Shown: one piece after another, positions 1 through 64,000 of the stretch
How positions within the stretch are numbered: the stretch's first letter is position 1
How the letters are laid out: every line of letters begins with the position of its first letter
Source: Desulfuromonadales bacterium
Lineage (GTDB): Bacteria > Desulfobacterota > Desulfuromonadia > Desulfuromonadales > BM103
DNA length: 64,000 bases
Assembly: GCA_014860225.1 (NCBI GenBank)
Contig: JACZKE010000036.1
Location: 1 to 64,000 of the forward strand
Direction of reading: 5' to 3'
The notes under the pieces: generated by a model
Seen by the model: the letters and a program-made list of their open reading frames with translations, nothing else
What the model was told of the DNA's origin: nothing
Database searches by the model: none
Translations under genes and position numbers: made by a program

Positions 1-193
1 ACAATTCTACAGGTCTTGAGTATAACTATTTTTGAACGAATGCCCTTATTACAGGCACTTGTAGAACAGGACGACACAACCGAAACTGACAGAAACAATA
101 ACCAACTGATATTATTCAGCTAAACGTTGGGACACTTGTGAACAAACATAAAAAGTTAATATTTCAAATGCTTAAACAAAGGAAGATTGTGTT

Positions 194-1117
194 ATGAGCT
201 TTGATGATGAAAAAATTCTGTTGTTCGACGGTGCCTGCGGTACCAACCTTCAGGAGATGACGATTCCTGAAGCTGCCTGGCAAGGATGTGAAGGATGCAA
301 TGAACTGTTGAATCTCACCTCTCCGGAGACGATTATTGCACTGCACGAATCGTTTCTCGAGGCCGGGGCCATGGTGATCGAAACCAATACCTTCGGCGCG
401 AGTTCCATCGTTCTGGCGGAATACGACCTGGCAGATAAGACCATCGAAATCAACCGGGCGGCGGTGGCCAATGCCCGGGCTGCCATTGGCAACCGCAGCC
501 ACTGTTACATTGCCGGCTCGATCGGGCCGACCACCAAGCTGCCGTCGCTGGGGCATATCAGCGTCGACGCCCTGGCCGGGTCTTTGCGCGAACAGATGCG
601 GGCGCTGGTCGAGGCCGGAGTCGATGCCCTGATGATCGAAACCTGTCAGGATCTGCTGCAGGTGAAAACTGCAGTCGTGGCCAGTTTCGAGGTGCTCGAA
701 GAGACCGGTCGGGATATCCCGGTACTCGTCTCGGTAACCATGGAGCGCCAGGGGACCATGCTGGTCGGCAGCGACATCGCTGCGATCTGCGCCACCCTGG
801 AGCCCTTTCCTCTCTATTCGCTCGGCCTGAACTGTGCGACCGGTCCCGCCGATATGGTTTCGCATATCCGCTATCTTGGCCACAACTGGCCTGGACGAAT
901 CTCCTGCATGCCGAACCAGGGTCTGCCCAGTGTGGTCGACGGCAAGACATTTTATCCGATGACCCCGGAGGAGTTTGTGAACAGTATGCGCAAGTTCATC
1001 GTGAGCGACGGCGTCAGTATTGTCGGTGGCTGCTGCGGCACCACCCCGGAACATATCCGTCAGCTTGCCGCTGCCTGCAAGACGCTCTCCCCGTGCGAAC
1101 GGGAGGTGACGGCATGA
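194..1117 (+). CDS. metH: Methionine synthase, homocysteine S-methyltransferase module (split MetH, N-terminal part)
   Basis: This 307-aa protein is the homocysteine-binding module of cobalamin-dependent methionine synthase: it positions zinc-bound homocysteine for methylation by methylcobalamin. The N-terminus carries the family signature LLFDGACGTNLQ, and zinc ligands are visible in LNCATG (about residue 214) and VGGCCGTTPEH (about residue 278). A complete MetH is about 1200 aa; here the module ends after the zinc site, and the remaining domains are in the next gene, whose ATG overlaps this stop (ATGA). A purine-rich site (aaaggaag) lies 8 nt before the ATG. The 193 nt upstream hold an inverted repeat (TTCTACA...TGTAGAA, about 4-71) but no riboswitch I recognise. 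The two proteins presumably act as one enzyme. Confidence 0.93.
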   Translation: MSFDDEKILLFDGACGTNLQEMTIPEAAWQGCEGCNELLNLTSPETIIALHESFLEAGAMVIETNTFGASSIVLAEYDLADKTIEINRAAVANARAAIGNRSHCYIAGSIGPTTKLPSLGHISVDALAGSLREQMRALVEAGVDALMIETCQDLLQVKTAVVASFEVLEETGRDIPVLVSVTMERQGTMLVGSDIAAICATLEPFPLYSLGLNCATGPADMVSHIRYLGHNWPGRISCMPNQGLPSVVDGKTFYPMTPEEFVNSMRKFIVSDGVSIVGGCCGTTPEHIRQLAAACKTLSPCEREVTA

Positions 1118-3564
1118 AACCCTCGGTCGCGAGTCTCTACCAGGCTGTTGAAATCGCCCAGGATATCCCACCGCTGCTGATCGGCGAACGCTCCAACACC
1201 AATGGTTCGAAAAGGTTTCGCGACTGTCTGCTGGCCGAAGATTTTGACGGCTGCCTGCGCATCGGCCTGGAGCAGGAAGCACAGGGGGCTCAGATTCTCG
1301 ACCTTTGTTCAGCCTACGCCGGACGCGATGAGACCGCCGATCTGACCCGTCTGGTCAAGCTTTACGCGGAATCAGTGAAAATCCCGATCATGATCGACTC
1401 AACCACGCCGACCTGTATCGAGGCGTGCCTGAAACTCTATCCCGGTCGCTGTATTATCAACTCGATCAATCTGGAAGATGGCGGCAGAACCCTCGATAAG
1501 GTCTGCCGGCTGGCAAAAAAATACGGCGCAGCGGTAGTGGCTTTGACCATCAATGAGCAGGGAATGGCCATGACCGCCGACGAGAAGGTGGCGACGGCTA
1601 GACAGATCTACGAACTGGCGGTCGGCAAATATGGCCTGCGTCCACAGGACATCCTGTTCGATCCGCTGACCTTCACCATTGGCGCCGGCGATGAGAACCT
1701 GCTCGATGCCGCGATCCAGACCCTGGAGGGCATCCGCCGCATCAAGCAGGAGCTTCCGGGGGTGTTCACCGTGCTGGGTTTGAGCAACATCTCCTTCGGT
1801 CTGCCGCCGGCGGCACGCAAGATTCTCAATTCGGTGTTTCTGCATGAAGCGGTCGAGCAGGGACTGGATGCGGCGATTATTGATCCCGGCAAGATCCTGC
1901 CGCTGGCACAGATCAGCGAAGAGGACCGGGCATTCTGTTTCGACTTGATCTACAATCGCGATCAGGGTCTGGACAAATCGCCGCTGATGCGCTTCATCGA
2001 TCATTTCGCTGAGCGGGTTGAAGTCGATGAAGCTGACGAGACCCAGGAAAAACGCCCCGAGGAGGCGTTGCATCAGAAGATCGTGCGTGGCGACAAGGAT
2101 GGCATCGAAGATATCCTGGCCGCGCTGCTGGATCGCTACCCGCCGCTCGAGATCGTCAACCAGATCCTGGTGCCGGCGATGCGCCACGTTGGTGAGCTCT
2201 TCGGCAAGGGCGAACTGCTGTTGCCGTTTGTACTGCAGTCGGCCGAGGCGATGAAAAAGAGCGTCGCCTGGCTGGAACCGCACATGCAGAAGGTCGACCA
2301 GGAAGAAGGAACCAAGGTGCTGCTGGCTACAGTGCAGGGCGATGTTCACGATATCGGCAAGAATCTGGTCGATATCCTGCTCTCCAATAACGGCTACAAA
2401 GTGTTCAATATCGGCATCAAGGTGCCGGCCGAGACGATCATCGCCAAGGCTCGCGAACTGACTGTAAACATCATCGGCCTCTCCGGCCTGCTGGTAAAAT
2501 CGGCGATCGTCATGCAGGAGAGCCTGCCGCAGTATCGTGAGGCGGGCCTCAAAATGCCGATCCTGCTCGGCGGCGCCGCACTGACCAGCGAGTTTGTCGC
2601 CACCTCCTGCGTGCCGAACTACGATGCACCGGTGGTCTATTGTGCCGATGCTTTCGCCGGACTTAAGGCGTTGAAGGATTATGAGGCCGGGCAGCTGAAG
2701 TCTACTGTCGCGGCACCGAAGAATGGTCAACCACGTATGAAGCCGGGGGTGAAAGATGTCAATATAGATCGCAGCCATCCGGTGCCCGAGCCACCTTTTT
2801 ATGGTCTGCGGCATGTCACCGACATCGACCCGGCCAAGCTTTTCCCTTATGTCAACGAACAGGCGCTATTCCGCGGGCGTTGGGGGTATCGACGCACAGC
2901 CAGCAGCAGCGCTGAGGATTATCTGGAATTGACCCGTACTACGGTCATGCCGCTCTACGAAGATCTTAAAAAGCGTGCGCTTGCGGAGGGTCTGTTGCAA
3001 CCGAAGGCAGCCTATGGGTATTTCCGCTGCTACAGCGAAGGCAACACGCTCTATGTCGAATCCGATGATGAGGTGATGCCCTTTGATTTCCCGCGGCAGT
3101 CGTCGCCACCGTATCTCTGTATTGCCGATTATTACCGAACCCGTGAGGAAGGGGGCGATATTGCAGCCTTCTTCGTGGTGACCATCGGCGATAAAATCGC
3201 GGTCGAGACCAGGCGGTTGTTCGAGGCCGACGCCTACCACGACTACCTGATGCTGCACGGCTTCAGCGTTGAGGTGACCGACGCGCTGGCCGAGTACTGG
3301 CACGAAGTGATGCGCCGCGAACTCGGCATCGCTGTCGAAAAGCCTGCCGATATGACCGGCTACGTGACCCAGGGCTATCAGGGTTCACGTTACGGCTTCG
3401 GTTACCCTGCCTGCCCTGACCTCGATGCCCATAAGATGCTGTTCAAGCTGCTTGAGCCGGAGGCGATCGGCGTGACGTTAACCGAGACCATGGAGATGGT
3501 CCCGGAAGTCAGCACCTCGGCGATCATTGCCCATCATCCGCAGGCCAAATATTTTGCGGTATAA
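1114..3564 (+). CDS. metH: Methionine synthase, pterin/B12-binding/reactivation module (split MetH, C-terminal part)
   Basis: An 816-aa protein with the remaining MetH domains in order: a methyltetrahydrofolate-binding (pterin-binding) barrel (about 15-285), the cobalamin cap (about 310-400), the B12-binding Rossmann domain with DVHDIGKN (His at about 412 is the lower axial cobalt ligand) and the C-terminal AdoMet reactivation domain (about 560-816, with RGRWGYRR and YPACPD). It takes the methyl group from methyl-THF to cobalamin and presumably passes it to homocysteine on the partner encoded just upstream. The ATG at 1114, preceded by gggaggtgac, is preferred to the in-frame GTG at 1093 because it gives the classic 4-nt coupling with the upstream stop. 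MetF is encoded on the opposite strand nearby. Confidence 0.93.
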   Translation: MKPSVASLYQAVEIAQDIPPLLIGERSNTNGSKRFRDCLLAEDFDGCLRIGLEQEAQGAQILDLCSAYAGRDETADLTRLVKLYAESVKIPIMIDSTTPTCIEACLKLYPGRCIINSINLEDGGRTLDKVCRLAKKYGAAVVALTINEQGMAMTADEKVATARQIYELAVGKYGLRPQDILFDPLTFTIGAGDENLLDAAIQTLEGIRRIKQELPGVFTVLGLSNISFGLPPAARKILNSVFLHEAVEQGLDAAIIDPGKILPLAQISEEDRAFCFDLIYNRDQGLDKSPLMRFIDHFAERVEVDEADETQEKRPEEALHQKIVRGDKDGIEDILAALLDRYPPLEIVNQILVPAMRHVGELFGKGELLLPFVLQSAEAMKKSVAWLEPHMQKVDQEEGTKVLLATVQGDVHDIGKNLVDILLSNNGYKVFNIGIKVPAETIIAKARELTVNIIGLSGLLVKSAIVMQESLPQYREAGLKMPILLGGAALTSEFVATSCVPNYDAPVVYCADAFAGLKALKDYEAGQLKSTVAAPKNGQPRMKPGVKDVNIDRSHPVPEPPFYGLRHVTDIDPAKLFPYVNEQALFRGRWGYRRTASSSAEDYLELTRTTVMPLYEDLKKRALAEGLLQPKAAYGYFRCYSEGNTLYVESDDEVMPFDFPRQSSPPYLCIADYYRTREEGGDIAAFFVVTIGDKIAVETRRLFEADAYHDYLMLHGFSVEVTDALAEYWHEVMRRELGIAVEKPADMTGYVTQGYQGSRYGFGYPACPDLDAHKMLFKLLEPEAIGVTLTETMEMVPEVSTSAIIAHHPQAKYFAV

Positions 3565-3634
3565 ATTTGCGGTGCGAAACGTGAAGTACGAAGCGACGGA
3601 AATCAAAAACTTCATCAGGAAGAGAGGGTAGAGC

Positions 3635-3793
3635 GTGCGTTATATCTGTGCCAACTGTGGTTATGTTTACGATCCGGCTGTGGGTGACCCGATGAATGCT
3701 ATCCCACCGGGAACGGCTTTTGCCGATCTGCCGGACAATTGGGTCTGCCCGTTATGCTATGCAGACAAATCGAATTTCGATCCGCTCGATTGA
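3635..3793 (+). CDS. Rubredoxin
   Basis: A 52-aa protein starting at GTG (agagaggg just upstream). It has the two rubredoxin knuckles, [10 protein letters not shown] near the N-terminus and [10 protein letters not shown] near the C-terminus, whose four cysteines bind a single Fe. The conserved aromatic and GDP residues between them fit ([16 protein letters not shown]). Length is normal for a rubredoxin. It is a cytoplasmic one-electron carrier, typically used in anaerobes for oxygen or superoxide detoxification. Its position just behind the split metH suggests co-transcription, but no functional link to methionine synthesis is visible. Confidence 0.93.
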
Positions 3794-3833
3794 TTGTTCG
3801 AGGTCCGGTGAGAGGCAACCCCCCAACAACTTT

Positions 3834-4577
3834 CTATGACAGTATGCCGTCCAGATATTCGACCAGGTCGACCCGAATCGGCATGAAGTAGAGGCTCGAA
3901 TCGGTTTGTCTGGCAAACTCCAGCGCCTGTCTGGCAAAGCGCCGGTTCCACTCCAGCGTCGGTTCGAAGTCCGGCGGAAAGATGGCGTTGTTGAGATTGT
4001 CCCAATAGTCCTTGCTTCGCACGCTCATGACCGGACTGACTCCCCAGAAGATTTCAATTCCTGACAGCAGGTCGTGATAGATGTCCATCAGGCGCTGATC
4101 AAAAAAAGGCTGAGTGAAGAACCCTTCGGCCCCGGCTTCGAGCTTGCGTTTGACATAGTCGAGCTCATCTTTGATCCCGGAACGGTAGGGGTCAATACCG
4201 GCGTAAATCTTAAGCGCTGGCATCTGCGTCTTGATGGCACGAATCAACGCGACTGAACTGGTGCGATAAACCCGACGTGACATGTCCTGCGGTTGATCAC
4301 CGGCAATGACCAGAACGCTGTCTATGTTATTCTGTGTAAAAGTCTCAAGTAGTGGGAAGGGCTTGCTCAGGTCGAAGTCGATGGCGCGTAGATGCGGGAT
4401 GGTTCGAGGGAAGAATCTCTTCGCCTGACTGCAGGCATCCCAGCTCCTCAGAGAAAACTTGAGCAGGTCGGGGATGTTGATTGTACTGATTTCGGGGAAA
4501 TTGTCCCTAACCTGCTGCAACTCCCGCTCCAGTGTTTCGCGATCGCGCGGGACCAGTTCTATGGATACTTCGTGCAA
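3834..4577 (-). CDS. metF: Methylenetetrahydrofolate reductase, short MetF type
   Basis: A 247-aa TIM-barrel protein. Recognisable segments are the N-terminal EVSIELVPRD, the central DSVLVIAGDQP, which matches the folate/FAD barrel strand of MetF, and AGAEGFFTQPFFD, the diagnostic motif near the substrate site. It would reduce 5,10-methylene-THF to 5-methyl-THF, the methyl donor used by the MetH proteins encoded head-on at 194-3564. Classical MetF is about 290-300 aa; this belongs to the shorter, divergent type found in many anaerobes, where the electron donor is often not NADH. It is convergent with the rubredoxin gene. The family call is good; the exact electron donor is unknown. Confidence 0.75.
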   Translation of the reverse strand: MHEVSIELVPRDRETLERELQQVRDNFPEISTINIPDLLKFSLRSWDACSQAKRFFPRTIPHLRAIDFDLSKPFPLLETFTQNNIDSVLVIAGDQPQDMSRRVYRTSSVALIRAIKTQMPALKIYAGIDPYRSGIKDELDYVKRKLEAGAEGFFTQPFFDQRLMDIYHDLLSGIEIFWGVSPVMSVRSKDYWDNLNNAIFPPDFEPTLEWNRRFARQALEFARQTDSSLYFMPIRVDLVEYLDGILS

Positions 4578-4765
4578 AATTTAATCCTCTCTGATGAGCC
4601 GGCTGGCGAAATTTTGGTGTCATAGTAGCGTTTTGGTCTGCTAATGACAATGACTTGAGCCTGTGAATCCTATGCTCCGGAACTTTGGCTCCTTTGATGA
4701 TCCTTTTGTGGACCTGATAGACTTCTATGCTTGCTGAATCTGTAACATTCTTTAAGGAGGAACCC

Positions 4766-5443
4766 ATGCCTGCAACGCTTGCATTCGATGTATACGGCAC
4801 ACTGATCGACACCACCGGGATCGTTACTGCTCTTGAAAAACTGGTTGGTGACGCGTCCGGCCCATTTTCAGATCTCTGGCGGTCCAAGCAGCTCGAATAC
4901 TCGTTCCGCAGGGGGCTGATGCAGAACTACCAGGACTTCTCCGTCTGTACACGGCATGCCCTTGATTTCTGCTGTGAGACCTTTCAGGTCGAGTTGTGTG
5001 GCGCAGACAGGAACAGTCTGCTGGAGGCTTATCGATACCTGCCCGCTTTCAAAGACGCCAGACAGGGCCTGGAACGCTTGAAGACCACCGGTTGCCGATT
5101 GTTCGCTTTTTCCAACGGCAAGCCCGACGATGTGCGCAATCTGATGCAGCATGCCGGCATCGCTCACTATCTGGAAGGTGTGGTCAGCACCGACGAGATC
5201 AAGAGTTTCAAGCCGAATCCTGCAGTCTATGCGCACTTTCTGCGCCAAGCCGGGGCCTGCGGTGCGGACGCCTGGCTGATTTCCGGTAACCCTTTCGATG
5301 TTATAGGCGCCATTTCGGCTGGAATGCGCGGTGCCTGGGTCAAACGTGCACCGCAGGCGGTTTTCGACCCCTGGGAGATCCAACCGACGCTGACTGTTGG
5401 CAGTATTCTTGAGTTGTGTGATGTGTTGGAATTCGCCGATTGA
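4766..5443 (+). CDS. Haloacid dehalogenase type II (L-2-haloacid dehalogenase-like)
   Basis: A 225-aa HAD-superfamily hydrolase. Motif I is FDVYGTLIDT (nucleophile Asp at about residue 8), motif II is the Ser in LFAFSNGKP, motif III the Lys in STDEIKSFKPNP, and motif IV the WLISGNPFDVIGA segment. The start at 4766 is supported by taaggagg 5-6 nt upstream and by comparison with the family N-terminus; an ATG at 4727 gives an unlikely extension. It resembles type II 2-haloacid dehalogenases, but many such proteins act on phosphate esters, so the substrate is uncertain. Its last codons and stop (FAD-stop) lie inside a half copy of the structured repeat annotated at 5434-5486. Confidence 0.85.
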   Translation: MPATLAFDVYGTLIDTTGIVTALEKLVGDASGPFSDLWRSKQLEYSFRRGLMQNYQDFSVCTRHALDFCCETFQVELCGADRNSLLEAYRYLPAFKDARQGLERLKTTGCRLFAFSNGKPDDVRNLMQHAGIAHYLEGVVSTDEIKSFKPNPAVYAHFLRQAGACGADAWLISGNPFDVIGAISAGMRGAWVKRAPQAVFDPWEIQPTLTVGSILELCDVLEFAD

Positions 5444-5486
5444 CGCAGAGATTGCGAAAAACTGCTCGTTTCCGGATCGAAAACTG
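5434..5486 (+). repeat. Half copy of structured repeat family 1
   Basis: The sequence from 5434 shares 23 identical bases with the 3' arm of the full copy at 21344-21486 (starting CGCCGATTGACGCAGAG), then CGTTTCCGGAtCGAAAACT at its end. It overlaps the 3' end of the haloacid dehalogenase gene and supplies that gene's TGA stop. Only one arm of the palindromic element is present. Confidence 0.75.
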
Positions 5487-5525
5487 GGCATGTATTATTT
5501 AAGAGAATCAGGCAAGACGAATCAG

Positions 5526-5927
5526 CTATTTTACTTTTATGGACTCCAGTAAGTGCGCATCGACTCGTCCGGATGAGTATATGATATAAATCAAACTCAT
5601 CGGCCGACCTTCTCCTCCTGCGTTTTGATGATCAGGGAGTTCCACGGTTAATGACCATTCCTGGGAATCGCCATCACGCCAGCTTACAGATGCTGTTCGA
5701 GTCATCACTGGTTGACTGGCAAAACCAATGTCCAGGGAGTTTTGCGGCAAAATTGTATTGACTGTCCCGAACCATTCCGACGGTTCGTGGTGAATTTTTA
5801 CATCTGTTATCTTGCTCGTTGTTGCATTCCTGACGAAGACGCGATCCAGCATTGCAGGTGATTTCGCACATGCAGTCAAAGCCCAAAAAACAGAAAAACA
5901 GATAAGCCCTGACAACCATCTGTTCAT
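5526..5927 (-). CDS. Predicted lipoprotein of unknown function
   Basis: A 133-aa protein with a lipoprotein signal: a short basic start (MNRW), a hydrophobic stretch (LSGLICFSVFWAL) and a lipobox LTAC with Cys at about residue 20. The mature part is small and beta-rich, with no motif I recognise. I chose the internal ATG at 5927 because it puts the signal peptide at the N-terminus; the longer reading from 5984 adds 19 polar residues in front. It is convergent with the haloacid dehalogenase gene and stands alone. Localisation to a membrane is inferred from the lipobox only. Confidence 0.65.
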   Translation of the reverse strand: MNRWLSGLICFSVFWALTACAKSPAMLDRVFVRNATTSKITDVKIHHEPSEWFGTVNTILPQNSLDIGFASQPVMTRTASVSWRDGDSQEWSLTVELPDHQNAGGEGRPMSLIYIIYSSGRVDAHLLESIKVK

Positions 5928-6505
5928 ACTTGTCTTATCCAAATGAATTGCATTGTTTTTCCAGGCACTTCCGGATGCAAACAAATTAAGTAAAAACCGC
6001 CGGTCAAAGTAATCTGACTATAGCGGTCCGGTTCTCTTCAAGATAGCTCTGCTTGCCTGATTTATCATTCCATCTTTCAATGGGAAGTGTAACAAAAAGG
6101 AGCATGAGACGTGAGTACTTTAGCACATCAACAGGAACGAGGGGGTGGGGATTGTGAGACTGATGATTTACAAAAAATACCCCACAGTCAGGAGGGGGGA
6201 GACTGCGGGGCAAGGTTCTAACCTTCAGGAGGTTACTCTCAGACCAGCTTCTCACAGCAGGTCTTCGATTGGTGTAAGAATATCGATTTCCTCAAGAAAG
6301 ATAAACGTGGGGTTTCGTAGATTATTGATCAGTACACCACAAAAGCCAACTGCGCAAATACGCAATTTTGGCTCTGTTTTTGACGTCACATTGATAGCGA
6401 TTGCGCTCAATAAATCGACGCTTTTTTCTTCTCACCACTGGTGATCTGCAACAACTTTATTATATGATAAGAGAGTGTCTGTTTTATTAAAGTCGCTTCT
6501 GATCT
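5928..6505. other. Gene-poor interval
   Basis: No convincing coding region in about 580 nt. The only structured feature is a minus-strand intrinsic terminator at 6172-6210. Short open frames on both strands lack ribosome binding sites and protein-like composition. Confidence 0.5.
6172..6210 (-). terminator. Orphan intrinsic terminator, minus strand
   Basis: Read on the minus strand, CCCCGCAGTC pairs with GACTGTGGGG (one G-U pair) across an 11-nt loop and is followed by TATTTTTTG. No minus-strand gene is evident directly upstream (the next gene, at 6506, is on the plus strand), so it may end a small RNA or act as an attenuator for the lipoprotein gene. Confidence 0.6.
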
Positions 6506-6949
6506 ATGGCGTCGATGCAGAAACTCGAGGATGGCCTGGTGAAGCAACATCCAGTACTGATATCCCACAGCACAATCCTGCGCCTGGCCCTGATCATCGT
6601 CGGTCTTGCCTGTACGGTGCTGGCGCTTCTCGGCATCTTCATGCCATTGCTTCCTACCGTTCCTCTGCTGCTTCTGGCGGCGGCCTGTTTTGCCCGCAGC
6701 TCAGAGCGTATTCACGGCTGGCTGCTCGGACATCCCCACCTCGGTCCACTGATCCTGAACTTCCAGAACGGCCAGGGCATGCCGTTGAGGGCCAAGGTCT
6801 CGGCGATTGCGCTGGTCTGGGTGACGATACCTGTCTCCGTATTGTTTTTCATACCCCTGCTCTGGGTCAAAGTGAGCCTCATCGTGATTGGGCTGAGTGT
6901 GACCATCTACCTGCTGCGCATGCCGATATGTGCCGAGGTCGAAAAATGA
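6506..6949 (+). CDS. YbaN/DUF454 family inner-membrane protein
   Basis: A 147-aa membrane protein. The signature GIFMPLLPTVPLLLLAAACFARSS is typical of the YbaN (DUF454) family, followed by the amphipathic segment containing HPHLGPLI and two further hydrophobic spans near residues 90-135. Four membrane segments are likely. The family has no established biochemical role. The start is uncertain (ATG at 6506 or 6515); neither has a strong ribosome binding site. It is not obviously in an operon. Confidence 0.8.
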   Translation: MASMQKLEDGLVKQHPVLISHSTILRLALIIVGLACTVLALLGIFMPLLPTVPLLLLAAACFARSSERIHGWLLGHPHLGPLILNFQNGQGMPLRAKVSAIALVWVTIPVSVLFFIPLLWVKVSLIVIGLSVTIYLLRMPICAEVEK

Positions 6950-7045
6950 AGCCTCTCACCGGCCTCCCAGGACAAACTGGCCCCGGGCTTGCTTGTGGAA
7001 GGAACGGGAGTTCTTATGCTGAAGGTCCTCCGGAACTTTGGTGGG

Positions 7046-7228
7046 TCAGGCTGTTGTCTCCCACTTGATAACATCAACAGGACAAACGTCGTCGCAAGCC
7101 CCGCAGTCGATGCATACTTCCTTGTCGATTACGTGGACGTCACCCTGTTCACTGATTGCATCGACCGGGCAAACTTCAGCACAGGCTGCACAATTGATAC
7201 AGCCTTCATCAATCCAGTGTGTTCCCAT
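7046..7228 (-). CDS. 2[4Fe-4S] ferredoxin
   Basis: A 60-aa clostridial-type ferredoxin with two complete CxxCxxCxxxCP motifs (CINCAACAEVCP and CIDCGACDDVCP), which together bind two [4Fe-4S] clusters. It is a soluble low-potential electron carrier. The start at 7228 is fixed by a strong gaggagg site 6 nt upstream; the longer open frame from 7309 is an artefact. It stands alone, convergent with the YbaN-like gene. Possible partners in this window include nitrogenase and the aldehyde:ferredoxin oxidoreductase, but nothing here links it specifically to either. Confidence 0.93.
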   Translation of the reverse strand: MGTHWIDEGCINCAACAEVCPVDAISEQGDVHVIDKEVCIDCGACDDVCPVDVIKWETTA

Positions 7229-7332
7229 GGAATTCCTCCTCAGGTTATAAGTTCGTGATATTAAAACTACCAGAGATATCGCTTGTTGCAATGTCGCGGG
7301 TAAATCCATTCGAAATTATCGTGAGTTCTAAA

Positions 7333-7506
7333 TCAGGATGATTTGCGCACTTCTCTGAAACCCTGGCTGGTAACAAAAAAGTCCCACAGGCAAAAGGGTG
7401 ATTGTGGTGTGATGTCCTGAGAATTGAGGTAGATGATGCCTCCACCGGCAAAGCCCATGATGCCTGCCGCCAACTGAGGGTGGTCCTGAAGTAAATCACC
7501 TGACTT
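7333..7506 (-). pseudogene. Possible remnant of a ZIP-type metal permease C-terminus
   Basis: Reading on from the dodecin stop in the same frame gives 57 codons without a start, containing AAGIMGFAGGGIIYLNSQDI. This resembles the membrane helix plus acidic motif near the end of ZIP-family transporters (AxAAGxMLYVxxxDIxPE). The rest does not match, so it would be a decayed fragment. This is a weak, by-eye resemblance. Confidence 0.25.
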
Positions 7507-7725
7507 CTATTTCAATTCAAATGCGACCTTGATTACGACCTGATACTCATTAACTTTGCCGTCATCTCCAATATGGCCGCGAACCTCCTGAACCTCGAAC
7601 CAGGAAAGCTTGTCCAGCGACTTCTGTGCCCTGCTTACTGCCTGCTGGATCGCATCTTCGATGCTGCTGCTGGCGACACCAATCACTTCGATCTTTTTGT
7701 AGGTCCTGCCCTGTCCGTAAGTCAT
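7507..7725 (-). CDS. Dodecin, flavin-binding protein
   Basis: A 72-aa protein of the dodecin family: YKKIEVIGVASSSIEDAIQQA at the N-terminus, the conserved RAQKSLDKLSWFEVQEVRG with the Trp that stacks on the flavin, and the closing beta strand YQVVIKVAFELK. Dodecins form hollow dodecamers that store or buffer riboflavin or FMN. An aaaagg site precedes the ATG. The gene is monocistronic as far as can be seen, between a possible permease remnant and the divergently transcribed aroC. Confidence 0.9.
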   Translation of the reverse strand: MTYGQGRTYKKIEVIGVASSSIEDAIQQAVSRAQKSLDKLSWFEVQEVRGHIGDDGKVNEYQVVIKVAFELK

Positions 7726-7930
7726 CGTTTTTTCCTTTTCTGAAGAATTCTAAAAACATTCACCTGATTGAAGATTAACACTTGAATCGATTCTGTAAAC
7801 TCGAGCCCTTGAAATTGAAGGTGAAAAGAGATGTCTGCTAGAGTTCCGACGACAACTTAAACCTTTTTCCTTGTAAGGCTTCCCTGAAACGTCGAATCGT
7901 ATATAATGCGTAAAATCCACTCGACGGAGT

Positions 7931-9019
7931 ATGAAAATGTCCAGTTCACTCGGTACCTTGTTTCGCGTAAGCACTTTTGGTGAATCCCACGGTGTGGGTG
8001 TTGGCGCAGTGGTTGATGGCTGTCCGGCCGGATTGCGGCTTTCTGAAGCCGATATCCAGGGGCAGCTCGACCGGCGGCGTCCGGGGCAGAGCGATCTCAC
8101 CACACCGCGTGAGGAAGCAGACCAGGTCACCATTCTGTCCGGAGTTGAGGACGGCCTGACCCTCGGTACGCCCATCGGTCTGCTGGTGCATAACAAAGAT
8201 CAGCGCCCCGGCGACTATGGTGAAATGAGTCAGGTGCCGCGCCCCTCCCATGCCGATTTTACCTACCAGGCCAAGTACGGAACCAGAGCCAGCAGCGGCG
8301 GCGGTCGTTCCAGTGCCCGCGAGACCATTGGCCGGGTGGCTGCGGGAGCGATCGCGGAAAAGATACTGCGCCAAGAATGGGGGGTGGAGATTGTCGCCTG
8401 GGTCAGCTCCGTGGGTGCAGAACAGGCCGCTGTGATAGATCCGGACACGGTCAGCAGGGTTCAGGTAGATGCGACCCTGTCGCGCTGTCCGGACAAATCT
8501 TCGGCAGAACGTATGGAGAAGCTGGTGCGCGAAGTGCTGGCCGCCAAAGATTCTATCGGTGGTGTGGTCAGCTGTGTCTGCCGCAATGTGCCGACCGGCT
8601 GGGGAGAACCGGTGTTCGACAAGCTTGAAGCAATGCTCGCCCAGGCCATGTTGTCACTGCCGGCCACCAAAGGTTTTGAAATCGGCTCCGGATTTGCCGG
8701 TACGCAATTACGTGGTTCACAACACAACGATCCCTTTGTGCAGAAAGGCGACCGTCTCGGTACGCTGACCAATCATGCCGGGGGTGTCCTCGGCGGTATC
8801 TCCAGCGGCGAATCCGTACTGTTCCGGGTTGCCTTCAAACCGGTAGCAACGATCGGCCAGCCTCAGCGAACGGCCGATTTTGATGGCAAACCAGTGACCC
8901 TGGAGGCCAAAGGGCGACATGACCCCTGTGTCGTACCGCGTGCCGTGCCGATTGTTGAGTCAATGGCAGCTTTGGTATTGCTTGACCTGGCCATGCGGCA
9001 GAAGGTGCGAAGGGAATAA
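7931..9019 (+). CDS. aroC: Chorismate synthase
   Basis: A 362-aa enzyme that converts 5-enolpyruvylshikimate-3-phosphate to chorismate, the last common step to aromatic amino acids, using reduced FMN. Signatures: [14 protein letters not shown] at the N-terminus, [30 protein letters not shown] and the C-terminal [16 protein letters not shown]. Length matches the family (about 360 aa). The ATG at 7931 follows gacggagt; a second in-frame ATG two codons on (7937) is equally possible. It is not in an operon with other shikimate genes here. Confidence 0.97.
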
Positions 9020-9033
9020 TCGGTGATGGAATA

Positions 9034-9113
9034 ACCGTGATAAAACTGCCGTGATAAAACTGCCGTGACAGGTTCATACATCACGGCCTGTTCATTACGG
9101 CCTGTTCATTACG
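9034..9113 (+). repeat. Short imperfect tandem repeats behind aroC
   Basis: CCGTGATAAAACTG occurs twice in a row, then CGGCCTGTTCATTA twice in a row, with GCCGTGA and TCACGGC forming a 7-bp hairpin between the blocks. A short T run follows at about 9115. It may serve as a weak terminator for aroC or be slippage debris. Confidence 0.5.
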
Positions 9114-9205
9114 GATTTTTCATCACAGTTTTAATAACGTTTTTCTCTCGACTCAATTTAATGTAATAGACGTCTGCCCGCCTCATTCTGAAAGTTGTTT
9201 CACTC

Positions 9206-11011
9206 ATGTCAAAATCAATTGATCCAAACCAGACATTGCTCGAAGTCTTCGGCTACAGCGAATTCCGTCCACAACAAGAGGAAATCGTAGAAACCCTGAT
9301 CGCCGGGCAGGATGCTTTTGTCCTGATGCCAACCGGCGGCGGCAAATCGCTCTGCTACCAGATACCTGCATTGCACCGTGATGGTGTGGCCATCGTGGTT
9401 TCTCCGCTGATCTCGTTGATGAAGGATCAGGTAGATGCCCTGGTTGCCAACGGCGTGCGTGCCGCATTCTACAACTCTTCACTCAAGGCAGAAGAGTCCC
9501 GTCAGGTGCTGGCCAGGCTGCATGCCGGTGAGCTTGATCTGCTGTACGTGGCACCGGAGCGCCTGTTGAGTGATGGTTTTCTTGAGCGGATCAAGGAGAT
9601 GCCGATTGCGCTGTTTGCCATAGACGAAGCCCATTGTGTGTCCCAATGGGGCCATGACTTCCGCCCGGAGTACGTCCAGCTCGGTCAGTTGCACGCCCTT
9701 TTCCCCGCAGTGCCGATGATCGGCCTCACCGCTACCGCTGATCCGCAGACCAGACAGGATGTGCTGCAACGTCTTGGTCTGCAACAGGCGAAGTGTTTTA
9801 TCACCGGGTTTGACCGGCCAAACATCCGTTATACGGTGGTCGAAAAACGCAAGCCGTTTGATCAATTGCTGGCGTTTCTCGACGATCATCAACGGGCAGC
9901 GGGGATCATTTATGCTCTCTCGCGCAAACGCGTCGAGGAAATCGCTGATCGTCTGGCGGCGGCCGGATTCAAGGCCCGCGCCTACCATGCTGGCCTCGGC
10001 GACAAAGAGCGCAAGAAGGTGCAGGAGATGTTCCTGCGTGATGATATCGAGATCGTTGTGGCGACCGTTGCCTTCGGCATGGGGATCGACAAGCCCAATG
10101 TACGCTTTGTCGTGCATTATGATCTGCCGAAAAACATCGAGAGCTACTATCAGGAGACCGGCCGCTCCGGTCGTGACGGTCTGCCGGCCGAGGCGCTGCT
10201 GCTCTTCGGTTACGGTGACATAGCCATCAGTCGCGGCTTGATCGAAAAGGGTGGCAATCAAGATCAAAAGCGCATTGAACTGCACAAGCTGCAGGCAATG
10301 GTCGGTTTCGGCGAAGCTCAGACCTGCCGTCGGCGGGTGCTGCTCGGTTATTTCGGAGCACGGCTGGAAGAGGATTGCGGCAACTGTGATGTCTGCCTCA
10401 ACCCACCGGAAACCTATGATGCCACGGTCGATGCGCAGAAAGCGCTCTCCTGCGTATTTCGGGTTGGCCAGCGCTTCGGTGTCGGTCACGTGGTCGATGT
10501 GTTGCGTGGTGCCCAGACCCAGAGAATCCTGGAGCTGAAGCACGACAAGCTGTCCACTTATGGCATTGGCGCCGACAAGGTCGCGGAGGCCTGGAACAGC
10601 CTGATCCGGCAGCTGATCCATCGCGGCTACCTGGTGCAGGATGTGGCCAGCTATTCTGTGTTGAAATTGACTGCAGCCGCCAGACCGCTGTTGCGTGGTG
10701 AGGAACAGCTGGTGATGGCCAAGCCGCGCCTTCGCGTCAAGACCCTGCAGAAGAAGGGCAAGCCGAAAGTCGGCGATTTCGATTACGACAGCGAACTGTT
10801 CGATGCTTTGCGTTTGCGGCGCAAACGCCTGGCTGATGCCGATGGCGTTCCGCCTTACGTGATCTTTGGAGATGCCACCCTGGCCGAGATGGCGGCAAAA
10901 ATGCCGACCGATGAAGCGGCGCTGCTGGCGATCAGCGGCGTCGGCAAGCACAAGCTGCAGCGGTTTGGCAGCGAGTTTATTGATGAGATTATTGGTTACA
11001 TGTGCCGGTAA
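9206..11011 (+). CDS. recQ: ATP-dependent DNA helicase RecQ
   Basis: A 601-aa RecQ helicase for recombination and repair. In order: helicase motif 0 (FGYSEFRPQQ), Walker A (MPTGGGKS, about 46-53), DEAH box with the RecQ extension (DEAHCVSQWGHDFRPEY), helicase C domain with the arginine-finger motif QETGRSGRDG, the RQC zinc site (CRRRVLLGYFG...CGNCDVC) and winged helix, and a C-terminal HRDC domain (about 520-598). Domain content and length match E. coli RecQ. It is monocistronic here, with a possible weak hairpin terminator far downstream at 11415. Confidence 0.97.
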   Translation: MSKSIDPNQTLLEVFGYSEFRPQQEEIVETLIAGQDAFVLMPTGGGKSLCYQIPALHRDGVAIVVSPLISLMKDQVDALVANGVRAAFYNSSLKAEESRQVLARLHAGELDLLYVAPERLLSDGFLERIKEMPIALFAIDEAHCVSQWGHDFRPEYVQLGQLHALFPAVPMIGLTATADPQTRQDVLQRLGLQQAKCFITGFDRPNIRYTVVEKRKPFDQLLAFLDDHQRAAGIIYALSRKRVEEIADRLAAAGFKARAYHAGLGDKERKKVQEMFLRDDIEIVVATVAFGMGIDKPNVRFVVHYDLPKNIESYYQETGRSGRDGLPAEALLLFGYGDIAISRGLIEKGGNQDQKRIELHKLQAMVGFGEAQTCRRRVLLGYFGARLEEDCGNCDVCLNPPETYDATVDAQKALSCVFRVGQRFGVGHVVDVLRGAQTQRILELKHDKLSTYGIGADKVAEAWNSLIRQLIHRGYLVQDVASYSVLKLTAAARPLLRGEEQLVMAKPRLRVKTLQKKGKPKVGDFDYDSELFDALRLRRKRLADADGVPPYVIFGDATLAEMAAKMPTDEAALLAISGVGKHKLQRFGSEFIDEIIGYMCR

Positions 11012-11057
11012 TCGTCAATGTACTTTGCTCTGCAGTTATGAGCCACGGTTCGTGCGG

Positions 11058-11285
11058 CTATTTCTTGTTGACAATCTGATGATGTCCGCAGCTTTCACAT
11101 GTGAAGGCTGATTTCTCGCCCTCTTCCTTCGCTGCATCGCTAAAACGATCATGGTAGTCAACGTTGGCACTTCCTTGAAGTTGCTCACGCACCTTGACGA
11201 TATCATTTGGATGGCCGCAGCTGGTGCAAACAAAAGCCGACTTTTCCTGCAACTCTTTAGAAGCTTCGGAAATACGATCTTTCAT
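11058..11285 (-). CDS. Small double zinc-ribbon protein, function unknown
   Basis: A 75-aa protein built from an internal duplication: each half has a charged helix followed by KSAF(V/T)C(T/E)SCGH. The two CxxC knuckles could together form one zinc ribbon or bind metal between subunits. The start at 11285 is supported by gaaaggag 7 nt upstream. I do not recognise a named family. It is convergent with recQ; no operon partner is evident. Being small, acidic/basic and cysteine-paired it could be a nucleic-acid-binding or redox accessory protein, but nothing proves this. Confidence 0.7.
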   Translation of the reverse strand: MKDRISEASKELQEKSAFVCTSCGHPNDIVKVREQLQGSANVDYHDRFSDAAKEEGEKSAFTCESCGHHQIVNKK

Positions 11286-11414
11286 GACTGTTCTCCTTTC
11301 CACGTTCCGCTCAAACTAACCACTTAAAATGCGTTGTTACCCTTGTGAGTATCCTGGAGGGACGTATTCTTTTTTTTAAGTATATCATGGTATGCGTATT
11401 TTCAGGAGATTCGC

Positions 11415-11449
11415 GACCCGGGTTATAGGTCCTTGCCCGGGTCAGTTTT
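11415..11449 (+). terminator. Possible intrinsic terminator
   Basis: GACCCGGG (11415-11422) pairs perfectly with CCCGGGTC (11436-11443), followed by aGTTTTC. The U tract is poor, and the hairpin is 400 nt past recQ, so its role is doubtful. Confidence 0.35.
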
Positions 11450-11515
11450 CGGATTTTTTCATCAGAGATATCTCAACGATTCCAATATCAATCATTCAAG
11501 AGCAGTGAGGAAATT

Positions 11516-13255
11516 ATGGAACGAAAATTCTTTGAGCAGAAGGGTCGTTGGTGGGCTGCTGCAATACTTGGCGTTACGTTGATTCTGTTTTCGGTTACGG
11601 CGTATGCAGCGGCAATCATTGAAGGCGAACGAATGACCCCTGTTCCGGGGAAAGAGGGGATGGTTGTGACCAGCCATTTTCTTGCCACCGAAACCGCCTT
11701 GGAGGTTCTGCAAAAAGGTGGGAACGCAATTGATGCCGCGGTTACAGCCGCCTTTTCGTTGGCGGTCATTCAGCCCCGTTCAGGCAATATCGGTGGTGGT
11801 GGCTTTATGCTGATCTCCTCCGAAAAGCGCAATGACGTCATCGCCATCGATTACCGTGAAAAGGCCCCGAGCCAGGCATCCGTCGACATGTTTCTCAATC
11901 AGGAGGGTAAAGCGGATAGCGAAGTATCGCGGTATTCACATCTGGCGGCGGGAGTCCCCGGAACGGTGGCTGGACTGGCCATGGCATTAGCTGAATATGG
12001 CACCATCAGCCTACAGGAGGCTGTGTCTCCTGCCATCAGATTGGCAGAGGAAGGGTTTATCGTTACTCCGCGCTTCAGTGACGGGCTCAAAGAGAAGGAG
12101 AAGATACTGAAAAGATGGGATTCCACAAGAAAGATATTCTATAAGGTTGATGGCAGTTATTACGAACCAGGGGATCTCTTTGTGCAGAAAGATCTTGCGG
12201 CGACCTTGAGGCGAATCGCTGAAAACGGGGTACAAGAGTTCTACGAAGGTAAGACCGCCGCACTGCTTGTTGCGGAAATGGCTAAACATGGTGGCCTGAT
12301 TACTCTGGCGGATATGCAGAATTACACTCCGGTGATCAGGATGCCCGTTCATGGCACCTATCGGGGGTATGACATCTACTCCATGCCGCCACCCAGTTCG
12401 GGCGGGGTTCACCTGGTGCAGATTCTCAACATCCTGGAAGGTTATCCGATCCCGGACCATGGCCATAACTCGGCAAAAACCATTCATCTGATGGCAGAGG
12501 CGATGAAGCTGGCCTATGCCGACCGCTCATTTCACCTCGGGGATGAGGATTTTGTCAAAGTCCCTTTGAAAAGGCTCGTTTCCAGGGAATATGCAACCTC
12601 CCTCCGCCAGAGAATAGATCCCGAAAAGGCGACGCCAAGCAGTACCATCAGCCCGGGCAAGCTTAACCCCTGCGAGAGCAATGAAACGACCCATTTTTCC
12701 ATCGTCGACAAGTTCGGCAATGCAGTTTCGAACACCTATACCATCAACTTCAGTTACGGTTCAGGAATTGTGGTTGAGGGTGCCGGTTTCCTGCTGAATA
12801 ACGAGATGGACGATTTTTCGGCGAAGCCAGGAGTGCCCAATGCCTATGGCCTGATCGGCGGCGAAGCAAACAGGATTGAGCCGAACAAGCGGATGCTCAG
12901 CTCTATGTCCCCAACCATTGTCAAGCAGGGTGAGAGAAACTACCTGGTGACCGGCAGCCCTGGCGGTTCGAGGATCATTACCACGACACTGCAGGTGATC
13001 ATGAACGTCATCGATCATGGCCTGAATGTCCAAAGTTCGGTCACTGCTCCAAGAATCCATCATCAGTGGCTCCCTGATGAACTTCGGATCGAAGAAGGTC
13101 TCAGTCCTGATACTATCAAGATTCTTCAGAACAATGGGCATAACGTGAAACAGGAAGCGGCCATGGGAGCCATACAATCGGTTTTAATCAAGAACGGTAT
13201 GATGTATGGCGCTGCAGACCCTCGTAGATCAACTGCCCTTGCCGCGGGACTCTGA
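11516..13255 (+). CDS. ggt: Gamma-glutamyltranspeptidase precursor
   Basis: A 579-aa periplasmic enzyme that hydrolyses or transfers the gamma-glutamyl group of glutathione and related peptides. It has an N-terminal signal sequence (hydrophobic about 13-30, AYA-A). The pro-enzyme cleaves itself before the nucleophile Thr at residue 391 in TTHFSIVD; GNIGGGGFM, the substrate-binding MPPPSSGG and GSPGGSRI near the C-terminus are all intact. Length is typical (about 580 aa). It begins after gaggaaatt and is monocistronic, convergent with the kamA operon. Confidence 0.95.
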   Translation: MERKFFEQKGRWWAAAILGVTLILFSVTAYAAAIIEGERMTPVPGKEGMVVTSHFLATETALEVLQKGGNAIDAAVTAAFSLAVIQPRSGNIGGGGFMLISSEKRNDVIAIDYREKAPSQASVDMFLNQEGKADSEVSRYSHLAAGVPGTVAGLAMALAEYGTISLQEAVSPAIRLAEEGFIVTPRFSDGLKEKEKILKRWDSTRKIFYKVDGSYYEPGDLFVQKDLAATLRRIAENGVQEFYEGKTAALLVAEMAKHGGLITLADMQNYTPVIRMPVHGTYRGYDIYSMPPPSSGGVHLVQILNILEGYPIPDHGHNSAKTIHLMAEAMKLAYADRSFHLGDEDFVKVPLKRLVSREYATSLRQRIDPEKATPSSTISPGKLNPCESNETTHFSIVDKFGNAVSNTYTINFSYGSGIVVEGAGFLLNNEMDDFSAKPGVPNAYGLIGGEANRIEPNKRMLSSMSPTIVKQGERNYLVTGSPGGSRIITTTLQVIMNVIDHGLNVQSSVTAPRIHHQWLPDELRIEEGLSPDTIKILQNNGHNVKQEAAMGAIQSVLIKNGMMYGAADPRRSTALAAGL

Positions 13256-13325
13256 TCGAGGCAAGACATGATGTGTCAAAGCCACACCGAAATGAAGAGA
13301 CAGACTGCAAGGTCTCTAAAAACGG

Positions 13326-14432
13326 TTAGCAATCGCCGGAAATCTCCCTTGGCGCATTGACCACCCGCCGGGCTGGCTCTGCTGGAACCACCGGAGCGAC
13401 GTTGGCGTAGCGGAAGGTTTCACCGAGGTAGTTCTTCAGCACGACTTCTTCGCCAAGGCTCTGCAAATAGTCGGGCAGGATAGGAATCTTGCCGCCGCCG
13501 CCGGGGGCGTCGATGACATAGGCCGGCACGCCGAGTCCCGAGGTGTGGCCCCGCAGAGCGCGGATGATCTCGATCCCTTCCTCGACGCTGGTGCGAAAAT
13601 GATCGGTCCCCTGAACCATGTCGGCCTGGTAGATGTAATAAGGGCGCACACGAATGGCAAGCAGCTTCTGCATCAGACGCTTCATGACCTCCGGATCGTC
13701 GTTGACGCCGCGTAGCAGCACGGTCTGGTTGCCAAGTGGAATGCCGGCGTCTGCCAGGCGGGCGCAGGCTTTTGCCGAGGTCTCGGTGATCTCGTCAGGG
13801 TGGTTAAAGTGCGTGTTGAGGTAAAGCGGCGGATACTTGCGCAGAACGCGGATCAGCCCCATGGTGATGCGCTGCGGCAGCACCACCGGGATACGGCTGC
13901 CGATGCGGATGATCTCGATGTGCTGGATCGCCCGCAGTTCCTTGAGGATCCAGTCCAGTTTCTCGTCAGAGAGCAACAACGGGTCGCCTCCCGAGACGAT
14001 GACGTCACGAATCTCGGAATGCGCCCGCAGGTAGTCGAGCCCCCGTTCAATAGTCTCACGATTGACCAGCATGTTCTCTCCGCCGACTTTGCGTTTGCGG
14101 GTGCAGAAGCGGCAGTACATGGCGCACTCGGAGCAGACCAGAAACAGCGCCCGGTCAGGATAGCGATGCACCAGGTTGGGTACCGGGCTCTGGTTCTCCT
14201 CATCGAGCGGGTCGGCAGGGCAGACTGTATCCTGCAACTCCTGCTCGGAGGGAACCGCCTGGCGCCAGATCGGGCCATCGACGTTCTTGATAAGACTGAG
14301 ATAATACGGATTGACCCGCATCGGGTACTCTTCAACGACCTCTTCAAGAGGCCGCGGGTCGATGCCGTACTTGCGGGTCAGATCGCCGGGTTTGGTAATG
14401 CTGGCTTGCAGAAGTCTCTGCCATGTTTCCAT
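13326..14432 (-). CDS. kamA: Lysine 2,3-aminomutase (KamA family radical SAM enzyme)
   Basis: A 368-aa radical-SAM, PLP-dependent aminomutase that converts L-lysine to beta-lysine. The [4Fe-4S] motif is C103-x3-C107-x2-C110 (CAMYCRFC), the S-adenosylmethionine GGD is at about 148-150, and the PLP lysine is K315 in GGGGKIP. Sizes near 340 aa suggest EF-P modifying EpmB; 370-420 aa fits KamA proper. The start at 14432 is chosen because aaggag stands 9 nt before it; the longer frame (14474) would overlap the upstream gene. It is the last gene of a five-gene minus-strand operon with GNAT, two ATP-grasp ligases and a deacetylase fusion, which points to a beta-lysine-containing product, not lysine fermentation. 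Confidence 0.9.
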   Translation of the reverse strand: METWQRLLQASITKPGDLTRKYGIDPRPLEEVVEEYPMRVNPYYLSLIKNVDGPIWRQAVPSEQELQDTVCPADPLDEENQSPVPNLVHRYPDRALFLVCSECAMYCRFCTRKRKVGGENMLVNRETIERGLDYLRAHSEIRDVIVSGGDPLLLSDEKLDWILKELRAIQHIEIIRIGSRIPVVLPQRITMGLIRVLRKYPPLYLNTHFNHPDEITETSAKACARLADAGIPLGNQTVLLRGVNDDPEVMKRLMQKLLAIRVRPYYIYQADMVQGTDHFRTSVEEGIEIIRALRGHTSGLGVPAYVIDAPGGGGKIPILPDYLQSLGEEVVLKNYLGETFRYANVAPVVPAEPARRVVNAPREISGDC

Positions 14433-14457
14433 CGCTGATTTTCTCCTTGGTCCGCGA

Positions 14458-14922
14458 TCAGAATCGTTTGACATAGGTCAGGCGGTCATCGCCAGTCTTA
14501 TAAAAGTCACGGATGCACGACTCTTCAACATAGCCCGCCTGTTCGTAAAATTTCCGGGTCCGCACATAGCCGCCCTGCGATGAGGTTTCCAGGCAGAGCA
14601 AGCGGCCGCCACGCTGGCGAACCTGCTCCTCGACGTGCTTCATCAGACGTCGGCCAATGCCGCTTCCCTGACTGGTGGGGCTGACGGCAATCCAGTACAG
14701 ATCGTAGTTGCCTTCGGTCAATGGCACCGGCCCGAACAGGGCGTAGCCGGCCACATGATCACCGATATCGGCGACAGCGACTTCATAATCCTGCTGATTT
14801 GGGTCGTTGAGAACCGTCTCAAGCAGTTCGAGGGCAATGGCCACTTCAGCATCGGTGAAGGATCCGGTTGCCACCAGAATCTCTTCAAGCAGGGGGATGT
14901 CATCGTGTCTCAGTTTGCGCAT
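14458..14922 (-). CDS. GNAT family N-acetyltransferase
   Basis: A 154-aa single-domain GNAT. The acetyl-CoA pyrophosphate loop is QGSGIGRRL (residues about 91-99), preceded by the beta strand DLYWIAVSP and followed by FYEQAGY, the standard C-terminal GNAT motif. The ATG at 14922 follows tgaggtt; an upstream TTG (14928) is less likely. It lies between kamA (25 nt downstream) and an ATP-grasp gene (11 nt upstream), so it is translated from the same mRNA. By context it might acetylate beta-lysine or the ligated product, comparable in role, not in size, to AblB of N-epsilon-acetyl-beta-lysine synthesis. That is inference. Confidence 0.85.
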   Translation of the reverse strand: MRKLRHDDIPLLEEILVATGSFTDAEVAIALELLETVLNDPNQQDYEVAVADIGDHVAGYALFGPVPLTEGNYDLYWIAVSPTSQGSGIGRRLMKHVEEQVRQRGGRLLCLETSSQGGYVRTRKFYEQAGYVEESCIRDFYKTGDDRLTYVKRF

Positions 14923-14933
14923 AATCAATAACC

Positions 14934-15932
14934 TCAGTTCTTACGTTTGCTGGCCATAGCCAGAATGCGGGCGATCAGCTGCGGGTAGCTTAACCTGGCT
15001 GCCCGGGCACTGCGGGCCAGGCCCGCATCGGGGCTGATGTCCGGGTTGGCATTGACTTCCAGAATATAGGGAACACCGTCGCGCAGGCGGAAATCGATGC
15101 GTGCATAATCGCGGCATTCGAGGAGTTTGTAGGCCCTTAAGGCCACATCGCGCACCAGCATTTCATAGCGCATTTTCAGCGGGGCCGGGCAGACCGGTTC
15201 AGTCAGCTTGTATTGCTGCGACTTCTCGAGCCACTTGCCCTCAAAGCTGACAATCGGCTGGGCCAGGTCAGGGTGGAACGTGATTTCGGAAAGCGGCAGC
15301 ACTTCATGGGGACCATTGCCGATGATGGCGGCGTTGATCTCCCTGCCCAGGATGAACTCCTCAATCAGAGCGCCCTGGTGATAGGTACGATGAACATAGT
15401 TGATGCGTGCCAGCAATGCTTTCTCGTTGTCAACCACGCTTTCGTTGGAGATTCCCTGTGAGGCATCTTCCCAGCGCGGCTTGACGATCAGCGGATAGGC
15501 CATGTCCTTGACACGTGAATAATGTTCGCCGGGCTTGACCAGAGTGTATTTCGGCGTCGGTAACTGATGCCTGGAGAGGAGGTCCTTGGTCCGCGCCTTG
15601 TCCTGGGACAGGCCGAGCGACAGCGGTGGAGCTCCGGTGTAGGTGAGACCGAGCAGATCGAAGAGCGCGGCAACGTGCATCTCTTTGCGGCTCTCGCCCC
15701 AGAAAGCTTCACAGAGGTTGAAAGCCAGGTCGGGCTGCAGGCGGCGCAGTTCGGCGGCAAAGGTCGCGATGTCATCGCCCAGGGGAACAAGCAAGGGCTT
15801 GTGGCCGAGCTCGATCAGAGCAGCGGCAACGGCCCGGGCCTCCTGCTCGGCTCCTTCTTCGGCAATGCGGTCAATCGCTTCACCGCGCGTGGCTGAGGGC
15901 GGTACGAGGTTAAAGCATACGGCAACGTTCAT
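14934..15932 (-). CDS. ATP-grasp ligase A, D-Ala-D-Ala-ligase-like
   Basis: A 332-aa ATP-grasp enzyme. The N-terminal domain (1-100) has FNLCEAFWGE, the equivalent of the substrate-binding loop of D-Ala-D-Ala ligases; ATP-grasp signatures follow: YPLIVKPRWEDASQGI (about 147-162), LIEEFILGREI and the metal-binding DFRLRDG..YILEVNANPD near residues 280-300. It would form an amide or peptide bond through an acyl-phosphate. It overlaps the second ATP-grasp gene by 23 nt and is about 35-40% similar to it by eye. Real cell-wall Ddl enzymes sit with mur genes; here the neighbours are kamA and acetyltransferases, suggesting a different amino-acid substrate. Confidence 0.85.
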   Translation of the reverse strand: MNVAVCFNLVPPSATRGEAIDRIAEEGAEQEARAVAAALIELGHKPLLVPLGDDIATFAAELRRLQPDLAFNLCEAFWGESRKEMHVAALFDLLGLTYTGAPPLSLGLSQDKARTKDLLSRHQLPTPKYTLVKPGEHYSRVKDMAYPLIVKPRWEDASQGISNESVVDNEKALLARINYVHRTYHQGALIEEFILGREINAAIIGNGPHEVLPLSEITFHPDLAQPIVSFEGKWLEKSQQYKLTEPVCPAPLKMRYEMLVRDVALRAYKLLECRDYARIDFRLRDGVPYILEVNANPDISPDAGLARSARAARLSYPQLIARILAMASKRKN

Positions 15933-16989
15933 TGCTTACCCCCGCAGGCAATGCAAGCCGCGCACAGGCGGCATCAACAACCGCCAGGATCATTTCGTCA
16001 TATGAGAGGCCGACAGCTCTGGCCGCCTTGGGGAAACAGCTGTTCTGTTCCGGGCGGGGCAGGATGCCGGGAAGGGGATTAAGCTCAATCACCTGCGGGC
16101 GTCCCTTGGCATCGAGGCGCACATCGATGCGGCACCAGTCGCGGCAATCGAGGGCACGGAAGGCCGCCTTGCAAAGTTCCTCGATCTGCAGCCGCAGCAG
16201 CGGTTCGAGCGCGGCCGGGCAGGAGAAGATCTGCAGTGGATCCTCCTCCTGATCCCAGAGCCACTTGGCTTCGTAGGAATAGATCGGCTGAACACCTGCC
16301 GGCAGGGTGTCAAAGTTGATTTCGACAATCGGCAGCACGGTCAGGTCGTTGCCGTTGCCGATCAGGGCAACGGTGAACTCACGGCCGGGAAGGAACTCTT
16401 CAATCAAGGCGGACTGATGGTAGGTATTGAGTACCCATTCCAGCTGACAGACCAGCTCGTGACGATTCCGGACCAGGGCCTTGTCGGTGACTCCCTTACT
16501 GGAACCTTCGAGGGTGGGTTTGACTATCAGCGGGTAGCGCAGCCGCGCAGGGATTTCTGCCAGCGAGTTGACCACGGTGAAACCCGGTGTAGCGACACCG
16601 TGCTGGGCGAGAATTTCCTTGGTGCGACGTTTGTCGAGACAGAGGCCAAGAGTCAGCGGGTCGCTGCCGGTGTAAGGAATTCCAAGCATATCCAGTATTG
16701 CCGGAATCTGTGCTTCACGACTGGCGCCGTGCAGCCCTTCGGCAATATTGAAGACCAGATCGGGACGGAGCTTGCGGTAGATTTCGAAAGCGTCGAGATC
16801 AGCTTCGACCAGGGTGACCTGGTGGCGTGACGCCAGGGCCGCTTCCACCGCCTTGATGGTGTGAATATCATCCCACTCGGCGAAAAGGTCGTCGGACGGT
16901 AAGTCGGGAGGTTCGGAGGGAGGCTCAGCCGGTTCTTCCATAAGACCGACTGCATCTCCCTTCAGATTGAAGGAAAGCGCGATATGCAT
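15910..16989 (-). CDS. ATP-grasp ligase B, D-Ala-D-Ala-ligase-like
   Basis: A 359-aa paralogue of the preceding ligase. Motifs: FNIAEGLHGASREAQ in the N-terminal substrate loop, GIPYTGSDPLTLGLCLDK, the ATP-binding YPLIVKPTLEGSSKGV, LIEEFLPGREF, and the metal site DVRLDAKG..VIELNPLPG. An insertion rich in Pro and Glu (about 17-36) is specific to this copy. Its 3' end overlaps ligase A, so the pair is translationally coupled. Two adjacent, diverged ligases could add two different residues in turn or make a heteromer. A 261-nt gap separates it from the deacetylase gene upstream; that G+C-rich leader has hairpins but no riboswitch I could identify. Confidence 0.85.
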   Translation of the reverse strand: MHIALSFNLKGDAVGLMEEPAEPPSEPPDLPSDDLFAEWDDIHTIKAVEAALASRHQVTLVEADLDAFEIYRKLRPDLVFNIAEGLHGASREAQIPAILDMLGIPYTGSDPLTLGLCLDKRRTKEILAQHGVATPGFTVVNSLAEIPARLRYPLIVKPTLEGSSKGVTDKALVRNRHELVCQLEWVLNTYHQSALIEEFLPGREFTVALIGNGNDLTVLPIVEINFDTLPAGVQPIYSYEAKWLWDQEEDPLQIFSCPAALEPLLRLQIEELCKAAFRALDCRDWCRIDVRLDAKGRPQVIELNPLPGILPRPEQNSCFPKAARAVGLSYDEMILAVVDAACARLALPAGVSNERCRML

Positions 16990-17250
16990 GTGTTAACCCC
17001 TAAAAAAAGCCAGCAGCGTAATGGTTACCTTCCAAGAGGAAGGGGCGATGGCGTCTTCAGGGCCGGTTAGCCTTGCGGCTTGCGGCTGGTTAAAGGGGTT
17101 AACTTTTTCAGCGGGCATGTCTTTGGGTCCCGGCCCCTGAACGCCAGTCAATTTATCGACATATACGCCTGCGTTTTTTAGTTGTCAACAAGAAAATTTA
17201 TAATAAAAAAACATTAACTATTACAGTTACTTGTAAAGCGACAAGGCAAG

Positions 17251-19047
17251 TTACACACCGAAGGAAGCAGCCCATATTCCGGTAAAGAAATTACGGGCAT
17301 TGCCGCCGATGCTGCGGGTGCGGTAGCCGCCTTCCTGAACCAGCAAAGTTGGTAGTTTCATGCGACCGATGGCCTGGCCGATCTGGTTGAAATCGCCACC
17401 ATTGAGTCCCCAGGTTCCGGTAGGGTCGCCCTTGGCTGTGTCGAAGCCAACACAGACCACCAGATAATCCGGTTTAAAGCGCGCAACGCGTTTGAGTGCT
17501 TTGCCGAGTGCAAACAAGTATTGCTCGCTGGTGATTTGTTCGGCGAGCGGCAGGTTCATATTGAAACCGACGCCTTCGGCTTCGCCGGTTTCATCCTCGA
17601 AGCCGCTGAAATAGGGGTAGGCAAAGCGCGGATGGCCATGGATTGAAACTGTCAGCACGTCGCTGCGTTTGTAGAAAATGACCTGCTGGCCGTTGCCGTG
17701 ATGATAGTCGATATCGAGTATCGCCACGCGGCCGAAGTCAGAGAGCATCTGCGCGGCAATCGCGGCGTTGTTGAAGTAACAGAAGCCGCCGAAGGCACGG
17801 CGTTCAGCGTGGTGTCCCGGCGGGCGCACCAGGGCATAGGCTAACCGGTAGCCTTCGAGGATCGTGGCCGCGGCGGTCAAGGAGCAATCGACGGCACCCT
17901 TGGCGGCTTTCCAGGCGTTGGCATTCAGTGGCGTGAAGGTGTCGATGCAGAAATATCCGGCCCGCACGGCCAACTCTTTAGGTGGTCGGGCGCTGTTGCG
18001 TATGGGGAAGACATAGGGGTAGATCGATTGCCCGGCCGGCAAGTTGTGGCAGACCTTGCGAAAGTACTCGACGTAGTCACGATCGTGGGTGCTGGTGAGA
18101 AACCGCTCCGAGTAGGTACGCGGCGGGTATTGCTGAAACAGGGAGGTTTTATCGAGCTCCCGGAGAATACTCCGTACCCGGACCGGAGCCTCGACATACC
18201 CGCGTTCGCGGACATGATGGATTTCGTGCCGCTCATTAACGACCAGGGCGATACGCTGTTGGCGTGAAGCGCTGGGGCGCGTTTCAGCAGCCGGCTTCTT
18301 GCGATAGCGAGGGGCGCGCAGGCGAACCGGGTCGTCAACGAAAGAGGCCACGACTCGATCGATGTACTCAGGCGAACAGAGGTTGCCGTAACGCAATTCG
18401 AGGATCGTCCTGACGATCCTGCGTGCCGTCGCACAAGGCAAAGGTGCGGATTGACCAAGGGCGTCGAAGACCAGGTAGGGCGGGTTGTCATCACCCTCTT
18501 TGACCGGCGTCTCGTAAGCGGTACCAACGATCGGGAAGGCCCCGTATTTTTCGTAGAATTTGAGGCGTGCCTGGTTCTGCTTGAGAATCTCTGGGTCTTT
18601 GCATAGCGCCGGGTCGTCCGGCAGGCACTCGAAGAAGATGCCGATGGCGCCCATGGCTGTGGCCTCTTCGCGGACGTGCTCGTAGAGGGCGCCGCCGATG
18701 CCACCGCCGGTGGTGCGTTTGGCGGCGGAGATGTAATCAAGGAAACAGAATCTCAGATCAGCTTCATGGGAAATCAAGGCAAAACCCTGGATTCTCTGGC
18801 GGGCGTTTTCAGCGACGTAGAGGATCGATTTCATCCCTTGCTTGAGTTGGTTGCGCAGCAGTTCGGGGATCTTGTCGATGTCGCTCTGGGCGAGCAACGG
18901 GAACTGGTCTCGGAGGATCTGCTGAACCTGGCTGATGGCTGTCTGGTTGACCGGGCGCAGGTCATCGTGAATGCGGCGGATACGAAACATGTCAGTACCT
19001 TGTCGGGTCATCAGCACGGTCGCATTGCGCGACATGTGTGCACCCAT
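17251..19047 (-). CDS. GNAT acetyltransferase fused to acetylpolyamine amidohydrolase/class II HDAC-like deacetylase
   Basis: A 598-aa two-domain protein. Residues about 20-200 form a GNAT-like domain (CFLDYISA, then GGGIGGALYEHV as the acetyl-CoA loop, FYEKYGAFPI). Residues about 260-598 are a zinc deacetylase: RPPGHHAE with the catalytic His pair, DIDYHHGNG with two zinc ligands, VGFDTAKGD with the third Asp, and EGGYRTRSIG with the transition-state Tyr. Length and motifs of the second half match acetylpolyamine amidohydrolases. One protein thus carries opposite activities: acetyl addition and removal. It is the first gene of the operon with two ligases, GNAT and kamA. The start is weakly supported; ATGs follow at codons 5 and 13. 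Confidence 0.85.
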   Translation of the reverse strand: MGAHMSRNATVLMTRQGTDMFRIRRIHDDLRPVNQTAISQVQQILRDQFPLLAQSDIDKIPELLRNQLKQGMKSILYVAENARQRIQGFALISHEADLRFCFLDYISAAKRTTGGGIGGALYEHVREEATAMGAIGIFFECLPDDPALCKDPEILKQNQARLKFYEKYGAFPIVGTAYETPVKEGDDNPPYLVFDALGQSAPLPCATARRIVRTILELRYGNLCSPEYIDRVVASFVDDPVRLRAPRYRKKPAAETRPSASRQQRIALVVNERHEIHHVRERGYVEAPVRVRSILRELDKTSLFQQYPPRTYSERFLTSTHDRDYVEYFRKVCHNLPAGQSIYPYVFPIRNSARPPKELAVRAGYFCIDTFTPLNANAWKAAKGAVDCSLTAAATILEGYRLAYALVRPPGHHAERRAFGGFCYFNNAAIAAQMLSDFGRVAILDIDYHHGNGQQVIFYKRSDVLTVSIHGHPRFAYPYFSGFEDETGEAEGVGFNMNLPLAEQITSEQYLFALGKALKRVARFKPDYLVVCVGFDTAKGDPTGTWGLNGGDFNQIGQAIGRMKLPTLLVQEGGYRTRSIGGNARNFFTGIWAASFGV

Positions 19048-19203
19048 CCACTGTTCTTATACGCTGATTTTGACAGCTGTCAACACGTGCCGCTCGATGG
19101 TACGTCTTCCTGCTTTTTCCGCGTGCCACGGATTGGCATTAGACGCGCCCATTTCGCTTCGCAGCTGAATGTATGAGCTTGCGTAACTGCCGCGTTGGTG
19201 CGC

Positions 19204-19237
19204 AAAAAGGCGGAGCCTCCGCAGCTCCGCCTTTTTG
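19204..19237. terminator. Bidirectional intrinsic terminator
   Basis: AAAAAGGCGGAGC pairs perfectly with GCTCCGCCTTTTT around a 7-nt loop, so either strand gives a strong stem followed by U residues. It insulates the deacetylase operon (minus, starting 19047) from minus-strand transcription of the upstream small gene. Confidence 0.85.
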
Positions 19238-19328
19238 TTAATGTTGATGCACTCGTACAAGCCATGTGCTGGCAAGAAAAAAGTCCGACCTATGTTATGA
19301 CGTTGACTTCAAACTGCCGGATCAATGG

Positions 19329-19556
19329 TCAATGCGGCAGGTGATGGATAGTTCTTTGAATCCAGGCAAGGCGATGTTTTTTGGGTATTTCAAAGTCAAG
19401 CTTGATCGGTTGCTTGTTGCTGACTGCCTTTTCGATCCTCGCATCCTCCGGGGTCCAGCCCGAAGCCTGACGAGCCATGTCTTCATAAGCGACCTCGCGC
19501 AGCCAATGGTGGATGTGTTTTACAGCACTTGTCAGAATTAAAGGCAGGACGGTCAT
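19329..19556 (-). CDS. Small protein of unknown function
   Basis: A 75-aa protein starting after agaggtaacgcc. The first 15 residues are hydrophobic; the rest is basic and helical (HHWLREVAYEDMARQASGW...PIKLDFEIPKKHR). No motif is recognised. The plus-strand frame over the same bases has a poorer composition and no ribosome binding site, so I take the minus strand as coding. The bidirectional terminator at 19204 follows it. Confidence 0.5.
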   Translation of the reverse strand: MTVLPLILTSAVKHIHHWLREVAYEDMARQASGWTPEDARIEKAVSNKQPIKLDFEIPKKHRLAWIQRTIHHLPH

Positions 19557-19838
19557 GGCGTTACCTCTTGTTTACGGGGTATATTTTCTGGAATGGTAAG
19601 ACCACTTGATTGGCCAGTCAATAGGGTAAAATTTGTAAAATGCCGTTTTTAAAAGGAAAAATTTGCAAGTAACGATAAATTAAAGAGAATCAAGGCAAAG
19701 CCAGTTTAAAATAATATGTAAAAAAATACCATTTCATGGTTTTGGAACGCTGTCTTCGACTTTCTTGAGGTATTTTTACGAAAAGGGGTTTTGGTCGATT
19801 CCAACAGTTACCTTATGCCGCCCCTTTCCTGTTTTGAT

Positions 19839-20024
19839 TTATCGCGTCTGTTCCGGAATTACCCGTGCGGCTACCTGGGCTGCCACGATGATCAGAAAGT
19901 AGCCGAGCAACGGCATCACCAGGTAGTCACCCGGACCATGCACAAGGCGAGGTATGGAGAAACCAGAGAACCAGCTGCTGCAGAAAAAAACCAGACTACC
20001 AATGATGGCTGAGAGTTTGAACAT
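19839..20024 (-). CDS. Small two-helix membrane protein, function unknown
   Basis: A 61-aa hydrophobic protein with a good ribosome binding site (aaaggag, 6 nt before ATG). Two membrane segments are predicted by eye: residues about 3-22 (LSAIIGSLVFFCSSWFSGF) and about 36-54 (VMPLLGYFLIIVAAQVAAR). No family is recognised. Flanking sequence on both sides (19557-19838 and 20025-20256) is AT-rich and has no further gene. Confidence 0.55.
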   Translation of the reverse strand: MFKLSAIIGSLVFFCSSWFSGFSIPRLVHGPGDYLVMPLLGYFLIIVAAQVAARVIPEQTR

Positions 20025-20256
20025 AAGAAACTCCTTTCACAAAGGTTGCATGGAGGCGGATTACCGCGATGGTGATATATCTAATTGCATCAGCTATGCC
20101 ATTTATTATCACATCGGGTAGGAGTGGGAAGGTGCTTGGAATGACTCAGGTTATGAGGCTGTTCTAATGTCAGAGACGTTGTTTTGAGGAGCAATACGCC
20201 AAAAAGAGGTATTTTTTACACGTCGAATGGTCAAATCACCACATTAGGGTGGGTCA

Positions 20257-21270
20257 TCAGCAAATGCGCGGCAGCTGTTCTCCGGCGAGCATTTCAATCG
20301 CACGCAGTCCGCCTATGCTTGTCTGCAGCCGGACCTTGCCTGCGGCCGTCGAGGTCACTTCGCCGATGATTGCTGCTTGCTTACCGTATACATGGGTCTG
20401 CATGATACCAAGAGCCAGCCCGGCTGCTTCGGGGGCGACAAATGCCAGCAACTTGCCTTCGTTGGCAACGAACAGTGGATCAAGACCGAGAATGGCACAC
20501 GCCCCACTGACGGCAGGATTAACAGGGAGGGCTGTCTCCTGCAGGATGATCTCGACCCGGGATTGCAAAGCAATTTCCTTGAGAGTGGTAGCGACACCGC
20601 CCCGGGTTGGATCGCGCAGAGTGTGCAGTTGACTGCCCAACTGTTCGACCAGTCTCATGACCATGCTGTTGAGCGGTGCGCTGTCGGTGGTAATTCCGCT
20701 CTCCAGCTGCAACCCTTCGCGACTGGCCAATATAGCCATACCGTGATCGCCGATGGTGCCGTTGATCAGAATTTTATCGCCGACTTGTGCATTGCTGCCC
20801 GAGATCTGCAGATCATGGTCGATGACACCGATGCCAGAGGTGTTGATAAAAATCTTGTCAGCCTTGCCGCGTGGCACCACCTTGGTATCACCGGTGACGA
20901 TTGCCACTTCGGCCTGCCGGGCTGCCGCACGCATGCTCTCCAGGATTTCCCGGAGATCATTGATAGCCAGCCCTTCTTCGATAATCAGGCCGACGCTGAT
21001 GGCGATCGGTCTGGACCCGGCCATGGCCAGGTCATTGACCGTACCGTGGATTGCCAGGTCGCCAATATTGCCACCAGGGAAAAAGATCGGATCAACCACG
21101 TAGGAGTCAGTGGTAAAGGCCAGACGACCATTCTGTGCGGCAAGTACGGCGGCATCATTCTGGTCACGTTGACTGATTCCGGACAGGGTCGGCACGATCA
21201 GCTTATCGAGAAGTTCGTGGCTGAGCTTGCCGCCGCTGCCGTGGCCGAGCAGGATGATGTCGGATTTCAT
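20257..21270 (-). CDS. hypE: Hydrogenase maturation protein HypE
   Basis: A 337-aa HypE of the PurM/ThiL fold, which dehydrates an S-carboxamide on its own C-terminal cysteine to the thiocyanate used for the CN ligand of [NiFe]-hydrogenase. The protein starts ILLGHGSGGKLSHEL, has the ATP-site DSYVVDPIFFPGGNIG and DPTRGGVATTL, and ends in ...LPRIC with the required terminal Cys. It is the last gene of hypABCDE on the minus strand. A 219-nt gap holding a structured repeat separates it from hypD. Neither HypF nor any hydrogenase subunit is in this window. Confidence 0.96.
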   Translation of the reverse strand: MKSDIILLGHGSGGKLSHELLDKLIVPTLSGISQRDQNDAAVLAAQNGRLAFTTDSYVVDPIFFPGGNIGDLAIHGTVNDLAMAGSRPIAISVGLIIEEGLAINDLREILESMRAAARQAEVAIVTGDTKVVPRGKADKIFINTSGIGVIDHDLQISGSNAQVGDKILINGTIGDHGMAILASREGLQLESGITTDSAPLNSMVMRLVEQLGSQLHTLRDPTRGGVATTLKEIALQSRVEIILQETALPVNPAVSGACAILGLDPLFVANEGKLLAFVAPEAAGLALGIMQTHVYGKQAAIIGEVTSTAAGKVRLQTSIGGLRAIEMLAGEQLPRIC

Positions 21271-21343
21271 TTAAGCTCCCGTGAACCTTTCTTTGGCTTC
21301 TGCTCTCTAGTGTCCATCCGGAAACTCCGGGATGCACGACCGC

Positions 21344-21486
21344 AGTTTTCGATCTGGAAACGAGCAATTTTTCGCAAGGTCAAGGAAATCAAGGATTTGA
21401 GCGGAGGCGTAGTTCTTTACGCCGCACAATCAAATCCGCCGATTGACGCAGAGATTGCGGAAAAGGGCCGTTTCCGGACGAAAACT
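21344..21486. repeat. Structured repeat family 1, full copy A
   Basis: A 143-bp imperfect palindrome between hypD and hypE, starting 2 nt after the hypD stop. Nested stems: AGTTTTCG/CGAAAACT, GGAAACG/CGTTTCC, TTTTTCGCAA/TTGCGGAAAA, GATTTGA/TCAAATC and the apical GCGGaGGCGTA/TACGCCGC. It matches the copy at 38517-38655 in its apical part and in scattered outer segments, with compensatory changes in the stems. Confidence 0.85.
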
Positions 21487-21488
21487 CT

Positions 21489-22580
21489 CTAGCCACCGTA
21501 CTTGTATTCCGCCGCACAGGTTCCTTCGCTCGAAACCATACAGGCGCCAACCGGGTCCTCGGGCGTACAGACCGTGCGGAAGAGTGGGCAGTCATTCGGG
21601 CGGACCTTCCCCTTGAGAATCTCTCCGCAGAGGCAGCCCTGGTGTTCCATGGAAGTTTCGATTTCAACCGGCAACCGGCGAGCCGCGTCAAAGCGATAAT
21701 ATTCCGGACGCAATTGCAAGCCACTGTCGGGGATGTCGCCAATGCCTCTCCAGTGGGCATCGCAGGGTTCGAAGACCTGGTAAAGAATATTACGGGCCTT
21801 AAGGTTGCCTTCCGGTTTGACGACACGGCGATACTGGGTTTCAACCCGGGCTTCACCAGCGACCACCTGGCGAGCCAGCATCAGCACGCCTTGAAGCACA
21901 TCCAGGGGTTCAAACCCGGTGACCACGCATGGGACCCGGTAAGCGCTCACCAGGGGTTGATAAGCGTTGGCGCCAATGATGGCAGAGACATGTGCCGGGC
22001 AAAGATAACCGTCAACCTGCAGCTCCGGGTCGCCGGCGAGGGCAGCCATGGGGCCAGGCATGGTTTTGTGTGAGCAGAGGATGTAAAAGTTGTTGAGGCT
22101 CTTCCGGGCGGCGGTAAGTACGGCTGCAGCAACGGTTGGTGCTGTGGTTTCAAAACCGACGCCGAGAAAAATCACATCGCTGTCCGAATTTTTTTCTGCA
22201 AGCGTCACAGCATCGAGTGGTGAATAGACGATCCTGATCGTTGCGCCTTTGGCCTGCTCCTGAAGCAGGTTGGACGAAGAGCCGGGAACGCGCACCATGT
22301 CTCCGAAGGTCGCGATGATGGTGTCCGGTCGCCGGGACAGGGCGACGGCCTGATCGACATAACCGACCGGAGTAACGCAGACCGGGCAACCGGGGCCTGA
22401 GATCAGCCTTACCTGCTCCGGCAGCAGCGAGCGGATACCGTGCTGATAGATCGCCATGGTATGGGTTCCGCACACTTCCATGAAGGTGATGGTTCGGTCG
22501 CAACCGGTGACAGTCCGGCGAATTGCCTGCAACTGCACTCTGGCCAGATCGGGGTCGCGGTATTCGTGCTGATGCTTCAT
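21489..22580 (-). CDS. hypD: Hydrogenase maturation protein HypD
   Basis: A 363-aa HypD, the scaffold that with HypC assembles the Fe(CN)2CO unit. Conserved motifs are present: FMEVCGTHTMAI near residue 34 with the Fe-binding Cys, ISGPGCPVCVTP (about 60-71), GFETTAPT, and the C-terminal cysteine cluster that binds a [4Fe-4S] cluster (GCLCGEIL, then CPLFRTVC, ending ...GTCAAEYKYGG). Its ATG overlaps the hypC stop (ATGA), so the two are translationally coupled, in line with their stable complex. Confidence 0.96.
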   Translation of the reverse strand: MKHQHEYRDPDLARVQLQAIRRTVTGCDRTITFMEVCGTHTMAIYQHGIRSLLPEQVRLISGPGCPVCVTPVGYVDQAVALSRRPDTIIATFGDMVRVPGSSSNLLQEQAKGATIRIVYSPLDAVTLAEKNSDSDVIFLGVGFETTAPTVAAAVLTAARKSLNNFYILCSHKTMPGPMAALAGDPELQVDGYLCPAHVSAIIGANAYQPLVSAYRVPCVVTGFEPLDVLQGVLMLARQVVAGEARVETQYRRVVKPEGNLKARNILYQVFEPCDAHWRGIGDIPDSGLQLRPEYYRFDAARRLPVEIETSMEHQGCLCGEILKGKVRPNDCPLFRTVCTPEDPVGACMVSSEGTCAAEYKYGG

Positions 22581-22807
22581 TCAGGCATCAGTCCCAAATC
22601 GAGAGCTTCGCGCAATGCCTGCAAGGTCAGTTGTGCTTCGCCCTCGTCAATCTTTTCGATCGCAAAGCCGGCGTGAATCAGCACGTAGTCGCCAACCTGT
22701 ACATCGTCAATCATCATCAGGCTGGCCTCGCGCTGTACACCGTCGATTTCACAGACGGCCATGTCGTTGGCGATGGTTTTGACCTGCATGGGGACACCTA
22801 AGCACAT
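22577..22807 (-). CDS. hypC: Hydrogenase maturation chaperone HypC
   Basis: A 76-aa HypC/HybG-type chaperone. It begins MCLGVPMQV; Cys2 is the residue that binds the Fe(CN)2CO precursor and the hydrogenase large subunit. The conserved AxGxxxxVxxxLV pattern is seen as GDYVLIHAGFAIEKID. The ATG at 22807 follows caaggag 7 nt upstream. A longer frame (to 22855) runs through a repeat and is not coding. It overlaps hypD by 4 nt. Confidence 0.96.
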   Translation of the reverse strand: MCLGVPMQVKTIANDMAVCEIDGVQREASLMMIDDVQVGDYVLIHAGFAIEKIDEGEAQLTLQALREALDLGLMPE

Positions 22808-22830
22808 GCGTTTGCTCCTTGGGTTTTTTA

Positions 22831-22870
22831 ACGCCCGTTCGCTTCGCTCACTCAAGACTCAAAGAAAATC
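22831..22870. repeat. Repeat family 2, partial copy
   Basis: ACGCCCGTTCGCTTCGCTCACTC is identical to 40153-40175 between nifK and nifD and is followed by a similar aagac-tCaaAGA segment. Here it lies between hypB and hypC. Only the left part of the longer element at 40147-40246 is present. Confidence 0.7.
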
Positions 22871-22890
22871 CGGAAAATTTGCAGTTTTAA

Positions 22891-23631
22891 TCATGCTTGC
22901 ATCCGCTTGCGCTCGATCCCCGCATGCAGCCAGTCATACCATGCCGTCATGCCTTCGCCGCTATGGCAGGAGAGCTCGATGATTTCGATGCGCGGGTTAA
23001 CCTGACGGGCAAAGGCCTTGCACTGTTGCAGATCGAAGCGCAAGTAGGGAAGCAGATCGATCTTGTTGATCAGCATCAACTCAGCGGCCTGGAACATCTG
23101 TGGATATTTGAGCGGTTTGTCCTCACCTTCGGTCACGGAAAGCACCACCACCTTGTGGTCTTCACCGAGATCAAAAGAGGCCGGGCAGACAAGGTTGCCG
23201 ACATTTTCGATCATCAGGATATCGGTTGCCGGCAGGTCGAAGTCATCAACGCCATGACCGACCATGTGAGCATCGAGGTGACAGCCTGTGCCGGTGTTGA
23301 TCTGTTTAACCGGCACGCCGGTAGCGGCAATGCGATCGGCATCGTTGCTTGTCTGTTGGTCGCCTTCAAGGACGGCAAAGTCGATTTTATCCTTGAGATC
23401 GCTCAGGGTTCGTTCCAGTACCGAGGTTTTTCCCGAGCCCGGTGAACTGACGAGGTTCAGAACCAGAAGCTGCCCGGCAGCAAAGCGTATCCGGTTGTTG
23501 GCGGCAAGTCTGTTGTTCTTGGCAAGCAGGTCTTCCTCTACGCGAATTGTGCGCGAGGTCTTCTCATCATGCTTATGATCGTGATGATGAAGGCTGCCGG
23601 GGTCGGTACTACAGCCGCAGTCAATGCACAT
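22891..23631 (-). CDS. hypB: Hydrogenase/urease nickel-incorporation GTPase HypB
   Basis: A 246-aa SIMIBI-class GTPase that inserts nickel into [NiFe]-hydrogenase. The N-terminus MCIDCGC is the high-affinity metal site (CxxCGC), followed by a short His-rich stretch (HHHDHKHD). P-loop: SSPGSGKTS; metal-binding switch residues in [20 protein letters not shown] as the guanine motif. The start at 23631 is chosen because the CxxCGC motif should be at the extreme N-terminus; the hypA stop lies immediately upstream, so the genes are coupled. Confidence 0.96.
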
Positions 23632-23632
23632 A

Positions 23633-23974
23633 TCAATCAATCTCCATCTCGGTAAATTTCATCTCCTGTCCCTGAACGGTTTCCAGAGCCAGGCTGCCAC
23701 AGCGCGGACAGGTATATGTCAGGGTTTCCAGCTCAGACTCTCCATGACATTCGAGGCAGCGGCCGCGACCGGCGATGTGCAGGACTTCAAGGCGGGCACC
23801 GTCAGCCATGGTTCCCCTGCTGCAGACATCAAAGGCAAACTCCACAGCGTCGGCAGAAACTCCGGATAAGGCACCGATTTCCACGGTGATACTTCGGATT
23901 GCCACAGCATTCTCGCGGTGGGCATGTTCAATTGCAAGCTCAACGATACTTTGGGTAAGACTGAGTTCGTGCAA
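23633..23974 (-). CDS. hypA: Hydrogenase nickel-incorporation protein HypA
   Basis: A 113-aa HypA. The N-terminal [12 protein letters not shown] contains the nickel ligands (Met1, His2, Glu3), and the zinc site is two CxxC pairs (CLEC about residue 73, CPRC about residue 89). It delivers nickel together with HypB, encoded next. First gene of the hypABCDE operon on the minus strand. I see no sigma-54 element in the short gap upstream. Confidence 0.95.
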
Positions 23975-24063
23975 TAGGTTCAGCTCCTTACAAAAAGTCC
24001 GGGAGCCCCGGATTTCTCACTCACTATAGTGGCTGTTGCCTGAAAAAATCAATATTTCAGCAG

Positions 24064-24870
24064 TCAACCAATGCTTCCCAGGCTGGCCAGAGCAGCCACG
24101 CCTTGCAAGCAAGGCGTCTGTGAGCTCAGACACATCAGCGCATTTGATCCCAATTTAGTAAAACCGCTACTTTGCAAGCACGTCTCTATACCGGCAGAAG
24201 CCAGCACATCTGTCAACAGTCCAGTTCCCGCAGGAGTTTTCGCCAGGGCTTGCTGCAGCGTTGAACGGTTCTGCTGCGAGTAACGCAGAGGCGCAAGCCA
24301 GGGGCCTAACTGCCAACCCGATGCTGACGGCTGGAGCAGAGCCATGTTTTTATCCGAACCACAGATTTCAGCCTGATTCGCAAGTAGCGACAGTAGGACC
24401 GCTCGGGATTCTCCCCAGCAGCTCCGATCCAGGTCGATCAACTCCGCCATGGCAACCTGCCCGGATAATTTCAGAAGCCCTTGTCCTCGGCCGCACCAGC
24501 GATCGACGCGGTCGATAGTTACAAAACCGCGACGCTGGTAAATAGGCAAGCCAGTTTCTGAAGCCGTCAGCCATATCCGTTGCAAGCCTGCCTGGCGCAA
24601 CAGAGCAAGAGCAAAATCAAACAGAGCAGCCCCATACCTCTGGCCCCGATGCTCAGACCCAACCAGCAGGTTGCCGATCCAGCCGCTCTCTTCGTAAGCA
24701 ACGGCTGAGACAAACCCGGTTACTTTCCCTTCTGCGCGCAAAACAAAAAAACTGCGTCGCCACTGGTCCTGAAACAAGCGTAGCTCTTGAGAAGAGATTG
24801 TCCAGCCCTCGGTGGCAGCCCACTTCAGGAACAGTTGCCAGTCGGAGTTGTTCAGTGGCAGGAACTGCAT
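24064..24870 (-). CDS. GNAT family acetyltransferase, coupled to nifV
   Basis: A 268-aa protein with a GNAT domain in residues about 1-130 (VAYEESGWIGNLLVGSEHRGQRYG as the acetyl-CoA region, then IYQRRGFV), and a second half resembling the Acetyltransf_18-type extension (GWQLGPWLAPL...). The ATG at 24870 shares one base with the nifV stop (TGATG), so it is translated directly after homocitrate synthase. The longer frame starts inside nifV and is unlikely. Family known, substrate unknown. Its tight coupling to nifV behind a nif-type attenuator suggests it is made under nitrogen-fixing conditions. Confidence 0.8.
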   Translation of the reverse strand: MQFLPLNNSDWQLFLKWAATEGWTISSQELRLFQDQWRRSFFVLRAEGKVTGFVSAVAYEESGWIGNLLVGSEHRGQRYGAALFDFALALLRQAGLQRIWLTASETGLPIYQRRGFVTIDRVDRWCGRGQGLLKLSGQVAMAELIDLDRSCWGESRAVLLSLLANQAEICGSDKNMALLQPSASGWQLGPWLAPLRYSQQNRSTLQQALAKTPAGTGLLTDVLASAGIETCLQSSGFTKLGSNALMCLSSQTPCLQGVAALASLGSIG

Positions 24871-25997
24871 CAGGCCACCTGACAAAGGCATAGCAGTTCC
24901 CGGTCATTCAGTGCCCGCTTTCTGGCTTGGCAAGCAGTACGGACCCTGTGCAGCAAAGTGTCGATATCAATTGTCTGTAGATCGACGTCTAGCAGTTGCA
25001 GGCGTTGTCTTAAACCATGGCTGCCGGAATGTTTACCGATCACCATATGTCGGCTCAGGCCGACCTCGGCCGGATCGTAGCCTTCGTAGTTGCCGGGAAA
25101 CTTGAGGACACCGTCAGCATGCAGTCCGGACTCGTGCGAGAAGACCCTCTCGCCAACCACGGCCTTCCACTCGGGGACGGGACGGCCGCTGGCTTTCCCT
25201 ACCAGCTTTGACAGTTCGACAAAGCGCCCGGTGTCGATCCTCAGATCGATACCGCAGGCATGCCTCAGCGCCATCACGACCTCTTCGAGTGCCGCATTGC
25301 CGGCCCGCTCACCCAGCCCATTGACTGTCGTATTGACGAATTTCGCTCCGGCACGGACACCGGCAATCGCATTGGCCGTCGCCATACCCAGGTCATTATG
25401 GGGATGGATCTCAAGGTCGAGGTCGACCTGGTCTGCCAGGTAGCGGATCTTGTCATAAGTCGTGAAGGGATCGAGGACGCCGAGGGTGTCGCAAAAGCGG
25501 AAGCGATCAGCTCCCAGGCTCCGGGAGATTTCCATCAGTTCGACCAGAAAGACGGGATCGGCCCGGCTGGCGTCCTCACCACCGACGGAGACATAAAGAT
25601 TGTGGCGCTTGGCAAAACCGAGCGCCGTCTTAAGTTGCTCCTTGACCCAGGCACGGCTCTTGCGCAGCTTGTGCTCGATATGGATGTCGGAGACCGAAAG
25701 AGAGATGTCAACTGAGCCGACACCGCTGTCGATTGAGGCCTGAATGTCTGTGATCACAGCCCGGTTCCAGGTAAGCAGGCGGGCATTCAGGCCCAGATCG
25801 ACAAGCGCCTTGACTGAGGCCTGCTCCTCCTTGCCCATCGCCGGAATACCGCACTCCAGCTCACCGACACCGACTTCGTCGAGCATCTTTGCGATACGCT
25901 TTTTCTCGTCGAGACTGAAAACCACCCCGGCCGTCTGTTCGCCGTCGCGCAGGGTGGTGTCGTCGATAATGATTTCTGTGCAGGTCTGTTCCATCAT
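24870..25997 (-). CDS. nifV: Homocitrate synthase NifV
   Basis: About 375 aa; condenses acetyl-CoA and 2-oxoglutarate to R-homocitrate, the organic ligand of FeMo-co. LeuA/NifV-type barrel motifs: DDTTLRDGEQTAGVVF (metal and substrate site), GVGELECGIPAMG, LEIHPHNDLGMATANA with the metal-binding HxH region, and NTTVNGLGERAGNAAL. Near the C-terminus, SHESGLHADG is conserved. Of three clustered ATGs, 25997 has ggag at the right distance. It heads a minus-strand unit whose leader (to about 26247) carries a sigma-54 promoter, an ANTAR-like attenuator and a repeat. Confidence 0.94.
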   Translation of the reverse strand: MMEQTCTEIIIDDTTLRDGEQTAGVVFSLDEKKRIAKMLDEVGVGELECGIPAMGKEEQASVKALVDLGLNARLLTWNRAVITDIQASIDSGVGSVDISLSVSDIHIEHKLRKSRAWVKEQLKTALGFAKRHNLYVSVGGEDASRADPVFLVELMEISRSLGADRFRFCDTLGVLDPFTTYDKIRYLADQVDLDLEIHPHNDLGMATANAIAGVRAGAKFVNTTVNGLGERAGNAALEEVVMALRHACGIDLRIDTGRFVELSKLVGKASGRPVPEWKAVVGERVFSHESGLHADGVLKFPGNYEGYDPAEVGLSRHMVIGKHSGSHGLRQRLQLLDVDLQTIDIDTLLHRVRTACQARKRALNDRELLCLCQVA

Positions 25998-26043
25998 GAT
26001 CATCTCCGTTAAAAAAGAACGGTTCTATAACCCAAAAGAAGGT

Positions 26044-26136
26044 TTAACGCGTAGACGCAGTGTGCGCAGAGTAAAAAACATTTTGAAGGCAAAATGACTG
26101 ACACTTTGGTCATTCTTCTCAGCGTCTCAGCGTTAA
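26044..26136. repeat. Repeat family 2-like inverted repeat in the nifV leader
   Basis: TTAACGC and GCGTTAA close the element; inside are cGCAGtgtgCGCAGAG on the left and CTCAGCGTCTCAGCG on the right, giving the same kind of arms as the element at 40147-40246 (CGCAGAG words facing TCTGCG words). It sits between the attenuator and the nifV start. Confidence 0.55.
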
Positions 26137-26170
26137 TTATCGGACTGGCCTTTGTTTGGGTTATAGGTCC

Positions 26171-26218
26171 GAAAAAGAAAAACCCCTGACCATGAAGGTG
26201 GTCAAGGGCTTCGTTGCC
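26171..26218 (-). promoter_or_regulatory. ANTAR-type attenuator in the nifV leader (P2 hairpin plus terminator)
   Basis: On the minus strand, GGC-AACGAA-GCC (26218-26207) is a 3-bp hairpin with a hexaloop with A1 and G4. Its 3' arm runs into the terminator stem CCCTTGACCA/TGGTCAGGGG (26208-26183), followed by TTTTTCTTTTTC. Terminator and hairpin share the GCC(C) bases, so they exclude each other. A P1 hairpin upstream is not clear here. Binding by an ANTAR protein, presumably the product of 48408-48971, would allow read-through into nifV. Confidence 0.75.
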
Positions 26219-26257
26219 TGGATCCGGCAGCATCGTCGGAATGATCTAATGATCTAT

Positions 26258-26273
26258 AGCAAGGGATGTGCCG
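26258..26273 (-). promoter_or_regulatory. Sigma-54 promoter of nifV
   Basis: Minus strand cGGCACATCCCTTGCT: the -24 GG and -12 GC dinucleotides are 10 nt apart, and all other consensus positions fit except the leading T. Transcription would start near 26247, placing the attenuator at about +30 to +75. Confidence 0.8.
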
Positions 26274-26511
26274 CTTCTCAGAGAAGAGTCTTGGCTCACA
26301 GGTCTTTTTTAGCGCCAAGCCGCAAAACCTAAAAGAAAGACACAAACAAAAGCCTTTTCATCTAAGTACCGCAGGTGTGGAGTTGCCCTTTTATGCGCAT
26401 TTGCGCTAAAAACGCACAAAAAAACAGCACTCAGCCTGGTTTTTACTCGTTCTGACTGACAACCTCACGGACAAAACCCTTAAAACTCTAACTTCAAAGG
26501 CCTGAGCAGCA

Positions 26512-26527
26512 TGGCAAGATTTTTGCT
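26512..26527 (+). promoter_or_regulatory. Sigma-54 promoter of nifE-nifN
   Basis: TGGCAAGATTTTTGCT matches TGGCACG-N4-TTGCW with one change and GG-N10-GC spacing. The leader of about 115 nt to the nifE start has short hairpins but no terminator with a U tract, unlike the other nif leaders. I found no clear TGT-N10-ACA NifA site upstream. Confidence 0.8.
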
Positions 26528-26652
26528 TTAACCCAAAGGCAGAATATCACCCTCCTTTCCCGCCAGTGCCGCCGGAAAAGCCGGTTCCCCTCCCATCGAT
26601 GCGACGGGACTGATTTCTGATTGAAATTAACCTTTCAGGGAGTCAGCCCACC

Positions 26653-28005
26653 ATGGCTATCAAACCCAAAATCAAAGAACTGCTGGATGAAAGCTCCTGC
26701 GCTCATAACCAGGTCCGCAAAGTTGCCTGCAATGCACCGACCCCTGGCGCGACCACGGGAGGCTGTGCCTTCGAAGGCGCCCAGATATCGCTCTTTCCTT
26801 ACGCTGATGCAGCTCATCTGGTACATGGGCCGATAACCTGTCTCGGCTCATCCTGGGAAACCCGCGCTACCGGCACCAGTTATCCAGGTCGCGACCTGAC
26901 ACGGATGGGCTTCACCACCGATATAAACATCAACGATGTGGTCTTCAGTGGTGAGGAGAAGCTTGCCGCAGCTGTTGATTACATCATGGCGCACTACGCC
27001 CCGGAAGCGGTGTTCGTCTATGCCACCTGTGTCACTGCCATGATCGGTGACGATATCGATCTGCTCTGTAAACAGGCGACCGAACGTCATGGTGTTCCGG
27101 TCATGCCGGTGCATGCTCCCGGCTTTGTCGGTAGCAAGAATCTCGGCAGCAGGCTGGCAGGTGAAGCCGTTTTGATGCACCTGATCGGCACCAAAGAACC
27201 CGAGGAAACGATGGCTTTCGATATCAACCTGATCGGCGAGTACAATGTTACCGGTGATATGTGGCAGTACACGCCGCTGCTCGAAGAGCTCGGCATCCGC
27301 GTGTTGTCTACCCTCAGCGGCGACGGGCGAATAGCACAAATCCGTACTGCCCACAGGGCGAAGCTCAACGTCCTTGTCTGCGCCAAATCCCTGGTCTCCC
27401 TGACCAGGAAAATGCAGGAACGCTACGGTATCCCTTCGATCTCGCTTTCCTTCTACGGTAAACGTGAGACCAGCACCGGCCTGCTCGCCATCGCCGCGGC
27501 TTTGGGTGATCAAGACCTGATGGAGCGGACTCGGCTGCTGGTAGCAAGAGAGGAAGCCAAACTAACCGAAAAGCTACAACCGTACCGATGTTTCTTCAAG
27601 GGCAAAAAAGCCGTGCTCAACACCGGCGGCAACAAGACCTGGTCGATCGCCGCGGCCCTACAGGATCTGGGCATAGATGTGGTCGCGACCGCGGTCAAAA
27701 AAGCCACCGAAGACGACCGCGAGAAGGCGAGGCAGGCACTTGGTGAGAACGGCGTCCTGATGATGAACCCGGGCAGCGAACAGGCAAAGATCATCGAAGA
27801 GACCGGCGCCGACCTGCTGCTGGCGGGCGGTCGCAGCCTCTATACGGCGATCAAGAAGGGCATCGCCTTCGCCGATGTCAACCAGGAGAAAAAGAAGAGT
27901 TACGGCGGTTACGATGGCCTGCTCAACCTGGCCGAAGACCTCAAGAGCACCCTGCAGAACCCGGTCTTTAAAAACGTCGCCCGGAGGGCCCCATGGGAGG
28001 AGTAA
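26653..28005 (+). CDS. nifE: FeMo-cofactor scaffold subunit NifE
   Basis: A 450-aa homologue of NifD and alpha subunit of the NifEN complex, on which the NifB-cofactor is matured to FeMo-co with Mo and homocitrate. Recognisable: NTPTPGATTGGCAFEGA-type N-terminus (here APTPGATTGGCAFEGAQ), HGPITCLGSSWETR, YATCVTAMIGDDID and HAPGFVGSKNLG. P-cluster-like Cys ligands are retained, as expected for NifE. The ATG follows cagggag. Its last 13 nt overlap nifN, so the two are coupled. Confidence 0.95.
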   Translation: MAIKPKIKELLDESSCAHNQVRKVACNAPTPGATTGGCAFEGAQISLFPYADAAHLVHGPITCLGSSWETRATGTSYPGRDLTRMGFTTDININDVVFSGEEKLAAAVDYIMAHYAPEAVFVYATCVTAMIGDDIDLLCKQATERHGVPVMPVHAPGFVGSKNLGSRLAGEAVLMHLIGTKEPEETMAFDINLIGEYNVTGDMWQYTPLLEELGIRVLSTLSGDGRIAQIRTAHRAKLNVLVCAKSLVSLTRKMQERYGIPSISLSFYGKRETSTGLLAIAAALGDQDLMERTRLLVAREEAKLTEKLQPYRCFFKGKKAVLNTGGNKTWSIAAALQDLGIDVVATAVKKATEDDREKARQALGENGVLMMNPGSEQAKIIEETGADLLLAGGRSLYTAIKKGIAFADVNQEKKKSYGGYDGLLNLAEDLKSTLQNPVFKNVARRAPWEE

Positions 28006-29297
28006 TCCATAAACGCAACAAACCGCTGCAGGTCAACCCCTTCAAGCTCAGCCAGCCGATGGGAGCCACCCTGGCGTTTCTGGGGGTTGACGGCTGCATG
28101 CCATTGATGCACGGCGGCCAGGGCTGCACCAGCTTCACCAAAGTTTTCTTTACCCGGCATTTCTGTGAACCTATCGCCATCCAGACCAGCGCAGTCACCG
28201 ATGCCATAGCGGTACTCGATGGCGGCGACTACAGCATCGTCGAGTCGGTCAGGAACATCACCAAAAAAGTCACGCCGAGCTTGATCGGCCTGCATACCAC
28301 CGGTCTGCCGGAGACGAAAGGGGATGATATTCGCGGGGTTGCCGCACAGATCGACTACCCCCTGGTCTACGTCAACACGCCCGATTACGAAGGGGGCTTC
28401 GAGAGCGGCTGGGCGCTGACCTGCAAGGCTTTGATCGAACAGCTGGTCGAACCGGCCAAAGGAGTCGACGATAACAAGCTGGTGCTGTTGCCGCACGTCA
28501 GCCTGACGCCGATTGAGGTCGAAAAAATCAAAGAATTCATCGAAGGCTTCGGTTTTATCGTCTTGGCGCTCCCCGACCTTTCGACCTCCCTTGACGGTCA
28601 CCTCGGCGATAAGCAGGCAGCCCTCTCCAGTGGTGGCATCGCCGTGGAGGACATCGGCAGGCTGGGTGATGCCGGCCTGGTAGTCAGCGTCGGCGATTCA
28701 ATGCAGGACTGCGGCGCAGCCCTGTTGGAAAAGAATCCCGAGATGCGCCATCACCACTTTCCTCACTTGCAGGGGCTCGAAGCGACCGATGCACTGGCCA
28801 AGCTTCTGCTCGCCGAAACAGGCTTCAACGGCCCGCCGCTGGACGTAGCCCGCTGGCGCAAGCGCTTGCAGGACGCCATGCTCGACAGCCATTTCTCCCT
28901 CGGCCAGAGCCGTTTTCTGGTTGCCGCCGAACCGGACCAGTTAGCCGGCCTCTGCCAGTCACTGCATGACGCGGGCGGCAGGGTGACCGCCGCTATCTCG
29001 ACAACCGATTCACCGCAGCTGGTCAAGGTCAAAGCCGACAAGGTGCTGGTCGGTGACCTGGAAGACGCAGAGCAGCTCGCTGATGACTATGACCTGATCG
29101 TTGGCAACTGCCACTGTGAAGCTCTCGCGCACCGCCTGCACAAGGGTCTGGTGCTGCGCGGCTTTCCCAATTGGGAACAGGTGGGGAATGCGTTGAAGAA
29201 TGACGTGCTATACGAGGGAGGATGTTACTTCCTTTTTGAAGCGGCAAATACAGCTACGGTGACGCGGGACATGCGACGCGGAGCGCGAACACTTTAA
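27993..29297 (+). CDS. nifN: FeMo-cofactor scaffold subunit NifN
   Basis: A 434-aa NifK-like beta subunit of the NifEN scaffold. Diagnostic parts: KPLQVNPFKLSQPMGATLAFLG at the N-terminus (NifN consensus), MPLMHGGQGCTSF with its Cys ligand, and HTTGLPETKGDDI. No NifX or NifB extension is fused. It starts inside nifE and precedes a NifU-NifQ fusion by 113 nt on the same strand, so all three belong to one cofactor-assembly transcript from the sigma-54 promoter at 26512. Confidence 0.95.
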   Translation: MGGVIHKRNKPLQVNPFKLSQPMGATLAFLGVDGCMPLMHGGQGCTSFTKVFFTRHFCEPIAIQTSAVTDAIAVLDGGDYSIVESVRNITKKVTPSLIGLHTTGLPETKGDDIRGVAAQIDYPLVYVNTPDYEGGFESGWALTCKALIEQLVEPAKGVDDNKLVLLPHVSLTPIEVEKIKEFIEGFGFIVLALPDLSTSLDGHLGDKQAALSSGGIAVEDIGRLGDAGLVVSVGDSMQDCGAALLEKNPEMRHHHFPHLQGLEATDALAKLLLAETGFNGPPLDVARWRKRLQDAMLDSHFSLGQSRFLVAAEPDQLAGLCQSLHDAGGRVTAAISTTDSPQLVKVKADKVLVGDLEDAEQLADDYDLIVGNCHCEALAHRLHKGLVLRGFPNWEQVGNALKNDVLYEGGCYFLFEAANTATVTRDMRRGARTL

Positions 29298-29410
29298 AAA
29301 TTCTGTTTTTGTTTTGTTTTCGATTTTTGCATTCCTCGTCCCACGTACCATGGTCCGACGCTTTACTGAACAGCATCCAGAAACTTATTAAGGCAGTATG
29401 GATACGTAAT

Positions 29411-30418
29411 ATGACCGGCTACTCCGACACCATCCGCCAGTGGGCCACTGACAGCCGCCGCGTCGGCATCTTGCCGGATGCCGACGGCACCGGAGAAGTC
29501 GGCCTGGACTCGAAAGAGCTTGGCAGACGACTGGCGGTGCGCTTTACCCTCAAGGTCGAGCGCGAGCGGGTGACCGACCTCCGCTACCAGGTCTTCGGCT
29601 GCGGATTTTCCATGGCGGCCTGTGCCGTGGCCGCCGATTTGGCGGTGGGCTATACTCTGGAAGAGATCCAGAAGATCGATGCGAAACACCTTGATGCAGC
29701 CCTGGGGCTGCCTGCCGAACGCGACTACTGTGCGCAGCTGGCCTTACAAGCTCTCCAGGCCGCAGTCGCCAGCGCCCGCAACGGACACCATCCGGTTCAG
29801 GCAGAGATGCCGCAAAAGCCCGAACACGGTCCGCGCGTATCGATCGACAACCCGATCTACGCGGCCCTTCTCAGCACACCGAAGCCTGCCCAGGTCACGG
29901 CGGCAGACCGTCACCTGTTTGCCTGCCTGCTCGCAGTCGCCAGCGACGAGCCTTGCGAAACGTCAGCGGCACTCGGGCTGGGCGATGATGATCTGTCGTC
30001 CATTCTGACAGACTACTTCCCGGGAAGCACACGGGAACTCCTCGAGCGACGGCCGACATCTGACGAAAAGCTCCCTCCGCAGCGCAGCAAGGATGTGCTG
30101 TCGATTTTGCTCTCGCATGTACCCACCGAACCCGGCAACCGGAATCTGCACAACTCCGTGCGATTGGCACATATTCTTGCAGCACGCGCCGCGCTGTCGG
30201 GTCACCTCTGGGTCGCTATGGGTTTGTTCGAACGAGCTGAGTTGTCCGCCGCCATCGGCCGTCACCTGCCCTCCCTCGCAGCTGCCAATCGACAGAACAT
30301 GCGCTGGAAGCGTTATCTTTACAAACAGGTTTGTGATCGCAACGGCGGAGTCATGTGCAAGGCCCCCAATTGTGGTGTATGTAGTGACTACGCGCTCTGC
30401 TTCGCGACTGAGGAGTGA
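29411..30418 (+). CDS. NifU-like N-terminal domain fused to NifQ
   Basis: A 335-aa fusion. Residues about 3-120 resemble the IscU/NifU scaffold domain (YSDTIRQWATDSRRVGILPDADG, RYQVFGCGFSMAACAVAADLAVGYTLEEI, DYCAQLALQAL): the second and third scaffold cysteines are present but the first, normally in a CGD motif, is replaced (VGLDSKE). Residues about 155-335 are NifQ: RAELSAAIGRHLPSLAA, NMRWKRYLYKQ and the C-x4-C-x2-C-x5-C metal motif (CKAPNCGVCSDYALC). NifQ donates molybdenum, via an Fe-Mo-S cluster, to NifEN, encoded immediately upstream. The fusion suggests cluster assembly and Mo delivery in one polypeptide. The start lacks a strong ribosome binding site. Confidence 0.85.
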   Translation: MTGYSDTIRQWATDSRRVGILPDADGTGEVGLDSKELGRRLAVRFTLKVERERVTDLRYQVFGCGFSMAACAVAADLAVGYTLEEIQKIDAKHLDAALGLPAERDYCAQLALQALQAAVASARNGHHPVQAEMPQKPEHGPRVSIDNPIYAALLSTPKPAQVTAADRHLFACLLAVASDEPCETSAALGLGDDDLSSILTDYFPGSTRELLERRPTSDEKLPPQRSKDVLSILLSHVPTEPGNRNLHNSVRLAHILAARAALSGHLWVAMGLFERAELSAAIGRHLPSLAAANRQNMRWKRYLYKQVCDRNGGVMCKAPNCGVCSDYALCFATEE

Positions 30419-30465
30419 TGATCGCTTTCTGGTGCCTACCCCTGATTCAAGGATCGCAGCAGTGC

Positions 30466-31752
30466 TCAACCGAAACGATAAATACTGCGGCCGTCGCGAA
30501 ACAGTTCCAACGGACCGTCCTCGGAGACCTTGATCACGCTGCCAAAATGCGAGGCGGCTGTTGCGGCCGTAGTTCGTCCGCCGCCGGTGACCAGCTCACT
30601 CACCCGGGAGGTATCAATGATGACGCCGGTGTCGAGTAATTCACCCTTGCGGTTGATGACGGTCAAGCCATCTGAGGAGAGAATGCGGCTCAATTCGCCC
30701 GAACGCTGCAGGGCGCCGATCTTGGTGCCGCGCACATGCCGGACCAGGGCGCGGCTGAGCGGATCGCGGCCGCCCACTGACCCCTTGCGCAAGGCATCCA
30801 GGTCGGTTTTGTCATCGGCGACCAGAATTACTGTGCCATGACGTGCCTTGGAGAGCGCGTAGACCGACCAGACCAGATGCTCAATGGAGCGTTTTTCAAG
30901 CTTGCCGCTCAGGAATTCGCGCAAGATGTCAGGATCGTAAATCCCCCAGTAACCTTTGCGCCAGAGCAGCAGCTTGTCCGTATCAAGCACGATCTCGACT
31001 TCCGAAGCCTTGTTGACATAAACAGCAAAGGCGCCGGTGCCGGCTTTGGCCAACAACGAGATCGTCTCACGGTTGGACAGCTGGACAATGTTGTCGCGTG
31101 GTCCGGTTGCCCTGGTACGGATGGTCCCCTTGACATTCATACTGATATCACAGACAAACAACGCCTGATAGCCGTCGACAAACCGATACGAGAGGGGGTT
31201 GCGAAAAAAATCTCCGGTAATCCGCCGCCGGTCATCACCAAGATCAAGCCAGTCGGCGCGGGCTTTGCCCAGAGAGGCCAGAAAGTCTTCGAGCTGGTTA
31301 CGGTAGACGAGAAAGCCGGTGGTTGCCGGAGTCCCTTCGTATCGCTGGTAGGAGAGGTTCTTGAGGAGCTGGATCATGCGCTGAATCGGCCAGAAGATAC
31401 CCTTGCGATCGCTGCGAATGTAACGGGCCACGGCAATGTCATTGAGTGAGGTCAACAGAGCGGTGCGAAAGTGTGCAGCATAACCCTTGGCTGAAAACCC
31501 GGCGAACAGAACCTCGAATGCCATGAGCAGTTCATTGATAAAACTCTTTTCCGTGGCGGTAAAGGCCAATTCCTTGCGCCGGGCCCGGAACAGATAAACC
31601 ACCCCGTCAATCTCAATCCTGACGATAATCTCGCGCGGGTTTTCCGGCTCGGGAATCGGTTCACCCTTTTGCAGTTCGGCAAGCGAGACCTTCGCTCCAC
31701 CGAGAAAGGTCTGGACGCTGTTCTCAAGGGCACTGAAAGCTGATTTTGGCAT
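30466..31752 (-). CDS. DisA_N/diadenylate-cyclase-like protein with divergent catalytic motifs
   Basis: A 428-aa protein whose last 120 residues look like a DAC (DisA_N) domain: KARHGTVILVADD, RSGELSRILSSDGLTVINRKG, and GGGRTTAATAASHFGSVIKVSEDG. In active diadenylate cyclases the equivalent motifs are DGA and RHR; here they read DGL and RTT, so c-di-AMP synthesis is doubtful. The first 300 residues are not recognised. I chose the ATG at 31752 (aaagg upstream); 31809 would add 19 residues. It stands between the nif blocks, convergent with the NifUQ gene and downstream of a TauE gene. Nucleotide binding is the safest guess. Confidence 0.55.
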   Translation of the reverse strand: MPKSAFSALENSVQTFLGGAKVSLAELQKGEPIPEPENPREIIVRIEIDGVVYLFRARRKELAFTATEKSFINELLMAFEVLFAGFSAKGYAAHFRTALLTSLNDIAVARYIRSDRKGIFWPIQRMIQLLKNLSYQRYEGTPATTGFLVYRNQLEDFLASLGKARADWLDLGDDRRRITGDFFRNPLSYRFVDGYQALFVCDISMNVKGTIRTRATGPRDNIVQLSNRETISLLAKAGTGAFAVYVNKASEVEIVLDTDKLLLWRKGYWGIYDPDILREFLSGKLEKRSIEHLVWSVYALSKARHGTVILVADDKTDLDALRKGSVGGRDPLSRALVRHVRGTKIGALQRSGELSRILSSDGLTVINRKGELLDTGVIIDTSRVSELVTGGGRTTAATAASHFGSVIKVSEDGPLELFRDGRSIYRFG

Positions 31753-31879
31753 AATCCAGGAGCCTTTCGGATGATACGAGCCAAACGGCCGGATTTGCAG
31801 CCAGCTCATGGAGTGTCCGTCAGTTTCCTAGATTGCCTTATTGACAATCATGGTTCAAGTGGAAACGTCCTCCTTTCAT

Positions 31880-32617
31880 CTACAGTAGAAACATCTTGCC
31901 CCCTGCCATCACCAGCATGAACGACATCGCCTTGAGAATGGTCGCAACCGGCAGATAACGGCTGCCGCACAGGGCACCGATAGACCCGCCGACCAAGGCC
32001 ACTGCTGCCAACAGCGGGGCGTAGTCCGGGACATGTTGCAGGCTGCTCATGTGACCCATCAGACCAGAAATTGAATTCACTAAAATAAACAGGGCGGCGA
32101 TGCCGGACACTTCACGCACCCTTGCCCAGCCAAGCAAAATCATCAAAGGGCTGAGAAAGATGCCGCCGCCGACACCGATCAAACCAGAGGCGAAGCCGAG
32201 AACGGCACCGACCAGCATGGCGATGTTGATGCTCGGCAGACGGATATCTCCATCCACTTGCCGCTTACGCACAAACAGTCGCCATGCGGCAAAGAGCAGC
32301 ACCATGCCGAGCGCCGGACGATAAAGCTCCGGCGGCAAGCTGAAATATCCGCCAAGAAAACTGGCCGGGATAGAGGTTATGACAAAAGGCCAGAATACCC
32401 TCCATGAGAACTGCCCGGCACTGCAATAAAGGCAGGTGCCGACCCCGGCGACCACGATATTGAGTACCAGCGCCGTTGGTTTGAGTGCCTCGGGGTGCAG
32501 ACTGAACAGGGCCATGATGGCCAAATAGCCGGAGGCGCCGCCATGACCAACACTGGCATACATCATGGCGACGATGGAAATAGCGACCGCAAGAAACGGG
32601 ATCAGTTCCGGTGTCAT
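31880..32617 (-). CDS. TauE/SafE family sulfite/organic-anion exporter
   Basis: A 245-aa membrane protein with about 7-8 hydrophobic spans. The duplicated family signature is visible: the glycine-rich SVGHGGASGYLAIM near the N-terminus and SGLIGVGGGIFLSPLMILLGW in the second half. The start at 32617 follows ttaggag; the 12-residue upstream extension is discarded. TauE-type carriers move sulfite, sulfoacetate or related anions. It lies downstream of nifB (107 nt) on the same strand and may be read with it; a role in sulfur supply or excretion is possible but unproven. Confidence 0.85.
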   Translation of the reverse strand: MTPELIPFLAVAISIVAMMYASVGHGGASGYLAIMALFSLHPEALKPTALVLNIVVAGVGTCLYCSAGQFSWRVFWPFVITSIPASFLGGYFSLPPELYRPALGMVLLFAAWRLFVRKRQVDGDIRLPSINIAMLVGAVLGFASGLIGVGGGIFLSPLMILLGWARVREVSGIAALFILVNSISGLMGHMSSLQHVPDYAPLLAAVALVGGSIGALCGSRYLPVATILKAMSFMLVMAGGKMFLL

Positions 32618-32723
32618 TTGTCTCGCTCCTAAGGGACTGTCCCCGGTTTTCAAGAGGCTGTCCCGTTTTTGAATGTGTGACGACTAGAAATTCCGGTCAG
32701 CCTGTGAAAAGCCCGGAACGGCT

Positions 32724-33584
32724 CTATGCACTCAACTCATCAAGATCCAGATCCTGCCCGATCAGGCCGACCGCATCGGCGCGGCACTGTCTGCAATGGC
32801 GCGCCTGGGAAAGAATCAGTTCTGCCTGGTTGCGCACCATCTCCATGACTGCATCGGAGGGGTGTTCGATATCCCTGAAAATGCCGAGAGGGATCATCGG
32901 AATGATGTTCATGACATCGGCACCGAGTTCGCGCACTTTGACCGTAAGTTCCAGGATTTCGTGGTCATTTACACCGGGGATATAGACCGAATTGATCTTG
33001 ACCATCATGCCGGCAGCTGAAGCGTAACTGATGCCGTCCATCTGCCGCTTGAGGAGGATGGCTGCGCCCTCTTCACCGGTCAGCTTCACCCCGCCGTGGT
33101 GTATCCATTCGTAAACCCTGGCTCCGGTCTCCGGAGTCAGGGCGTTGATGGTTACCGTCACACTGTGCACCCCGAGCCTGACCAGGCGGTCGAGGTGCTC
33201 GGTGAGCAGCAGACCGTTGGTGGAGAGGCAGAGGTGCATGTCGGGGAAGGCCGCCTTGACCAGTTTGAAAGTCTTGAAAGTGTTGAGATTGGCGAGCGGA
33301 TCGCCGGGGCCGGCGATGCCGACCACCTTAAGCCTGCTGCCGACCCTAGGGTGGCGGCGGACCAGCTTCACTCGTTCGAGTGCCTGTTCGGGTGAGAGCA
33401 CCTTGCTGGTTACACCGGGGCGCGTCTCATTGGCACAATCAAAGCGCCGCTCGCAGAAACCGCACTTGATGTTGCATCCGGGGGCAACCGGCAGGTGGAT
33501 GCGTCCGGTGTTTGCATGATCGCCGCCAAAGCAGGGGTGATCGGTCTTCTTCTGCAGCTTCATCATCGGGCAGCCTGTGGCCAT
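32724..33584 (-). CDS. nifB: FeMo-cofactor biosynthesis radical SAM protein NifB
   Basis: A 286-aa NifB: builds the NifB-co [8Fe-9S-C] core from two [4Fe-4S] clusters and the SAM methyl carbon. Radical-SAM motif CNIKCGFCERRFDC, the N-terminal HPCFGGDHANTGRIHLPVAPG, and GIAGPGDPLAN are typical; the C-terminal pair CRQCRAD is the last NifB cysteine motif. The NifX-like C-terminal domain found in many proteobacterial NifBs is absent, and free NifX-type proteins are encoded at 37314 and 38042. A 5' leader with a two-hairpin ANTAR attenuator and a sigma-54 promoter precedes it. Confidence 0.95.
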   Translation of the reverse strand: MATGCPMMKLQKKTDHPCFGGDHANTGRIHLPVAPGCNIKCGFCERRFDCANETRPGVTSKVLSPEQALERVKLVRRHPRVGSRLKVVGIAGPGDPLANLNTFKTFKLVKAAFPDMHLCLSTNGLLLTEHLDRLVRLGVHSVTVTINALTPETGARVYEWIHHGGVKLTGEEGAAILLKRQMDGISYASAAGMMVKINSVYIPGVNDHEILELTVKVRELGADVMNIIPMIPLGIFRDIEHPSDAVMEMVRNQAELILSQARHCRQCRADAVGLIGQDLDLDELSA

Positions 33585-33688
33585 GGTCAGTTCCTTTCAA
33601 TACAGACACCTTGAAATTTGCAGTTGTCCCTGATTTTGTTTCAACACTGGCGGCAATCCAGCGAGAGGTCGAAAGAAGCCTCTGTCCT

Positions 33689-33764
33689 TAAAATAAAAGC
33701 CCCGTTGAGCGTTATGCTCACGGGGCTTCCTTGCCGTATTCAGGTTGCGATACTACCTTGTATC
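33689..33764 (-). promoter_or_regulatory. ANTAR-type attenuator in the nifB leader (P1, P2 and terminator)
   Basis: The clearest example in the window. Minus strand: P1 is GATAC-AAGGTA-GTATC (33764-33749), P2 is GGC-AAGGAA-GCC (33735-33724); both hexaloops have A1 and G4. The P2 3' arm is part of the terminator stem GCCCCGTgAGC/GCTcaACGGGGC (33726-33699), followed by TTTTATTTT. This matches the known two-hairpin ANTAR antitermination motif. Confidence 0.85.
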
Positions 33765-33793
33765 ACGGGGATGTTCAGTACAGGCTTATTTTT

Positions 33794-33809
33794 AGCATCA
33801 GATGTGCCA
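33794..33809 (-). promoter_or_regulatory. Sigma-54 promoter of nifB
   Basis: Minus strand TGGCACATCTGATGCT; -24 TGGCAC perfect, -12 ATGC for TTGC, GG-N10-GC spacing correct. Predicted start near 33783, 20 nt before P1 of the attenuator. Confidence 0.78.
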
Positions 33810-34097
33810 AATGCATACTAGAGAGTGAGTATTTTTTTTCTTAAGGAAGATAAAATCAACAAATACAGATAGATAGACTTGAAAACCCTCTAGATGACAT
33901 GCTGTTCGCTTAGATCTGCCTCAGGAGACACGCTGCGATGCATGCCTAACTCTTTAGCAGCCATCTCTTTTGGGCAAATAAATCAGGCACTCTCGTGAAG
34001 CTTTTCGCGAACGTCTGCAAAACATGACATTAATATGTATTTATTTTTGCTTGCGACAGATCCTATTCCCGCATAAACTATGCTGGATTAAGCATTG

Positions 34098-34145
34098 GAA
34101 TAAGAATAATCATTTTGACGCTGCATTTTAATAATGATTCATAGC
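34098..34145 (+). promoter_or_regulatory. Two Fur-box-like sites before the TonB receptor
   Basis: GAATAAGAATAATCATTTT (34098-34116) and TTTTAATAATGATTCATAG (34127-34145) both contain the GATAAT/ATTATC-type hexamer pattern of Fur operators. The region is AT-rich, so chance similarity is possible. The rest of 33810-34097 has no gene and no other signal that I see. Confidence 0.4.
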
Positions 34146-34203
34146 AATTCGCCTGCAAACACCCAACTGACTCAAATAACAAATTAAGATTTCCGGAGGT
34201 GTC

Positions 34204-36306
34204 GTGAACGCTTACAAGAACTTGATGTTAACGAGTCTTCTGCTGTTGCTGCCAACACTTGGCTATAGCGCAGAGCCACTATTGCTGGACGAGATCATCG
34301 TCCGCGGCAGTCATGTTCCGTCGAATGAGGAGAACCTGACCATACGTGAAGTTCGCGAAAGCCCAGCCCGGGATATCGGAGAAGCGCTCCAGAATATCCC
34401 CGGTGTGACCGCTCTTCGCAAAGGACCGATTGCCAATGACATTGTACTGCGCGGTTTACAGCGGGACAATATCAACGTGCTGATGGATGGTGTCCGTGTC
34501 CATGGCGGCTGTCCGTCGCGCATGGATCCACCGGCCTTCCACTTTGACTTTGCCGAGATCGAAGCGATCGAGATTGTCAAGGGACCCTACGATCTGCGCT
34601 ATGCCGGGAGCCTCGGCGGCCTGGTCAACGCCACCAGCAAGGCGATTCAACCCGGACCAGGACTCGCGGCGACCTTGACCTACGGTTCGTACGACCTGGT
34701 GCACACATCCGTCACGGCTTCGCACGGCGGCGAAAAGAGTGAGGGACTGATTGGCTACGCCTATAAATATTCACTGCCTCCAAAATCCGGTGACGGCAAA
34801 CGCATTACCGACATTTACCCATTGAACAGTAAGAATCGTTACCGGGGCGAGAATCTCGACTCACGCGCCTATGACATCAACACCTTCTGGGTCAAGGGCA
34901 AGCGGACATTCTCCCCGGGAGTGTCGTCAGAACTCAATCTTGCCTACCAGGATGCCGATCACGTCCTCTACCCGGCTCTGCTGATGGATGCTGAATATGA
35001 CCGGACCGCCCGCATCAACTGGACGACCATCTTCGAGAAACCGTCGGAACGAGTCAAAGAGGTCAAGCTTCAGATCTACCGGACCGATGTCGATCATCTG
35101 ATGCACGATGAGTTCCGTGAAAGTTCCCGCCCGAACATGATGATCACCCGGGATTACATGATGCAGACTGATGCCCAGACCACAGTCACCGGCGTCAACC
35201 TGACCAGCGTCAGCGAGGCCGGCTCTGCAGAGCTGCTCAGCGGCATCGATTATTTCTACCGCAACTGGGATGCGGTCAACAAGAGCGCCATGTATCTGGC
35301 ATACCAGGATCAGCCGATGATCCCCGATGTCGACAACGATCAGTTTGGATTGTTTGCCGAATACAGTCGGCCGCTGAGTGAGACCGTAACCATCAAAGGC
35401 GGTGCGCGCCTGGATTACGCCAAGTCCGAAGCAACCGACCTGAGCGATGCGCGGCTGGCAGGGTTCTATCAGCCCTACTACAGCGGGCAAAGTCTGCATG
35501 ACGACAACGATTTTTTTGCCCTGAGCGCCAACTTGCAGATGTTTTTGAAGCCTATTGACGGAGTCGAGCTATTCGCCGGATTAGCCTCAGCCAGCCGCAT
35601 GCCCGATCCTGAAGAACTTTATATCGGCCTGCAGCGGATTCCCAACATGAACGTACCGGACCCGGTCAGCTGGATCGGCAATCCCTCGCTCGATCCGGTG
35701 CGCAACAACCAGGCCGATTTGGGACTCAAGTATTCCGGTGACCAATTCGTTGTCAACGGATCAATTTTTTACAGTGACCTGAGTGACTACATCACCCTTG
35801 TCCAGATTCCCGACCCTGATGGGCCAGGTACAGGAACCCTGTCGAAAGCCCGCGGCTATGACAATGTCGACGCCCGCATCTGGGGTGGAGAAGTCACCGC
35901 ACAGGCATCGCTGCACTTCGACCTCTACTTGCTCGGAAGTCTTGCCTATACCGAGGGCAAGAACAGGGACAGCGGCGAACCTCTCGCGGAGATCCCTCCG
36001 TTGTCAGGATCGCTCGGTTTGCGTTACGACATCGACAGCTTCTTTGTGGAGATCACCGAACGGTTTGCCGACCAGCAGGATCGGGTTGACCCCCTGCTTG
36101 ACGAAGAAGAGACCAGCGGTTGGGGGGTGACCGATATTAAAAGCGGACTGCATCTGGATAAGTGGTCAATCTATGCCGGTGTCAATAACCTGTTCGACAA
36201 GTACTATTTCAGTCACTTGTCATACCAGCGCGACCCTTTCCAGAGTGGCGTCAAGGTTCCTGAAGTCGGAGCATTCGCCTATTTCACGGCTGCATATCGA
36301 TTTTGA
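34204..36306 (+). CDS. TonB-dependent outer-membrane receptor, OprC/NosA copper type
   Basis: A 700-aa outer-membrane receptor starting at GTG after ggaggt. Signal peptide 1-22 (GYS-A), plug domain about 45-150 (ALQNIPGV, IVLRGLQRDNINVLMDG, IEIVKGPYD) and a C-terminal beta barrel closing in ...YFTAAYRF with the terminal Phe. The plug contains C103-PSR-M107 in HGGCPSRMDPP, and the barrel contains H298-L-M300; together they match the CxxxM-HxM copper site described for OprC of Pseudomonas. So copper import is the best guess, although Fur-like boxes upstream hint at iron. A dedicated tonB gene follows 3 nt after the stop. Confidence 0.8.
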   Translation: MNAYKNLMLTSLLLLLPTLGYSAEPLLLDEIIVRGSHVPSNEENLTIREVRESPARDIGEALQNIPGVTALRKGPIANDIVLRGLQRDNINVLMDGVRVHGGCPSRMDPPAFHFDFAEIEAIEIVKGPYDLRYAGSLGGLVNATSKAIQPGPGLAATLTYGSYDLVHTSVTASHGGEKSEGLIGYAYKYSLPPKSGDGKRITDIYPLNSKNRYRGENLDSRAYDINTFWVKGKRTFSPGVSSELNLAYQDADHVLYPALLMDAEYDRTARINWTTIFEKPSERVKEVKLQIYRTDVDHLMHDEFRESSRPNMMITRDYMMQTDAQTTVTGVNLTSVSEAGSAELLSGIDYFYRNWDAVNKSAMYLAYQDQPMIPDVDNDQFGLFAEYSRPLSETVTIKGGARLDYAKSEATDLSDARLAGFYQPYYSGQSLHDDNDFFALSANLQMFLKPIDGVELFAGLASASRMPDPEELYIGLQRIPNMNVPDPVSWIGNPSLDPVRNNQADLGLKYSGDQFVVNGSIFYSDLSDYITLVQIPDPDGPGTGTLSKARGYDNVDARIWGGEVTAQASLHFDLYLLGSLAYTEGKNRDSGEPLAEIPPLSGSLGLRYDIDSFFVEITERFADQQDRVDPLLDEEETSGWGVTDIKSGLHLDKWSIYAGVNNLFDKYYFSHLSYQRDPFQSGVKVPEVGAFAYFTAAYRF

Positions 36307-36308
36307 GC

Positions 36309-37169
36309 ATGTCATGGCTTCTCGATCGGTCGAGCACCTCACTTTTGTGGGAAGCTTCTCTGCTGATTTCGTTTCTTGTCCACGCCCTTCTGGGTCTGGT
36401 TTTGCTGATGTGCTGGCCAGAGGCGGAACTACTTTCCAAGAATATCATCTCGGTTGAACTGGTGACCCTGCCAGAGACTGCCGGCACCGAGCCGCAGTTT
36501 GTAAATGACACTCCAGCGCAGCGAGCACCGGAACCGGTCAGACAAGACAAGCCTGTGCCACGGCCTGTGACTGACACCCCTGTACAGCGAGCGCCGGAAC
36601 CGGTCAGGCGAGACAGGCCCGGGGCGCAACCGACGATGGTCTCCCCAGCTCCCGCGCAACAGCCCATGCCGAAGAGTACTTTGCAAAATACGGTCACTGA
36701 ACAGGCGACATCGAATACGACTCAGGACAAGCTCATACCGGACAACGATATATTCAAGCCCGCTCCCGTGGAGCCTGCGGAAACACAGCCCATTGCTCCA
36801 GCGACCGGCAGGCACATTAATAATGCGGCCGCAGATCGCTCAGCATCGGGCCCCTCATCGAGCGCAGCCGACCTGGAGTCAGTCAAAGCAGCCTACCTGC
36901 AGTCGATCGCAACCCTGATCGACAGACAGAAAAATTATCCACTGATGGCACGCAAGGGGAGGCAACAGGGAGTCGTCCACGTTGTCTTTACCCTCGATCA
37001 AGACGGCTTGCTGGACAACTGTCATGTCAAAGAGTCTTCTGGATTCAGACCGCTTGATCAAGCGGCGTTGAAGGCAGTCCGCCAGGTGCGACGCTATCCA
37101 GACCCACCGCCAGCTCTCGGCGAGAAACCGAGCTTTCAAATTGCGATCAGCTTTCGCCTGGAAGATTGA
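36309..37169 (+). CDS. tonB: TonB family energy-transducing protein
   Basis: A 286-aa TonB: one N-terminal membrane anchor (about residues 12-36), a long Pro-rich periplasmic linker and a C-terminal TonB domain (about 200-286, YPLMARKGRQQGVVHVVFTLD, ending FQIAISFRLED). The linker contains an imperfect tandem repeat (TPAQRAPEPVRQDKP then TPVQRAPEPVRRDRP). It begins 3 nt past the receptor stop and has no ExbB/ExbD partner here. It should energise the adjacent receptor. The ATG at 36309 is preferred to an upstream TTG. Confidence 0.88.
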   Translation: MSWLLDRSSTSLLWEASLLISFLVHALLGLVLLMCWPEAELLSKNIISVELVTLPETAGTEPQFVNDTPAQRAPEPVRQDKPVPRPVTDTPVQRAPEPVRRDRPGAQPTMVSPAPAQQPMPKSTLQNTVTEQATSNTTQDKLIPDNDIFKPAPVEPAETQPIAPATGRHINNAAADRSASGPSSSAADLESVKAAYLQSIATLIDRQKNYPLMARKGRQQGVVHVVFTLDQDGLLDNCHVKESSGFRPLDQAALKAVRQVRRYPDPPPALGEKPSFQIAISFRLED

Positions 37170-37183
37170 CTCCCAAGCTTCAG

Positions 37184-37220
37184 GCAAAAAAACAGCAGAG
37201 AGGTCAAAAATCCTCTCTGC
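37184..37220 (-). terminator. Intrinsic terminator of the nifHDK-X-fdx operon
   Basis: Minus strand GCAGAGAGG/CCTCTCTGC (9 bp, 8-nt loop) followed by TGTTTTTTTG. It lies 94 nt after the last nif-type gene (37314) and just past the convergent tonB. Confidence 0.85.
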
Positions 37221-37313
37221 CGATGTCATGAAAGATTGCATTCCTGGAAAGGGAAAACATCAGTGGTGCGCTAACGGATCAAGACAAGATAATCTCCAAC
37301 CCCACGAGAAACG

Positions 37314-37703
37314 TCAGGCTCCACTGAATGCGCATGTCTTATCGGTTGGACCGCAGCCACTACAGGAAGATTGGCAGACCGCATCGTGGGCCAGCTTCAG
37401 TGCCGGCTCGAGCGGCCCCTCTGCACTGATCACTTTAAAACCGACCTTTTCCATCTCCTGTTTCGGCAGCTCTCCGATCATGGCGGTAACGACTGCTTTG
37501 CAGTCCTTCAGAGCCTCGACGATGCCGTTCAGCTGCGCATGGCGAAAAGGATGGTCAGGATCAAAGTAACAGTATTTTTCTACCTCGACTTCCGCAACTT
37601 GGATCGGATCACCTTTGCGATACTTGAAGATGCGGAACTTATCGGCATGGCCGAAATGCTGGTCGACCGAAGTTCCGGATTTTGATGTGACGGCGATGAG
37701 CAT
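37314..37703 (-). CDS. NifX/NafY-type dinitrogenase cofactor-binding protein with Cys-rich tail
   Basis: A 129-aa protein of the dinitrogenase Fe-Mo cofactor family (NifX/NifY/VnfX, DUF NifB-C-terminal fold). The signature SVDQHFGHADKFRIF near residue 12-26 contains the cofactor-binding His. The last 16 residues hold a cysteine cluster (CQSSCSGCGPTDKTC) unusual for NifX and able to bind a metal or Fe-S cluster. The ATG at 37703 follows aaggag. It is the last gene of the nifHDK transcript and probably carries or stores NifB-co/FeMo-co precursors. Confidence 0.85.
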   Translation of the reverse strand: MLIAVTSKSGTSVDQHFGHADKFRIFKYRKGDPIQVAEVEVEKYCYFDPDHPFRHAQLNGIVEALKDCKAVVTAMIGELPKQEMEKVGFKVISAEGPLEPALKLAHDAVCQSSCSGCGPTDKTCAFSGA

Positions 37704-37741
37704 GATCAACTCCTTGTGACGTGTGACACGTGACTGCTCTT

Positions 37742-38011
37742 TCAGATTGTCATAGCCTTGAAGGTGAAGCACTTCTTCGGGCAGGTAACGCCACAACCGG
37801 CACAACCGATGCAGCTATCAGAGGCGACGATCGACATGACCATCCGGGTCGAGTAGCTCTCTTCGTCTTCAATATCCATGGGACCGAGGACCTTGCGCGA
37901 GCAAGCCTTATAACAACGCCCGCAGCCAATACATTTTTCCGGATCGATCGATTCGGCGAAAGTCGGGGTCCAGCTCTCACCACCCCTTGTAAGCCCAGTT
38001 AATAAAGCCAT
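37742..38011 (-). CDS. fdxB: Nif-specific ferredoxin III (FdxB-like)
   Basis: An 89-aa 2[4Fe-4S] ferredoxin with CIGCGRCYKAC and CIGCAGCGVTCPKKC, and the N-terminal extension (GGESWTPTFAESIDPEKC) typical of the nif-associated ferredoxin III family. It is flanked by two NifX-type genes in the nifHDK operon, has aaggag before its ATG, and probably supplies electrons to NifB or NifEN cluster assembly or to NifH. Confidence 0.88.
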   Translation of the reverse strand: MALLTGLTRGGESWTPTFAESIDPEKCIGCGRCYKACSRKVLGPMDIEDEESYSTRMVMSIVASDSCIGCAGCGVTCPKKCFTFKAMTI

Positions 38012-38041
38012 TGTCTTTTCTCCTTGAGTTATAGTTTGGTT

Positions 38042-38425
38042 TTAAGCTGTCGGGCGTTCATTCTTGAGCATCGCTTTCCGCAGCCACGGTGGCGGATTGC
38101 CTTTCAGTACCTGCTGTAACTTTTCCACCACCACGGTGATCGGCTCACGCTCTTTGCTCTTGATCGGGTGGATCTTCTTGGCGACCAACCGCGCGGCCGC
38201 CGGACCACCGATCTCACCCACATAGACCAGGGCGCAGTCAGCAAGTGCTTCGCTACGTGCTTCGATTTTGTCGTCGCTGTGTCCTGGTGCATGCTCGGAC
38301 TGGACCTGGACCACCCCGCTGAATGCAGCCTGCTCCGGCCCAATCTCCCAGATGTAGAATTCTTCGGCATGGCCGAAGTGCTCATCGACGTGCACCTTGT
38401 CGGTGCTGGCAAATGCGACTTTCAT
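38042..38425 (-). CDS. nifX: NifX-like dinitrogenase cofactor-binding protein
   Basis: A 127-aa member of the NifX/NifB-C family. KVAFASTDKVHVDEHFGHAEEFYIWEI contains the conserved HFGHA motif; the C-terminal helix region (KKIHPIKSKEREPITVVVEKLQQVL..PPPWL) matches NifX. The start at 38425 follows aggagagg 7 nt upstream; the longer frame is spurious. Between nifK and fdxB on the same strand, with a structured repeat separating it from nifK. Symbol is by position and family; NafY cannot be excluded. Confidence 0.82.
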   Translation of the reverse strand: MKVAFASTDKVHVDEHFGHAEEFYIWEIGPEQAAFSGVVQVQSEHAPGHSDDKIEARSEALADCALVYVGEIGGPAAARLVAKKIHPIKSKEREPITVVVEKLQQVLKGNPPPWLRKAMLKNERPTA

Positions 38426-38516
38426 GATCAATCCTCTCCTGCGGCTGCTGACAATTGCAAAATTTCTGGTTCTAATCATCGATTCATAACCACATCGTTC
38501 GAAAAGAACACGTCGA

Positions 38517-38655
38517 TTTGCGGAATGGGAGCGAGCAATTTTTCGTCAGATCAAGGAAGCCAAGGAATCACGCGGAGGCGTAGTACTTTACGCCGCACAA
38601 GTGATTCCGCTGGCTGACGCCGAGCTGACGGAAAAGGGCCGCTCCCAGCCGCAAA
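38517..38655. repeat. Structured repeat family 1, full copy B
   Basis: A 139-bp nested palindrome that starts 1-2 nt past the nifK stop. Stems: TTTGCGG/CCGCAAA, GGGAGCG/CGCTCCC, TTTTTCGTCAG/CTGACGGAAAA, AGCCA/TGGCT, GAATCAC/GTGATTC, and the apical GCGGaGGCGTA/TACGCCGC shared with copy A. Confidence 0.85.
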
Positions 38656-38656
38656 G

Positions 38657-40120
38657 CTAGCGCATCATCTCGAACCACTGGTCCTCACACGTCTCATCTT
38701 TGATATCGAGGAACTTGTTGGCGAGCATGGTCAGCATGCTGATCGCGCCGGTGTAGCCGACTACCGGGGTGCGGTGCAGGTTGACCCGGTCGATGATCGG
38801 GAAACCGATGCGGAACAGCGGGATCCTGGCGTCGCGGGCAGCCCATTTGGCATGGGTGTCGCCGATGATGCCGTCGACCGGGTCGGTGACCAGCAGGCTG
38901 CGCATGTGCCAGAGGTCCTTGTTGATGTAGCAGGTGCAGCCTTCGCCGAAGGGCGAGGAGGCGAGCAGTGCGTCCATCTCCTTCTGGAACTTCTTGGTCG
39001 CCCGTGAGCAGAGGACATGCCAGGGGCGGGCACCCATCTCGAGCAGGAAGGAGACGATGCCGAGCAGGTAGTCCGGATCACCGGCGATGGCGAATTTCCT
39101 GCCATGCAGATACTGATGGGCATCAGTCATGGCATCGACGGCGCGTGCGCGTTCGGCCTTGAGCTCGGTCGGAATCGGTTTGTCAAAAAGTTCGGAAAGC
39201 TTCAACAGCAACTCATCGGTCTTTTTGACTCCGAACGGCATCGGCAGGATGGCCTTTTCACCGTCATACTCCGATTCAATCCACTTCATGGTCGTGACCG
39301 TGGAGTATTTCTGCAGCGAGAGCGTCGCCTTGCCATTGATCGATTCTGCTGCGTCTTCCATCCTGGTGCCACCCGGGTAAAGCTTGTATTCACCGTCACA
39401 GCCCGAATCAAAAACATCCGAGACATCGGCCAGCATAGTGTAGGGGATGCCCATTAATTCAAGGATGCGCTTGTACTCGCGCAGGTTGCCGACGTTGCCG
39501 TCGAAGCCCGGAATAATGTTTAGCTTGCCGGTGCATTTTCCCTCAACCTTCTGTCCATCGGTCAAGGTCTGCAGAATGCTTAACAGCATCGAGTCGTAGC
39601 CATGGATATGCGTGCCGTTGAAGCTCGGTGTGTTGGCATAGGGGGTCGGCAAGTCCTCCGGGATGAACCCCTGCAGCTTGGCGTTCCTGGTAAAGGCCGT
39701 CAGGTCGTCGCCGATGACCTCGGGCATGCAGGTCGTGAAGATCGGTATCATCTTCGGCTTGTAGAGGGCATAGGCGTTTTCCAGCCCCTCGAACAGATTG
39801 TTCTGGCCGCCGAACACGGCACCGTCTTCGGTCATGGCATCGCAGGTCGCCGCCGCCGGCTCGCGGTAGTGGCGGCTGAAGGTACTGCGAAAATAGGAGG
39901 CGCACCCCTGGGAGCCATGTATGAATGGTAGTGCACCTTCGAAGCCGGTGGCCACCATCTGCGCGCCGAGGGGCTGGCAGGCATGTGCCGGGTTAACCAC
40001 CAGGGCGGTGCGGGCAAAGTTCTTTTCTTTGTACTCTTCGCTATTGATCCAGGCCTTGACCCGCTCGATTTCTTCCGGCGGGGTCTCGGTGACAAATTTT
40101 ACGGCTGCTACTGCGCTCAT
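38657..40120 (-). CDS. nifK: Nitrogenase MoFe protein beta chain NifK
   Basis: A 487-aa beta subunit of Mo-nitrogenase. P-cluster cysteines lie in NPAHACQPLGAQ (about residue 48), HGSQGCASYF (about 73) and in the FTTCMPEVIGDDL segment (about 131). The overall length fits shorter NifK proteins that lack the N-terminal extension of the Klebsiella type. It lies 133 nt downstream of nifD, with a repeat in the gap, on the nifHDK transcript. No odd residue is seen at the P-cluster positions. Confidence 0.97.
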   Translation of the reverse strand: MSAVAAVKFVTETPPEEIERVKAWINSEEYKEKNFARTALVVNPAHACQPLGAQMVATGFEGALPFIHGSQGCASYFRSTFSRHYREPAAATCDAMTEDGAVFGGQNNLFEGLENAYALYKPKMIPIFTTCMPEVIGDDLTAFTRNAKLQGFIPEDLPTPYANTPSFNGTHIHGYDSMLLSILQTLTDGQKVEGKCTGKLNIIPGFDGNVGNLREYKRILELMGIPYTMLADVSDVFDSGCDGEYKLYPGGTRMEDAAESINGKATLSLQKYSTVTTMKWIESEYDGEKAILPMPFGVKKTDELLLKLSELFDKPIPTELKAERARAVDAMTDAHQYLHGRKFAIAGDPDYLLGIVSFLLEMGARPWHVLCSRATKKFQKEMDALLASSPFGEGCTCYINKDLWHMRSLLVTDPVDGIIGDTHAKWAARDARIPLFRIGFPIIDRVNLHRTPVVGYTGAISMLTMLANKFLDIKDETCEDQWFEMMR

Positions 40121-40146
40121 AATAGAACTCCTGAATTCTTCAAAAA

Positions 40147-40246
40147 CATCTCACGCCCGTTCGCTTCGCTCACTCGAGTCGCAGAGTTCGCAGAGAAATG
40201 AAAATCAAGGGATTCAATCTGCGTCTCCGCGTCTCTGCGTGAGATG
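40147..40246. repeat. Repeat family 2, full copy between nifD and nifK
   Basis: A 100-bp element closed by CATCTCACGC and GCGTGAGATG (10-bp perfect inverted repeat), with GCAGAGTTCGCAGAGA facing TCTGCGTCTCCGCGTC inside. It starts 7 nt after the nifD stop. The left end is shared with 22831 in the hyp operon. Confidence 0.75.
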
Positions 40247-40253
40247 CTTTGGT

Positions 40254-41696
40254 TTAAAAGGGTGCCTTCACCAGATCCCAGGTAGGCGAGTTGATCGCCA
40301 TGTCGATATCGCGGGCGAAGATCTTGAAACCTTCGTAACCGTGATATGGCCCCGAGTAGTCCCAGCTGTGCATCTGCCGGAAGGGAATTCCGGCCTTCTG
40401 GAAGACGTACTTCTCCTTGATGCCGGAACCGACCAGATCTGGTTTGAGCTCTTCGACGAATTTCTCCAACTCGAACTCGGAGACGTCGTCGTAGATCAGC
40501 GTGCCCTTGGCCATCTCCGGCGCGGTGCGGTCGTAGTCGTCCTGGTGGGCGAATTCGTAGCCGGCGCCGGTGATCTGGATGCCGAGGTCCTCGTAGGCGC
40601 CGATGGTGTGACGCGGGCGCAGGCCGCCGACGAACAGCATGGCGGTCTTGCCGTCGAGGCGCGGTTTGTACTCGTCGACCACCGCCTGCATGACCGGTTT
40701 GTACTTCCTGATCACCTTCTCGACGTTCTTCCTGATCTTGTCGTCAAAACACTCGCCGATGGCGCGCAGGCTCTCCTCGATCTTGGTCGGGCCGAAAAAA
40801 TTGTACTCCAGCCAGGGGATGCCCCACTTCTCTTCCATAACCTTGCACATGTAGTTCATCGAGCGGTAACAGTGGATCAGGTTGAGCTTGACCGAATGGG
40901 TGGCGCCGATCTTCTCGACCTCGCCGTCGCCGGTCCACACCGACTTGACGTTGAGTCCGATCTCTTCAAGAATCGGTTTGGCAGCCCAGACATCGCCGCC
41001 GATGTTGTAGTCGCCGATCAGGGCGACGTCGTAGGGGCCGGGCTCTTCCTTGAACTCGAACTTGCCGATGATGTGGTCGCGGATCGAGTCGTTGGAGATG
41101 TGATGCCCCAGCGACTGGGAAACGCCGCGGAAACCTTCGCAGTTGCAGGGCACCACCAGCTTGCCGAGTTCATTCTCCATCTTCTTGGCGACGGCGTTGA
41201 TATCGTCGCCGATCAGTCCAACCGGGCACTCGGAGAGCACTGACAACCCCTTGTTCAGGGGAAAGAGCTCATCGGCCTCGCGCAGCAGCTTCTCGAGTTT
41301 CAAGTCGCCACCGTAGACGATATCGCGCTCCTGGAAGTCGCTGGTAAAGTCCATGGGGAACGAGGTGACGCCCGGGATGCCCTGCATCAGGTTGCGTCGG
41401 GTGCCCCAGCTGTAGACGCCACAACCAACAGGTCCGTGGGAGACGTGCACCATGTCACGGATCGGCCCCCAGACCACCCCTTTGGCACCTGCATAGGCGC
41501 AGCCGCGCTGGCTCATGACACCGGGGACGACCTTCTTGTTGGATTTTACTGCGCAGGGCGAAGCGCTCGGTTCGTTGGCGCCGAGGTGCGGGGCGCGTTT
41601 CTTCTGTGTCTTCTCCGGCATCTCGGCCAGGGTGTCGGCGATCAGCTTCTCGGTTTTTTCTGTGGTTATGCCCTTGATGGGCTTGCGTTCTGCCAT
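40254..41696 (-). CDS. nifD: Nitrogenase MoFe protein alpha chain NifD
   Basis: A 480-aa alpha subunit. P-cluster cysteines appear in [24 protein letters not shown] and [15 protein letters not shown]; the FeMo-co His is in [16 protein letters not shown] near the C-terminus and the co-factor Cys lies in the CYRSMNYM segment. It starts after tttaacaggagtaaaaact-type sequence (caggag, 7 nt) and lies 102 nt after nifH. Confidence 0.98.
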
Positions 41697-41798
41697 AGTT
41701 TTTACTCCTGTTAAAGCGGTGAGGGGGGAGGTGTTAGGGGAAAGGGGTAAAATCTTAATCTTTCCGCCTCACTCCTCACGACTTACTCCTCAAGGAAA

Positions 41799-42948
<1,150 letters not shown>

Positions 42949-43004
42949 TCATTGAACAGGTTGACGCTTTGGACTCAGCTTTCTCGTCACCTGACCTTTT
43001 ATTA

Positions 43005-43020
43005 TTCATGAGTTGTGCCA
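43005..43020 (-). promoter_or_regulatory. Weak sigma-54 promoter candidate for nifH
   Basis: Minus strand TGGCACAACTCATGAA has a perfect -24 but ATGA instead of TTGC at -12. It is the right distance upstream of the first attenuator, but the -12 mismatch makes it uncertain. Confidence 0.35.
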
Positions 43021-43210
43021 AAAAACCAGGTGCCTATATTTTCAGGCAGTTAAAACGCTTTCTTGGCAAGTGTGCACTTATGTTGCTCAGAAAATAGTCA
43101 GTTTTCATGCAAGGGTGGAGAGGAAATGTTCAGATGGGCCAGTGCCCGCCGGCGTCAGCATTCGATATCTGCTAAGGTGAATAAAGAGGCAGCAGATGCG
43201 GAGCGAAACC

Positions 43211-43726
43211 ATGGAACCGATCTTCACCAAGCCTGATCTCCCACGCTACACGCAGTGTCCATTTCCACCCTATCGCTATCTTCCTTTCCAGGTCGATTCA
43301 CCACTTCCCCATCCACGCAACGACCCTGCCGGGCACTCCTACGATCTGGAAGAGGACTACCTGTCGCACTTTACATCTGACGACTGGCACAGTTGCGAAC
43401 TCTACCTCTACGGTATCGATCTGTTCAATTACGGTTACTGGTGGGAGGCCCATGAAGCTTTAGAATCTGTGTGGCTGGCGGCCGGTCAGAGATCGACCTT
43501 GTGCGGCAGGTTCGTTCAGGGGTTGATCCAGCTGGCAGGGGCTCAGCTTAAGCGATTCATCAATGAGCCGAGCGGCGCCCAGTCATTGACCAGGGCTGGG
43601 TGCGAAAGGCTTTCAGAGGTTGAAGGGATTTATCTGGGTGTCGCGGTTGAGGCTCTTGTTGATGAAGCGGAACGCTGCCTGCGCGAGGATCGCGGAGAGT
43701 ATCCGCGGATTGAGTTGCGCTTCTGA
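43211..43726 (+). CDS. DUF309 family protein
   Basis: A 171-aa protein with the DUF309 core: NYGYWWEAHEALESVW (about residues 79-94) and RFVQGLIQLAGAQLKRF. The all-helical domain has a conserved WxxHExxE motif, but no biochemical role is known. The ATG at 43211 has ggagcg 7 nt upstream; 43196 is an alternative. It is divergent from nifH and followed by a terminator. Confidence 0.8.
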   Translation: MEPIFTKPDLPRYTQCPFPPYRYLPFQVDSPLPHPRNDPAGHSYDLEEDYLSHFTSDDWHSCELYLYGIDLFNYGYWWEAHEALESVWLAAGQRSTLCGRFVQGLIQLAGAQLKRFINEPSGAQSLTRAGCERLSEVEGIYLGVAVEALVDEAERCLREDRGEYPRIELRF

Positions 43727-43758
43727 TGTCAGATTTTGATTATCCCCGAAAAAGAAGA

Positions 43759-43794
43759 GGCCCACGGGTGCAGCAAGCACGTCGTGGGCTTCTT
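43759..43794 (+). terminator. Intrinsic terminator behind the DUF309 gene
   Basis: GGCCCACG/CGTGGGCT with a 16-nt inner segment (GTGC-agcaa-GCAC pairs too), followed by TCTTCC. On the minus strand the U tract (CTTCTTTTTC) is better, so it may work both ways. Confidence 0.65.
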
Positions 43795-43807
43795 CCACTG
43801 AAGGAGG

Positions 43808-43866
43808 GTACTTTCACTTACCGCGGGTTCATGTAAAGCATGAGGCGTGCCAAGTGGTAAAAGTAC
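43808..43866. other. 59-nt hairpin, unassigned structured RNA candidate; gene-poor interval to 44088
   Basis: GTACTTT/AAAGTAC, CACTT/AAGTG and TCATG-TAAAG-CATGA form one long hairpin with bulges (GTA on the 3' side). It lies after the DUF309 terminator. The interval 43867-44088 shows no gene. Confidence 0.35.
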
Positions 43867-44088
43867 GTGTTATCAGATGTTTAGGGCTTAGAAGCTGTCT
43901 GCTGTATGTGTTTTTGACACACTTTTATGTTGAGAATCTGGCTATCCTGGAGGAAAGTGTGTCCTTTTGAAACAGGTTAAAAAATGAGGATACAAAGTTG
44001 TGTAATCTTTGCGTCCTCAAAACTTGTTCACCCCGGCAACCACAGTTCATCATGTGGCGCCTGGCACCATGATATTCAATGCGCGCTG

Positions 44089-44301
44089 TCATGAGGGGTT
44101 TTTTTCCCCTTTTGATTTCAGAGCGTGGTGAGCTCTGCGAGTCTGCAAAGCTGTCTTACTATGATCGATTATCATCCCAGGTTGTTTGGACGATCTGGAT
44201 CTGGGAACAGAACTGGCTTTAGCCGCTGGGGTATGTTTATTCTGTGGAGTTTTAGTTTCAAGCAGGTGGTCGAACAGATCGTAAAATCCCATGTAGTCCA
44301 T
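44089..44301 (-). CDS. Possible small protein of unknown function
   Basis: A 70-aa frame with a strong ribosome binding site (aaaggag, 6 nt before ATG). The N-terminal MDYMGFYDLFDHLLE is helix-like; the rest is basic, Ser/Lys/Arg-rich and low in hydrophobics. No motif recognised, no operon partner. The good translation signal is the main reason to list it. Confidence 0.35.
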   Translation of the reverse strand: MDYMGFYDLFDHLLETKTPQNKHTPAAKASSVPRSRSSKQPGMIIDHSKTALQTRRAHHALKSKGEKNPS

Positions 44302-44932
44302 AATTGACTCCTTTGATGTTAAGTGAAGATTGCGTGACGGACCAAAAATAACGAGAAGGACGGGAATGTTAGTTCCAGCGAGCGTCCCGTTAAAGATTTC
44401 AGTCGGTTCACCATGAAGTTCCTCTTTGATAGCGTTGAAACGTTATTGTTAGCCTTGTTATGCACCCATGATGCCATGTGGATGCAGGGTTGTTCTGCCA
44501 GGCAGCGCAATCAATTGCATAACCTTATGAAATTAAAGAAAAAAAATTGTCGGAAGGTATAGGCCACTGGCGATAGAAACCTGCATAACTACGGTCTTCG
44601 GCTACTTCGATACACAGTGTCGAACAGCGGCATATACGGTTTTGCCATCGGTAGATAATTGACGAGTGACTTTTTCGACACAGGAGAAGAGTGTCTGAAA
44701 AGTTATGTGGAAAAGTGCTGACCCCTCTCTCTGTCGTGAATCGCTTTTGTTTGAATCTTCAAATGAACGTAGCTGTGCAAGACCCCGACCCCTTTAAATT
44801 CAAAGGCAAATTAGCCGCAATGAAAATCTATCAAGGTCTATGATTAAATCAAAAGCCAAAGCCTTTAGCTTTTACAGATTTTCATAATCTTGATCGCGGC
44901 TAAATGATGATTCTGGAGAAGAATACCGAAAG
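44302..44932. other. Gene-poor, AT-rich interval
   Basis: About 630 nt with no convincing gene on either strand; short frames lack translation signals. It ends at a transposase remnant. Confidence 0.45.
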
Positions 44933-45142
44933 GTGTTCCATTGCGACGGGTGTGATCCCCGGACCCTTGGCGGCGATGGCTACGCAGAAGCTGCCCTTGC
45001 GGTGGTACAGAGTCCATCACAACAACGCCATCTGACCGAGGCCCGTGCTACACTGGCATGGCTGGCCCGCGAGACCGTAGCCGGCAATCTGGAGCATGTG
45101 GTCAGTGAATATGGGGACAGGTCCCAAATAGACGTGCAATGA
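44933..45142 (+). pseudogene. Remnant of a Y1 (REP-associated/IS200-like) transposase C-terminus
   Basis: A start-less frame reading DPRTLGGDGYAEAALA and then RHLTEARATLAWLARE resembles the region after the catalytic domain of Y1 REP-type transposases (LGxxxFVxxxL ... EAR.LAAWLA) with its helix-turn-helix. The N-terminal HUH and Tyr regions are missing. The flanks contain no inverted repeats that I can match. Confidence 0.4.
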
Positions 45143-45192
45143 CGGACGCTTAAAAATTATTGCGTGCCCCTCATTACCCGTTAAGTTAACGT

Positions 45193-45620
45193 TCACTCAA
45201 TTTTTACCAACTGCAAAGCAAACGTCAGATCGCACCCTGCCAGATCATGATTGCCATCGAGCAGCACTTCATGGTCATCAATACGGCGAATCCGCATAAC
45301 TCGTTGTTCGTTGTCACCGAGTTCGATAGCCATTTTCTGACCGATATGCAGTTCCCGTTCGGCGGGAAACATCTTGCGTGAAGCAGTCAAAAGATTTTCA
45401 TCGAGGCACAAGCCATAAGCCTGATCCGCAGAGAGATGAATGTTCTTCACATCTCCGGCCGCCATGCCGATCATTTCCTGTCCAAGGCAGGAAAAACCTC
45501 ACTGGCGCCGATGGTGAAGGGGAGTGGCTGATCTTCTTCGCGCTGATCAAAGATCCGGCCATTATCGAGCGTGCCGATGTAGTGGACGGTGACACGGTCA
45601 CCATTTTGTACCCGTTGCAT
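45193..45620 (-). pseudogene. FKBP-type peptidyl-prolyl isomerase (SlyD-like), frameshifted
   Basis: Two frames make one FKBP. The first, from 45620 (MQRVQNGDRVTVHYIGTL...LPFTIGASEVFPALDRK), stops at 45471; the second continues as (Q)EMIGMAAGDVKNIHLSADQAYGL and runs to 45193. Adding a single C at about 45481 (GAC-AGG to GACCAGG) would give ALDQEMIGMAAGD, the normal FKBP sequence. So it is a one-base deletion, a sequencing error or, less likely, programmed frameshifting. It is the last gene of the unknown nif-linked operon. If functional it could help fold a nitrogenase component, as the unrelated PPIase NifM does. Confidence 0.75.
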
Positions 45621-45624
45621 GTAA

Positions 45625-45933
45625 TTACTCCGTGGCAGAATCCGCTCCCAGCGTGTCACGCATGACGTTGGCCAGGAAATCGAAAACGTCTTCGCGGCTG
45701 CTGATGAACTTCGGCATCTCATCACCGGCCAGCTCTTCCAGGCGATGCAGCACACTGGCGTCGCGGCAATGGAGTTCATCCATCACCGCACCAAGCATCG
45801 GCAGAACGTCATAGAGATCATCCCTATCATAGGGCGCAGGGTCAGGTTTGCCGACGAATTTCGGTTCGCCGCGCAGTTCTTTGTTGCGGTGGTATTTGTA
45901 ATACAGGTCTGAAGGCTTGATTTCGATACCCAT
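45625..45933 (-). CDS. Unknown protein of a nif-linked operon
   Basis: A 102-aa soluble, acidic protein starting after agagaggt. It is helical, with conserved-looking patches (IEIKPSDLYYKYHRNKELRGEPKF, DLYDVLPMLGAVMDELHCRD). No family recognised. It lies between the Cys-tailed 80-aa protein gene (17 nt upstream) and the FKBP frame (4 nt downstream), so all three are one transcript that starts behind an ANTAR-like attenuator; the obvious inference is a role in nitrogenase maturation or protection. Confidence 0.75.
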   Translation of the reverse strand: MGIEIKPSDLYYKYHRNKELRGEPKFVGKPDPAPYDRDDLYDVLPMLGAVMDELHCRDASVLHRLEELAGDEMPKFISSREDVFDFLANVMRDTLGADSATE

Positions 45934-45950
45934 GATTATTACCTCTCTGT

Positions 45951-46193
45951 TCAACTGCAGCCGCCGCCACAGGCATGTTTTTGGGAACAGTCGCTGGTGC
46001 AGATATTCTCAGCCTTGCTACCGCCGGTCTTTGCTATCAGCTCATCGAGACTCTGGATGTCGACCAGCCAGAGGCCATCTTCTTCAATGGCCTGCAGCAG
46101 GCCGCGTTTGATGTGCATGAGAACATTCAAGGGCGTGGTGTTCAGCATTTCTGCAACCAGAAGGATTGGCAATCTTTCGGTGTGCTCTTTCAT
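45951..46193 (-). CDS. Small HTH-like protein with Cys-rich tail, nif-linked
   Basis: An 80-aa protein. Residues about 8-55 (LLVAEMLNTTPLNVLMHIKRGLL..GLWLVDIQSLDELI) resemble an excisionase/MerR-like helix-turn-helix. The tail is CTSDCSQKHACGGGCS, four cysteines and a His, fit to bind a metal or Fe-S cluster. The ATG at 46193 has aaagga upstream; the longer frame starts inside the MITE at 46242-46397. First gene of a three-gene operon; leader has an ANTAR attenuator. It could be a redox- or metal-sensing regulator or a cluster carrier. Confidence 0.7.
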   Translation of the reverse strand: MKEHTERLPILLVAEMLNTTPLNVLMHIKRGLLQAIEEDGLWLVDIQSLDELIAKTGGSKAENICTSDCSQKHACGGGCS

Positions 46194-46241
46194 AACGGTT
46201 CCTTTCTGTCTTGATGACTTATGGCTCTCCTTTGTCTGGGA

Positions 46242-46397
46242 GGCTGTCCGACAATAAATGCCCGGCTGCAAACCCAGCATTTTGGCCTATATTTCAGCTC
46301 CTTTTTGCCCCATAGCTACGGCTATGAGGCTGCAAACGAGCTAAAATCTGTTCTCAAACTTCTGGATTTTCGCTGCGGCCTCTATTGTCGGACAGCC
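46242..46397. mobile_element. MITE, 156 bp with 15-bp terminal inverted repeats
   Basis: GGCTGTCCGACAATA at 46242-46256 and its exact reverse complement TATTGTCGGACAGCC at 46383-46397 bound a non-coding segment. The inside has its own imperfect palindrome (ATTTyAGCTC arms and CATAGC-tacg-GCTATG at the centre), so the whole element can fold as a cruciform. It is inserted between the attenuator and the first gene of the unknown operon. No target-site duplication is clear. Confidence 0.75.
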
Positions 46398-46414
46398 CCC
46401 TGGGTTATCGTCCC

Positions 46415-46484
46415 GAAAATAAAACCCGCACGGAGTTATTCCGAACGGGCATCATTGCTCCAGGAACAGTCACCTCGCTGTGAC
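46415..46484 (-). promoter_or_regulatory. ANTAR-type attenuator between draG and the unknown operon
   Basis: Minus strand: P1 GTCAC-AGCGAG-GTGAC (46484-46469), hexaloop A1/G4; P2 (G)GAGC-AATGAT-GCCC (46461-46447), loop A1/G4 with one mismatch in the stem; terminator CCCGttCGGA/TCCGtgCGGG (46449-46426) followed by TTTTATTTT. It lies 50 nt after the draG stop, so it controls read-through from draTG into the genes at 46193 and below. Confidence 0.8.
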
Positions 46485-46535
46485 CGATATGTCATTAACG
46501 CCGGGGATGACCCCGTTGGAAACCGTAATGTTTTT

Positions 46536-47495
46536 TTATACCTGCCGTTGCCTCCAAGGTGATAAAGCGACCAAACCGAGCGCCTGGTTTTCGACCTCTG
46601 CTCTCACGTTCTGATTCAACTTCTTCAACCAGCGAACCGGGATTGCATCCAGACCGTAGAATGCGCCGGCGATCATGCCGGCGATTGCACCGGTGGTGTC
46701 CGCGTCGCCACCCTGGTTGACCACACCGAGCAGGCACTCTTCGAAACTGCCGGTCGTAAAGATGAAGTTGAAAACCGTCTGCAAGGTATCAACAACGTAG
46801 GCGCTGGCATTGCCACGATAGTTGTTGAAACGGAAGCTGTAATAGTCAGCCACAAGTTCCCGGGTCACCTCGTGGAGCTCGAATCGATTGCAGCCAAGGA
46901 TGGCCCTCTGCACCATTGTGCCGATGGCGAGACAGGCCGCATCTGACAACGTATGGTTGTGGGTTAGGTGAGCCTGCTCAATTGCGCATTGCGCCAGCGC
47001 CGCCTCATCACCGAGGGTGAACAGGGCAACCGGGGCCATGCGCATGGCGGCACCGTTACCGGCATCCCAGTCGTTGTAGGGTGTTTCCAGCTGTCCCTTG
47101 AGCATGTAGTCGCGAATCCCGCGCCGGCAGGTCGCGCCGATATCGACCGGTTTGCTCTTCATCCAGGCGAGGAAATTATCGGCGATGCCTTTGCGGTCCC
47201 ACTTTCCGGCAGTGAGCAGTGCGCGCCCCAGGGCCAATGACATCTCTGTGTCGTCGGTTACCTGTCCGGGCTTGAGGTGCAGCCAGCCACCGCCGATGAT
47301 CTTACGGTGCACCTCATAGATCACCTTGATCTCCGCAGGTGTCATGAATTCGGTGGTCGCTCCCAGGGCATCGCCGATCGCCAGGCCCAGGTACGCGGCC
47401 CGCGCCTTGGCGATAATTTCGCTGGTAGCTGGAGTCTCGTCCTTTATGTCTCCGGGGTCATCCACCACTGAGAACCTTGACTTCGAATTCGCCAC
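46536..47495 (-). CDS. draG: ADP-ribosyl-[dinitrogenase reductase] glycohydrolase DraG
   Basis: A 319-aa ADP-ribosylglycohydrolase that removes ADP-ribose from the NifH arginine to reactivate nitrogenase. Motifs: AYLGLAIGDALGATTEF, VTDDTEMSLALG (first metal-binding Asp/Thr set) and VNQGGDADTTGAIAGMIAGAFYG (second metal set, DADTxGA). It overlaps draT by up to 38 nt. The annotated GTG start has weak signals; another GTG at 47468 with tcaagg upstream is a good alternative and would reduce the overlap to 11 nt. Confidence 0.93.
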   Translation of the reverse strand: MANSKSRFSVVDDPGDIKDETPATSEIIAKARAAYLGLAIGDALGATTEFMTPAEIKVIYEVHRKIIGGGWLHLKPGQVTDDTEMSLALGRALLTAGKWDRKGIADNFLAWMKSKPVDIGATCRRGIRDYMLKGQLETPYNDWDAGNGAAMRMAPVALFTLGDEAALAQCAIEQAHLTHNHTLSDAACLAIGTMVQRAILGCNRFELHEVTRELVADYYSFRFNNYRGNASAYVVDTLQTVFNFIFTTGSFEECLLGVVNQGGDADTTGAIAGMIAGAFYGLDAIPVRWLKKLNQNVRAEVENQALGLVALSPWRQRQV

Positions 47496-48261
47496 CTATC
47501 ACCATCAGCTCTCCCTCGCCTTTGAAGAGCGACCGCGGCAGGATTCCGCTCATAAAAAACACCTTGGTCAACGGGACTTCGGTTTGCAGGACCCGGCTGC
47601 CGAACTCCCAGGCCTTTTCAAACTCGTCGGTGAAGGAGTTGAGGCAGTTCAGGCGCAGCAAACAGTTGTTTTTTCCAAGCTGTTCGATCACATGATGCTC
47701 GGCAAAATCGTAGATGCCACGATAAAGCGTCAGGTGCGTTTGGTCGGGGAGCCGGCGCGCAAGCTCGTACTGGACGAACTCATAGAGCAGGTCGAGCTGA
47801 GGCAGGATGGCGCTGGTTCGTGCCGAGCCCTTCATCCGGTCGATCGTATAGCGGAAATAGGCTTGCGAATGGATGTCGTTGATCGCTTCGTGATGAAAAG
47901 TCGGCGCCAGGCCGAGACGCGACTCCACCCAGCCCTTGATGACCGCCGCTTCGATCGAATTGCTGTCAAACAGCCAGCCGCGCAAAAAACGCAGATAGCT
48001 GTTCTTAAGGCTTTTGCGACTGCTCGGCGACTCCTCTTGCTGCCACTGGTGCAGCTGGAAGCGTACATCCATGAAATCGTGGAACAGGGCTCCGCGAATC
48101 TCCGGATCGTCTTGTCCTGCCAGTTTGTCGAACAAGGGCCGTCCATTGTGGCGCACACCCTGAATCTCCAGCACCTTGGGGTGCCGGTTGTAATGTCGTG
48201 ATGCAATCACCCATGAAGGCAGGTTGCAGCGGTTCATTGATGTCGAATACAGGTTTGTCAT
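47458..48261 (-). CDS. draT: NAD+-dinitrogenase-reductase ADP-D-ribosyltransferase DraT
   Basis: A 267-aa DraT that inactivates NifH by ADP-ribosylating its Arg (R104 here) when ammonium appears or energy falls. Recognised by SWVIASRHYNRHPKVLEIQGV near the N-terminus, the LTLYRGIYDF (NAD-binding) motif, and NSFTDEFEKAWEFGSRVLQTEVP with the ARTT-like Glu. The start at 48261 (MTNLYS) is one of two close ATGs. A sigma-54 promoter is 50 nt upstream, so DraT is co-induced with nif genes. Confidence 0.92.
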   Translation of the reverse strand: MTNLYSTSMNRCNLPSWVIASRHYNRHPKVLEIQGVRHNGRPLFDKLAGQDDPEIRGALFHDFMDVRFQLHQWQQEESPSSRKSLKNSYLRFLRGWLFDSNSIEAAVIKGWVESRLGLAPTFHHEAINDIHSQAYFRYTIDRMKGSARTSAILPQLDLLYEFVQYELARRLPDQTHLTLYRGIYDFAEHHVIEQLGKNNCLLRLNCLNSFTDEFEKAWEFGSRVLQTEVPLTKVFFMSGILPRSLFKGEGELMVIGGEFEVKVLSGG

Positions 48262-48311
48262 AAGCACCACGGTGAGAGTTCCGGCAAAAAAGCACAGTGC
48301 TCATTCGTCAG

Positions 48312-48327
48312 TGCAGTTAGAGTGCCA
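48312..48327 (-). promoter_or_regulatory. Sigma-54 promoter of draT-draG
   Basis: Minus strand TGGCACTCTAACTGCA; perfect -24, CTGC at -12, GG-N10-GC spacing. It is nearly back to back with the plus-strand element at 48345, so one upstream activator could serve both. Confidence 0.75.
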
Positions 48328-48344
48328 AATGGTTTTCCTGATGT

Positions 48345-48360
48345 TGGCATCGCTGATGCA
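48345..48360 (+). promoter_or_regulatory. Sigma-54 promoter candidate of the ANTAR regulator gene
   Basis: TGGCATCGCTGATGCA with GG-N10-GC spacing and two deviations from consensus. It is 48 nt before the regulator ATG and divergent from the draT promoter. Confidence 0.6.
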
Positions 48361-48407
48361 AAACTATCCCATATCCTTTTCTTAAATAATTACAGGAGTT
48401 GCGTATT

Positions 48408-48971
48408 ATGAGGCGAGCATTGGTTGTTGATGACGAAGCGTTGTTGCGGCGTCAGGTTGCTGAAATCGTTGCTGGCTATGGCTTTGACGAGATCCTCGAG
48501 GCCGAAAACGGTGTTCAGGCCGTTGAAATTGCGACCCACCAGGAAATTCTGCTGGTGGTGATGGATGTCGGCATGCCTGTTATGGATGGCATCACGGCTG
48601 CCGAAAAAATAGGCAAGATCAAGCCTTTGCCGATTGTGCTGGTGACAGCGAATGCCGAGGCGGACACGATCGAGCGGGCACGTCTGGCCGGAGTGATGAA
48701 TTACGTGGTCAAACCGGTGCGTGCCGAACAGTTGTTTGTCGCCGTTGATCTCGCTATTCATCAGTTCGTTGAACTGTCCAGTCTGCGCGAGGAAGTGGCC
48801 AAACTTCAGGAAACGCTCGAATCCAGAAAGGTGATAGATCGTGCAAAGGGGGTTTTGATGAAGCGAGGCATGGATGAACCGCAGGCCTTCAGGCGCCTGC
48901 AGAAACTGGCTATGGATAAACGCAAATCTTTGCGTGAAGTCGCCGAAGCGGTGTTGTTGACCGAAGACTGA
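48408..48971 (+). CDS. Response regulator with ANTAR RNA-binding output domain (GnfR/NasT-like)
   Basis: A 187-aa two-domain regulator. Receiver domain 1-115: acidic DDE near residue 8, phospho-acceptor Asp in VVMDVGMP (about 53), and Lys in VVKPV (about 102). ANTAR domain about 125-185: ESRKVIDRAKGVLMKRGMDEPQAFRRLQKLA, with the helical AKGxLM and aromatic/Arg pattern of RNA-binding ANTAR proteins. Such proteins bind paired hexaloop hairpins and prevent terminator formation. In Geobacter the homologue GnfR controls nif leaders this way. Five matching hairpin-terminators occur in this window. The cognate kinase (GnfK-type) is not within the window. Confidence 0.92.
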   Translation: MRRALVVDDEALLRRQVAEIVAGYGFDEILEAENGVQAVEIATHQEILLVVMDVGMPVMDGITAAEKIGKIKPLPIVLVTANAEADTIERARLAGVMNYVVKPVRAEQLFVAVDLAIHQFVELSSLREEVAKLQETLESRKVIDRAKGVLMKRGMDEPQAFRRLQKLAMDKRKSLREVAEAVLLTED

Positions 48972-49025
48972 AACGATGACTTTGTGGCCATCCGGAATAC
49001 CCGAATGAGCATAATGGAAAGTTGA

Positions 49026-49052
49026 GAGCCCGCCAAATCGGTGGGCTCTTTA
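49026..49052 (+). terminator. Intrinsic terminator of the ANTAR regulator gene
   Basis: GAGCCCGCC/GGTGGGCTC with loop AAATC (one G-T pair), then TTTAT. Confidence 0.85.
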
Positions 49053-49108
49053 TCCCTTGTACAAATTCTTTTCCTTTTTTACACCTGCCAGTCAGTCAGG
49101 TGTTATCT

Positions 49109-50947
49109 CTAATCCAGCAGCCCTTGAAGCTCCGGTTCAAAGATCTCCCAGACGCGCTTCTCCAGTTTTTCGATGAACTCCGAGCTGGTGATATTCGGCA
49201 GTTTGATGTTCGGGTTCGGATTCTCGGACACTTCGGCCGGCAGGCAGAACTCTGCTTTACTGTAGCCTTGGCGCAGTTCCAGGGCCAGGCCGCGCAGAAA
49301 GGCCCGACGTACGGAAGCGCGGATCTCTTCAATGCTGACATCCAGATTGCATTCACTCTTCAGGCAGTCAACCACCATCTGCGTACCGATGCCTTTGGCG
49401 ATGTCGAAGAATTTGCACAGGCCGATCATATCGAAACCGACGATATGCAGCTTGTCTTCGGTAATCCCTTTTACCCAGGATTCAAGATCCGACTTGCCTT
49501 CACGGGTCAGCAGCCCGTAGGTGCCCATCGACATGTGCCCGCCGGCGATCGCCCAGGCGTAACCGGGATTGGTTTCCGGCTGGTAGGCGGCGATCTCCAG
49601 CCCCTTGACGTGGTAGGCATAGGCGGTTTCACCGAGACTTGCCGAAAGGCGCATGGAACCCTTGCCGATTTCCGGCAAACGGCCTTCTCCGGCCTGGATG
49701 ACCAGCTCCCTGATTTTTTCATAATCGCCAAAGGTCGCGCCGTTGAGAATACGCTGGTGCGGATGTCTTGCGTTGTATGAGAGGGCATAGGCAATGGTGA
49801 CGCCAAGGGAAATGGCATCCATGCCGTAGTTGTCGGTGAGCTGGATCAGGCGTGCCGCCTGGCCGGCCTCATGGATGCCGAGGTTGGTGCTGAGCAGGTT
49901 GAGTGGCTCGTAGTCGAACTTGGCCAGGAATTCACCCCTGCTGCCGTCGGCGTTTTTCTCCGAGATATTGTTGTGACAGGTGATGCCACAGCGGAAGCAG
50001 GCCTCCGACTTGATGTGGTAGTCGCGCTCGACATTGGCGCGGAACAGCCGCTCCGGTAAATCGTTGCCCTGTGGGCGGAAGTTGTTGACCGGCACAGCGT
50101 GAAATTCCTGCAGCACGTCATACGCCGCCCAGGTTCCACCGCCACCGCCACGACTCAGGGGTTGGATGCGGGCCGATCCGCCGCCCTTGATGACGTTGAT
50201 ATTGACCTTCTTCACCGCTTCGCTGATTTTACTGACTTTGTCACTGCTCTGCGCCACCAGGGCCAGAATATTCTTGTAACCCATCAGGCTGCCCATGCCG
50301 CCACGCCCGGCGAAGCGGCATTTATCTTCGTGCGATTTAAGCTGGTTCTCGGTGGACAGGGCGACGGAGCCCATGTAGTTGTTCTGCCAGTTCTCTCCGG
50401 CTTGACCGATAGCGGCAAAATGGGCGTCGGCGTACTCTTTTTGTAAAGCCATGATCTTGGCGTGGGTCGAGAGCCCGAGCAGATGTTCGGCAGGCTTCAA
50501 TTCGACTTGAGGGCCGGCTGCGGTCTCCTTGATCAACACATAGATCGGCGTTGCCGAACGGTTCTCGAAAACCAGTTCATCCAGACCGGTCCACTTGAAC
50601 TTGGCGCCGAATTTGCCGCTGCCGGTCGACCACATGGCGGCAGGCAGCCCTGCCTGCGAACCTTTGATCGGGCTGTAGCCGGAGAAGTAGGTGCGCAGCG
50701 CGGTCATGACGCTGCTGCCGGTAAGCAGACCGGTGTTGACGATCAGTGGGTTCTCGTCGCAGTAAGCGTTTTCGACCTGCCGTTTGGCCAGATCCTGAAA
50801 AGAGCGGCCGAAACCACCGAGAACATCTTCGAAGTTGCGACAGGGGACATCGGCGAAGCTCATATCGCCACTCCGCAGGTCAACACTGCAGCGTTTGTAG
50901 AAAATTGCCGAGGGCTCAGCTGCCGGGTCAGTCGTCTCAATCTTCAC
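49109..50947 (-). CDS. Aldehyde:ferredoxin oxidoreductase family, tungsten-bis-pterin enzyme
   Basis: A 612-aa member of the AOR family, which oxidises aldehydes to acids (or reduces acids) with ferredoxin. The N-terminal domain has GFGRSFQDLAKR and NTGLLTGSSV; the pterin/cluster region has CRFAGRGGMGSLMGYKN and ACFRCGITCHNN with cluster cysteines; a further Cys (GLCKFF) lies near residue 517. It starts with GTG after ggttaggag, 10 nt behind a MoaD/ThiS-like gene. That neighbour is typical for pterin-cofactor maturation of AORs. Substrate unknown. Confidence 0.88.
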   Translation of the reverse strand: MKIETTDPAAEPSAIFYKRCSVDLRSGDMSFADVPCRNFEDVLGGFGRSFQDLAKRQVENAYCDENPLIVNTGLLTGSSVMTALRTYFSGYSPIKGSQAGLPAAMWSTGSGKFGAKFKWTGLDELVFENRSATPIYVLIKETAAGPQVELKPAEHLLGLSTHAKIMALQKEYADAHFAAIGQAGENWQNNYMGSVALSTENQLKSHEDKCRFAGRGGMGSLMGYKNILALVAQSSDKVSKISEAVKKVNINVIKGGGSARIQPLSRGGGGGTWAAYDVLQEFHAVPVNNFRPQGNDLPERLFRANVERDYHIKSEACFRCGITCHNNISEKNADGSRGEFLAKFDYEPLNLLSTNLGIHEAGQAARLIQLTDNYGMDAISLGVTIAYALSYNARHPHQRILNGATFGDYEKIRELVIQAGEGRLPEIGKGSMRLSASLGETAYAYHVKGLEIAAYQPETNPGYAWAIAGGHMSMGTYGLLTREGKSDLESWVKGITEDKLHIVGFDMIGLCKFFDIAKGIGTQMVVDCLKSECNLDVSIEEIRASVRRAFLRGLALELRQGYSKAEFCLPAEVSENPNPNIKLPNITSSEFIEKLEKRVWEIFEPELQGLLD

Positions 50948-50957
50948 TAAAGATCTC

Positions 50958-51182
50958 CTAACCTCCGTCCACCACCGGCATGATCACCACGTGATCACCA
51001 GCAGTGACCAGGGTATTGATGTCGGCATGCACGCCATTAATCAGAACTATACCAAAATGTTGCTGTGGCAGTTGCAGGTCGTCGATGACGTCCTGAACCT
51101 TTATACCGATCGGATACTCGCGGTCCTGTTGTTTGAATCGGCCAGTTTGGAAAAGGCCGACCAATTTAACGTTGATAATCAT
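50958..51182 (-). CDS. MoaD/ThiS-like ubiquitin-fold sulfur carrier, AOR-linked
   Basis: A 74-aa beta-grasp protein ending in VVDGG; the C-terminal Gly-Gly is the thiocarboxylate-forming tail of MoaD and ThiS. Strand pattern: MIINVKLVGLF, IGIKVQDVIDDL, IVLINGVHADI, DHVVIMPVVDGG. It is 10 nt upstream of the AOR-family gene on the same strand, as is usual in anaerobes, and probably makes the dithiolene of the tungsten/molybdenum pterin for that enzyme. Confidence 0.85.
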   Translation of the reverse strand: MIINVKLVGLFQTGRFKQQDREYPIGIKVQDVIDDLQLPQQHFGIVLINGVHADINTLVTAGDHVVIMPVVDGG

Positions 51183-51207
51183 CGTCTATACACTTCATGA
51201 TCATGGA

Positions 51208-52485
51208 TCAGGCGATTTCAGTCAATGACCGCTCCAGGATATCCAGACCTTCCTCCAGCTGCGCATCAGGAATAGTCAACGGTGCCAGCAAGCGCAGCGT
51301 GTTGCCGTAAATACCACAGGAGAGCAGGATCAGGCCATGCTCCAGGGCCTTCGCGGTCAGCAGTTTGATCTTGTCAGGATCAGGGACATGACCGCCGCGC
51401 TCCTTGACCAGCTCAAAAGCCACCATGGAACCGAGTCCGCGCACATCGCCGATCGGCGTGCTGTCAGGGTTTTTCTTCATAACATTGAGACGTTCGATCA
51501 TGCGTGCGCCGATGCGCTGGCTGCGCTCGCAGAGTTGCTCCTCCTCGATCGCATCCAGTACGGCATGGGCCGCGGCGCAGCCGAGGGGGCTGCCGCCGTA
51601 AGTCCCGCCGAGCCCTCCGGGATCGGCGGAGTCCATGATTGCGGCCTTGCCGATGATGCCGGAAAGGGGGATGCCGCCAGCAAGGGACTTGGCTATCGTC
51701 ATCAGGTCGGGTTCGATGTCGAAATGTTCTGTCGCAAAAAGTTTGCCGGTGCGGGCAAAGCCGGTCTGCACTTCGTCACAAATCAGCAGAATGCCGTGCA
51801 GGTCACAGAGTTGACGCAGCGCCTGCATGAACTCCCTGGGAGCAATGTAGAAGCCGCCTTCGCCTTGAACCGGTTCGAGGATGATCGCTGCCACCTGCTC
51901 CGGCTCGACGTCGGCCTTGAACAACCGTTGCAGAGCGTCCAGGCTGTCCTGGACACTGACCCCGTGATGTGCGATCGGGAAGGGCGCGTGATAAAGCGAG
52001 GCAGGGAAAGGTCCGAAACCGGCCTTGTAAGGCACGACCTTGCCGGTCATTCCCATGGTCAACAGGGAACGGCCATGAAAAGCGCCCGTAAATGAGATAA
52101 TCGCCGGTCGCTGGGTGTAGTGCCTGGCAATCTTAACCGCATTTTCGACAGCCTCGGCACCTGTGGTCATCAGCAGGGTTTTGGCCTTTTTGATCGGCGC
52201 AAGCTGATTGAGACGCTCCGCCAGGGCAATGTAGGTTTCATAGGGCATCACCTGAAAGGCGGTATGCACAAAAGCTTCGCACTGTCTGGCAATCGCGGCC
52301 ATGACTTTTGGATGACGATGACCAGTGTTGCAGACAGCGATGCCTGCAGCAAAATCGAGATAGCGCTTGCCGTCGGCATCCCAGACTTCGGCGTTATCTG
52401 CCTTGACGGCAAACACAGATGTGGCCGATGCAACGCCCCTGGGAACGGCAGCGTTACGGCGGGCAAGTAACTCAGTGTTGGACAT
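51208..52485 (-). CDS. gabT: 4-Aminobutyrate/omega-amino-acid aminotransferase
   Basis: A 425-aa class-III PLP aminotransferase. Motifs: DFAAGIAVCNTGHRHP, TTGAEAVENAVKIAR, FTGAFHGRS, ILEPVQGEGGFYIAP, ICDEVQTGFARTGKLFA (PLP Asp) and TIAKSLAGGIPLSG with the PLP Lys. This fits GabT. The start at 52485 has aaaagga upstream; 13 residues of the longer frame are discarded. It transaminates GABA or a related omega-amino acid to a semialdehyde; the following AOR-family gene could oxidise or reduce the aldehyde. The genes are 26 nt apart, in the order transaminase, MoaD-like, AOR. Confidence 0.88.
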   Translation of the reverse strand: MSNTELLARRNAAVPRGVASATSVFAVKADNAEVWDADGKRYLDFAAGIAVCNTGHRHPKVMAAIARQCEAFVHTAFQVMPYETYIALAERLNQLAPIKKAKTLLMTTGAEAVENAVKIARHYTQRPAIISFTGAFHGRSLLTMGMTGKVVPYKAGFGPFPASLYHAPFPIAHHGVSVQDSLDALQRLFKADVEPEQVAAIILEPVQGEGGFYIAPREFMQALRQLCDLHGILLICDEVQTGFARTGKLFATEHFDIEPDLMTIAKSLAGGIPLSGIIGKAAIMDSADPGGLGGTYGGSPLGCAAAHAVLDAIEEEQLCERSQRIGARMIERLNVMKKNPDSTPIGDVRGLGSMVAFELVKERGGHVPDPDKIKLLTAKALEHGLILLSCGIYGNTLRLLAPLTIPDAQLEEGLDILERSLTEIA

Positions 52486-52644
52486 GATGGATTCCTTTTT
52501 CTCATGGTTTCGATGAAGTCGCAAACAGTCATTTTTAACATGAAGACGCTGGGATACGAAGAATCTTATAAAATATTCTCAATAGGCTGTGTCAGTGTCT
52601 TCGCTAACGCTTGGTATTGTTGGATGTTTTCGCTTTTATGAATT

Positions 52645-53358
52645 TTAAAGACCTAAAAATGCCGTCTTGATATGAGGGTCGGCCATTAATTGCTCGCTGT
52701 TTCCTTCCATCACGATTTGCCCCTGTTCCATAACATAGGCACGGTCACTGATGGCCAGGGAATTGACAACATCCTGCTCCACGAGAACGATAGTGGTTCC
52801 GTACGTCTCCGCAATTTTTTTAATGGCAGCAAAAATATCCTTTTTCAGAACCGGTGCCAATCCGAGGGAAGGCTCGTCCAGCATCAGAATCCTGGGTTGC
52901 GCCATGATACCTCGGCCAATGGCGACCATTTGCTGCTCACCGCCACTTAAGGTCCCGGCCAACTGCTTTTCGCGCTCTTTAAGCCTTGGGAACAATGCGT
53001 GGACATCCCCCAGGTTCTTTGCGAAACCAACTTCTGCGTGCTTGCTGTAAGCACCCATTTCCAGGTTTTCATAAACAGTCATCTGTGAAAAAAGGCGCCT
53101 TCCTTCCGGAACATGAATCAAGGCTTGTTCAACAATTTCATCAGGAGGCAATTCATGGATCGGTTTGCCTGCAAACTCGACTCTCCCGGAACTGGGCTTG
53201 ATCAACCCTGAGACAGTTTTTAACAGGGTCGACTTGCCCGCTCCATTGGCACCGATAATGCTGACAATCTCGCCTTCCTTAACATGCAGGGAAATGCCGA
53301 AGAGCACCTGAATCTCACCATATCCTGCACTGATATTCTCAATGTTGAGTAGTGACAT
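52645..53358 (-). CDS. livF: Branched-chain amino-acid ABC transporter ATPase LivF
   Basis: A 237-aa ABC ATPase: Walker A GANGAGKS, Q-loop region, signature LSGGEQQM and Walker B ILMLDEPSLGLAP; the Leu-Ala-Pro after Walker B is typical of LivF. The start at 53358 is favoured because ggggga stands 5-6 nt before it; the ATG at 53364 has no room for a ribosome binding site. It overlaps livG by 20 nt and ends the liv operon. Confidence 0.93.
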   Translation of the reverse strand: MSLLNIENISAGYGEIQVLFGISLHVKEGEIVSIIGANGAGKSTLLKTVSGLIKPSSGRVEFAGKPIHELPPDEIVEQALIHVPEGRRLFSQMTVYENLEMGAYSKHAEVGFAKNLGDVHALFPRLKEREKQLAGTLSGGEQQMVAIGRGIMAQPRILMLDEPSLGLAPVLKKDIFAAIKKIAETYGTTIVLVEQDVVNSLAISDRAYVMEQGQIVMEGNSEQLMADPHIKTAFLGL

Positions 53359-54070
53359 ATTCATCCCCCAGATAAGCTTTGATCACGTCTACATCAGCGA
53401 CTACGTCATGCGGGTCGCCTTCTGCGATTTTTTTGCCAAAATTGACGACATAGATCTTTTCAGAAAGACTCATAATCGCCTGCATGATGTGCTCAACAAT
53501 GACAATAGTCACACCTGTCTCATTGATTTTCCGGATGATCGGCAACATGTCCGTGACCTCAGTAGGGCGCAGACCTGCCATGACTTCATCCAGTAGCAAT
53601 AACTTCGGCTCTGTGGCCAGGGCGCGCGCCAATTCCAGCTTTTTCCTTTCCGGCAGGGTCAAGCTTTTTGAAACAACATCCTTTTTATGGCCAAGTTCCA
53701 GGAACTCGAGAACTTCAAGCGCTTTTCTTTCTGCCTCATGAAGGTGCTTGGTGTGGGCGAAGGCCCCGACCATCGTATTGTAAAGAACCGTCTTGCTGGC
53801 AAAGGGTTTAACCACCTGAAAGGTTCTGGTCACCCCGAGCCGGCAAATTTCATAAGGTTTCTTACCGGCGATCTCCTTGCCGTCAAAAACGATACTGCCG
53901 GAGGTGGGTGGAAAAGCGCCGGCAATGCAATTGAACAGGGTTGTTTTGCCTGCGCCGTTGGGCCCGATCACACCGACGATCTGTCCGGATTCGACATTCA
54001 TGGAGACTTCGTTAACAGCGATCAGACCACTGAATTTTTTTGTGACCCTGGTTATTTCCAGTAATGACAT
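53339..54070 (-). CDS. livG: Branched-chain amino-acid ABC transporter ATPase LivG
   Basis: A 243-aa ABC ATPase with Walker A GPNGAGKTTLFN, a signature region LTLPERKKLELARAL (degenerate LSGGQ, as usual in LivG), and Walker B LLLLDEVMAGLRPTE. The insertion typical of LivG between Walker A and the signature is present. The ATG at 54070 follows aaggagcaacc. It pairs with LivF on the LivHM permease. Confidence 0.93.
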   Translation of the reverse strand: MSLLEITRVTKKFSGLIAVNEVSMNVESGQIVGVIGPNGAGKTTLFNCIAGAFPPTSGSIVFDGKEIAGKKPYEICRLGVTRTFQVVKPFASKTVLYNTMVGAFAHTKHLHEAERKALEVLEFLELGHKKDVVSKSLTLPERKKLELARALATEPKLLLLDEVMAGLRPTEVTDMLPIIRKINETGVTIVIVEHIMQAIMSLSEKIYVVNFGKKIAEGDPHDVVADVDVIKAYLGDEYVTTQH

Positions 54071-54087
54071 GGTTGCTCCTTCATGCA

Positions 54088-55134
54088 TCAATCGGCTTTT
54101 TCTGCCGAGTCTGTCCCATCGGGGCCGCCCTGTTTACCGAGCCTGTTAATGAACAGCTTGTTGAGTAAAATCTTCACCGGTTCCACCAGGCCTTTCGGGT
54201 AGTAGCGCATCACTACAATCAAGATCAAACCGAAAATAACCAGATGCAGCCCGGGAAGCATGGAGCCGAAATAGATTCGCGTCAATTCACTGACCGGTCG
54301 CAGTAACAGCGCGCCAAGAACCGGGCCGAGGATGGTTCCCCGTCCGCCGATCAGAGCGATAAAGGCGATCTCAAAGGAGAGGTCGAGCCCCAGAATTGAT
54401 TTCGGGTAGATATAAAGCATTAACTGCGCATAAAAGGTGCCACCCAGCCCCGCAAGGAAACAGCTGATGGCCATGGCGATCAACCTGTAGCGGGAGACCT
54501 TGATTCCAAGCGCTTCGGCAGCCTCAGGTTCTTCACCCCCGGCTGCTAGGTAATAGCCGATCTTGGAATTCATCATGAAATAGGTCAAAAGCAGTACAAT
54601 CAGCAACATGGCCAGGATGATGTAGTAGTAAGGCAGTTTGCTGTCGAACTGAAAGGCGCTGAAGGAGTTCTCCGTCAGCTTGATCGAAATGCCACTCGGG
54701 CCATTGATCATTAACGGTCCAACCTGTTTGACATTTTCGACCAACACCCGCACGCCTTCGCCAACGGCAATAGTCGCCAAGGCAAAGTAGGCACCACGTA
54801 GTTTTAGCGTCGGCAGACCGATAACCACGCCCATCATGGCAGCCAGGAGCCCCCCGACAATCATGCCCAACCAGGGGCTGATGCCAAAGGTCTGGAATAA
54901 CACAGTCGAAGTATAGGCGCCTATGCCAATAAAAGCCGAATGTCCCAGAGGGAGCACCCCGGCAAAGCCACCGACAAAATTCCAGGTGGACGTGAAATAG
55001 GCGTAAAGAATGATCAGAATAAAGATCTGCATCAGGGCCGGACTGGTCACAACCAGCGGCAGTATGAATAAAGCACCAAGCAGCAACGCACTGATAAGCA
55101 AAATTTTCGGATTTTGATTTAACAACTGCTTCAT
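54088..55134 (-). CDS. livM: Branched-chain amino-acid ABC permease LivM
   Basis: A 348-aa permease with about nine hydrophobic spans. Family motifs: STWNFVGGFAGVLPLGHSAFIGIGAYT and the EAA-like loop ALGIKVSRYRLIAMAISCFLAGLGG, then GGRGTILGPVLGALLL. It overlaps the region before livG by 17 nt spacing and follows livH by 21 nt. Confidence 0.93.
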   Translation of the reverse strand: MKQLLNQNPKILLISALLLGALFILPLVVTSPALMQIFILIILYAYFTSTWNFVGGFAGVLPLGHSAFIGIGAYTSTVLFQTFGISPWLGMIVGGLLAAMMGVVIGLPTLKLRGAYFALATIAVGEGVRVLVENVKQVGPLMINGPSGISIKLTENSFSAFQFDSKLPYYYIILAMLLIVLLLTYFMMNSKIGYYLAAGGEEPEAAEALGIKVSRYRLIAMAISCFLAGLGGTFYAQLMLYIYPKSILGLDLSFEIAFIALIGGRGTILGPVLGALLLRPVSELTRIYFGSMLPGLHLVIFGLILIVVMRYYPKGLVEPVKILLNKLFINRLGKQGGPDGTDSAEKAD

Positions 55135-55155
55135 CGCATAACTCCAGTCCCAAAT

Positions 55156-56040
55156 TTAATAGTCATGTTTCTGTCCGAACAGTCCGGAAGGCTTGACCAG
55201 CAGGACAAATAAGAAAACGCCATAGAGCAGCAGCTCAGTCCAGGTTGCCGCCATGAATTGGGCACCGACATTCTCAATGATGCCGACGATAATTCCGCCC
55301 AGGATGGCCCCTGGAATACTGCCAAGGCCGCCCAGAACGACAATGATGAAGGCTTTGATGTCGAAGGGGACACCAACGGTCGGATAAACATAGTAGAAAG
55401 GGATGAGTACGCATGCCGCCATGCCGCAGCAGGCGCTGCCCAAGCCGAAGGCCACATTGTAAATCTTGGCCTGTTTGATGCCCATCAGGGAGGCGGCTTC
55501 ACGATCGAGGCTGGTGGCCCTGATGGCTTTGCCCATCCTTGAATGTTTCAGGAACCAGTAAAGGTAGATGCCGCAAACCATGGTAATCCCGGCCCCGATA
55601 ACTTTCGGCAGCAGGAAGTACATTTCGTAAAATTCAAAAACCTGCCCGGTAACGGAGGTTTTTGCGACACGGAACTCGGCACCGAAAATCATCAGAGCCA
55701 GGTTGTCCAGAACATACCAGATACCGGTTGTCACGATAATAACGGTAATCGGCTCACGAACGTCTTTCTCGGCCTCGAAAATTGGCTTGATAATAAAACT
55801 TTGCATGTAGTAGCCGAACCAGAACAGGAGCGGCACCACCACTGGAATTGCGAAATAGGGATTCCAGCCGGTGAGGATGACGAACCAGTACGCCGCAAAC
55901 ATTCCCACCATCAGGATCGAACCATGGGCAAAGTTGATAACCTTCATGACACCGAAAATCAGTGTCAGCCCCACAGCCGTCAGACCGTAGATCGATCCCA
56001 TGAGGATGCCATTAATCAATGCTTCAATAATGCCTAACAT
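55156..56040 (-). CDS. livH: Branched-chain amino-acid ABC permease LivH
   Basis: A 294-aa permease with about eight hydrophobic spans, starting MLGIIEALINGILMGSIYGL. The EAA loop is RATSLDREAASLMGIKQAKIYNVAFGLG, and GGLGSIPGAILGGIIVGIIE is the conserved C-terminal part. It pairs with LivM. It lies 66 nt downstream of livK. Confidence 0.93.
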   Translation of the reverse strand: MLGIIEALINGILMGSIYGLTAVGLTLIFGVMKVINFAHGSILMVGMFAAYWFVILTGWNPYFAIPVVVPLLFWFGYYMQSFIIKPIFEAEKDVREPITVIIVTTGIWYVLDNLALMIFGAEFRVAKTSVTGQVFEFYEMYFLLPKVIGAGITMVCGIYLYWFLKHSRMGKAIRATSLDREAASLMGIKQAKIYNVAFGLGSACCGMAACVLIPFYYVYPTVGVPFDIKAFIIVVLGGLGSIPGAILGGIIVGIIENVGAQFMAATWTELLLYGVFLFVLLVKPSGLFGQKHDY

Positions 56041-56106
56041 GCAAACTCCTTCGGCAGCAAAAGCGGGGCGGAGAGGACTCTTCGCCCCGCACTTCAGCTT
56101 TACAAC

Positions 56107-57348
56107 CTATTTCTCCGGCTGGGGGAAGACCGGAGTGTAACCAGCTCTACGAACATTTTTGGGCCATACGGTGATACGGTCCATCTCTTTGCCTTTGGTG
56201 CGGGTCTGAACTATGACCAGGCTGGCATTCTTGTTCTGGCCGGATTCATCAAAGTCTATACAGTCGTAGGCAAGCAGGCCGACCTTGCCGCCACAGACCT
56301 GGATCTCTGACAGGGTCTTTCTCAGGGCTTCAGGGTCATTGGACCCAGCCTGCTCAAGGGCCTCCTTGATTACATACATTGCGGCATAGGCGTCTACCGA
56401 TTCGCCGTTCAGGTTGTGCCCATAGAGCTTTTTGTACTTGTCATTGGTTTCTTTCAAGCCGGGGCGATTGAGGTCGGCTTCCCATTCGACGATATCGAAC
56501 AGATACTCAGCGTTCTGGCCGGCGGCAGCAAGGAATGAGGGGTCGGCATGACCGCCACCGCTTGAAATGATCGCTTTGACGTTGACTTTCATTTCGGCCA
56601 TGGTGTTGGTCAGCAGGATCGCATCAGCTGCGTTGGAAGTCATGAAGACGACGTCCGGTTTGGCACGTTTCAATTTGATGACGACAGGTGTCAAGTCGCT
56701 GGCGGTGCTTGGATAGGGCTCGTTGAGGACGACTTCGTAGCCGCGTTCCTTGGCCAGATCCACCCACTTCTCAGCAAAACCTACGCCCCAGTCACCATTT
56801 TCATAGACGAAGGCAACTTTTTTGATGTCAACATTGAACTCTTTCTTCATGTCGTCCAGAAAGACGAACTGGTCTTTTGCCCACCAACCGTCTTTTGCGG
56901 CAATACGGAATACGTTCTTGAAGCCGCGTTCGGTAATGGTGTCGCGAACCGAGACCGGAACGATGAAAGGGATGCCATAGCGCTCAGCAACCTGGGTGGT
57001 CGGGTAGGTCACTGCCGAATTCCAGCAGCCGGTCAGCAAATGAACTTTCTCGGAATTGATCATACGTTCAGCTTCTGTAACGCCGACGGTGGGGTCGCCT
57101 TTGCTGTCGGCAAACAACAGCTCAAGCTTGGCACCACCCAGGGACTTGATACCTCCCGCACTGTTGATTTCCTCAACGGCCATCTCCCGGGCCTGTTTCC
57201 CCTGGATGCCGACAGAAGCCGACGGTCCTGATAAGGGGATGATGTTGCCGATCTTCACGGTATCCGGCGCCGCCTGCGCGAACCCGAAAGAACCTGCCAG
57301 CATTGCCAGAGCAACAACGGGAACAACGAGCTGTTTGAACATTTTCAT
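56107..57348 (-). CDS. livK: Periplasmic branched-chain amino-acid (LIV-type) binding protein
   Basis: A 413-aa type I periplasmic binding protein. Signal peptide 1-26 (AQA-A), then DTVKIGNIIPLSGPSASVGIQGKQAREMAVEEINSAGG, the usual LivK/AmiC N-terminus; TGCWNSAVTYPTTQVAERYGIPFI and VAFVYENGDWGVGF follow. It may bind an amide or aromatic acid instead of Leu/Ile/Val; many such proteins with their own two-component system do. The first gene after a sigma-54 promoter at 57482-57497; ggagacaaac precedes the ATG. Confidence 0.9.
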   Translation of the reverse strand: MKMFKQLVVPVVALAMLAGSFGFAQAAPDTVKIGNIIPLSGPSASVGIQGKQAREMAVEEINSAGGIKSLGGAKLELLFADSKGDPTVGVTEAERMINSEKVHLLTGCWNSAVTYPTTQVAERYGIPFIVPVSVRDTITERGFKNVFRIAAKDGWWAKDQFVFLDDMKKEFNVDIKKVAFVYENGDWGVGFAEKWVDLAKERGYEVVLNEPYPSTASDLTPVVIKLKRAKPDVVFMTSNAADAILLTNTMAEMKVNVKAIISSGGGHADPSFLAAAGQNAEYLFDIVEWEADLNRPGLKETNDKYKKLYGHNLNGESVDAYAAMYVIKEALEQAGSNDPEALRKTLSEIQVCGGKVGLLAYDCIDFDESGQNKNASLVIVQTRTKGKEMDRITVWPKNVRRAGYTPVFPQPEK

Positions 57349-57481
57349 GTTTGTCTCCTTTTCCTTTGGCTTTTCCGCATCAGCGGAGAGTTAAATGATG
57401 TTCGTCCTGAATCGGCACTTGTGCCATCCGGGGTTTCCGATGACTCCCTGTATATAAAAGAAGAAGGTAGCAATCATAACT

Positions 57482-57497
57482 AGCAACAGCTGTGCCA
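57482..57497 (-). promoter_or_regulatory. Sigma-54 promoter of livK-H-M-G-F
   Basis: Minus strand TGGCACAGCTGTTGCT matches TGGCAC-N5-TTGCW fully, GG-N10-GC. Predicted start near 57470, 120 nt before livK. A GTTACCTTGGTAA palindrome sits just upstream, at about 57507-57519. Confidence 0.88.
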
Positions 57498-57582
57498 TCC
57501 AGAATTACCAAGGTAACAGATTGATTTTATTATATTATTTGAGGGGAAATACGTATTTGCAGAGTTGCGGGGGAAAAGGTAC

Positions 57583-57637
57583 AACCATAAAGGTCAACCA
57601 GGGTTGACCAGGTCAACCAGGGTTGACCTTTATGGTT
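57583..57637. repeat. Tandem palindromes between regulator and livK promoter: terminator or enhancer sites
   Basis: GGTCAACCAGGGTTGACC occurs twice with one base between, inside longer arms AACCATAAAGGTCAACC / GGTTGACCTTTATGGTT (17 bp perfect). It begins at the stop codon of the NtrC-type regulator and ends about 90 nt upstream of the sigma-54 promoter. The position suits upstream activator sites for that regulator; as RNA it would also end the regulator transcript. Confidence 0.7.
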
Positions 57638-59046
57638 TACTTGGGGATGGCGTTTTTCAAACGCTTATGCAGGGCCTGTTTGGACAGGCCGAGCAGTCTG
57701 GCCGCTTGACTTTGATTGCGTGAGGTGATCTCCAATGCTTCCTCAATGGCATAATTCGTCAACGTCTCAAGAGTCGGGAATTGCCCGAACAGTTTCTCCA
57801 GTGAGTTGACCTCAAGAGGTCCTGTAGGGGCGGACGGAACATTGCCTCCAAGTCGCTCGGCAATTAATTCTTGTGGGATTTCCGAACCGCCGCAACGGGC
57901 CACGGCATCAAACAGATAGGTCTTCAGCTCTCGAATGTTGCCGTAAAACGGATGGCGAAGCAGGAGGTGCATCGCCTCTGCGCTGACCGAAGGCGTTGCC
58001 CTGTTCATGCTGCGGGCTGCATCCGCAACCAGGTGTTTCACCAATAAAGGGATATCCTCCCGACGGTTTCTCAGGTGCGGGATCTTGATCAGGTGAGTGC
58101 TGAGCCGATAATACAGGTCCATGCGGAAGCCGCCTGACTGCCCGGCCAGCTTTTGCAGGTCCTTGTTGGCCGCAGCAACGACCCGTGCCCGGCATTTCCT
58201 GGGTTGATCGGCACCCAACGGGTAATAAACACCTTCCTGAAGGAAGCGGAGTAACTTTACCTGTGAAACTTCACTGAGATCGCCTATCTCATCGAGGAAT
58301 ATTGTGCCGTCCTGCGCCTTTTCGAGCAGGCCGGGCCGGGCTTTGTCTGCCCCCGTGTAGGCCCCCCTGGCATGGCCAAAGAGCGTGTCGGAAAAGAGTG
58401 TGTCATCCAGGCCGGAAACATCCACGGCCACGAACTCGCCAGGCAAACCGCTGACATCATGAATGGCCTTCGCTATCAGTTCTTTCCCGGAACCGGTTTC
58501 CCCGAGGACAAGGGTTGGCTGGCCGCTCTCGGCAATAGCCTCGATGTATTGAAAGATTTCCATCATCGCGGAATTTTGCGTCACAATTTTTGCAAAAGCC
58601 GCGTGTGATGGTCTGCTGCCGAAAGGAATCCCTTTCAGTGACATCACCTCATTGCGTAACGAGCCGATTTCCAGGGCGTTACGCAGCGCCGACCCAAAAG
58701 TCGACATGCTGATCGGTTTTATCAAATAATCATGTGCACCTAATTTCAGACACTCCACGGCAGTCTCGATTTCCGAGTTTGCGGTCAATATGATCACCGG
58801 AACCTGGGGGCGCTCTTTCTTGATCAAACGAAGAACATCCTGACCGGACAAATACGGCATGTTGAGATCCAGGAAGACGATTGGAGCAGGAATTTGCCGT
58901 AATTCTTCCAGGGCTTGACGGCTGTCGGGAATTGTTTTGATCTTTTGAACCCCCATCGACTCCAGAAGGAAGCTATAGGCATCCAGTTCGGATTGTTCGT
59001 CATCCACTAAAACGATATGTGGATTATGCCTGCTTAGATCCAGCAT
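57637..59046 (-). CDS. NtrC-family sigma-54-dependent response regulator
   Basis: A 469-aa regulator. Receiver 1-125 (VDDEQSE, phospho-acceptor Asp in VFLDLNMP, Lys in YLIKPI), AAA+ domain about 160-390 with Walker A LGETGSGKE, sigma-54 contact loop ARGAYTGADK (GAFTGA variant with Tyr, still functional in many NtrC proteins), Walker B GTIFLDEIGDL, and R-finger region. C-terminal Fis-like HTH (SQAARLLGLSKQALHKRL). It shares one base with the kinase stop (TAATG). It most likely drives the liv operon from 57482. Confidence 0.94.
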   Translation of the reverse strand: MLDLSRHNPHIVLVDDEQSELDAYSFLLESMGVQKIKTIPDSRQALEELRQIPAPIVFLDLNMPYLSGQDVLRLIKKERPQVPVIILTANSEIETAVECLKLGAHDYLIKPISMSTFGSALRNALEIGSLRNEVMSLKGIPFGSRPSHAAFAKIVTQNSAMMEIFQYIEAIAESGQPTLVLGETGSGKELIAKAIHDVSGLPGEFVAVDVSGLDDTLFSDTLFGHARGAYTGADKARPGLLEKAQDGTIFLDEIGDLSEVSQVKLLRFLQEGVYYPLGADQPRKCRARVVAAANKDLQKLAGQSGGFRMDLYYRLSTHLIKIPHLRNRREDIPLLVKHLVADAARSMNRATPSVSAEAMHLLLRHPFYGNIRELKTYLFDAVARCGGSEIPQELIAERLGGNVPSAPTGPLEVNSLEKLFGQFPTLETLTNYAIEEALEITSRNQSQAARLLGLSKQALHKRLKNAIPK

Positions 59047-61196
59047 TACGCACCTTCCCGACTTGCATTCAGCGTCGGTTCAGATTTTGGCAGTATTATG
59101 GTGAATTGTGCTCCTACGTTGGTGTTTTTTGCCGAAAGAACCCCGTTCATCTCTTTTTCCACTATGATTTTTGCCATATAAAGACCTATCCCCGCTCCAG
59201 ACAAGGTCGCCTTGGTCGTAAAGTAGGGGTCGAATACCTTTGTCAACAAATGATCGGGAATCCCGCAACCGTAATCTTTGACGTGGATGATAACCTCGCT
59301 GCCATGACTGACGACATCGATTTCGATCAGGCGAAGTATCTCACGGGTCTCCTGCAAAAACCTGTCTTCTATCGCATCTCTGGCATTGGCCAGAATATTG
59401 ACCAGCACGTGGACAAATTCACTTTGATAGCCGTACACTACCAGAGGCTCCCGGGTATTATATTTAATTTTCAGGTCTATTTCACTCTGTTTAAGCTGTG
59501 CCTGCATCAATTTGACGGCACTGTTGATCGCCTCGACGATATCAAACGGGAGTTTGCTTTTGCTCGGGCGGAAAAAGTGCCGAAAATCATCTATGGTCTT
59601 GGACATAAACTGGATTTGCGAGTCCGCCTCAGTCGTCAATTTTTGCACAAAATCCTTATTGATCTTATCGTTGTGATAAGCAGCCTGCAGACTGGCAATG
59701 TAGGTTGACAGGGTATTCAGGGGTTGTCGCCACTGATGGGCAATTGCGCCGAGCATCTCGCCCATGGCCGCCATTTTCTGCGCCTGTCTCAGCTGTTTCT
59801 CCGCATTGACGCGCTTTGATATGTCCCGGATACTCGACAAGGTCAGCTCTTGATTGTCAAGCCGCAGGATCTTTAGACCAACCTCGGCAGCAAACTCTGT
59901 CCCATTCGAGCGCAGGAAGGTCCATTCAAAAAACTGCTGTTCTCCGGCATTGGCGATTTCGATAATTTTTTTCGTCATCCCTAAACTTTCTCGACCGTTC
60001 GGTTGAAACTCAGGAGAAAAATCGAGCATATTCATGCCGATCACTTCTGAACGCGGGAATCCAAACATTTCCACCGCTTTTTCATTGCATTCCACATACT
60101 GCAATCCCTTACTGAGCAAGATGGCGTCATTCGCGACAAGAAAGAGTGTCTGGTAAGAGGTCTCGACTTCTTTGCGTTTGCTGATATTCCACTGTAAATC
60201 TTCACTGATTCCTGTCAGTTCTTGTTTGTGCTGTTGAACCGTCGATTCAAATCGCCTGTTGAACACAAACAGGACCAGCCCACTACCGACACCGCCGACA
60301 AGGGTCAATAGAGCCAGGACACCGAGCACGACCAGCACCTTCTCAACGGCAATCAGGGCCGTTGTTTTCCTCGTCAGTTCATAAGCCTCGACACTGGGTA
60401 TCGTTGTGCACAGGAACCAGTCGGTATTGGTAATCCTCTTGTAGGCAAGGATATTCTCCCGTCCATTGCCCTGGTCCCGATAAGCAACAGTCCCGAGGGA
60501 TGATTGCTGCAATTTGCCCAGTTCATGAGAAAGACTGGGTTGCGTTTCCTGCAATTTCATCTTCATGACAAATTCCTGGTTCGGGTGAACCAGAATGGTG
60601 CCTTCTTCGTCAATAATGAACGCGTATCCGGATTCACCGACCTTGACGCTCATCAGGTTCTCCACCAACGTGTCGAGCACGGTATCGGCGCTCATCACCC
60701 CTATAAATCGCCCATCTACGTGCAGTGGCGTTACCAGCGCAATGACCAGTTCCATAGTCGTGAGATCGATGTAGGGTCTGGTAAAAGTGGTGTGCTGGAC
60801 CTCGACGGCACGTTTGTACCACGGACGAACCCTGGTATCGTAACCTGGTGGTGGCGTCCAGCCGGCACCGTCAATTATCACGCCGCTGGTCAGGCCGATG
60901 TAGACATCGCTGAAATGCCCCGCCCGCATGGCCATTTTCAGCATGTCCAGGGTCTCAGAATTATTGCCGACACCGCGCAACAGGATTGAAGCTGCCGTTG
61001 CATCGAGGATTTTCATCTGCTGATTTAACCACAACTCAGTGGTTTTGCTCACATCGGTGGTTGTTGCCAGCTGATGGTCGTCAATGGTCTTTTCGATAAT
61101 AGCTTGAGTACTTCGATAGGTAATTCCAACCACCGACAGGATCAAAGCGGACAATACTGCCATAGTGATCAGGGTATTTTTAGTTTTCAAACTCAT
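59046..61196 (-). CDS. Sensor histidine kinase with dCache periplasmic domain
   Basis: A 716-aa membrane kinase. TM1 about 7-30; a periplasmic double-Cache domain about 35-280 (DVYIGLTSGVIIDGAGWTPP, YDTRVRPWYKRA, TFTRPYIDLTTMELVI, YAFIIDEEGTILVHPN); TM2 about 285-312; PAS about 345-465; HisKA with GAIAHQWRQPLN (His about 493); HATPase with NILANARDAI, DYGCGIPD and GAGIGLYMAK. dCache domains bind amino or organic acids, fitting the linked transporter. aggag precedes the ATG. It is the first gene of the kinase-regulator pair. Confidence 0.93.
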   Translation of the reverse strand: MSLKTKNTLITMAVLSALILSVVGITYRSTQAIIEKTIDDHQLATTTDVSKTTELWLNQQMKILDATAASILLRGVGNNSETLDMLKMAMRAGHFSDVYIGLTSGVIIDGAGWTPPPGYDTRVRPWYKRAVEVQHTTFTRPYIDLTTMELVIALVTPLHVDGRFIGVMSADTVLDTLVENLMSVKVGESGYAFIIDEEGTILVHPNQEFVMKMKLQETQPSLSHELGKLQQSSLGTVAYRDQGNGRENILAYKRITNTDWFLCTTIPSVEAYELTRKTTALIAVEKVLVVLGVLALLTLVGGVGSGLVLFVFNRRFESTVQQHKQELTGISEDLQWNISKRKEVETSYQTLFLVANDAILLSKGLQYVECNEKAVEMFGFPRSEVIGMNMLDFSPEFQPNGRESLGMTKKIIEIANAGEQQFFEWTFLRSNGTEFAAEVGLKILRLDNQELTLSSIRDISKRVNAEKQLRQAQKMAAMGEMLGAIAHQWRQPLNTLSTYIASLQAAYHNDKINKDFVQKLTTEADSQIQFMSKTIDDFRHFFRPSKSKLPFDIVEAINSAVKLMQAQLKQSEIDLKIKYNTREPLVVYGYQSEFVHVLVNILANARDAIEDRFLQETREILRLIEIDVVSHGSEVIIHVKDYGCGIPDHLLTKVFDPYFTTKATLSGAGIGLYMAKIIVEKEMNGVLSAKNTNVGAQFTIILPKSEPTLNASREGA

Positions 61197-61452
61197 GCGT
61201 TCTTTACTCCTGAGAATTTATCATCACAAAAATCATCACGAAATAACAGCAATAAGCTTGCCATAACCTAATAGGAGTCAAAACTTGTGCTGGCGTCAAT
61301 TGCCTGTATCTTGCCGATACCGAAAAGATCGACATCGAGCACTTTAATGCGATTGGAAAATTCTTCTGACCTGTCGACTTGATTCCTCGCTGCTTCAGGC
61401 TACGATTGATACTTGAAGGTGAGTGTGATTGTAGATGAGACAGGAGGCTGTG

Positions 61453-61974
61453 ATGCTGCAAGAGAAGATTGAGATCATTCAGGGAGACATTACGCAACTC
61501 AAAGTTGATGCGATCGTTAATGCCGCCAACCAGAGCCTTCTCGGCGGGGGTGGGGTTGATGGCGCCATTCACCGGGCAGCTGGCCCGCAGTTGCTGGAAG
61601 AGTGCCGGACCCTGGGGGGATGCCCGACGGGAGAAGCGAAGATTACGGCAGGCTATAACCTGCCTGCCCGGCATGTGATCCACACCGTGGGACCGGTCTG
61701 GAATGGTGGTGGCCACAACGAAGATAATCTGCTGGCCAGCTGCTATCGCAACAGTCTGCAGCTGGCTGTCAAACACAAATTTAGGAGTATCGCGTTCCCC
61801 TCGATCAGCACTGGCATATATGGTTTTCCGATAGAACGGGCCAGTCGAATCGCCCTGCGGGTTATCCTCGACTTTATCGCTACAGAAGAGTCTGCCCCCC
61901 GCGTGGTCATGACCTGTTTCTCGGAGCAGGATCTGGAGGCGTATCGTCTGGCTTACCAAGGTCTTTTAAATTAG
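61453..61974 (+). CDS. Macro-domain O-acetyl-ADP-ribose deacetylase (YmdB-like)
   Basis: A 173-aa macro-domain protein: [49 protein letters not shown] and [15 protein letters not shown] are the four ADP-ribose-binding segments. These hydrolyse O-acetyl-ADP-ribose or remove ADP-ribose from proteins. The ATG at 61453 has caggagg 6 nt upstream; the ORF from 61435 adds 6 residues. The stop is followed at once by a repeat arm. Confidence 0.92.
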
Positions 61975-61975
61975 C

Positions 61976-62073
61976 TTCCGGACCGAAAACTGTGCCTGTG
62001 TTGTCCCGAGTTTCTGAATGGATACGAATTAGTTTTCGTCTGGAAACGGCCCTTTTCCGCAATCTTATCCTGT
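61976..62073. repeat. Family 1 repeat arms, rearranged copy
   Basis: TTCCGGACCGAAAACT (61976-61991) directly after the macro-gene stop is one outer arm. AGTTTTCGTCTGGAAACGGC, continuing to CCCTTTTCCGCAATCT (62031-62066), is the facing arm as read on the other strand of copy A. The central part is missing or replaced by 39 unrelated bases. Confidence 0.65.
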
Positions 62074-62273
62074 CTCTGTTTTCTGATGCAGGATTTTTTT
62101 GCTGACAACCATTGGTGATCGTGGCTGACCTTGATTGCTGTTTATGGAACCAAATTTGCACAATATCAAATAAGACCAAATTCATGGCGTTTTTGTTGAA
62201 AAACTCAGGCAAATAACCTGATTGCATACGGTTAATAGCGGAATCCGGTTCAGAAAATGGTATTTGGGGGAGT

Positions 62274-63110
62274 ATGAAACAAACGATCGGCAAGTTTGCA
62301 ACGCATTCTGTGGCAGTCGTTGAGGTCGAGGCAACTGTTCAGGAGGCCTTGCAGATCATGAGTGATCGGGGCATCAGCTGCATCGTTGTCCTGTCGCACA
62401 ATGAGCCGATCGGAATTCTCACTGAGCGGGACGTGGTCTTTGCAGCCAATTGGCTGCTTGGGCAATCAGGCCTGTTGATCAAGGAGGTTATGAATAAGCC
62501 GGTTATGACCGCTTCTGAGGACATGACCATCGCCCAGGCTTACCGGGTCTTTTGTCAGCACAAAATCCGCCACCTTGTTATTCTTGACGCCCGCCTGGAT
62601 ATGGCGGGTATCTTTACCCAGACGGACCTGGTGCGTTCCCTTAAAGGAAAAACTTTTGACGGCATCAGCGATGTGTCTTGCCTGATGTCTCCGCAGATTC
62701 TGCATGTCGCTTCTGATGTGCCGGCCCGTTATGCATTGTCTCTGATGGCGCGTCGCTCTGTCAGCTGTGTCGTGGTGATGGAAGATAATCAGCCTGTGGG
62801 CATGTTCACAGAGCGGGACGTGGTCCGTTGTGTCGCCAGAGGAGTCGATCTGTCAGCTGTCGCCGTCGGTTCTGTGATGACCCCGACGGTAGTGTCAACA
62901 ACATTGACGACGACACCTCACGACACCATTGGCATGATGCTCAAGAATTCGGTCAGACGTTTGCTGGTTGTCGACGAGCACGGTGGAATGGCCGGTATCC
63001 TGACACAGACGGACATAGGCAGGGTTCTTGATCATCAGGAATCGAGCTTTGTCGGCCGGTTGCTCGGCGTGGACACTCCATTGGGAGAACTGCCGCAAGG
63101 CATGATGTGA
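62274..63110 (+). CDS. Protein with four CBS domains
   Basis: A 278-aa protein made of two Bateman modules (four CBS repeats). Each pair ends in a GI(L/F)T(E/Q)xDv(V/L/I) motif: EPIGILTERDVV, MAGIFTQTDLV, QPVGMFTERDVV, GMAGILTQTDIG. No catalytic domain is attached, so it probably binds adenosine nucleotides as a sensor or partner. A start at 62274 follows gggggag. It is monocistronic, with a terminator at 63136. Confidence 0.9.
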   Translation: MKQTIGKFATHSVAVVEVEATVQEALQIMSDRGISCIVVLSHNEPIGILTERDVVFAANWLLGQSGLLIKEVMNKPVMTASEDMTIAQAYRVFCQHKIRHLVILDARLDMAGIFTQTDLVRSLKGKTFDGISDVSCLMSPQILHVASDVPARYALSLMARRSVSCVVVMEDNQPVGMFTERDVVRCVARGVDLSAVAVGSVMTPTVVSTTLTTTPHDTIGMMLKNSVRRLLVVDEHGGMAGILTQTDIGRVLDHQESSFVGRLLGVDTPLGELPQGMM

Positions 63111-63135
63111 CAGTCACTGAGGATGTTTAAACATA

Positions 63136-63167
63136 AAAGGGACCTGCAGTTATGCAAGTCCCTTTAT
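63136..63167 (+). terminator. Intrinsic terminator of the CBS gene
   Basis: AAAGGGAC/GTCCCTTT plus inner TGCA/TGCA, followed by ATTCG. It is 25 nt past the CBS stop; on the minus strand it would end transcripts through the tRNA fragment. Confidence 0.75.
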
Positions 63168-63172
63168 TCGTT

Positions 63173-63218
63173 TGGTAGCGGGGGCAGGATTTGAACCTGC
63201 GACCTTCGGGTTATGAGC
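63173..63218 (-). other. 3' fragment of tRNA-Met (CAT), probable att site
   Basis: Minus strand from the anticodon loop (CTCATAA) through variable loop, T arm (GCAGG-TTCAAAT-CCTGC) to acceptor CCCCGCT-A-CCA, 46 nt. The 5' half is absent: what should be the 5' anticodon stem reads TTCCG and cannot pair with CCCGA. A tRNA 3' half of this kind is the usual scar at the far end of an integrated element, which would lie to the right. Confidence 0.75.
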
Positions 63219-63366
63219 GGAAAAACACCGAAGTCCCTTTTCCCTTTAAAATCAAAAACTTGCCGCAATCTTAAGGGCTTCCCTCTTGTGAGAGGGCCTA
63301 CTATATAGCCCAATAAAACCATGTAGTCAAGCAAAAAGGGTACAGTTTAGGGGACAGGTAATCAGG
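63219..63366. other. AT-rich interval behind the tRNA fragment
   Basis: No gene. GGGCTTCCCTC-ttgt-GAGAGGGCC at about 63278-63300 forms a hairpin. It marks the change from the core chromosome to a probable mobile element. Confidence 0.4.
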
Positions 63367-63573
63367 TTAGTTACCCACAAAAAGTCTAAACAAAGACTCT
63401 AAGCCTTTACCCTGAACACGCACTATATATCCTGAGGACATGTAAGAATTAGTTGCGAGAGCATTAATAAGAATATGCTCTGGTGGGTTTCCTCGGGTAA
63501 CTGATAATCGTGAGTTATAGGAAAAGCACCCAATCCGAAGATGGAGGGTTTGCATGCACATGTGGCGGCTCAA
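63367..63573 (-). CDS. Possible small protein in the right-hand element
   Basis: A 68-aa frame starting at TTG 5-6 nt after aaggagag. Mixed composition, no motif recognised (ends SGYIVRVQGKGLESLFRLFVGN). It is listed only for its ribosome binding site and its position directly behind another short frame; it may be non-coding. Confidence 0.3.
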   Translation of the reverse strand: MSRHMCMQTLHLRIGCFSYNSRLSVTRGNPPEHILINALATNSYMSSGYIVRVQGKGLESLFRLFVGN

Positions 63574-63581
63574 TTCTCTCC

Positions 63582-63698
63582 TTAACGGCCTTCCTCCAAA
63601 TCCTTTCCAATTCTCAATACCGACTCTAACAGGGCATCTACTTGCGGTAGATCGGCGCGTGCGCCTACATAGTGTTCAGCAAATTGCTTACGGAACAT
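63582..63698 (-). CDS. Possible 38-aa protein in the right-hand element
   Basis: A short minus-strand frame with regular helical composition (FRKQFAEHYVGARADLPQVD then ALLESVLRIGKDLEEG). No family recognised. It ends 8 nt before the TTG of the following 68-aa frame, so the two might be one operon. Confidence 0.35.
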   Translation of the reverse strand: MFRKQFAEHYVGARADLPQVDALLESVLRIGKDLEEGR

Positions 63699-63882
63699 AT
63701 CTTTTAGCCCTTCATTTTACTATTTATCCTCGTGCTTTGTTTTGAGGCCACCAGAATCGCAAAAAGACAAAGTCTCGAAACCAGTCAGAGATAGGGCCCC
63801 GTTTATAAATAAAAAGCAGGTTGTCGTAATTGAAAGTGCTGATAAAATTTCAAGTATTGAACAATCCAGAAGGAGAATCCAA

Positions 63883-64000
63883 ATGGGAACTCAGGCCTCC
63901 AACGGACAAGGCCCTTTTGATTTTATAGATCGTTTAATAGGTCTTTTCCACCATTCTGATTCAAGCGTACCAAAACCCGCTCCGGGCGAAAAAGAGCCGT
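63883..64000 (+). CDS. N-terminus of a protein running off the window
   Basis: An ATG with agaaggag 7 nt upstream opens a frame of 39 codons that continues past the end. The visible part (GPFDFIDRLIGLFHHSD, then PKPAPGEKEP) is a short helix followed by a Pro/Glu-rich stretch. Too little to name. Confidence 0.5.
   Translation, partial: MGTQASNGQGPFDFIDRLIGLFHHSDSSVPKPAPGEKEP

Follow-up and report, generated by a model that had tools for sequence, protein, structure and literature searches.

The closest described relatives of the locus analysed here are gene sets for small acetylated compounds and two single enzymes. In ablA-ablB a lysine 2,3-aminomutase adjoins an acetyltransferase, and the NAGGN pathway employs an asparagine-synthase-like amidotransferase and an ATP-grasp-GNAT fusion, its product being an acetylated small amide; the single enzymes are D-alanine--D-alanine ligase (Ddl) and acetylpolyamine amidohydrolase (APAH). 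A sequence-only reading of a 64,000-nucleotide stretch of Desulfuromonadales DNA (below, "the window") had singled out a five-gene set, and had proposed as its product a small compound with beta-lysine, amide linkage and an acetyl group, possibly an osmolyte. Such neighbourhoods were reportedly perhaps already noted in a 2009 amidoligase survey by Iyer and colleagues. No description of the five-gene set was found in searches of an open-access library, PMC3543383 and PMC11532494 included; we do not claim that it is absent from print.

Layout of the locus

ORF calling on the 64-kb window recovered five intact ORFs, all on the minus strand and with the same limits as in the sequence-only reading, which had described them as co-directional and for the most part overlapping or nearly so. 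The features are, in the order of transcription:

17251-19047, minus strand: GNAT-deacetylase fusion (HDACG), 598 aa as called; ORF, Pfam, PDB sequence search, conservation and model
16990-17250, minus strand: intergenic stretch from the fusion gene to AG1, 261 nt
15910-16989, minus strand: ATP-grasp ligase 1 (AG1), 359 aa; Ddl-like fold, own clade
14934-15932, minus strand: ATP-grasp ligase 2 (AG2), 332 aa; own clade
14458-14928, minus strand: small GNAT N-acetyltransferase, 156 aa; relative of PDB 2R7H
13326-14474, minus strand: lysine 2,3-aminomutase (KamA family), 382 aa

The domains previously assigned to these genes (KamA family, Dala_Dala_lig_C twice, GNAT and Hist_deacetyl) were all found again. 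AG1 and AG2 overlap by 23 nt, a gap of 5 nt separates AG2 from the small GNAT gene, and the latter overlaps the aminomutase gene by 17 nt; the fusion gene lies 261 nt upstream of AG1, and thus the tight unit is one of four genes plus one. The stretch 16990-17250 might contain a separate leader for the four-gene unit. A consensus scan gave no promoter-like sites on the minus strand between 13200 and 19300; the three such sites that the promoter and terminator scan did find, against 2.6 by chance, are all on the plus strand, and no Rfam RNA, riboswitches included, reached its gathering score in the window. None of the 27 loci scanned contained a match to the neighbouring gamma-glutamyltransferase gene (11516-13255).

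The five genes behave as a functional unit

Genome-neighbourhood searches confirm that the five genes behave as a functional unit. The aminomutase, AG1, AG2 and small GNAT genes lie together in all 16 order-level loci fetched, and all five genes are together in 37 of the 80 loci found via the fusion gene. These five-gene loci come from six labelled phyla and, by record title, KSB1 (a doubtful Myxococcota label was set aside), so that the set recurs in anaerobic bacteria of several phyla, in the gene orders K12gH, K12Hg, H12gK and 12gKH and with H inverted. Conservation this far beyond the genus makes chance association untenable. Among the cultured carriers are Desulfacinum infernum and Pelovirga terrestris. 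Where the fusion gene stands alone, the other four genes are together elsewhere in 26 of the 33 genomes that have an AG1 locus; in the other seven the four core genes are not all in one fetched locus, two of these loci being cut by a contig end. Four of the 37 genomes with an unlinked fusion gene have no AG1-type match better than 1e-66.

The genes also co-occur. Seventeen of 40 relatives carry AG1, and these include every one of the 13 in which the fusion is intact. In a phylum sample of 148 genomes, for which the Fisher tests ignore relatedness, an AG1-type match is present in 10 of the 11 with a full-length fusion; G111, which has the fusion, lacks an AG1-type match at E 1e-50. AG1 carriers without the fusion number 4 of 17 among the relatives and 38 of 48 in the phylum sample, where 48 is the count at a threshold that we set at E <= 4.2e-88, above the level where AG2 and partial matches begin (the count is 54 at 1e-50). 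Since the core occurs without the fusion in so many genomes, the deacetylase step is not obligatory.

Some of the genes are joined outright. AG1 and AG2 form one ORF in two loci (L183 and L184), and in two others the small GNAT is attached to the C-terminus of the fusion (L042, 750 aa; L043, 753 aa). Linkage that survives rearrangement, co-occurrence and these chains all count in favour of the beta-lysine amide pathway proposed below, as do the residues kept in its enzymes.

Residues and relatives of the encoded enzymes

The aminomutase had been described as a KamA with intact Cys motif and PLP lysine, and this holds: in nine of nine aminomutases, chosen by hand for residue comparison, the CxxxCxxC cysteines (Cys117, Cys121 and Cys124) and PLP Lys329 are invariant. 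D285 and D322, likewise kept in all nine, align with D293 and D330 of 2A5H, which we take to be the binders of the lysine epsilon-amine, and the window enzyme keeps both of these lysine-specificity aspartates. Its best KamA equivalog in NCBIfam is AblA, with 480.9 bits against an unreached cut-off of 525.4; it passes the cut-off of the wider KamA family (324.4 bits over 199.2), and in a tree drawn with a midpoint root the window-type KamAs and the AblAs have a common supported fork (95). PF09043, a lysine fermentation family, had no match in six genomes, the source genome included, nor in any control, a result without bearing on lysine fermentation.

EpmB is also a KamA relative, and RimK-type ATP-grasp ligases tag proteins, so the set might instead modify a macromolecule (by EF-P-like beta-lysylation, a protein tag or a tRNA modification), and the fusion would then switch lysine acetylation. 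The aminomutase, however, scores 259.7 bits with the EpmB equivalog, short of its cut-off of 369.3 and far below AblA; the deacetylase is closest, among the matches listed, to the APAH type that acts on small amines; and the 40 largest neighbour groups listed, most of them without names, included none recognised as EpmA or EF-P. We consider a macromolecular target improbable.

The small GNAT matches PDB 2R7H (E 2e-35, query residues 4-152). This close relative, presumably from Desulfovibrio G20, has a solved structure and a function, "putative D-alanine N-acetyltransferase of GNAT family", that is guessed by name. The AblB model TIGR03827 did not match the window GNAT at E 0.001 and is absent from its six NCBIfam matches.

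The two ligases had been taken for diverged Ddl-like ATP-grasp enzymes, with the reservation that they might prove to be ordinary Ddl paralogues. AG1 and AG2 each form a clade of their own apart from Ddl. The alignments hold 31 of 37 rows plus the window protein for AG1 and 30 of 36 plus the window protein for AG2, and in all 63 AG rows the equivalents of Ddl K215, R255, D257, E270 and N272 (the ATP/Mg site) are present, so the catalytic residues are kept. We take Ddl E15, S150, Y216, S281 and L282 to be substrate residues, and among these Y216 and L282 are absent from 63 of 63 rows. AG2 has lost the S150 equivalent in 31 of 31 rows and that of Ser281 in 23 of 31 (kept in 8 of 31); AG1 keeps S281 in 32 of 32, and the Ser and Arg of the Ddl acceptor site have counterparts in every AG1 row. 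The E15 column holds Glu in 12 of 32 AG1 and 0 of 31 AG2 rows, and since the invariant AG1 residue E38 stands one column off, loss of E15 is unsure. On the evidence of their sequences, AG1 and AG2 are not ordinary Ddl paralogues. Annotators should be cautious here, as both genes match mainly D-alanine--D-alanine ligase families and yet are not the cell-wall Ddl.

A cell-wall role for AG1 and AG2, as Ddl paralogues acting on peptidoglycan (for instance in a modified cross-bridge) or on another wall polymer, would fit their Ddl-like fold and their NCBIfam Ddl-family matches, which are below the cut-offs among the best 25 of 41 matches for AG1 and the best 25 of 40 for AG2. The true ddl of the genome, however, is in a mur/fts cluster, and the separate clades and altered substrate residues of AG1 and AG2 point the same way. 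In addition, none of 13 Chloroflexota carriers has MurA or MurC above cut-off (11 of the 13 have weak sub-cut-off matches to each), which makes a cell-wall role unlikely; both models pass in 10 of 14 controls, and in the other carriers searched MurA passes in 5 of 5 and MurC in 4 of 5. Taken together, these findings leave the peptidoglycan role close to refuted.

The fusion had been read as an acetyltransferase joined to a zinc deacetylase, and it is the second half of that description that stands firmly. Pfam assigns Hist_deacetyl, and by PDB sequence and fold searches the C-terminal half is a zinc deacetylase of the APAH type, with the Zn ligands, tandem His and catalytic Tyr present. In an alignment of 44 of 70 usable rows plus the window protein, H412, H413, H449, D536 and Y575 are kept in 45 of 45 and D447 in 44 of 45; the roles of these individual active-site residues are ones that we assume. 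Since conservation begins at Met20 (window 18990), this is probably the true start. The GNAT identity of the N-terminal half is the weakest point and the least secure of the domain calls, its matches being weak: one Pfam GNAT model exceeds its cut-off by 0.1 bit and another falls below, the N-terminal 247 aa alone match a sole PDB entry ("putative acetyl transferase", 1vkc, E 0.033), and all 50 matches listed by a fold search with the fusion model are deacetylases. In favour of a GNAT domain, neither glycine of the GxG motif (G116, G118) varies across the 45 rows of the alignment, and the model has mixed alpha/beta structure around them, with pLDDT mostly 70-90. The structure models back the ligase and deacetylase folds and do not reveal substrates.

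Candidate products and comparison with known systems

On balance, what the four-gene core encodes is probably the synthesis of a soluble amide that contains beta-lysine. KamA would convert lysine to beta-lysine; AG1 and AG2, acting as a pair, would use ATP to link beta-lysine to other small amines or amino acids through one or two amide bonds; the small GNAT would acetylate a free amine; and the fusion would set or reset acetylation of a side-chain-like or polyamine-like amine. The data establish gene integrity, conservation and linkage, the retained catalytic residues, the loss of Ddl substrate residues and the existence of carriers without MurA and MurC, whereas every substrate, the sequence of reactions, and the identity and function of the product are inferred. 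In seven genomes AG1-AG2 stands beside an arginine decarboxylase gene and the only KamA is elsewhere, and thus beta-lysine is not certain to be the ligase substrate. The earlier idea that an acetyl group is put on and taken off as protection fits these enzymes, the GNAT-deacetylase-GNAT chains of L042 and L043 among them, and may be correct.

One more specific possibility, which we hold only tentatively, is a beta-lysine-polyamine or similar conjugate, in which AG2 or AG1 would couple agmatine, putrescine or a triamine to beta-lysine, and the APAH-type domain would act on the conjugate's primary amine. By sequence and by fold the deacetylase is closest to acetylpolyamine amidohydrolases, among the matches listed, and the loss of the Ser281 equivalent from most AG2 rows is compatible with an acceptor without a carboxylate. 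In 7 of the 7 genomes where AG1-AG2 stands beside an arginine decarboxylase gene, that gene is of the pyruvoyl type, lies within 1 kb of AG1 and is the only copy found; its companions include an agmatinase-type gene (matches in L192, L193 and L195) and a deoxyhypusine-synthase type (L192-L195, weakly in L193); L063 has the small GNAT and an agmatinase in one ORF; and in L040 the opposite strand next to the set carries genes for agmatinase, SpeA, and carboxynorspermidine synthase and decarboxylase. However, no more than a handful of 167 loci (178 less 11 duplicates) have such genes next to the set, none was seen beside it in the window, the pyruvoyl decarboxylase is absent from the source genome and from two relatives searched, and AG1 retains the acceptor-site Ser and Arg. 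Near/far counts, a weak test in each case, gave 4 near and 0 far for the decarboxylase (p 0.039), 4 and 1 for agmatinase (p 0.13) and 3 and 1 for the deoxyhypusine-synthase type (p 0.23). That anaerobes of several phyla share a metabolite class of this kind, with beta-lysine and a polyamine or diamine joined by ATP-grasp ligases and charge-tuned by an acetyltransferase-deacetylase chain, is a still more speculative idea.

Another minority possibility is a compatible solute related to N-epsilon-acetyl-beta-lysine but peptide-like, suggested by the resemblance of KamA plus GNAT to ablA-ablB and by MarC-family membrane protein genes, of which 7 of the 8 in fetched loci are in or adjoin the set (7 near, 1 far, p 0.017); the MarC linkage is weak, since most cases have one Chloroflexota-type arrangement in common. 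The source genome already has its own ablAB, its AblB gene lying on a different contig next to a different KamA, and MscS genes show no enrichment around the set (6 near, 6 far, binomial p 0.46), so the osmolyte reading is not favoured. In addition, AblB and the set are freely found in the same genome, as in 9 of 40 relatives. An apparent MscS link in L055, L118 and L100 was lost in the near/far count, and a plain ablAB duplicate is ruled out, the GNAT not being AblB and a separate ablAB being present. The sequence-only reading is thus supported in part: its small acetylated beta-lysine amide remains the product class that seems best to us, and its osmolyte is not specifically supported. Of the two outcomes that it had named as refuting it, neither was observed, since the set is conserved well outside the genus and the ligases are not ordinary Ddl paralogues.

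A set that has been kept intact through many rearrangements across phyla, and for which our open-access searches gave no described product, implies that sulfate reducers, Desulfuromonadales, Dehalococcoidia and others make a metabolite that is common and has so far gone unseen. Since the enzyme classes can be assayed and 2R7H is a solved close relative of one of them, the question is directly testable.

Like ablA-ablB, the set has an aminomutase adjoining an acetyltransferase, and its KamA shares a supported fork with AblA, but its GNAT is not AblB and it adds two ligases and a deacetylase fusion. The NAGGN genes have the GNAT and ATP-grasp idea in common with it and are a different gene set, not known to include an aminomutase or an APAH-type deacetylase. 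With Ddl, AG1 and AG2 share the fold and the ATP/Mg-site residues and differ in clade and in substrate residues. The best sequence and fold match of the fusion, among the matches listed, is msAPAH; in the best fold matches identity is 38-39% over the deacetylase domain and the active-site residues are kept, whereas the fusion, unlike APAH, carries an N-terminal GNAT-like half and, in two loci, a second GNAT as well.

The five genes in the window

The five minus-strand open reading frames and the domains assigned to them in the sequence-only reading are borne out by the ORF listing and by family scans, respectively, although the N-terminal GNAT half of the fusion is recognised weakly (by family scan, PDB sequence search and fold search).

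Features of the set (from the ORF listing)
17251-19047, minus strand, GNAT-deacetylase fusion
15910-16989, minus strand, AG1 (ATP-grasp ligase)
14934-15932, minus strand, AG2 (ATP-grasp ligase)
14458-14928, minus strand, small GNAT
13326-14474, minus strand, KamA (lysine 2,3-aminomutase)

The last four, which we call the core, overlap their neighbours or lie 5 nt apart, and 261 nt separate AG1 from the fusion upstream. The true start of the fusion is probably 18990, since its conserved part begins at Met20. No NCBIfam family matched this protein at E 0.001; its deacetylase active-site residues are kept. The closest solved relative of the small GNAT is 2R7H, named a putative D-alanine N-acetyltransferase. 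KamA scores 480.9 bits as AblA, under the equivalog cut-off of 525.4, but passes the threshold for KamA relatives in the wider sense. Alignment with the solved lysine 2,3-aminomutase 2A5H places its D285 and D322 at D293 and D330, the two aspartates that bind the epsilon-amine; both are kept in 9/9 aminomutases compared.

Hydrogenase maturation genes occupy 20257-23974 (HypE confirmed by NCBIfam, its neighbours HypD/HypC/HypB/HypA-like by eye) and are separated from the set by a terminator-like hairpin at 19222-19210. By eye, a 275-aa ORF (24064-24891) resembles another, unrelated GNAT-type protein, and the adjoining ORF 24870-26003 is NifV/isopropylmalate-synthase-like. An 81-aa minus-strand ORF at 11058-11303 has two similar cysteine-rich (CxxCGH) stretches and looks zinc-ribbon-like.

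Conservation and linkage

AG1 is matched at E < 1e-150 in 17 of 40 relatives; in the remaining 23 the best match is no better than Ddl (D-alanine-D-alanine ligase) level, 2e-33. AG2, GNAT and KamA adjoin AG1 in all 16 loci fetched from the other 16 AG1 genomes, counting L019, where a contig end cuts KamA. The intact fusion occurs in 13/40 relatives, all 13 within those 17. A fourteenth, G023, matches it as two separate pieces (contig C50, 17925-18643) and has no AG1-level match, perhaps reflecting decay that followed loss of the core. Across the phylum a full-length fusion is present in 11/148 genomes, ten of them with an AG1-type match and one (G111) with none.

Scanning named genomes with the N-terminal half of the fusion gave at least 544 relatives, of which 80 were kept. 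All five genes lie within the locus in 37 of these 80, and two more loci have four, their contigs starting inside AG2. By phylum label, these complete loci comprise Chloroflexota (12), Thermodesulfobacteriota (9), Myxococcota (5, a doubtful label since all five are titled Deltaproteobacteria), Pseudomonadota (3), Calditrichota (2), Krumholzibacteriota (1), Acidobacteriota (1) and four with no phylum given, one of them titled KSB1. With K, 1, 2, g and H for KamA, AG1, AG2, small GNAT and fusion, their orders are K12gH (14), K12Hg (12), H12gK (4), inverted H (2), 12gKH (2) and others (3). The set is thus conserved in other genomes, and linkage kept through so much shuffling is strong evidence that the five genes share a function.

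The fusion stands without the rest at 41 loci, and AG1 was searched for in 37 of those genomes (L106, L107, L120 and L125 were left out), which overlap partly with the order-level sample. Of these, 33 have an AG1-type match with an E value no higher than 1e-66, and in 26 of the 33 the four core genes lie together at one other locus; this count takes in two loci with one AG labelled AG1 twice or an intruding deacetylase hit, and two of the seven misses are cut by a contig end. The converse fails, the core being common without the fusion (e.g. L196-L200, L202-L206, L208, L209).

Single ORFs of 688 aa (L183) and 672 aa (L184) join AG1 to AG2, and in L042 and L043 the small GNAT is joined onto the C-terminus of the GNAT-deacetylase. 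Each of these fusions points to a common action of its parts. Genome G034, which carries the full core, has a second AG-type locus with a 715-aa ORF (L045:7592-9739) that gives a 36% match to AG1 in its N-terminal half.

Ligases and cell wall

The AG1 structure model (pLDDT 87.7) has DdlB as its best fold match, and ATP-grasp catalytic positions are kept, as in Ddl, in 63/63 ligases. However, none of the 63 retains the equivalent of Ddl Tyr216 or of Leu282; the Ser150 position is Ser or Thr in 32/32 AG1 and Ala or Gly in 31/31 AG2, and every AG1 retains Ser281, which 23/31 AG2 lack. In a tree of 32 AG1, 31 AG2 and 11 Ddl, a single branch sets each type apart from the other two (support 87, 99 and 100), and the genome's own ddl lies elsewhere (L237), in a cluster reading as mur/fts with MurC confirmed. 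We therefore reject a Ddl identity for AG1 and AG2.

Neither MurA nor MurC was above cut-off in 13/13 Chloroflexota carriers; among the other carriers searched, MurA was found in 5/5 and MurC in 4/5. Incomplete assemblies could conceal single genes, but hardly both across 13 genomes, and a wall component is therefore a very unlikely product.

Osmolyte, polyamine and the predicted product

The osmolyte proposed in the sequence-only reading is not favoured: the genome already has ablAB, the known N-epsilon-acetyl-beta-lysine genes, adjacency to MscS is not enriched in near/far counts over the fetched loci, and AblB, present in 18/40 relatives, coincides with the set in 9/40 (G024 has AblB and no AG1-level match). 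The prediction published for Pelobacter carbinolicus concerns ablAB (PMC3543383).

With E 1e-60 as the threshold, three KamA relatives were found in the window's genome: the window's, one beside true AblB, and one of about 322 aa on a long tree branch (contig C16, L238:4835-5800). The set retains a KamA of its own despite an available AblA. Window-type KamA and AblA share a supported fork; most Chloroflexota and other deltaproteobacterial or mixed-lineage cluster KamAs form two further groups apart from the window type (5 label changes), so cluster KamAs are not one clade.

In four loci from four families (L192-L195), AG1-AG2 come after a pyruvoyl arginine decarboxylase gene, with the small GNAT beside them in three. 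Among the companions of the decarboxylase gene, an agmatinase-type gene was matched in L192, L193 and L195 and a deoxyhypusine-synthase-type gene in 4/4 (weakly in L193). One decarboxylase copy was found, < 1 kb from AG1, in 7/7 such genomes; each has one KamA elsewhere, which in the five examined falls beside cluster KamAs rather than with AblA. At L231, L232, L233 and L235, from genomes with this AG-decarboxylase arrangement, a small MerR-like regulator precedes KamA (Pfam check in L232 only). Within the five-gene set of L063, small GNAT and agmatinase form one 497-aa ORF (11685-13178), and in L040 the set borders on agmatinase, SpeA and carboxynorspermidine genes encoded on the opposite strand. 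Such adjacency suggests rather than shows a polyamine connection, because it is seen at few of 167 loci, gives weak near/far tests and does not occur in the window.

Our best reading, which we consider somewhat probable, is that the genes encode a conserved pathway whose product, as predicted from gene content, is a beta-lysine amide of adjustable acetylation state; no description of such a pathway was found in the literature searched. Candidates for this product are a polyamine-like conjugate and a compatible solute. Among known systems, the closest to the C-terminal half of the fusion, both by sequence and by fold, are the acetylpolyamine amidohydrolases.
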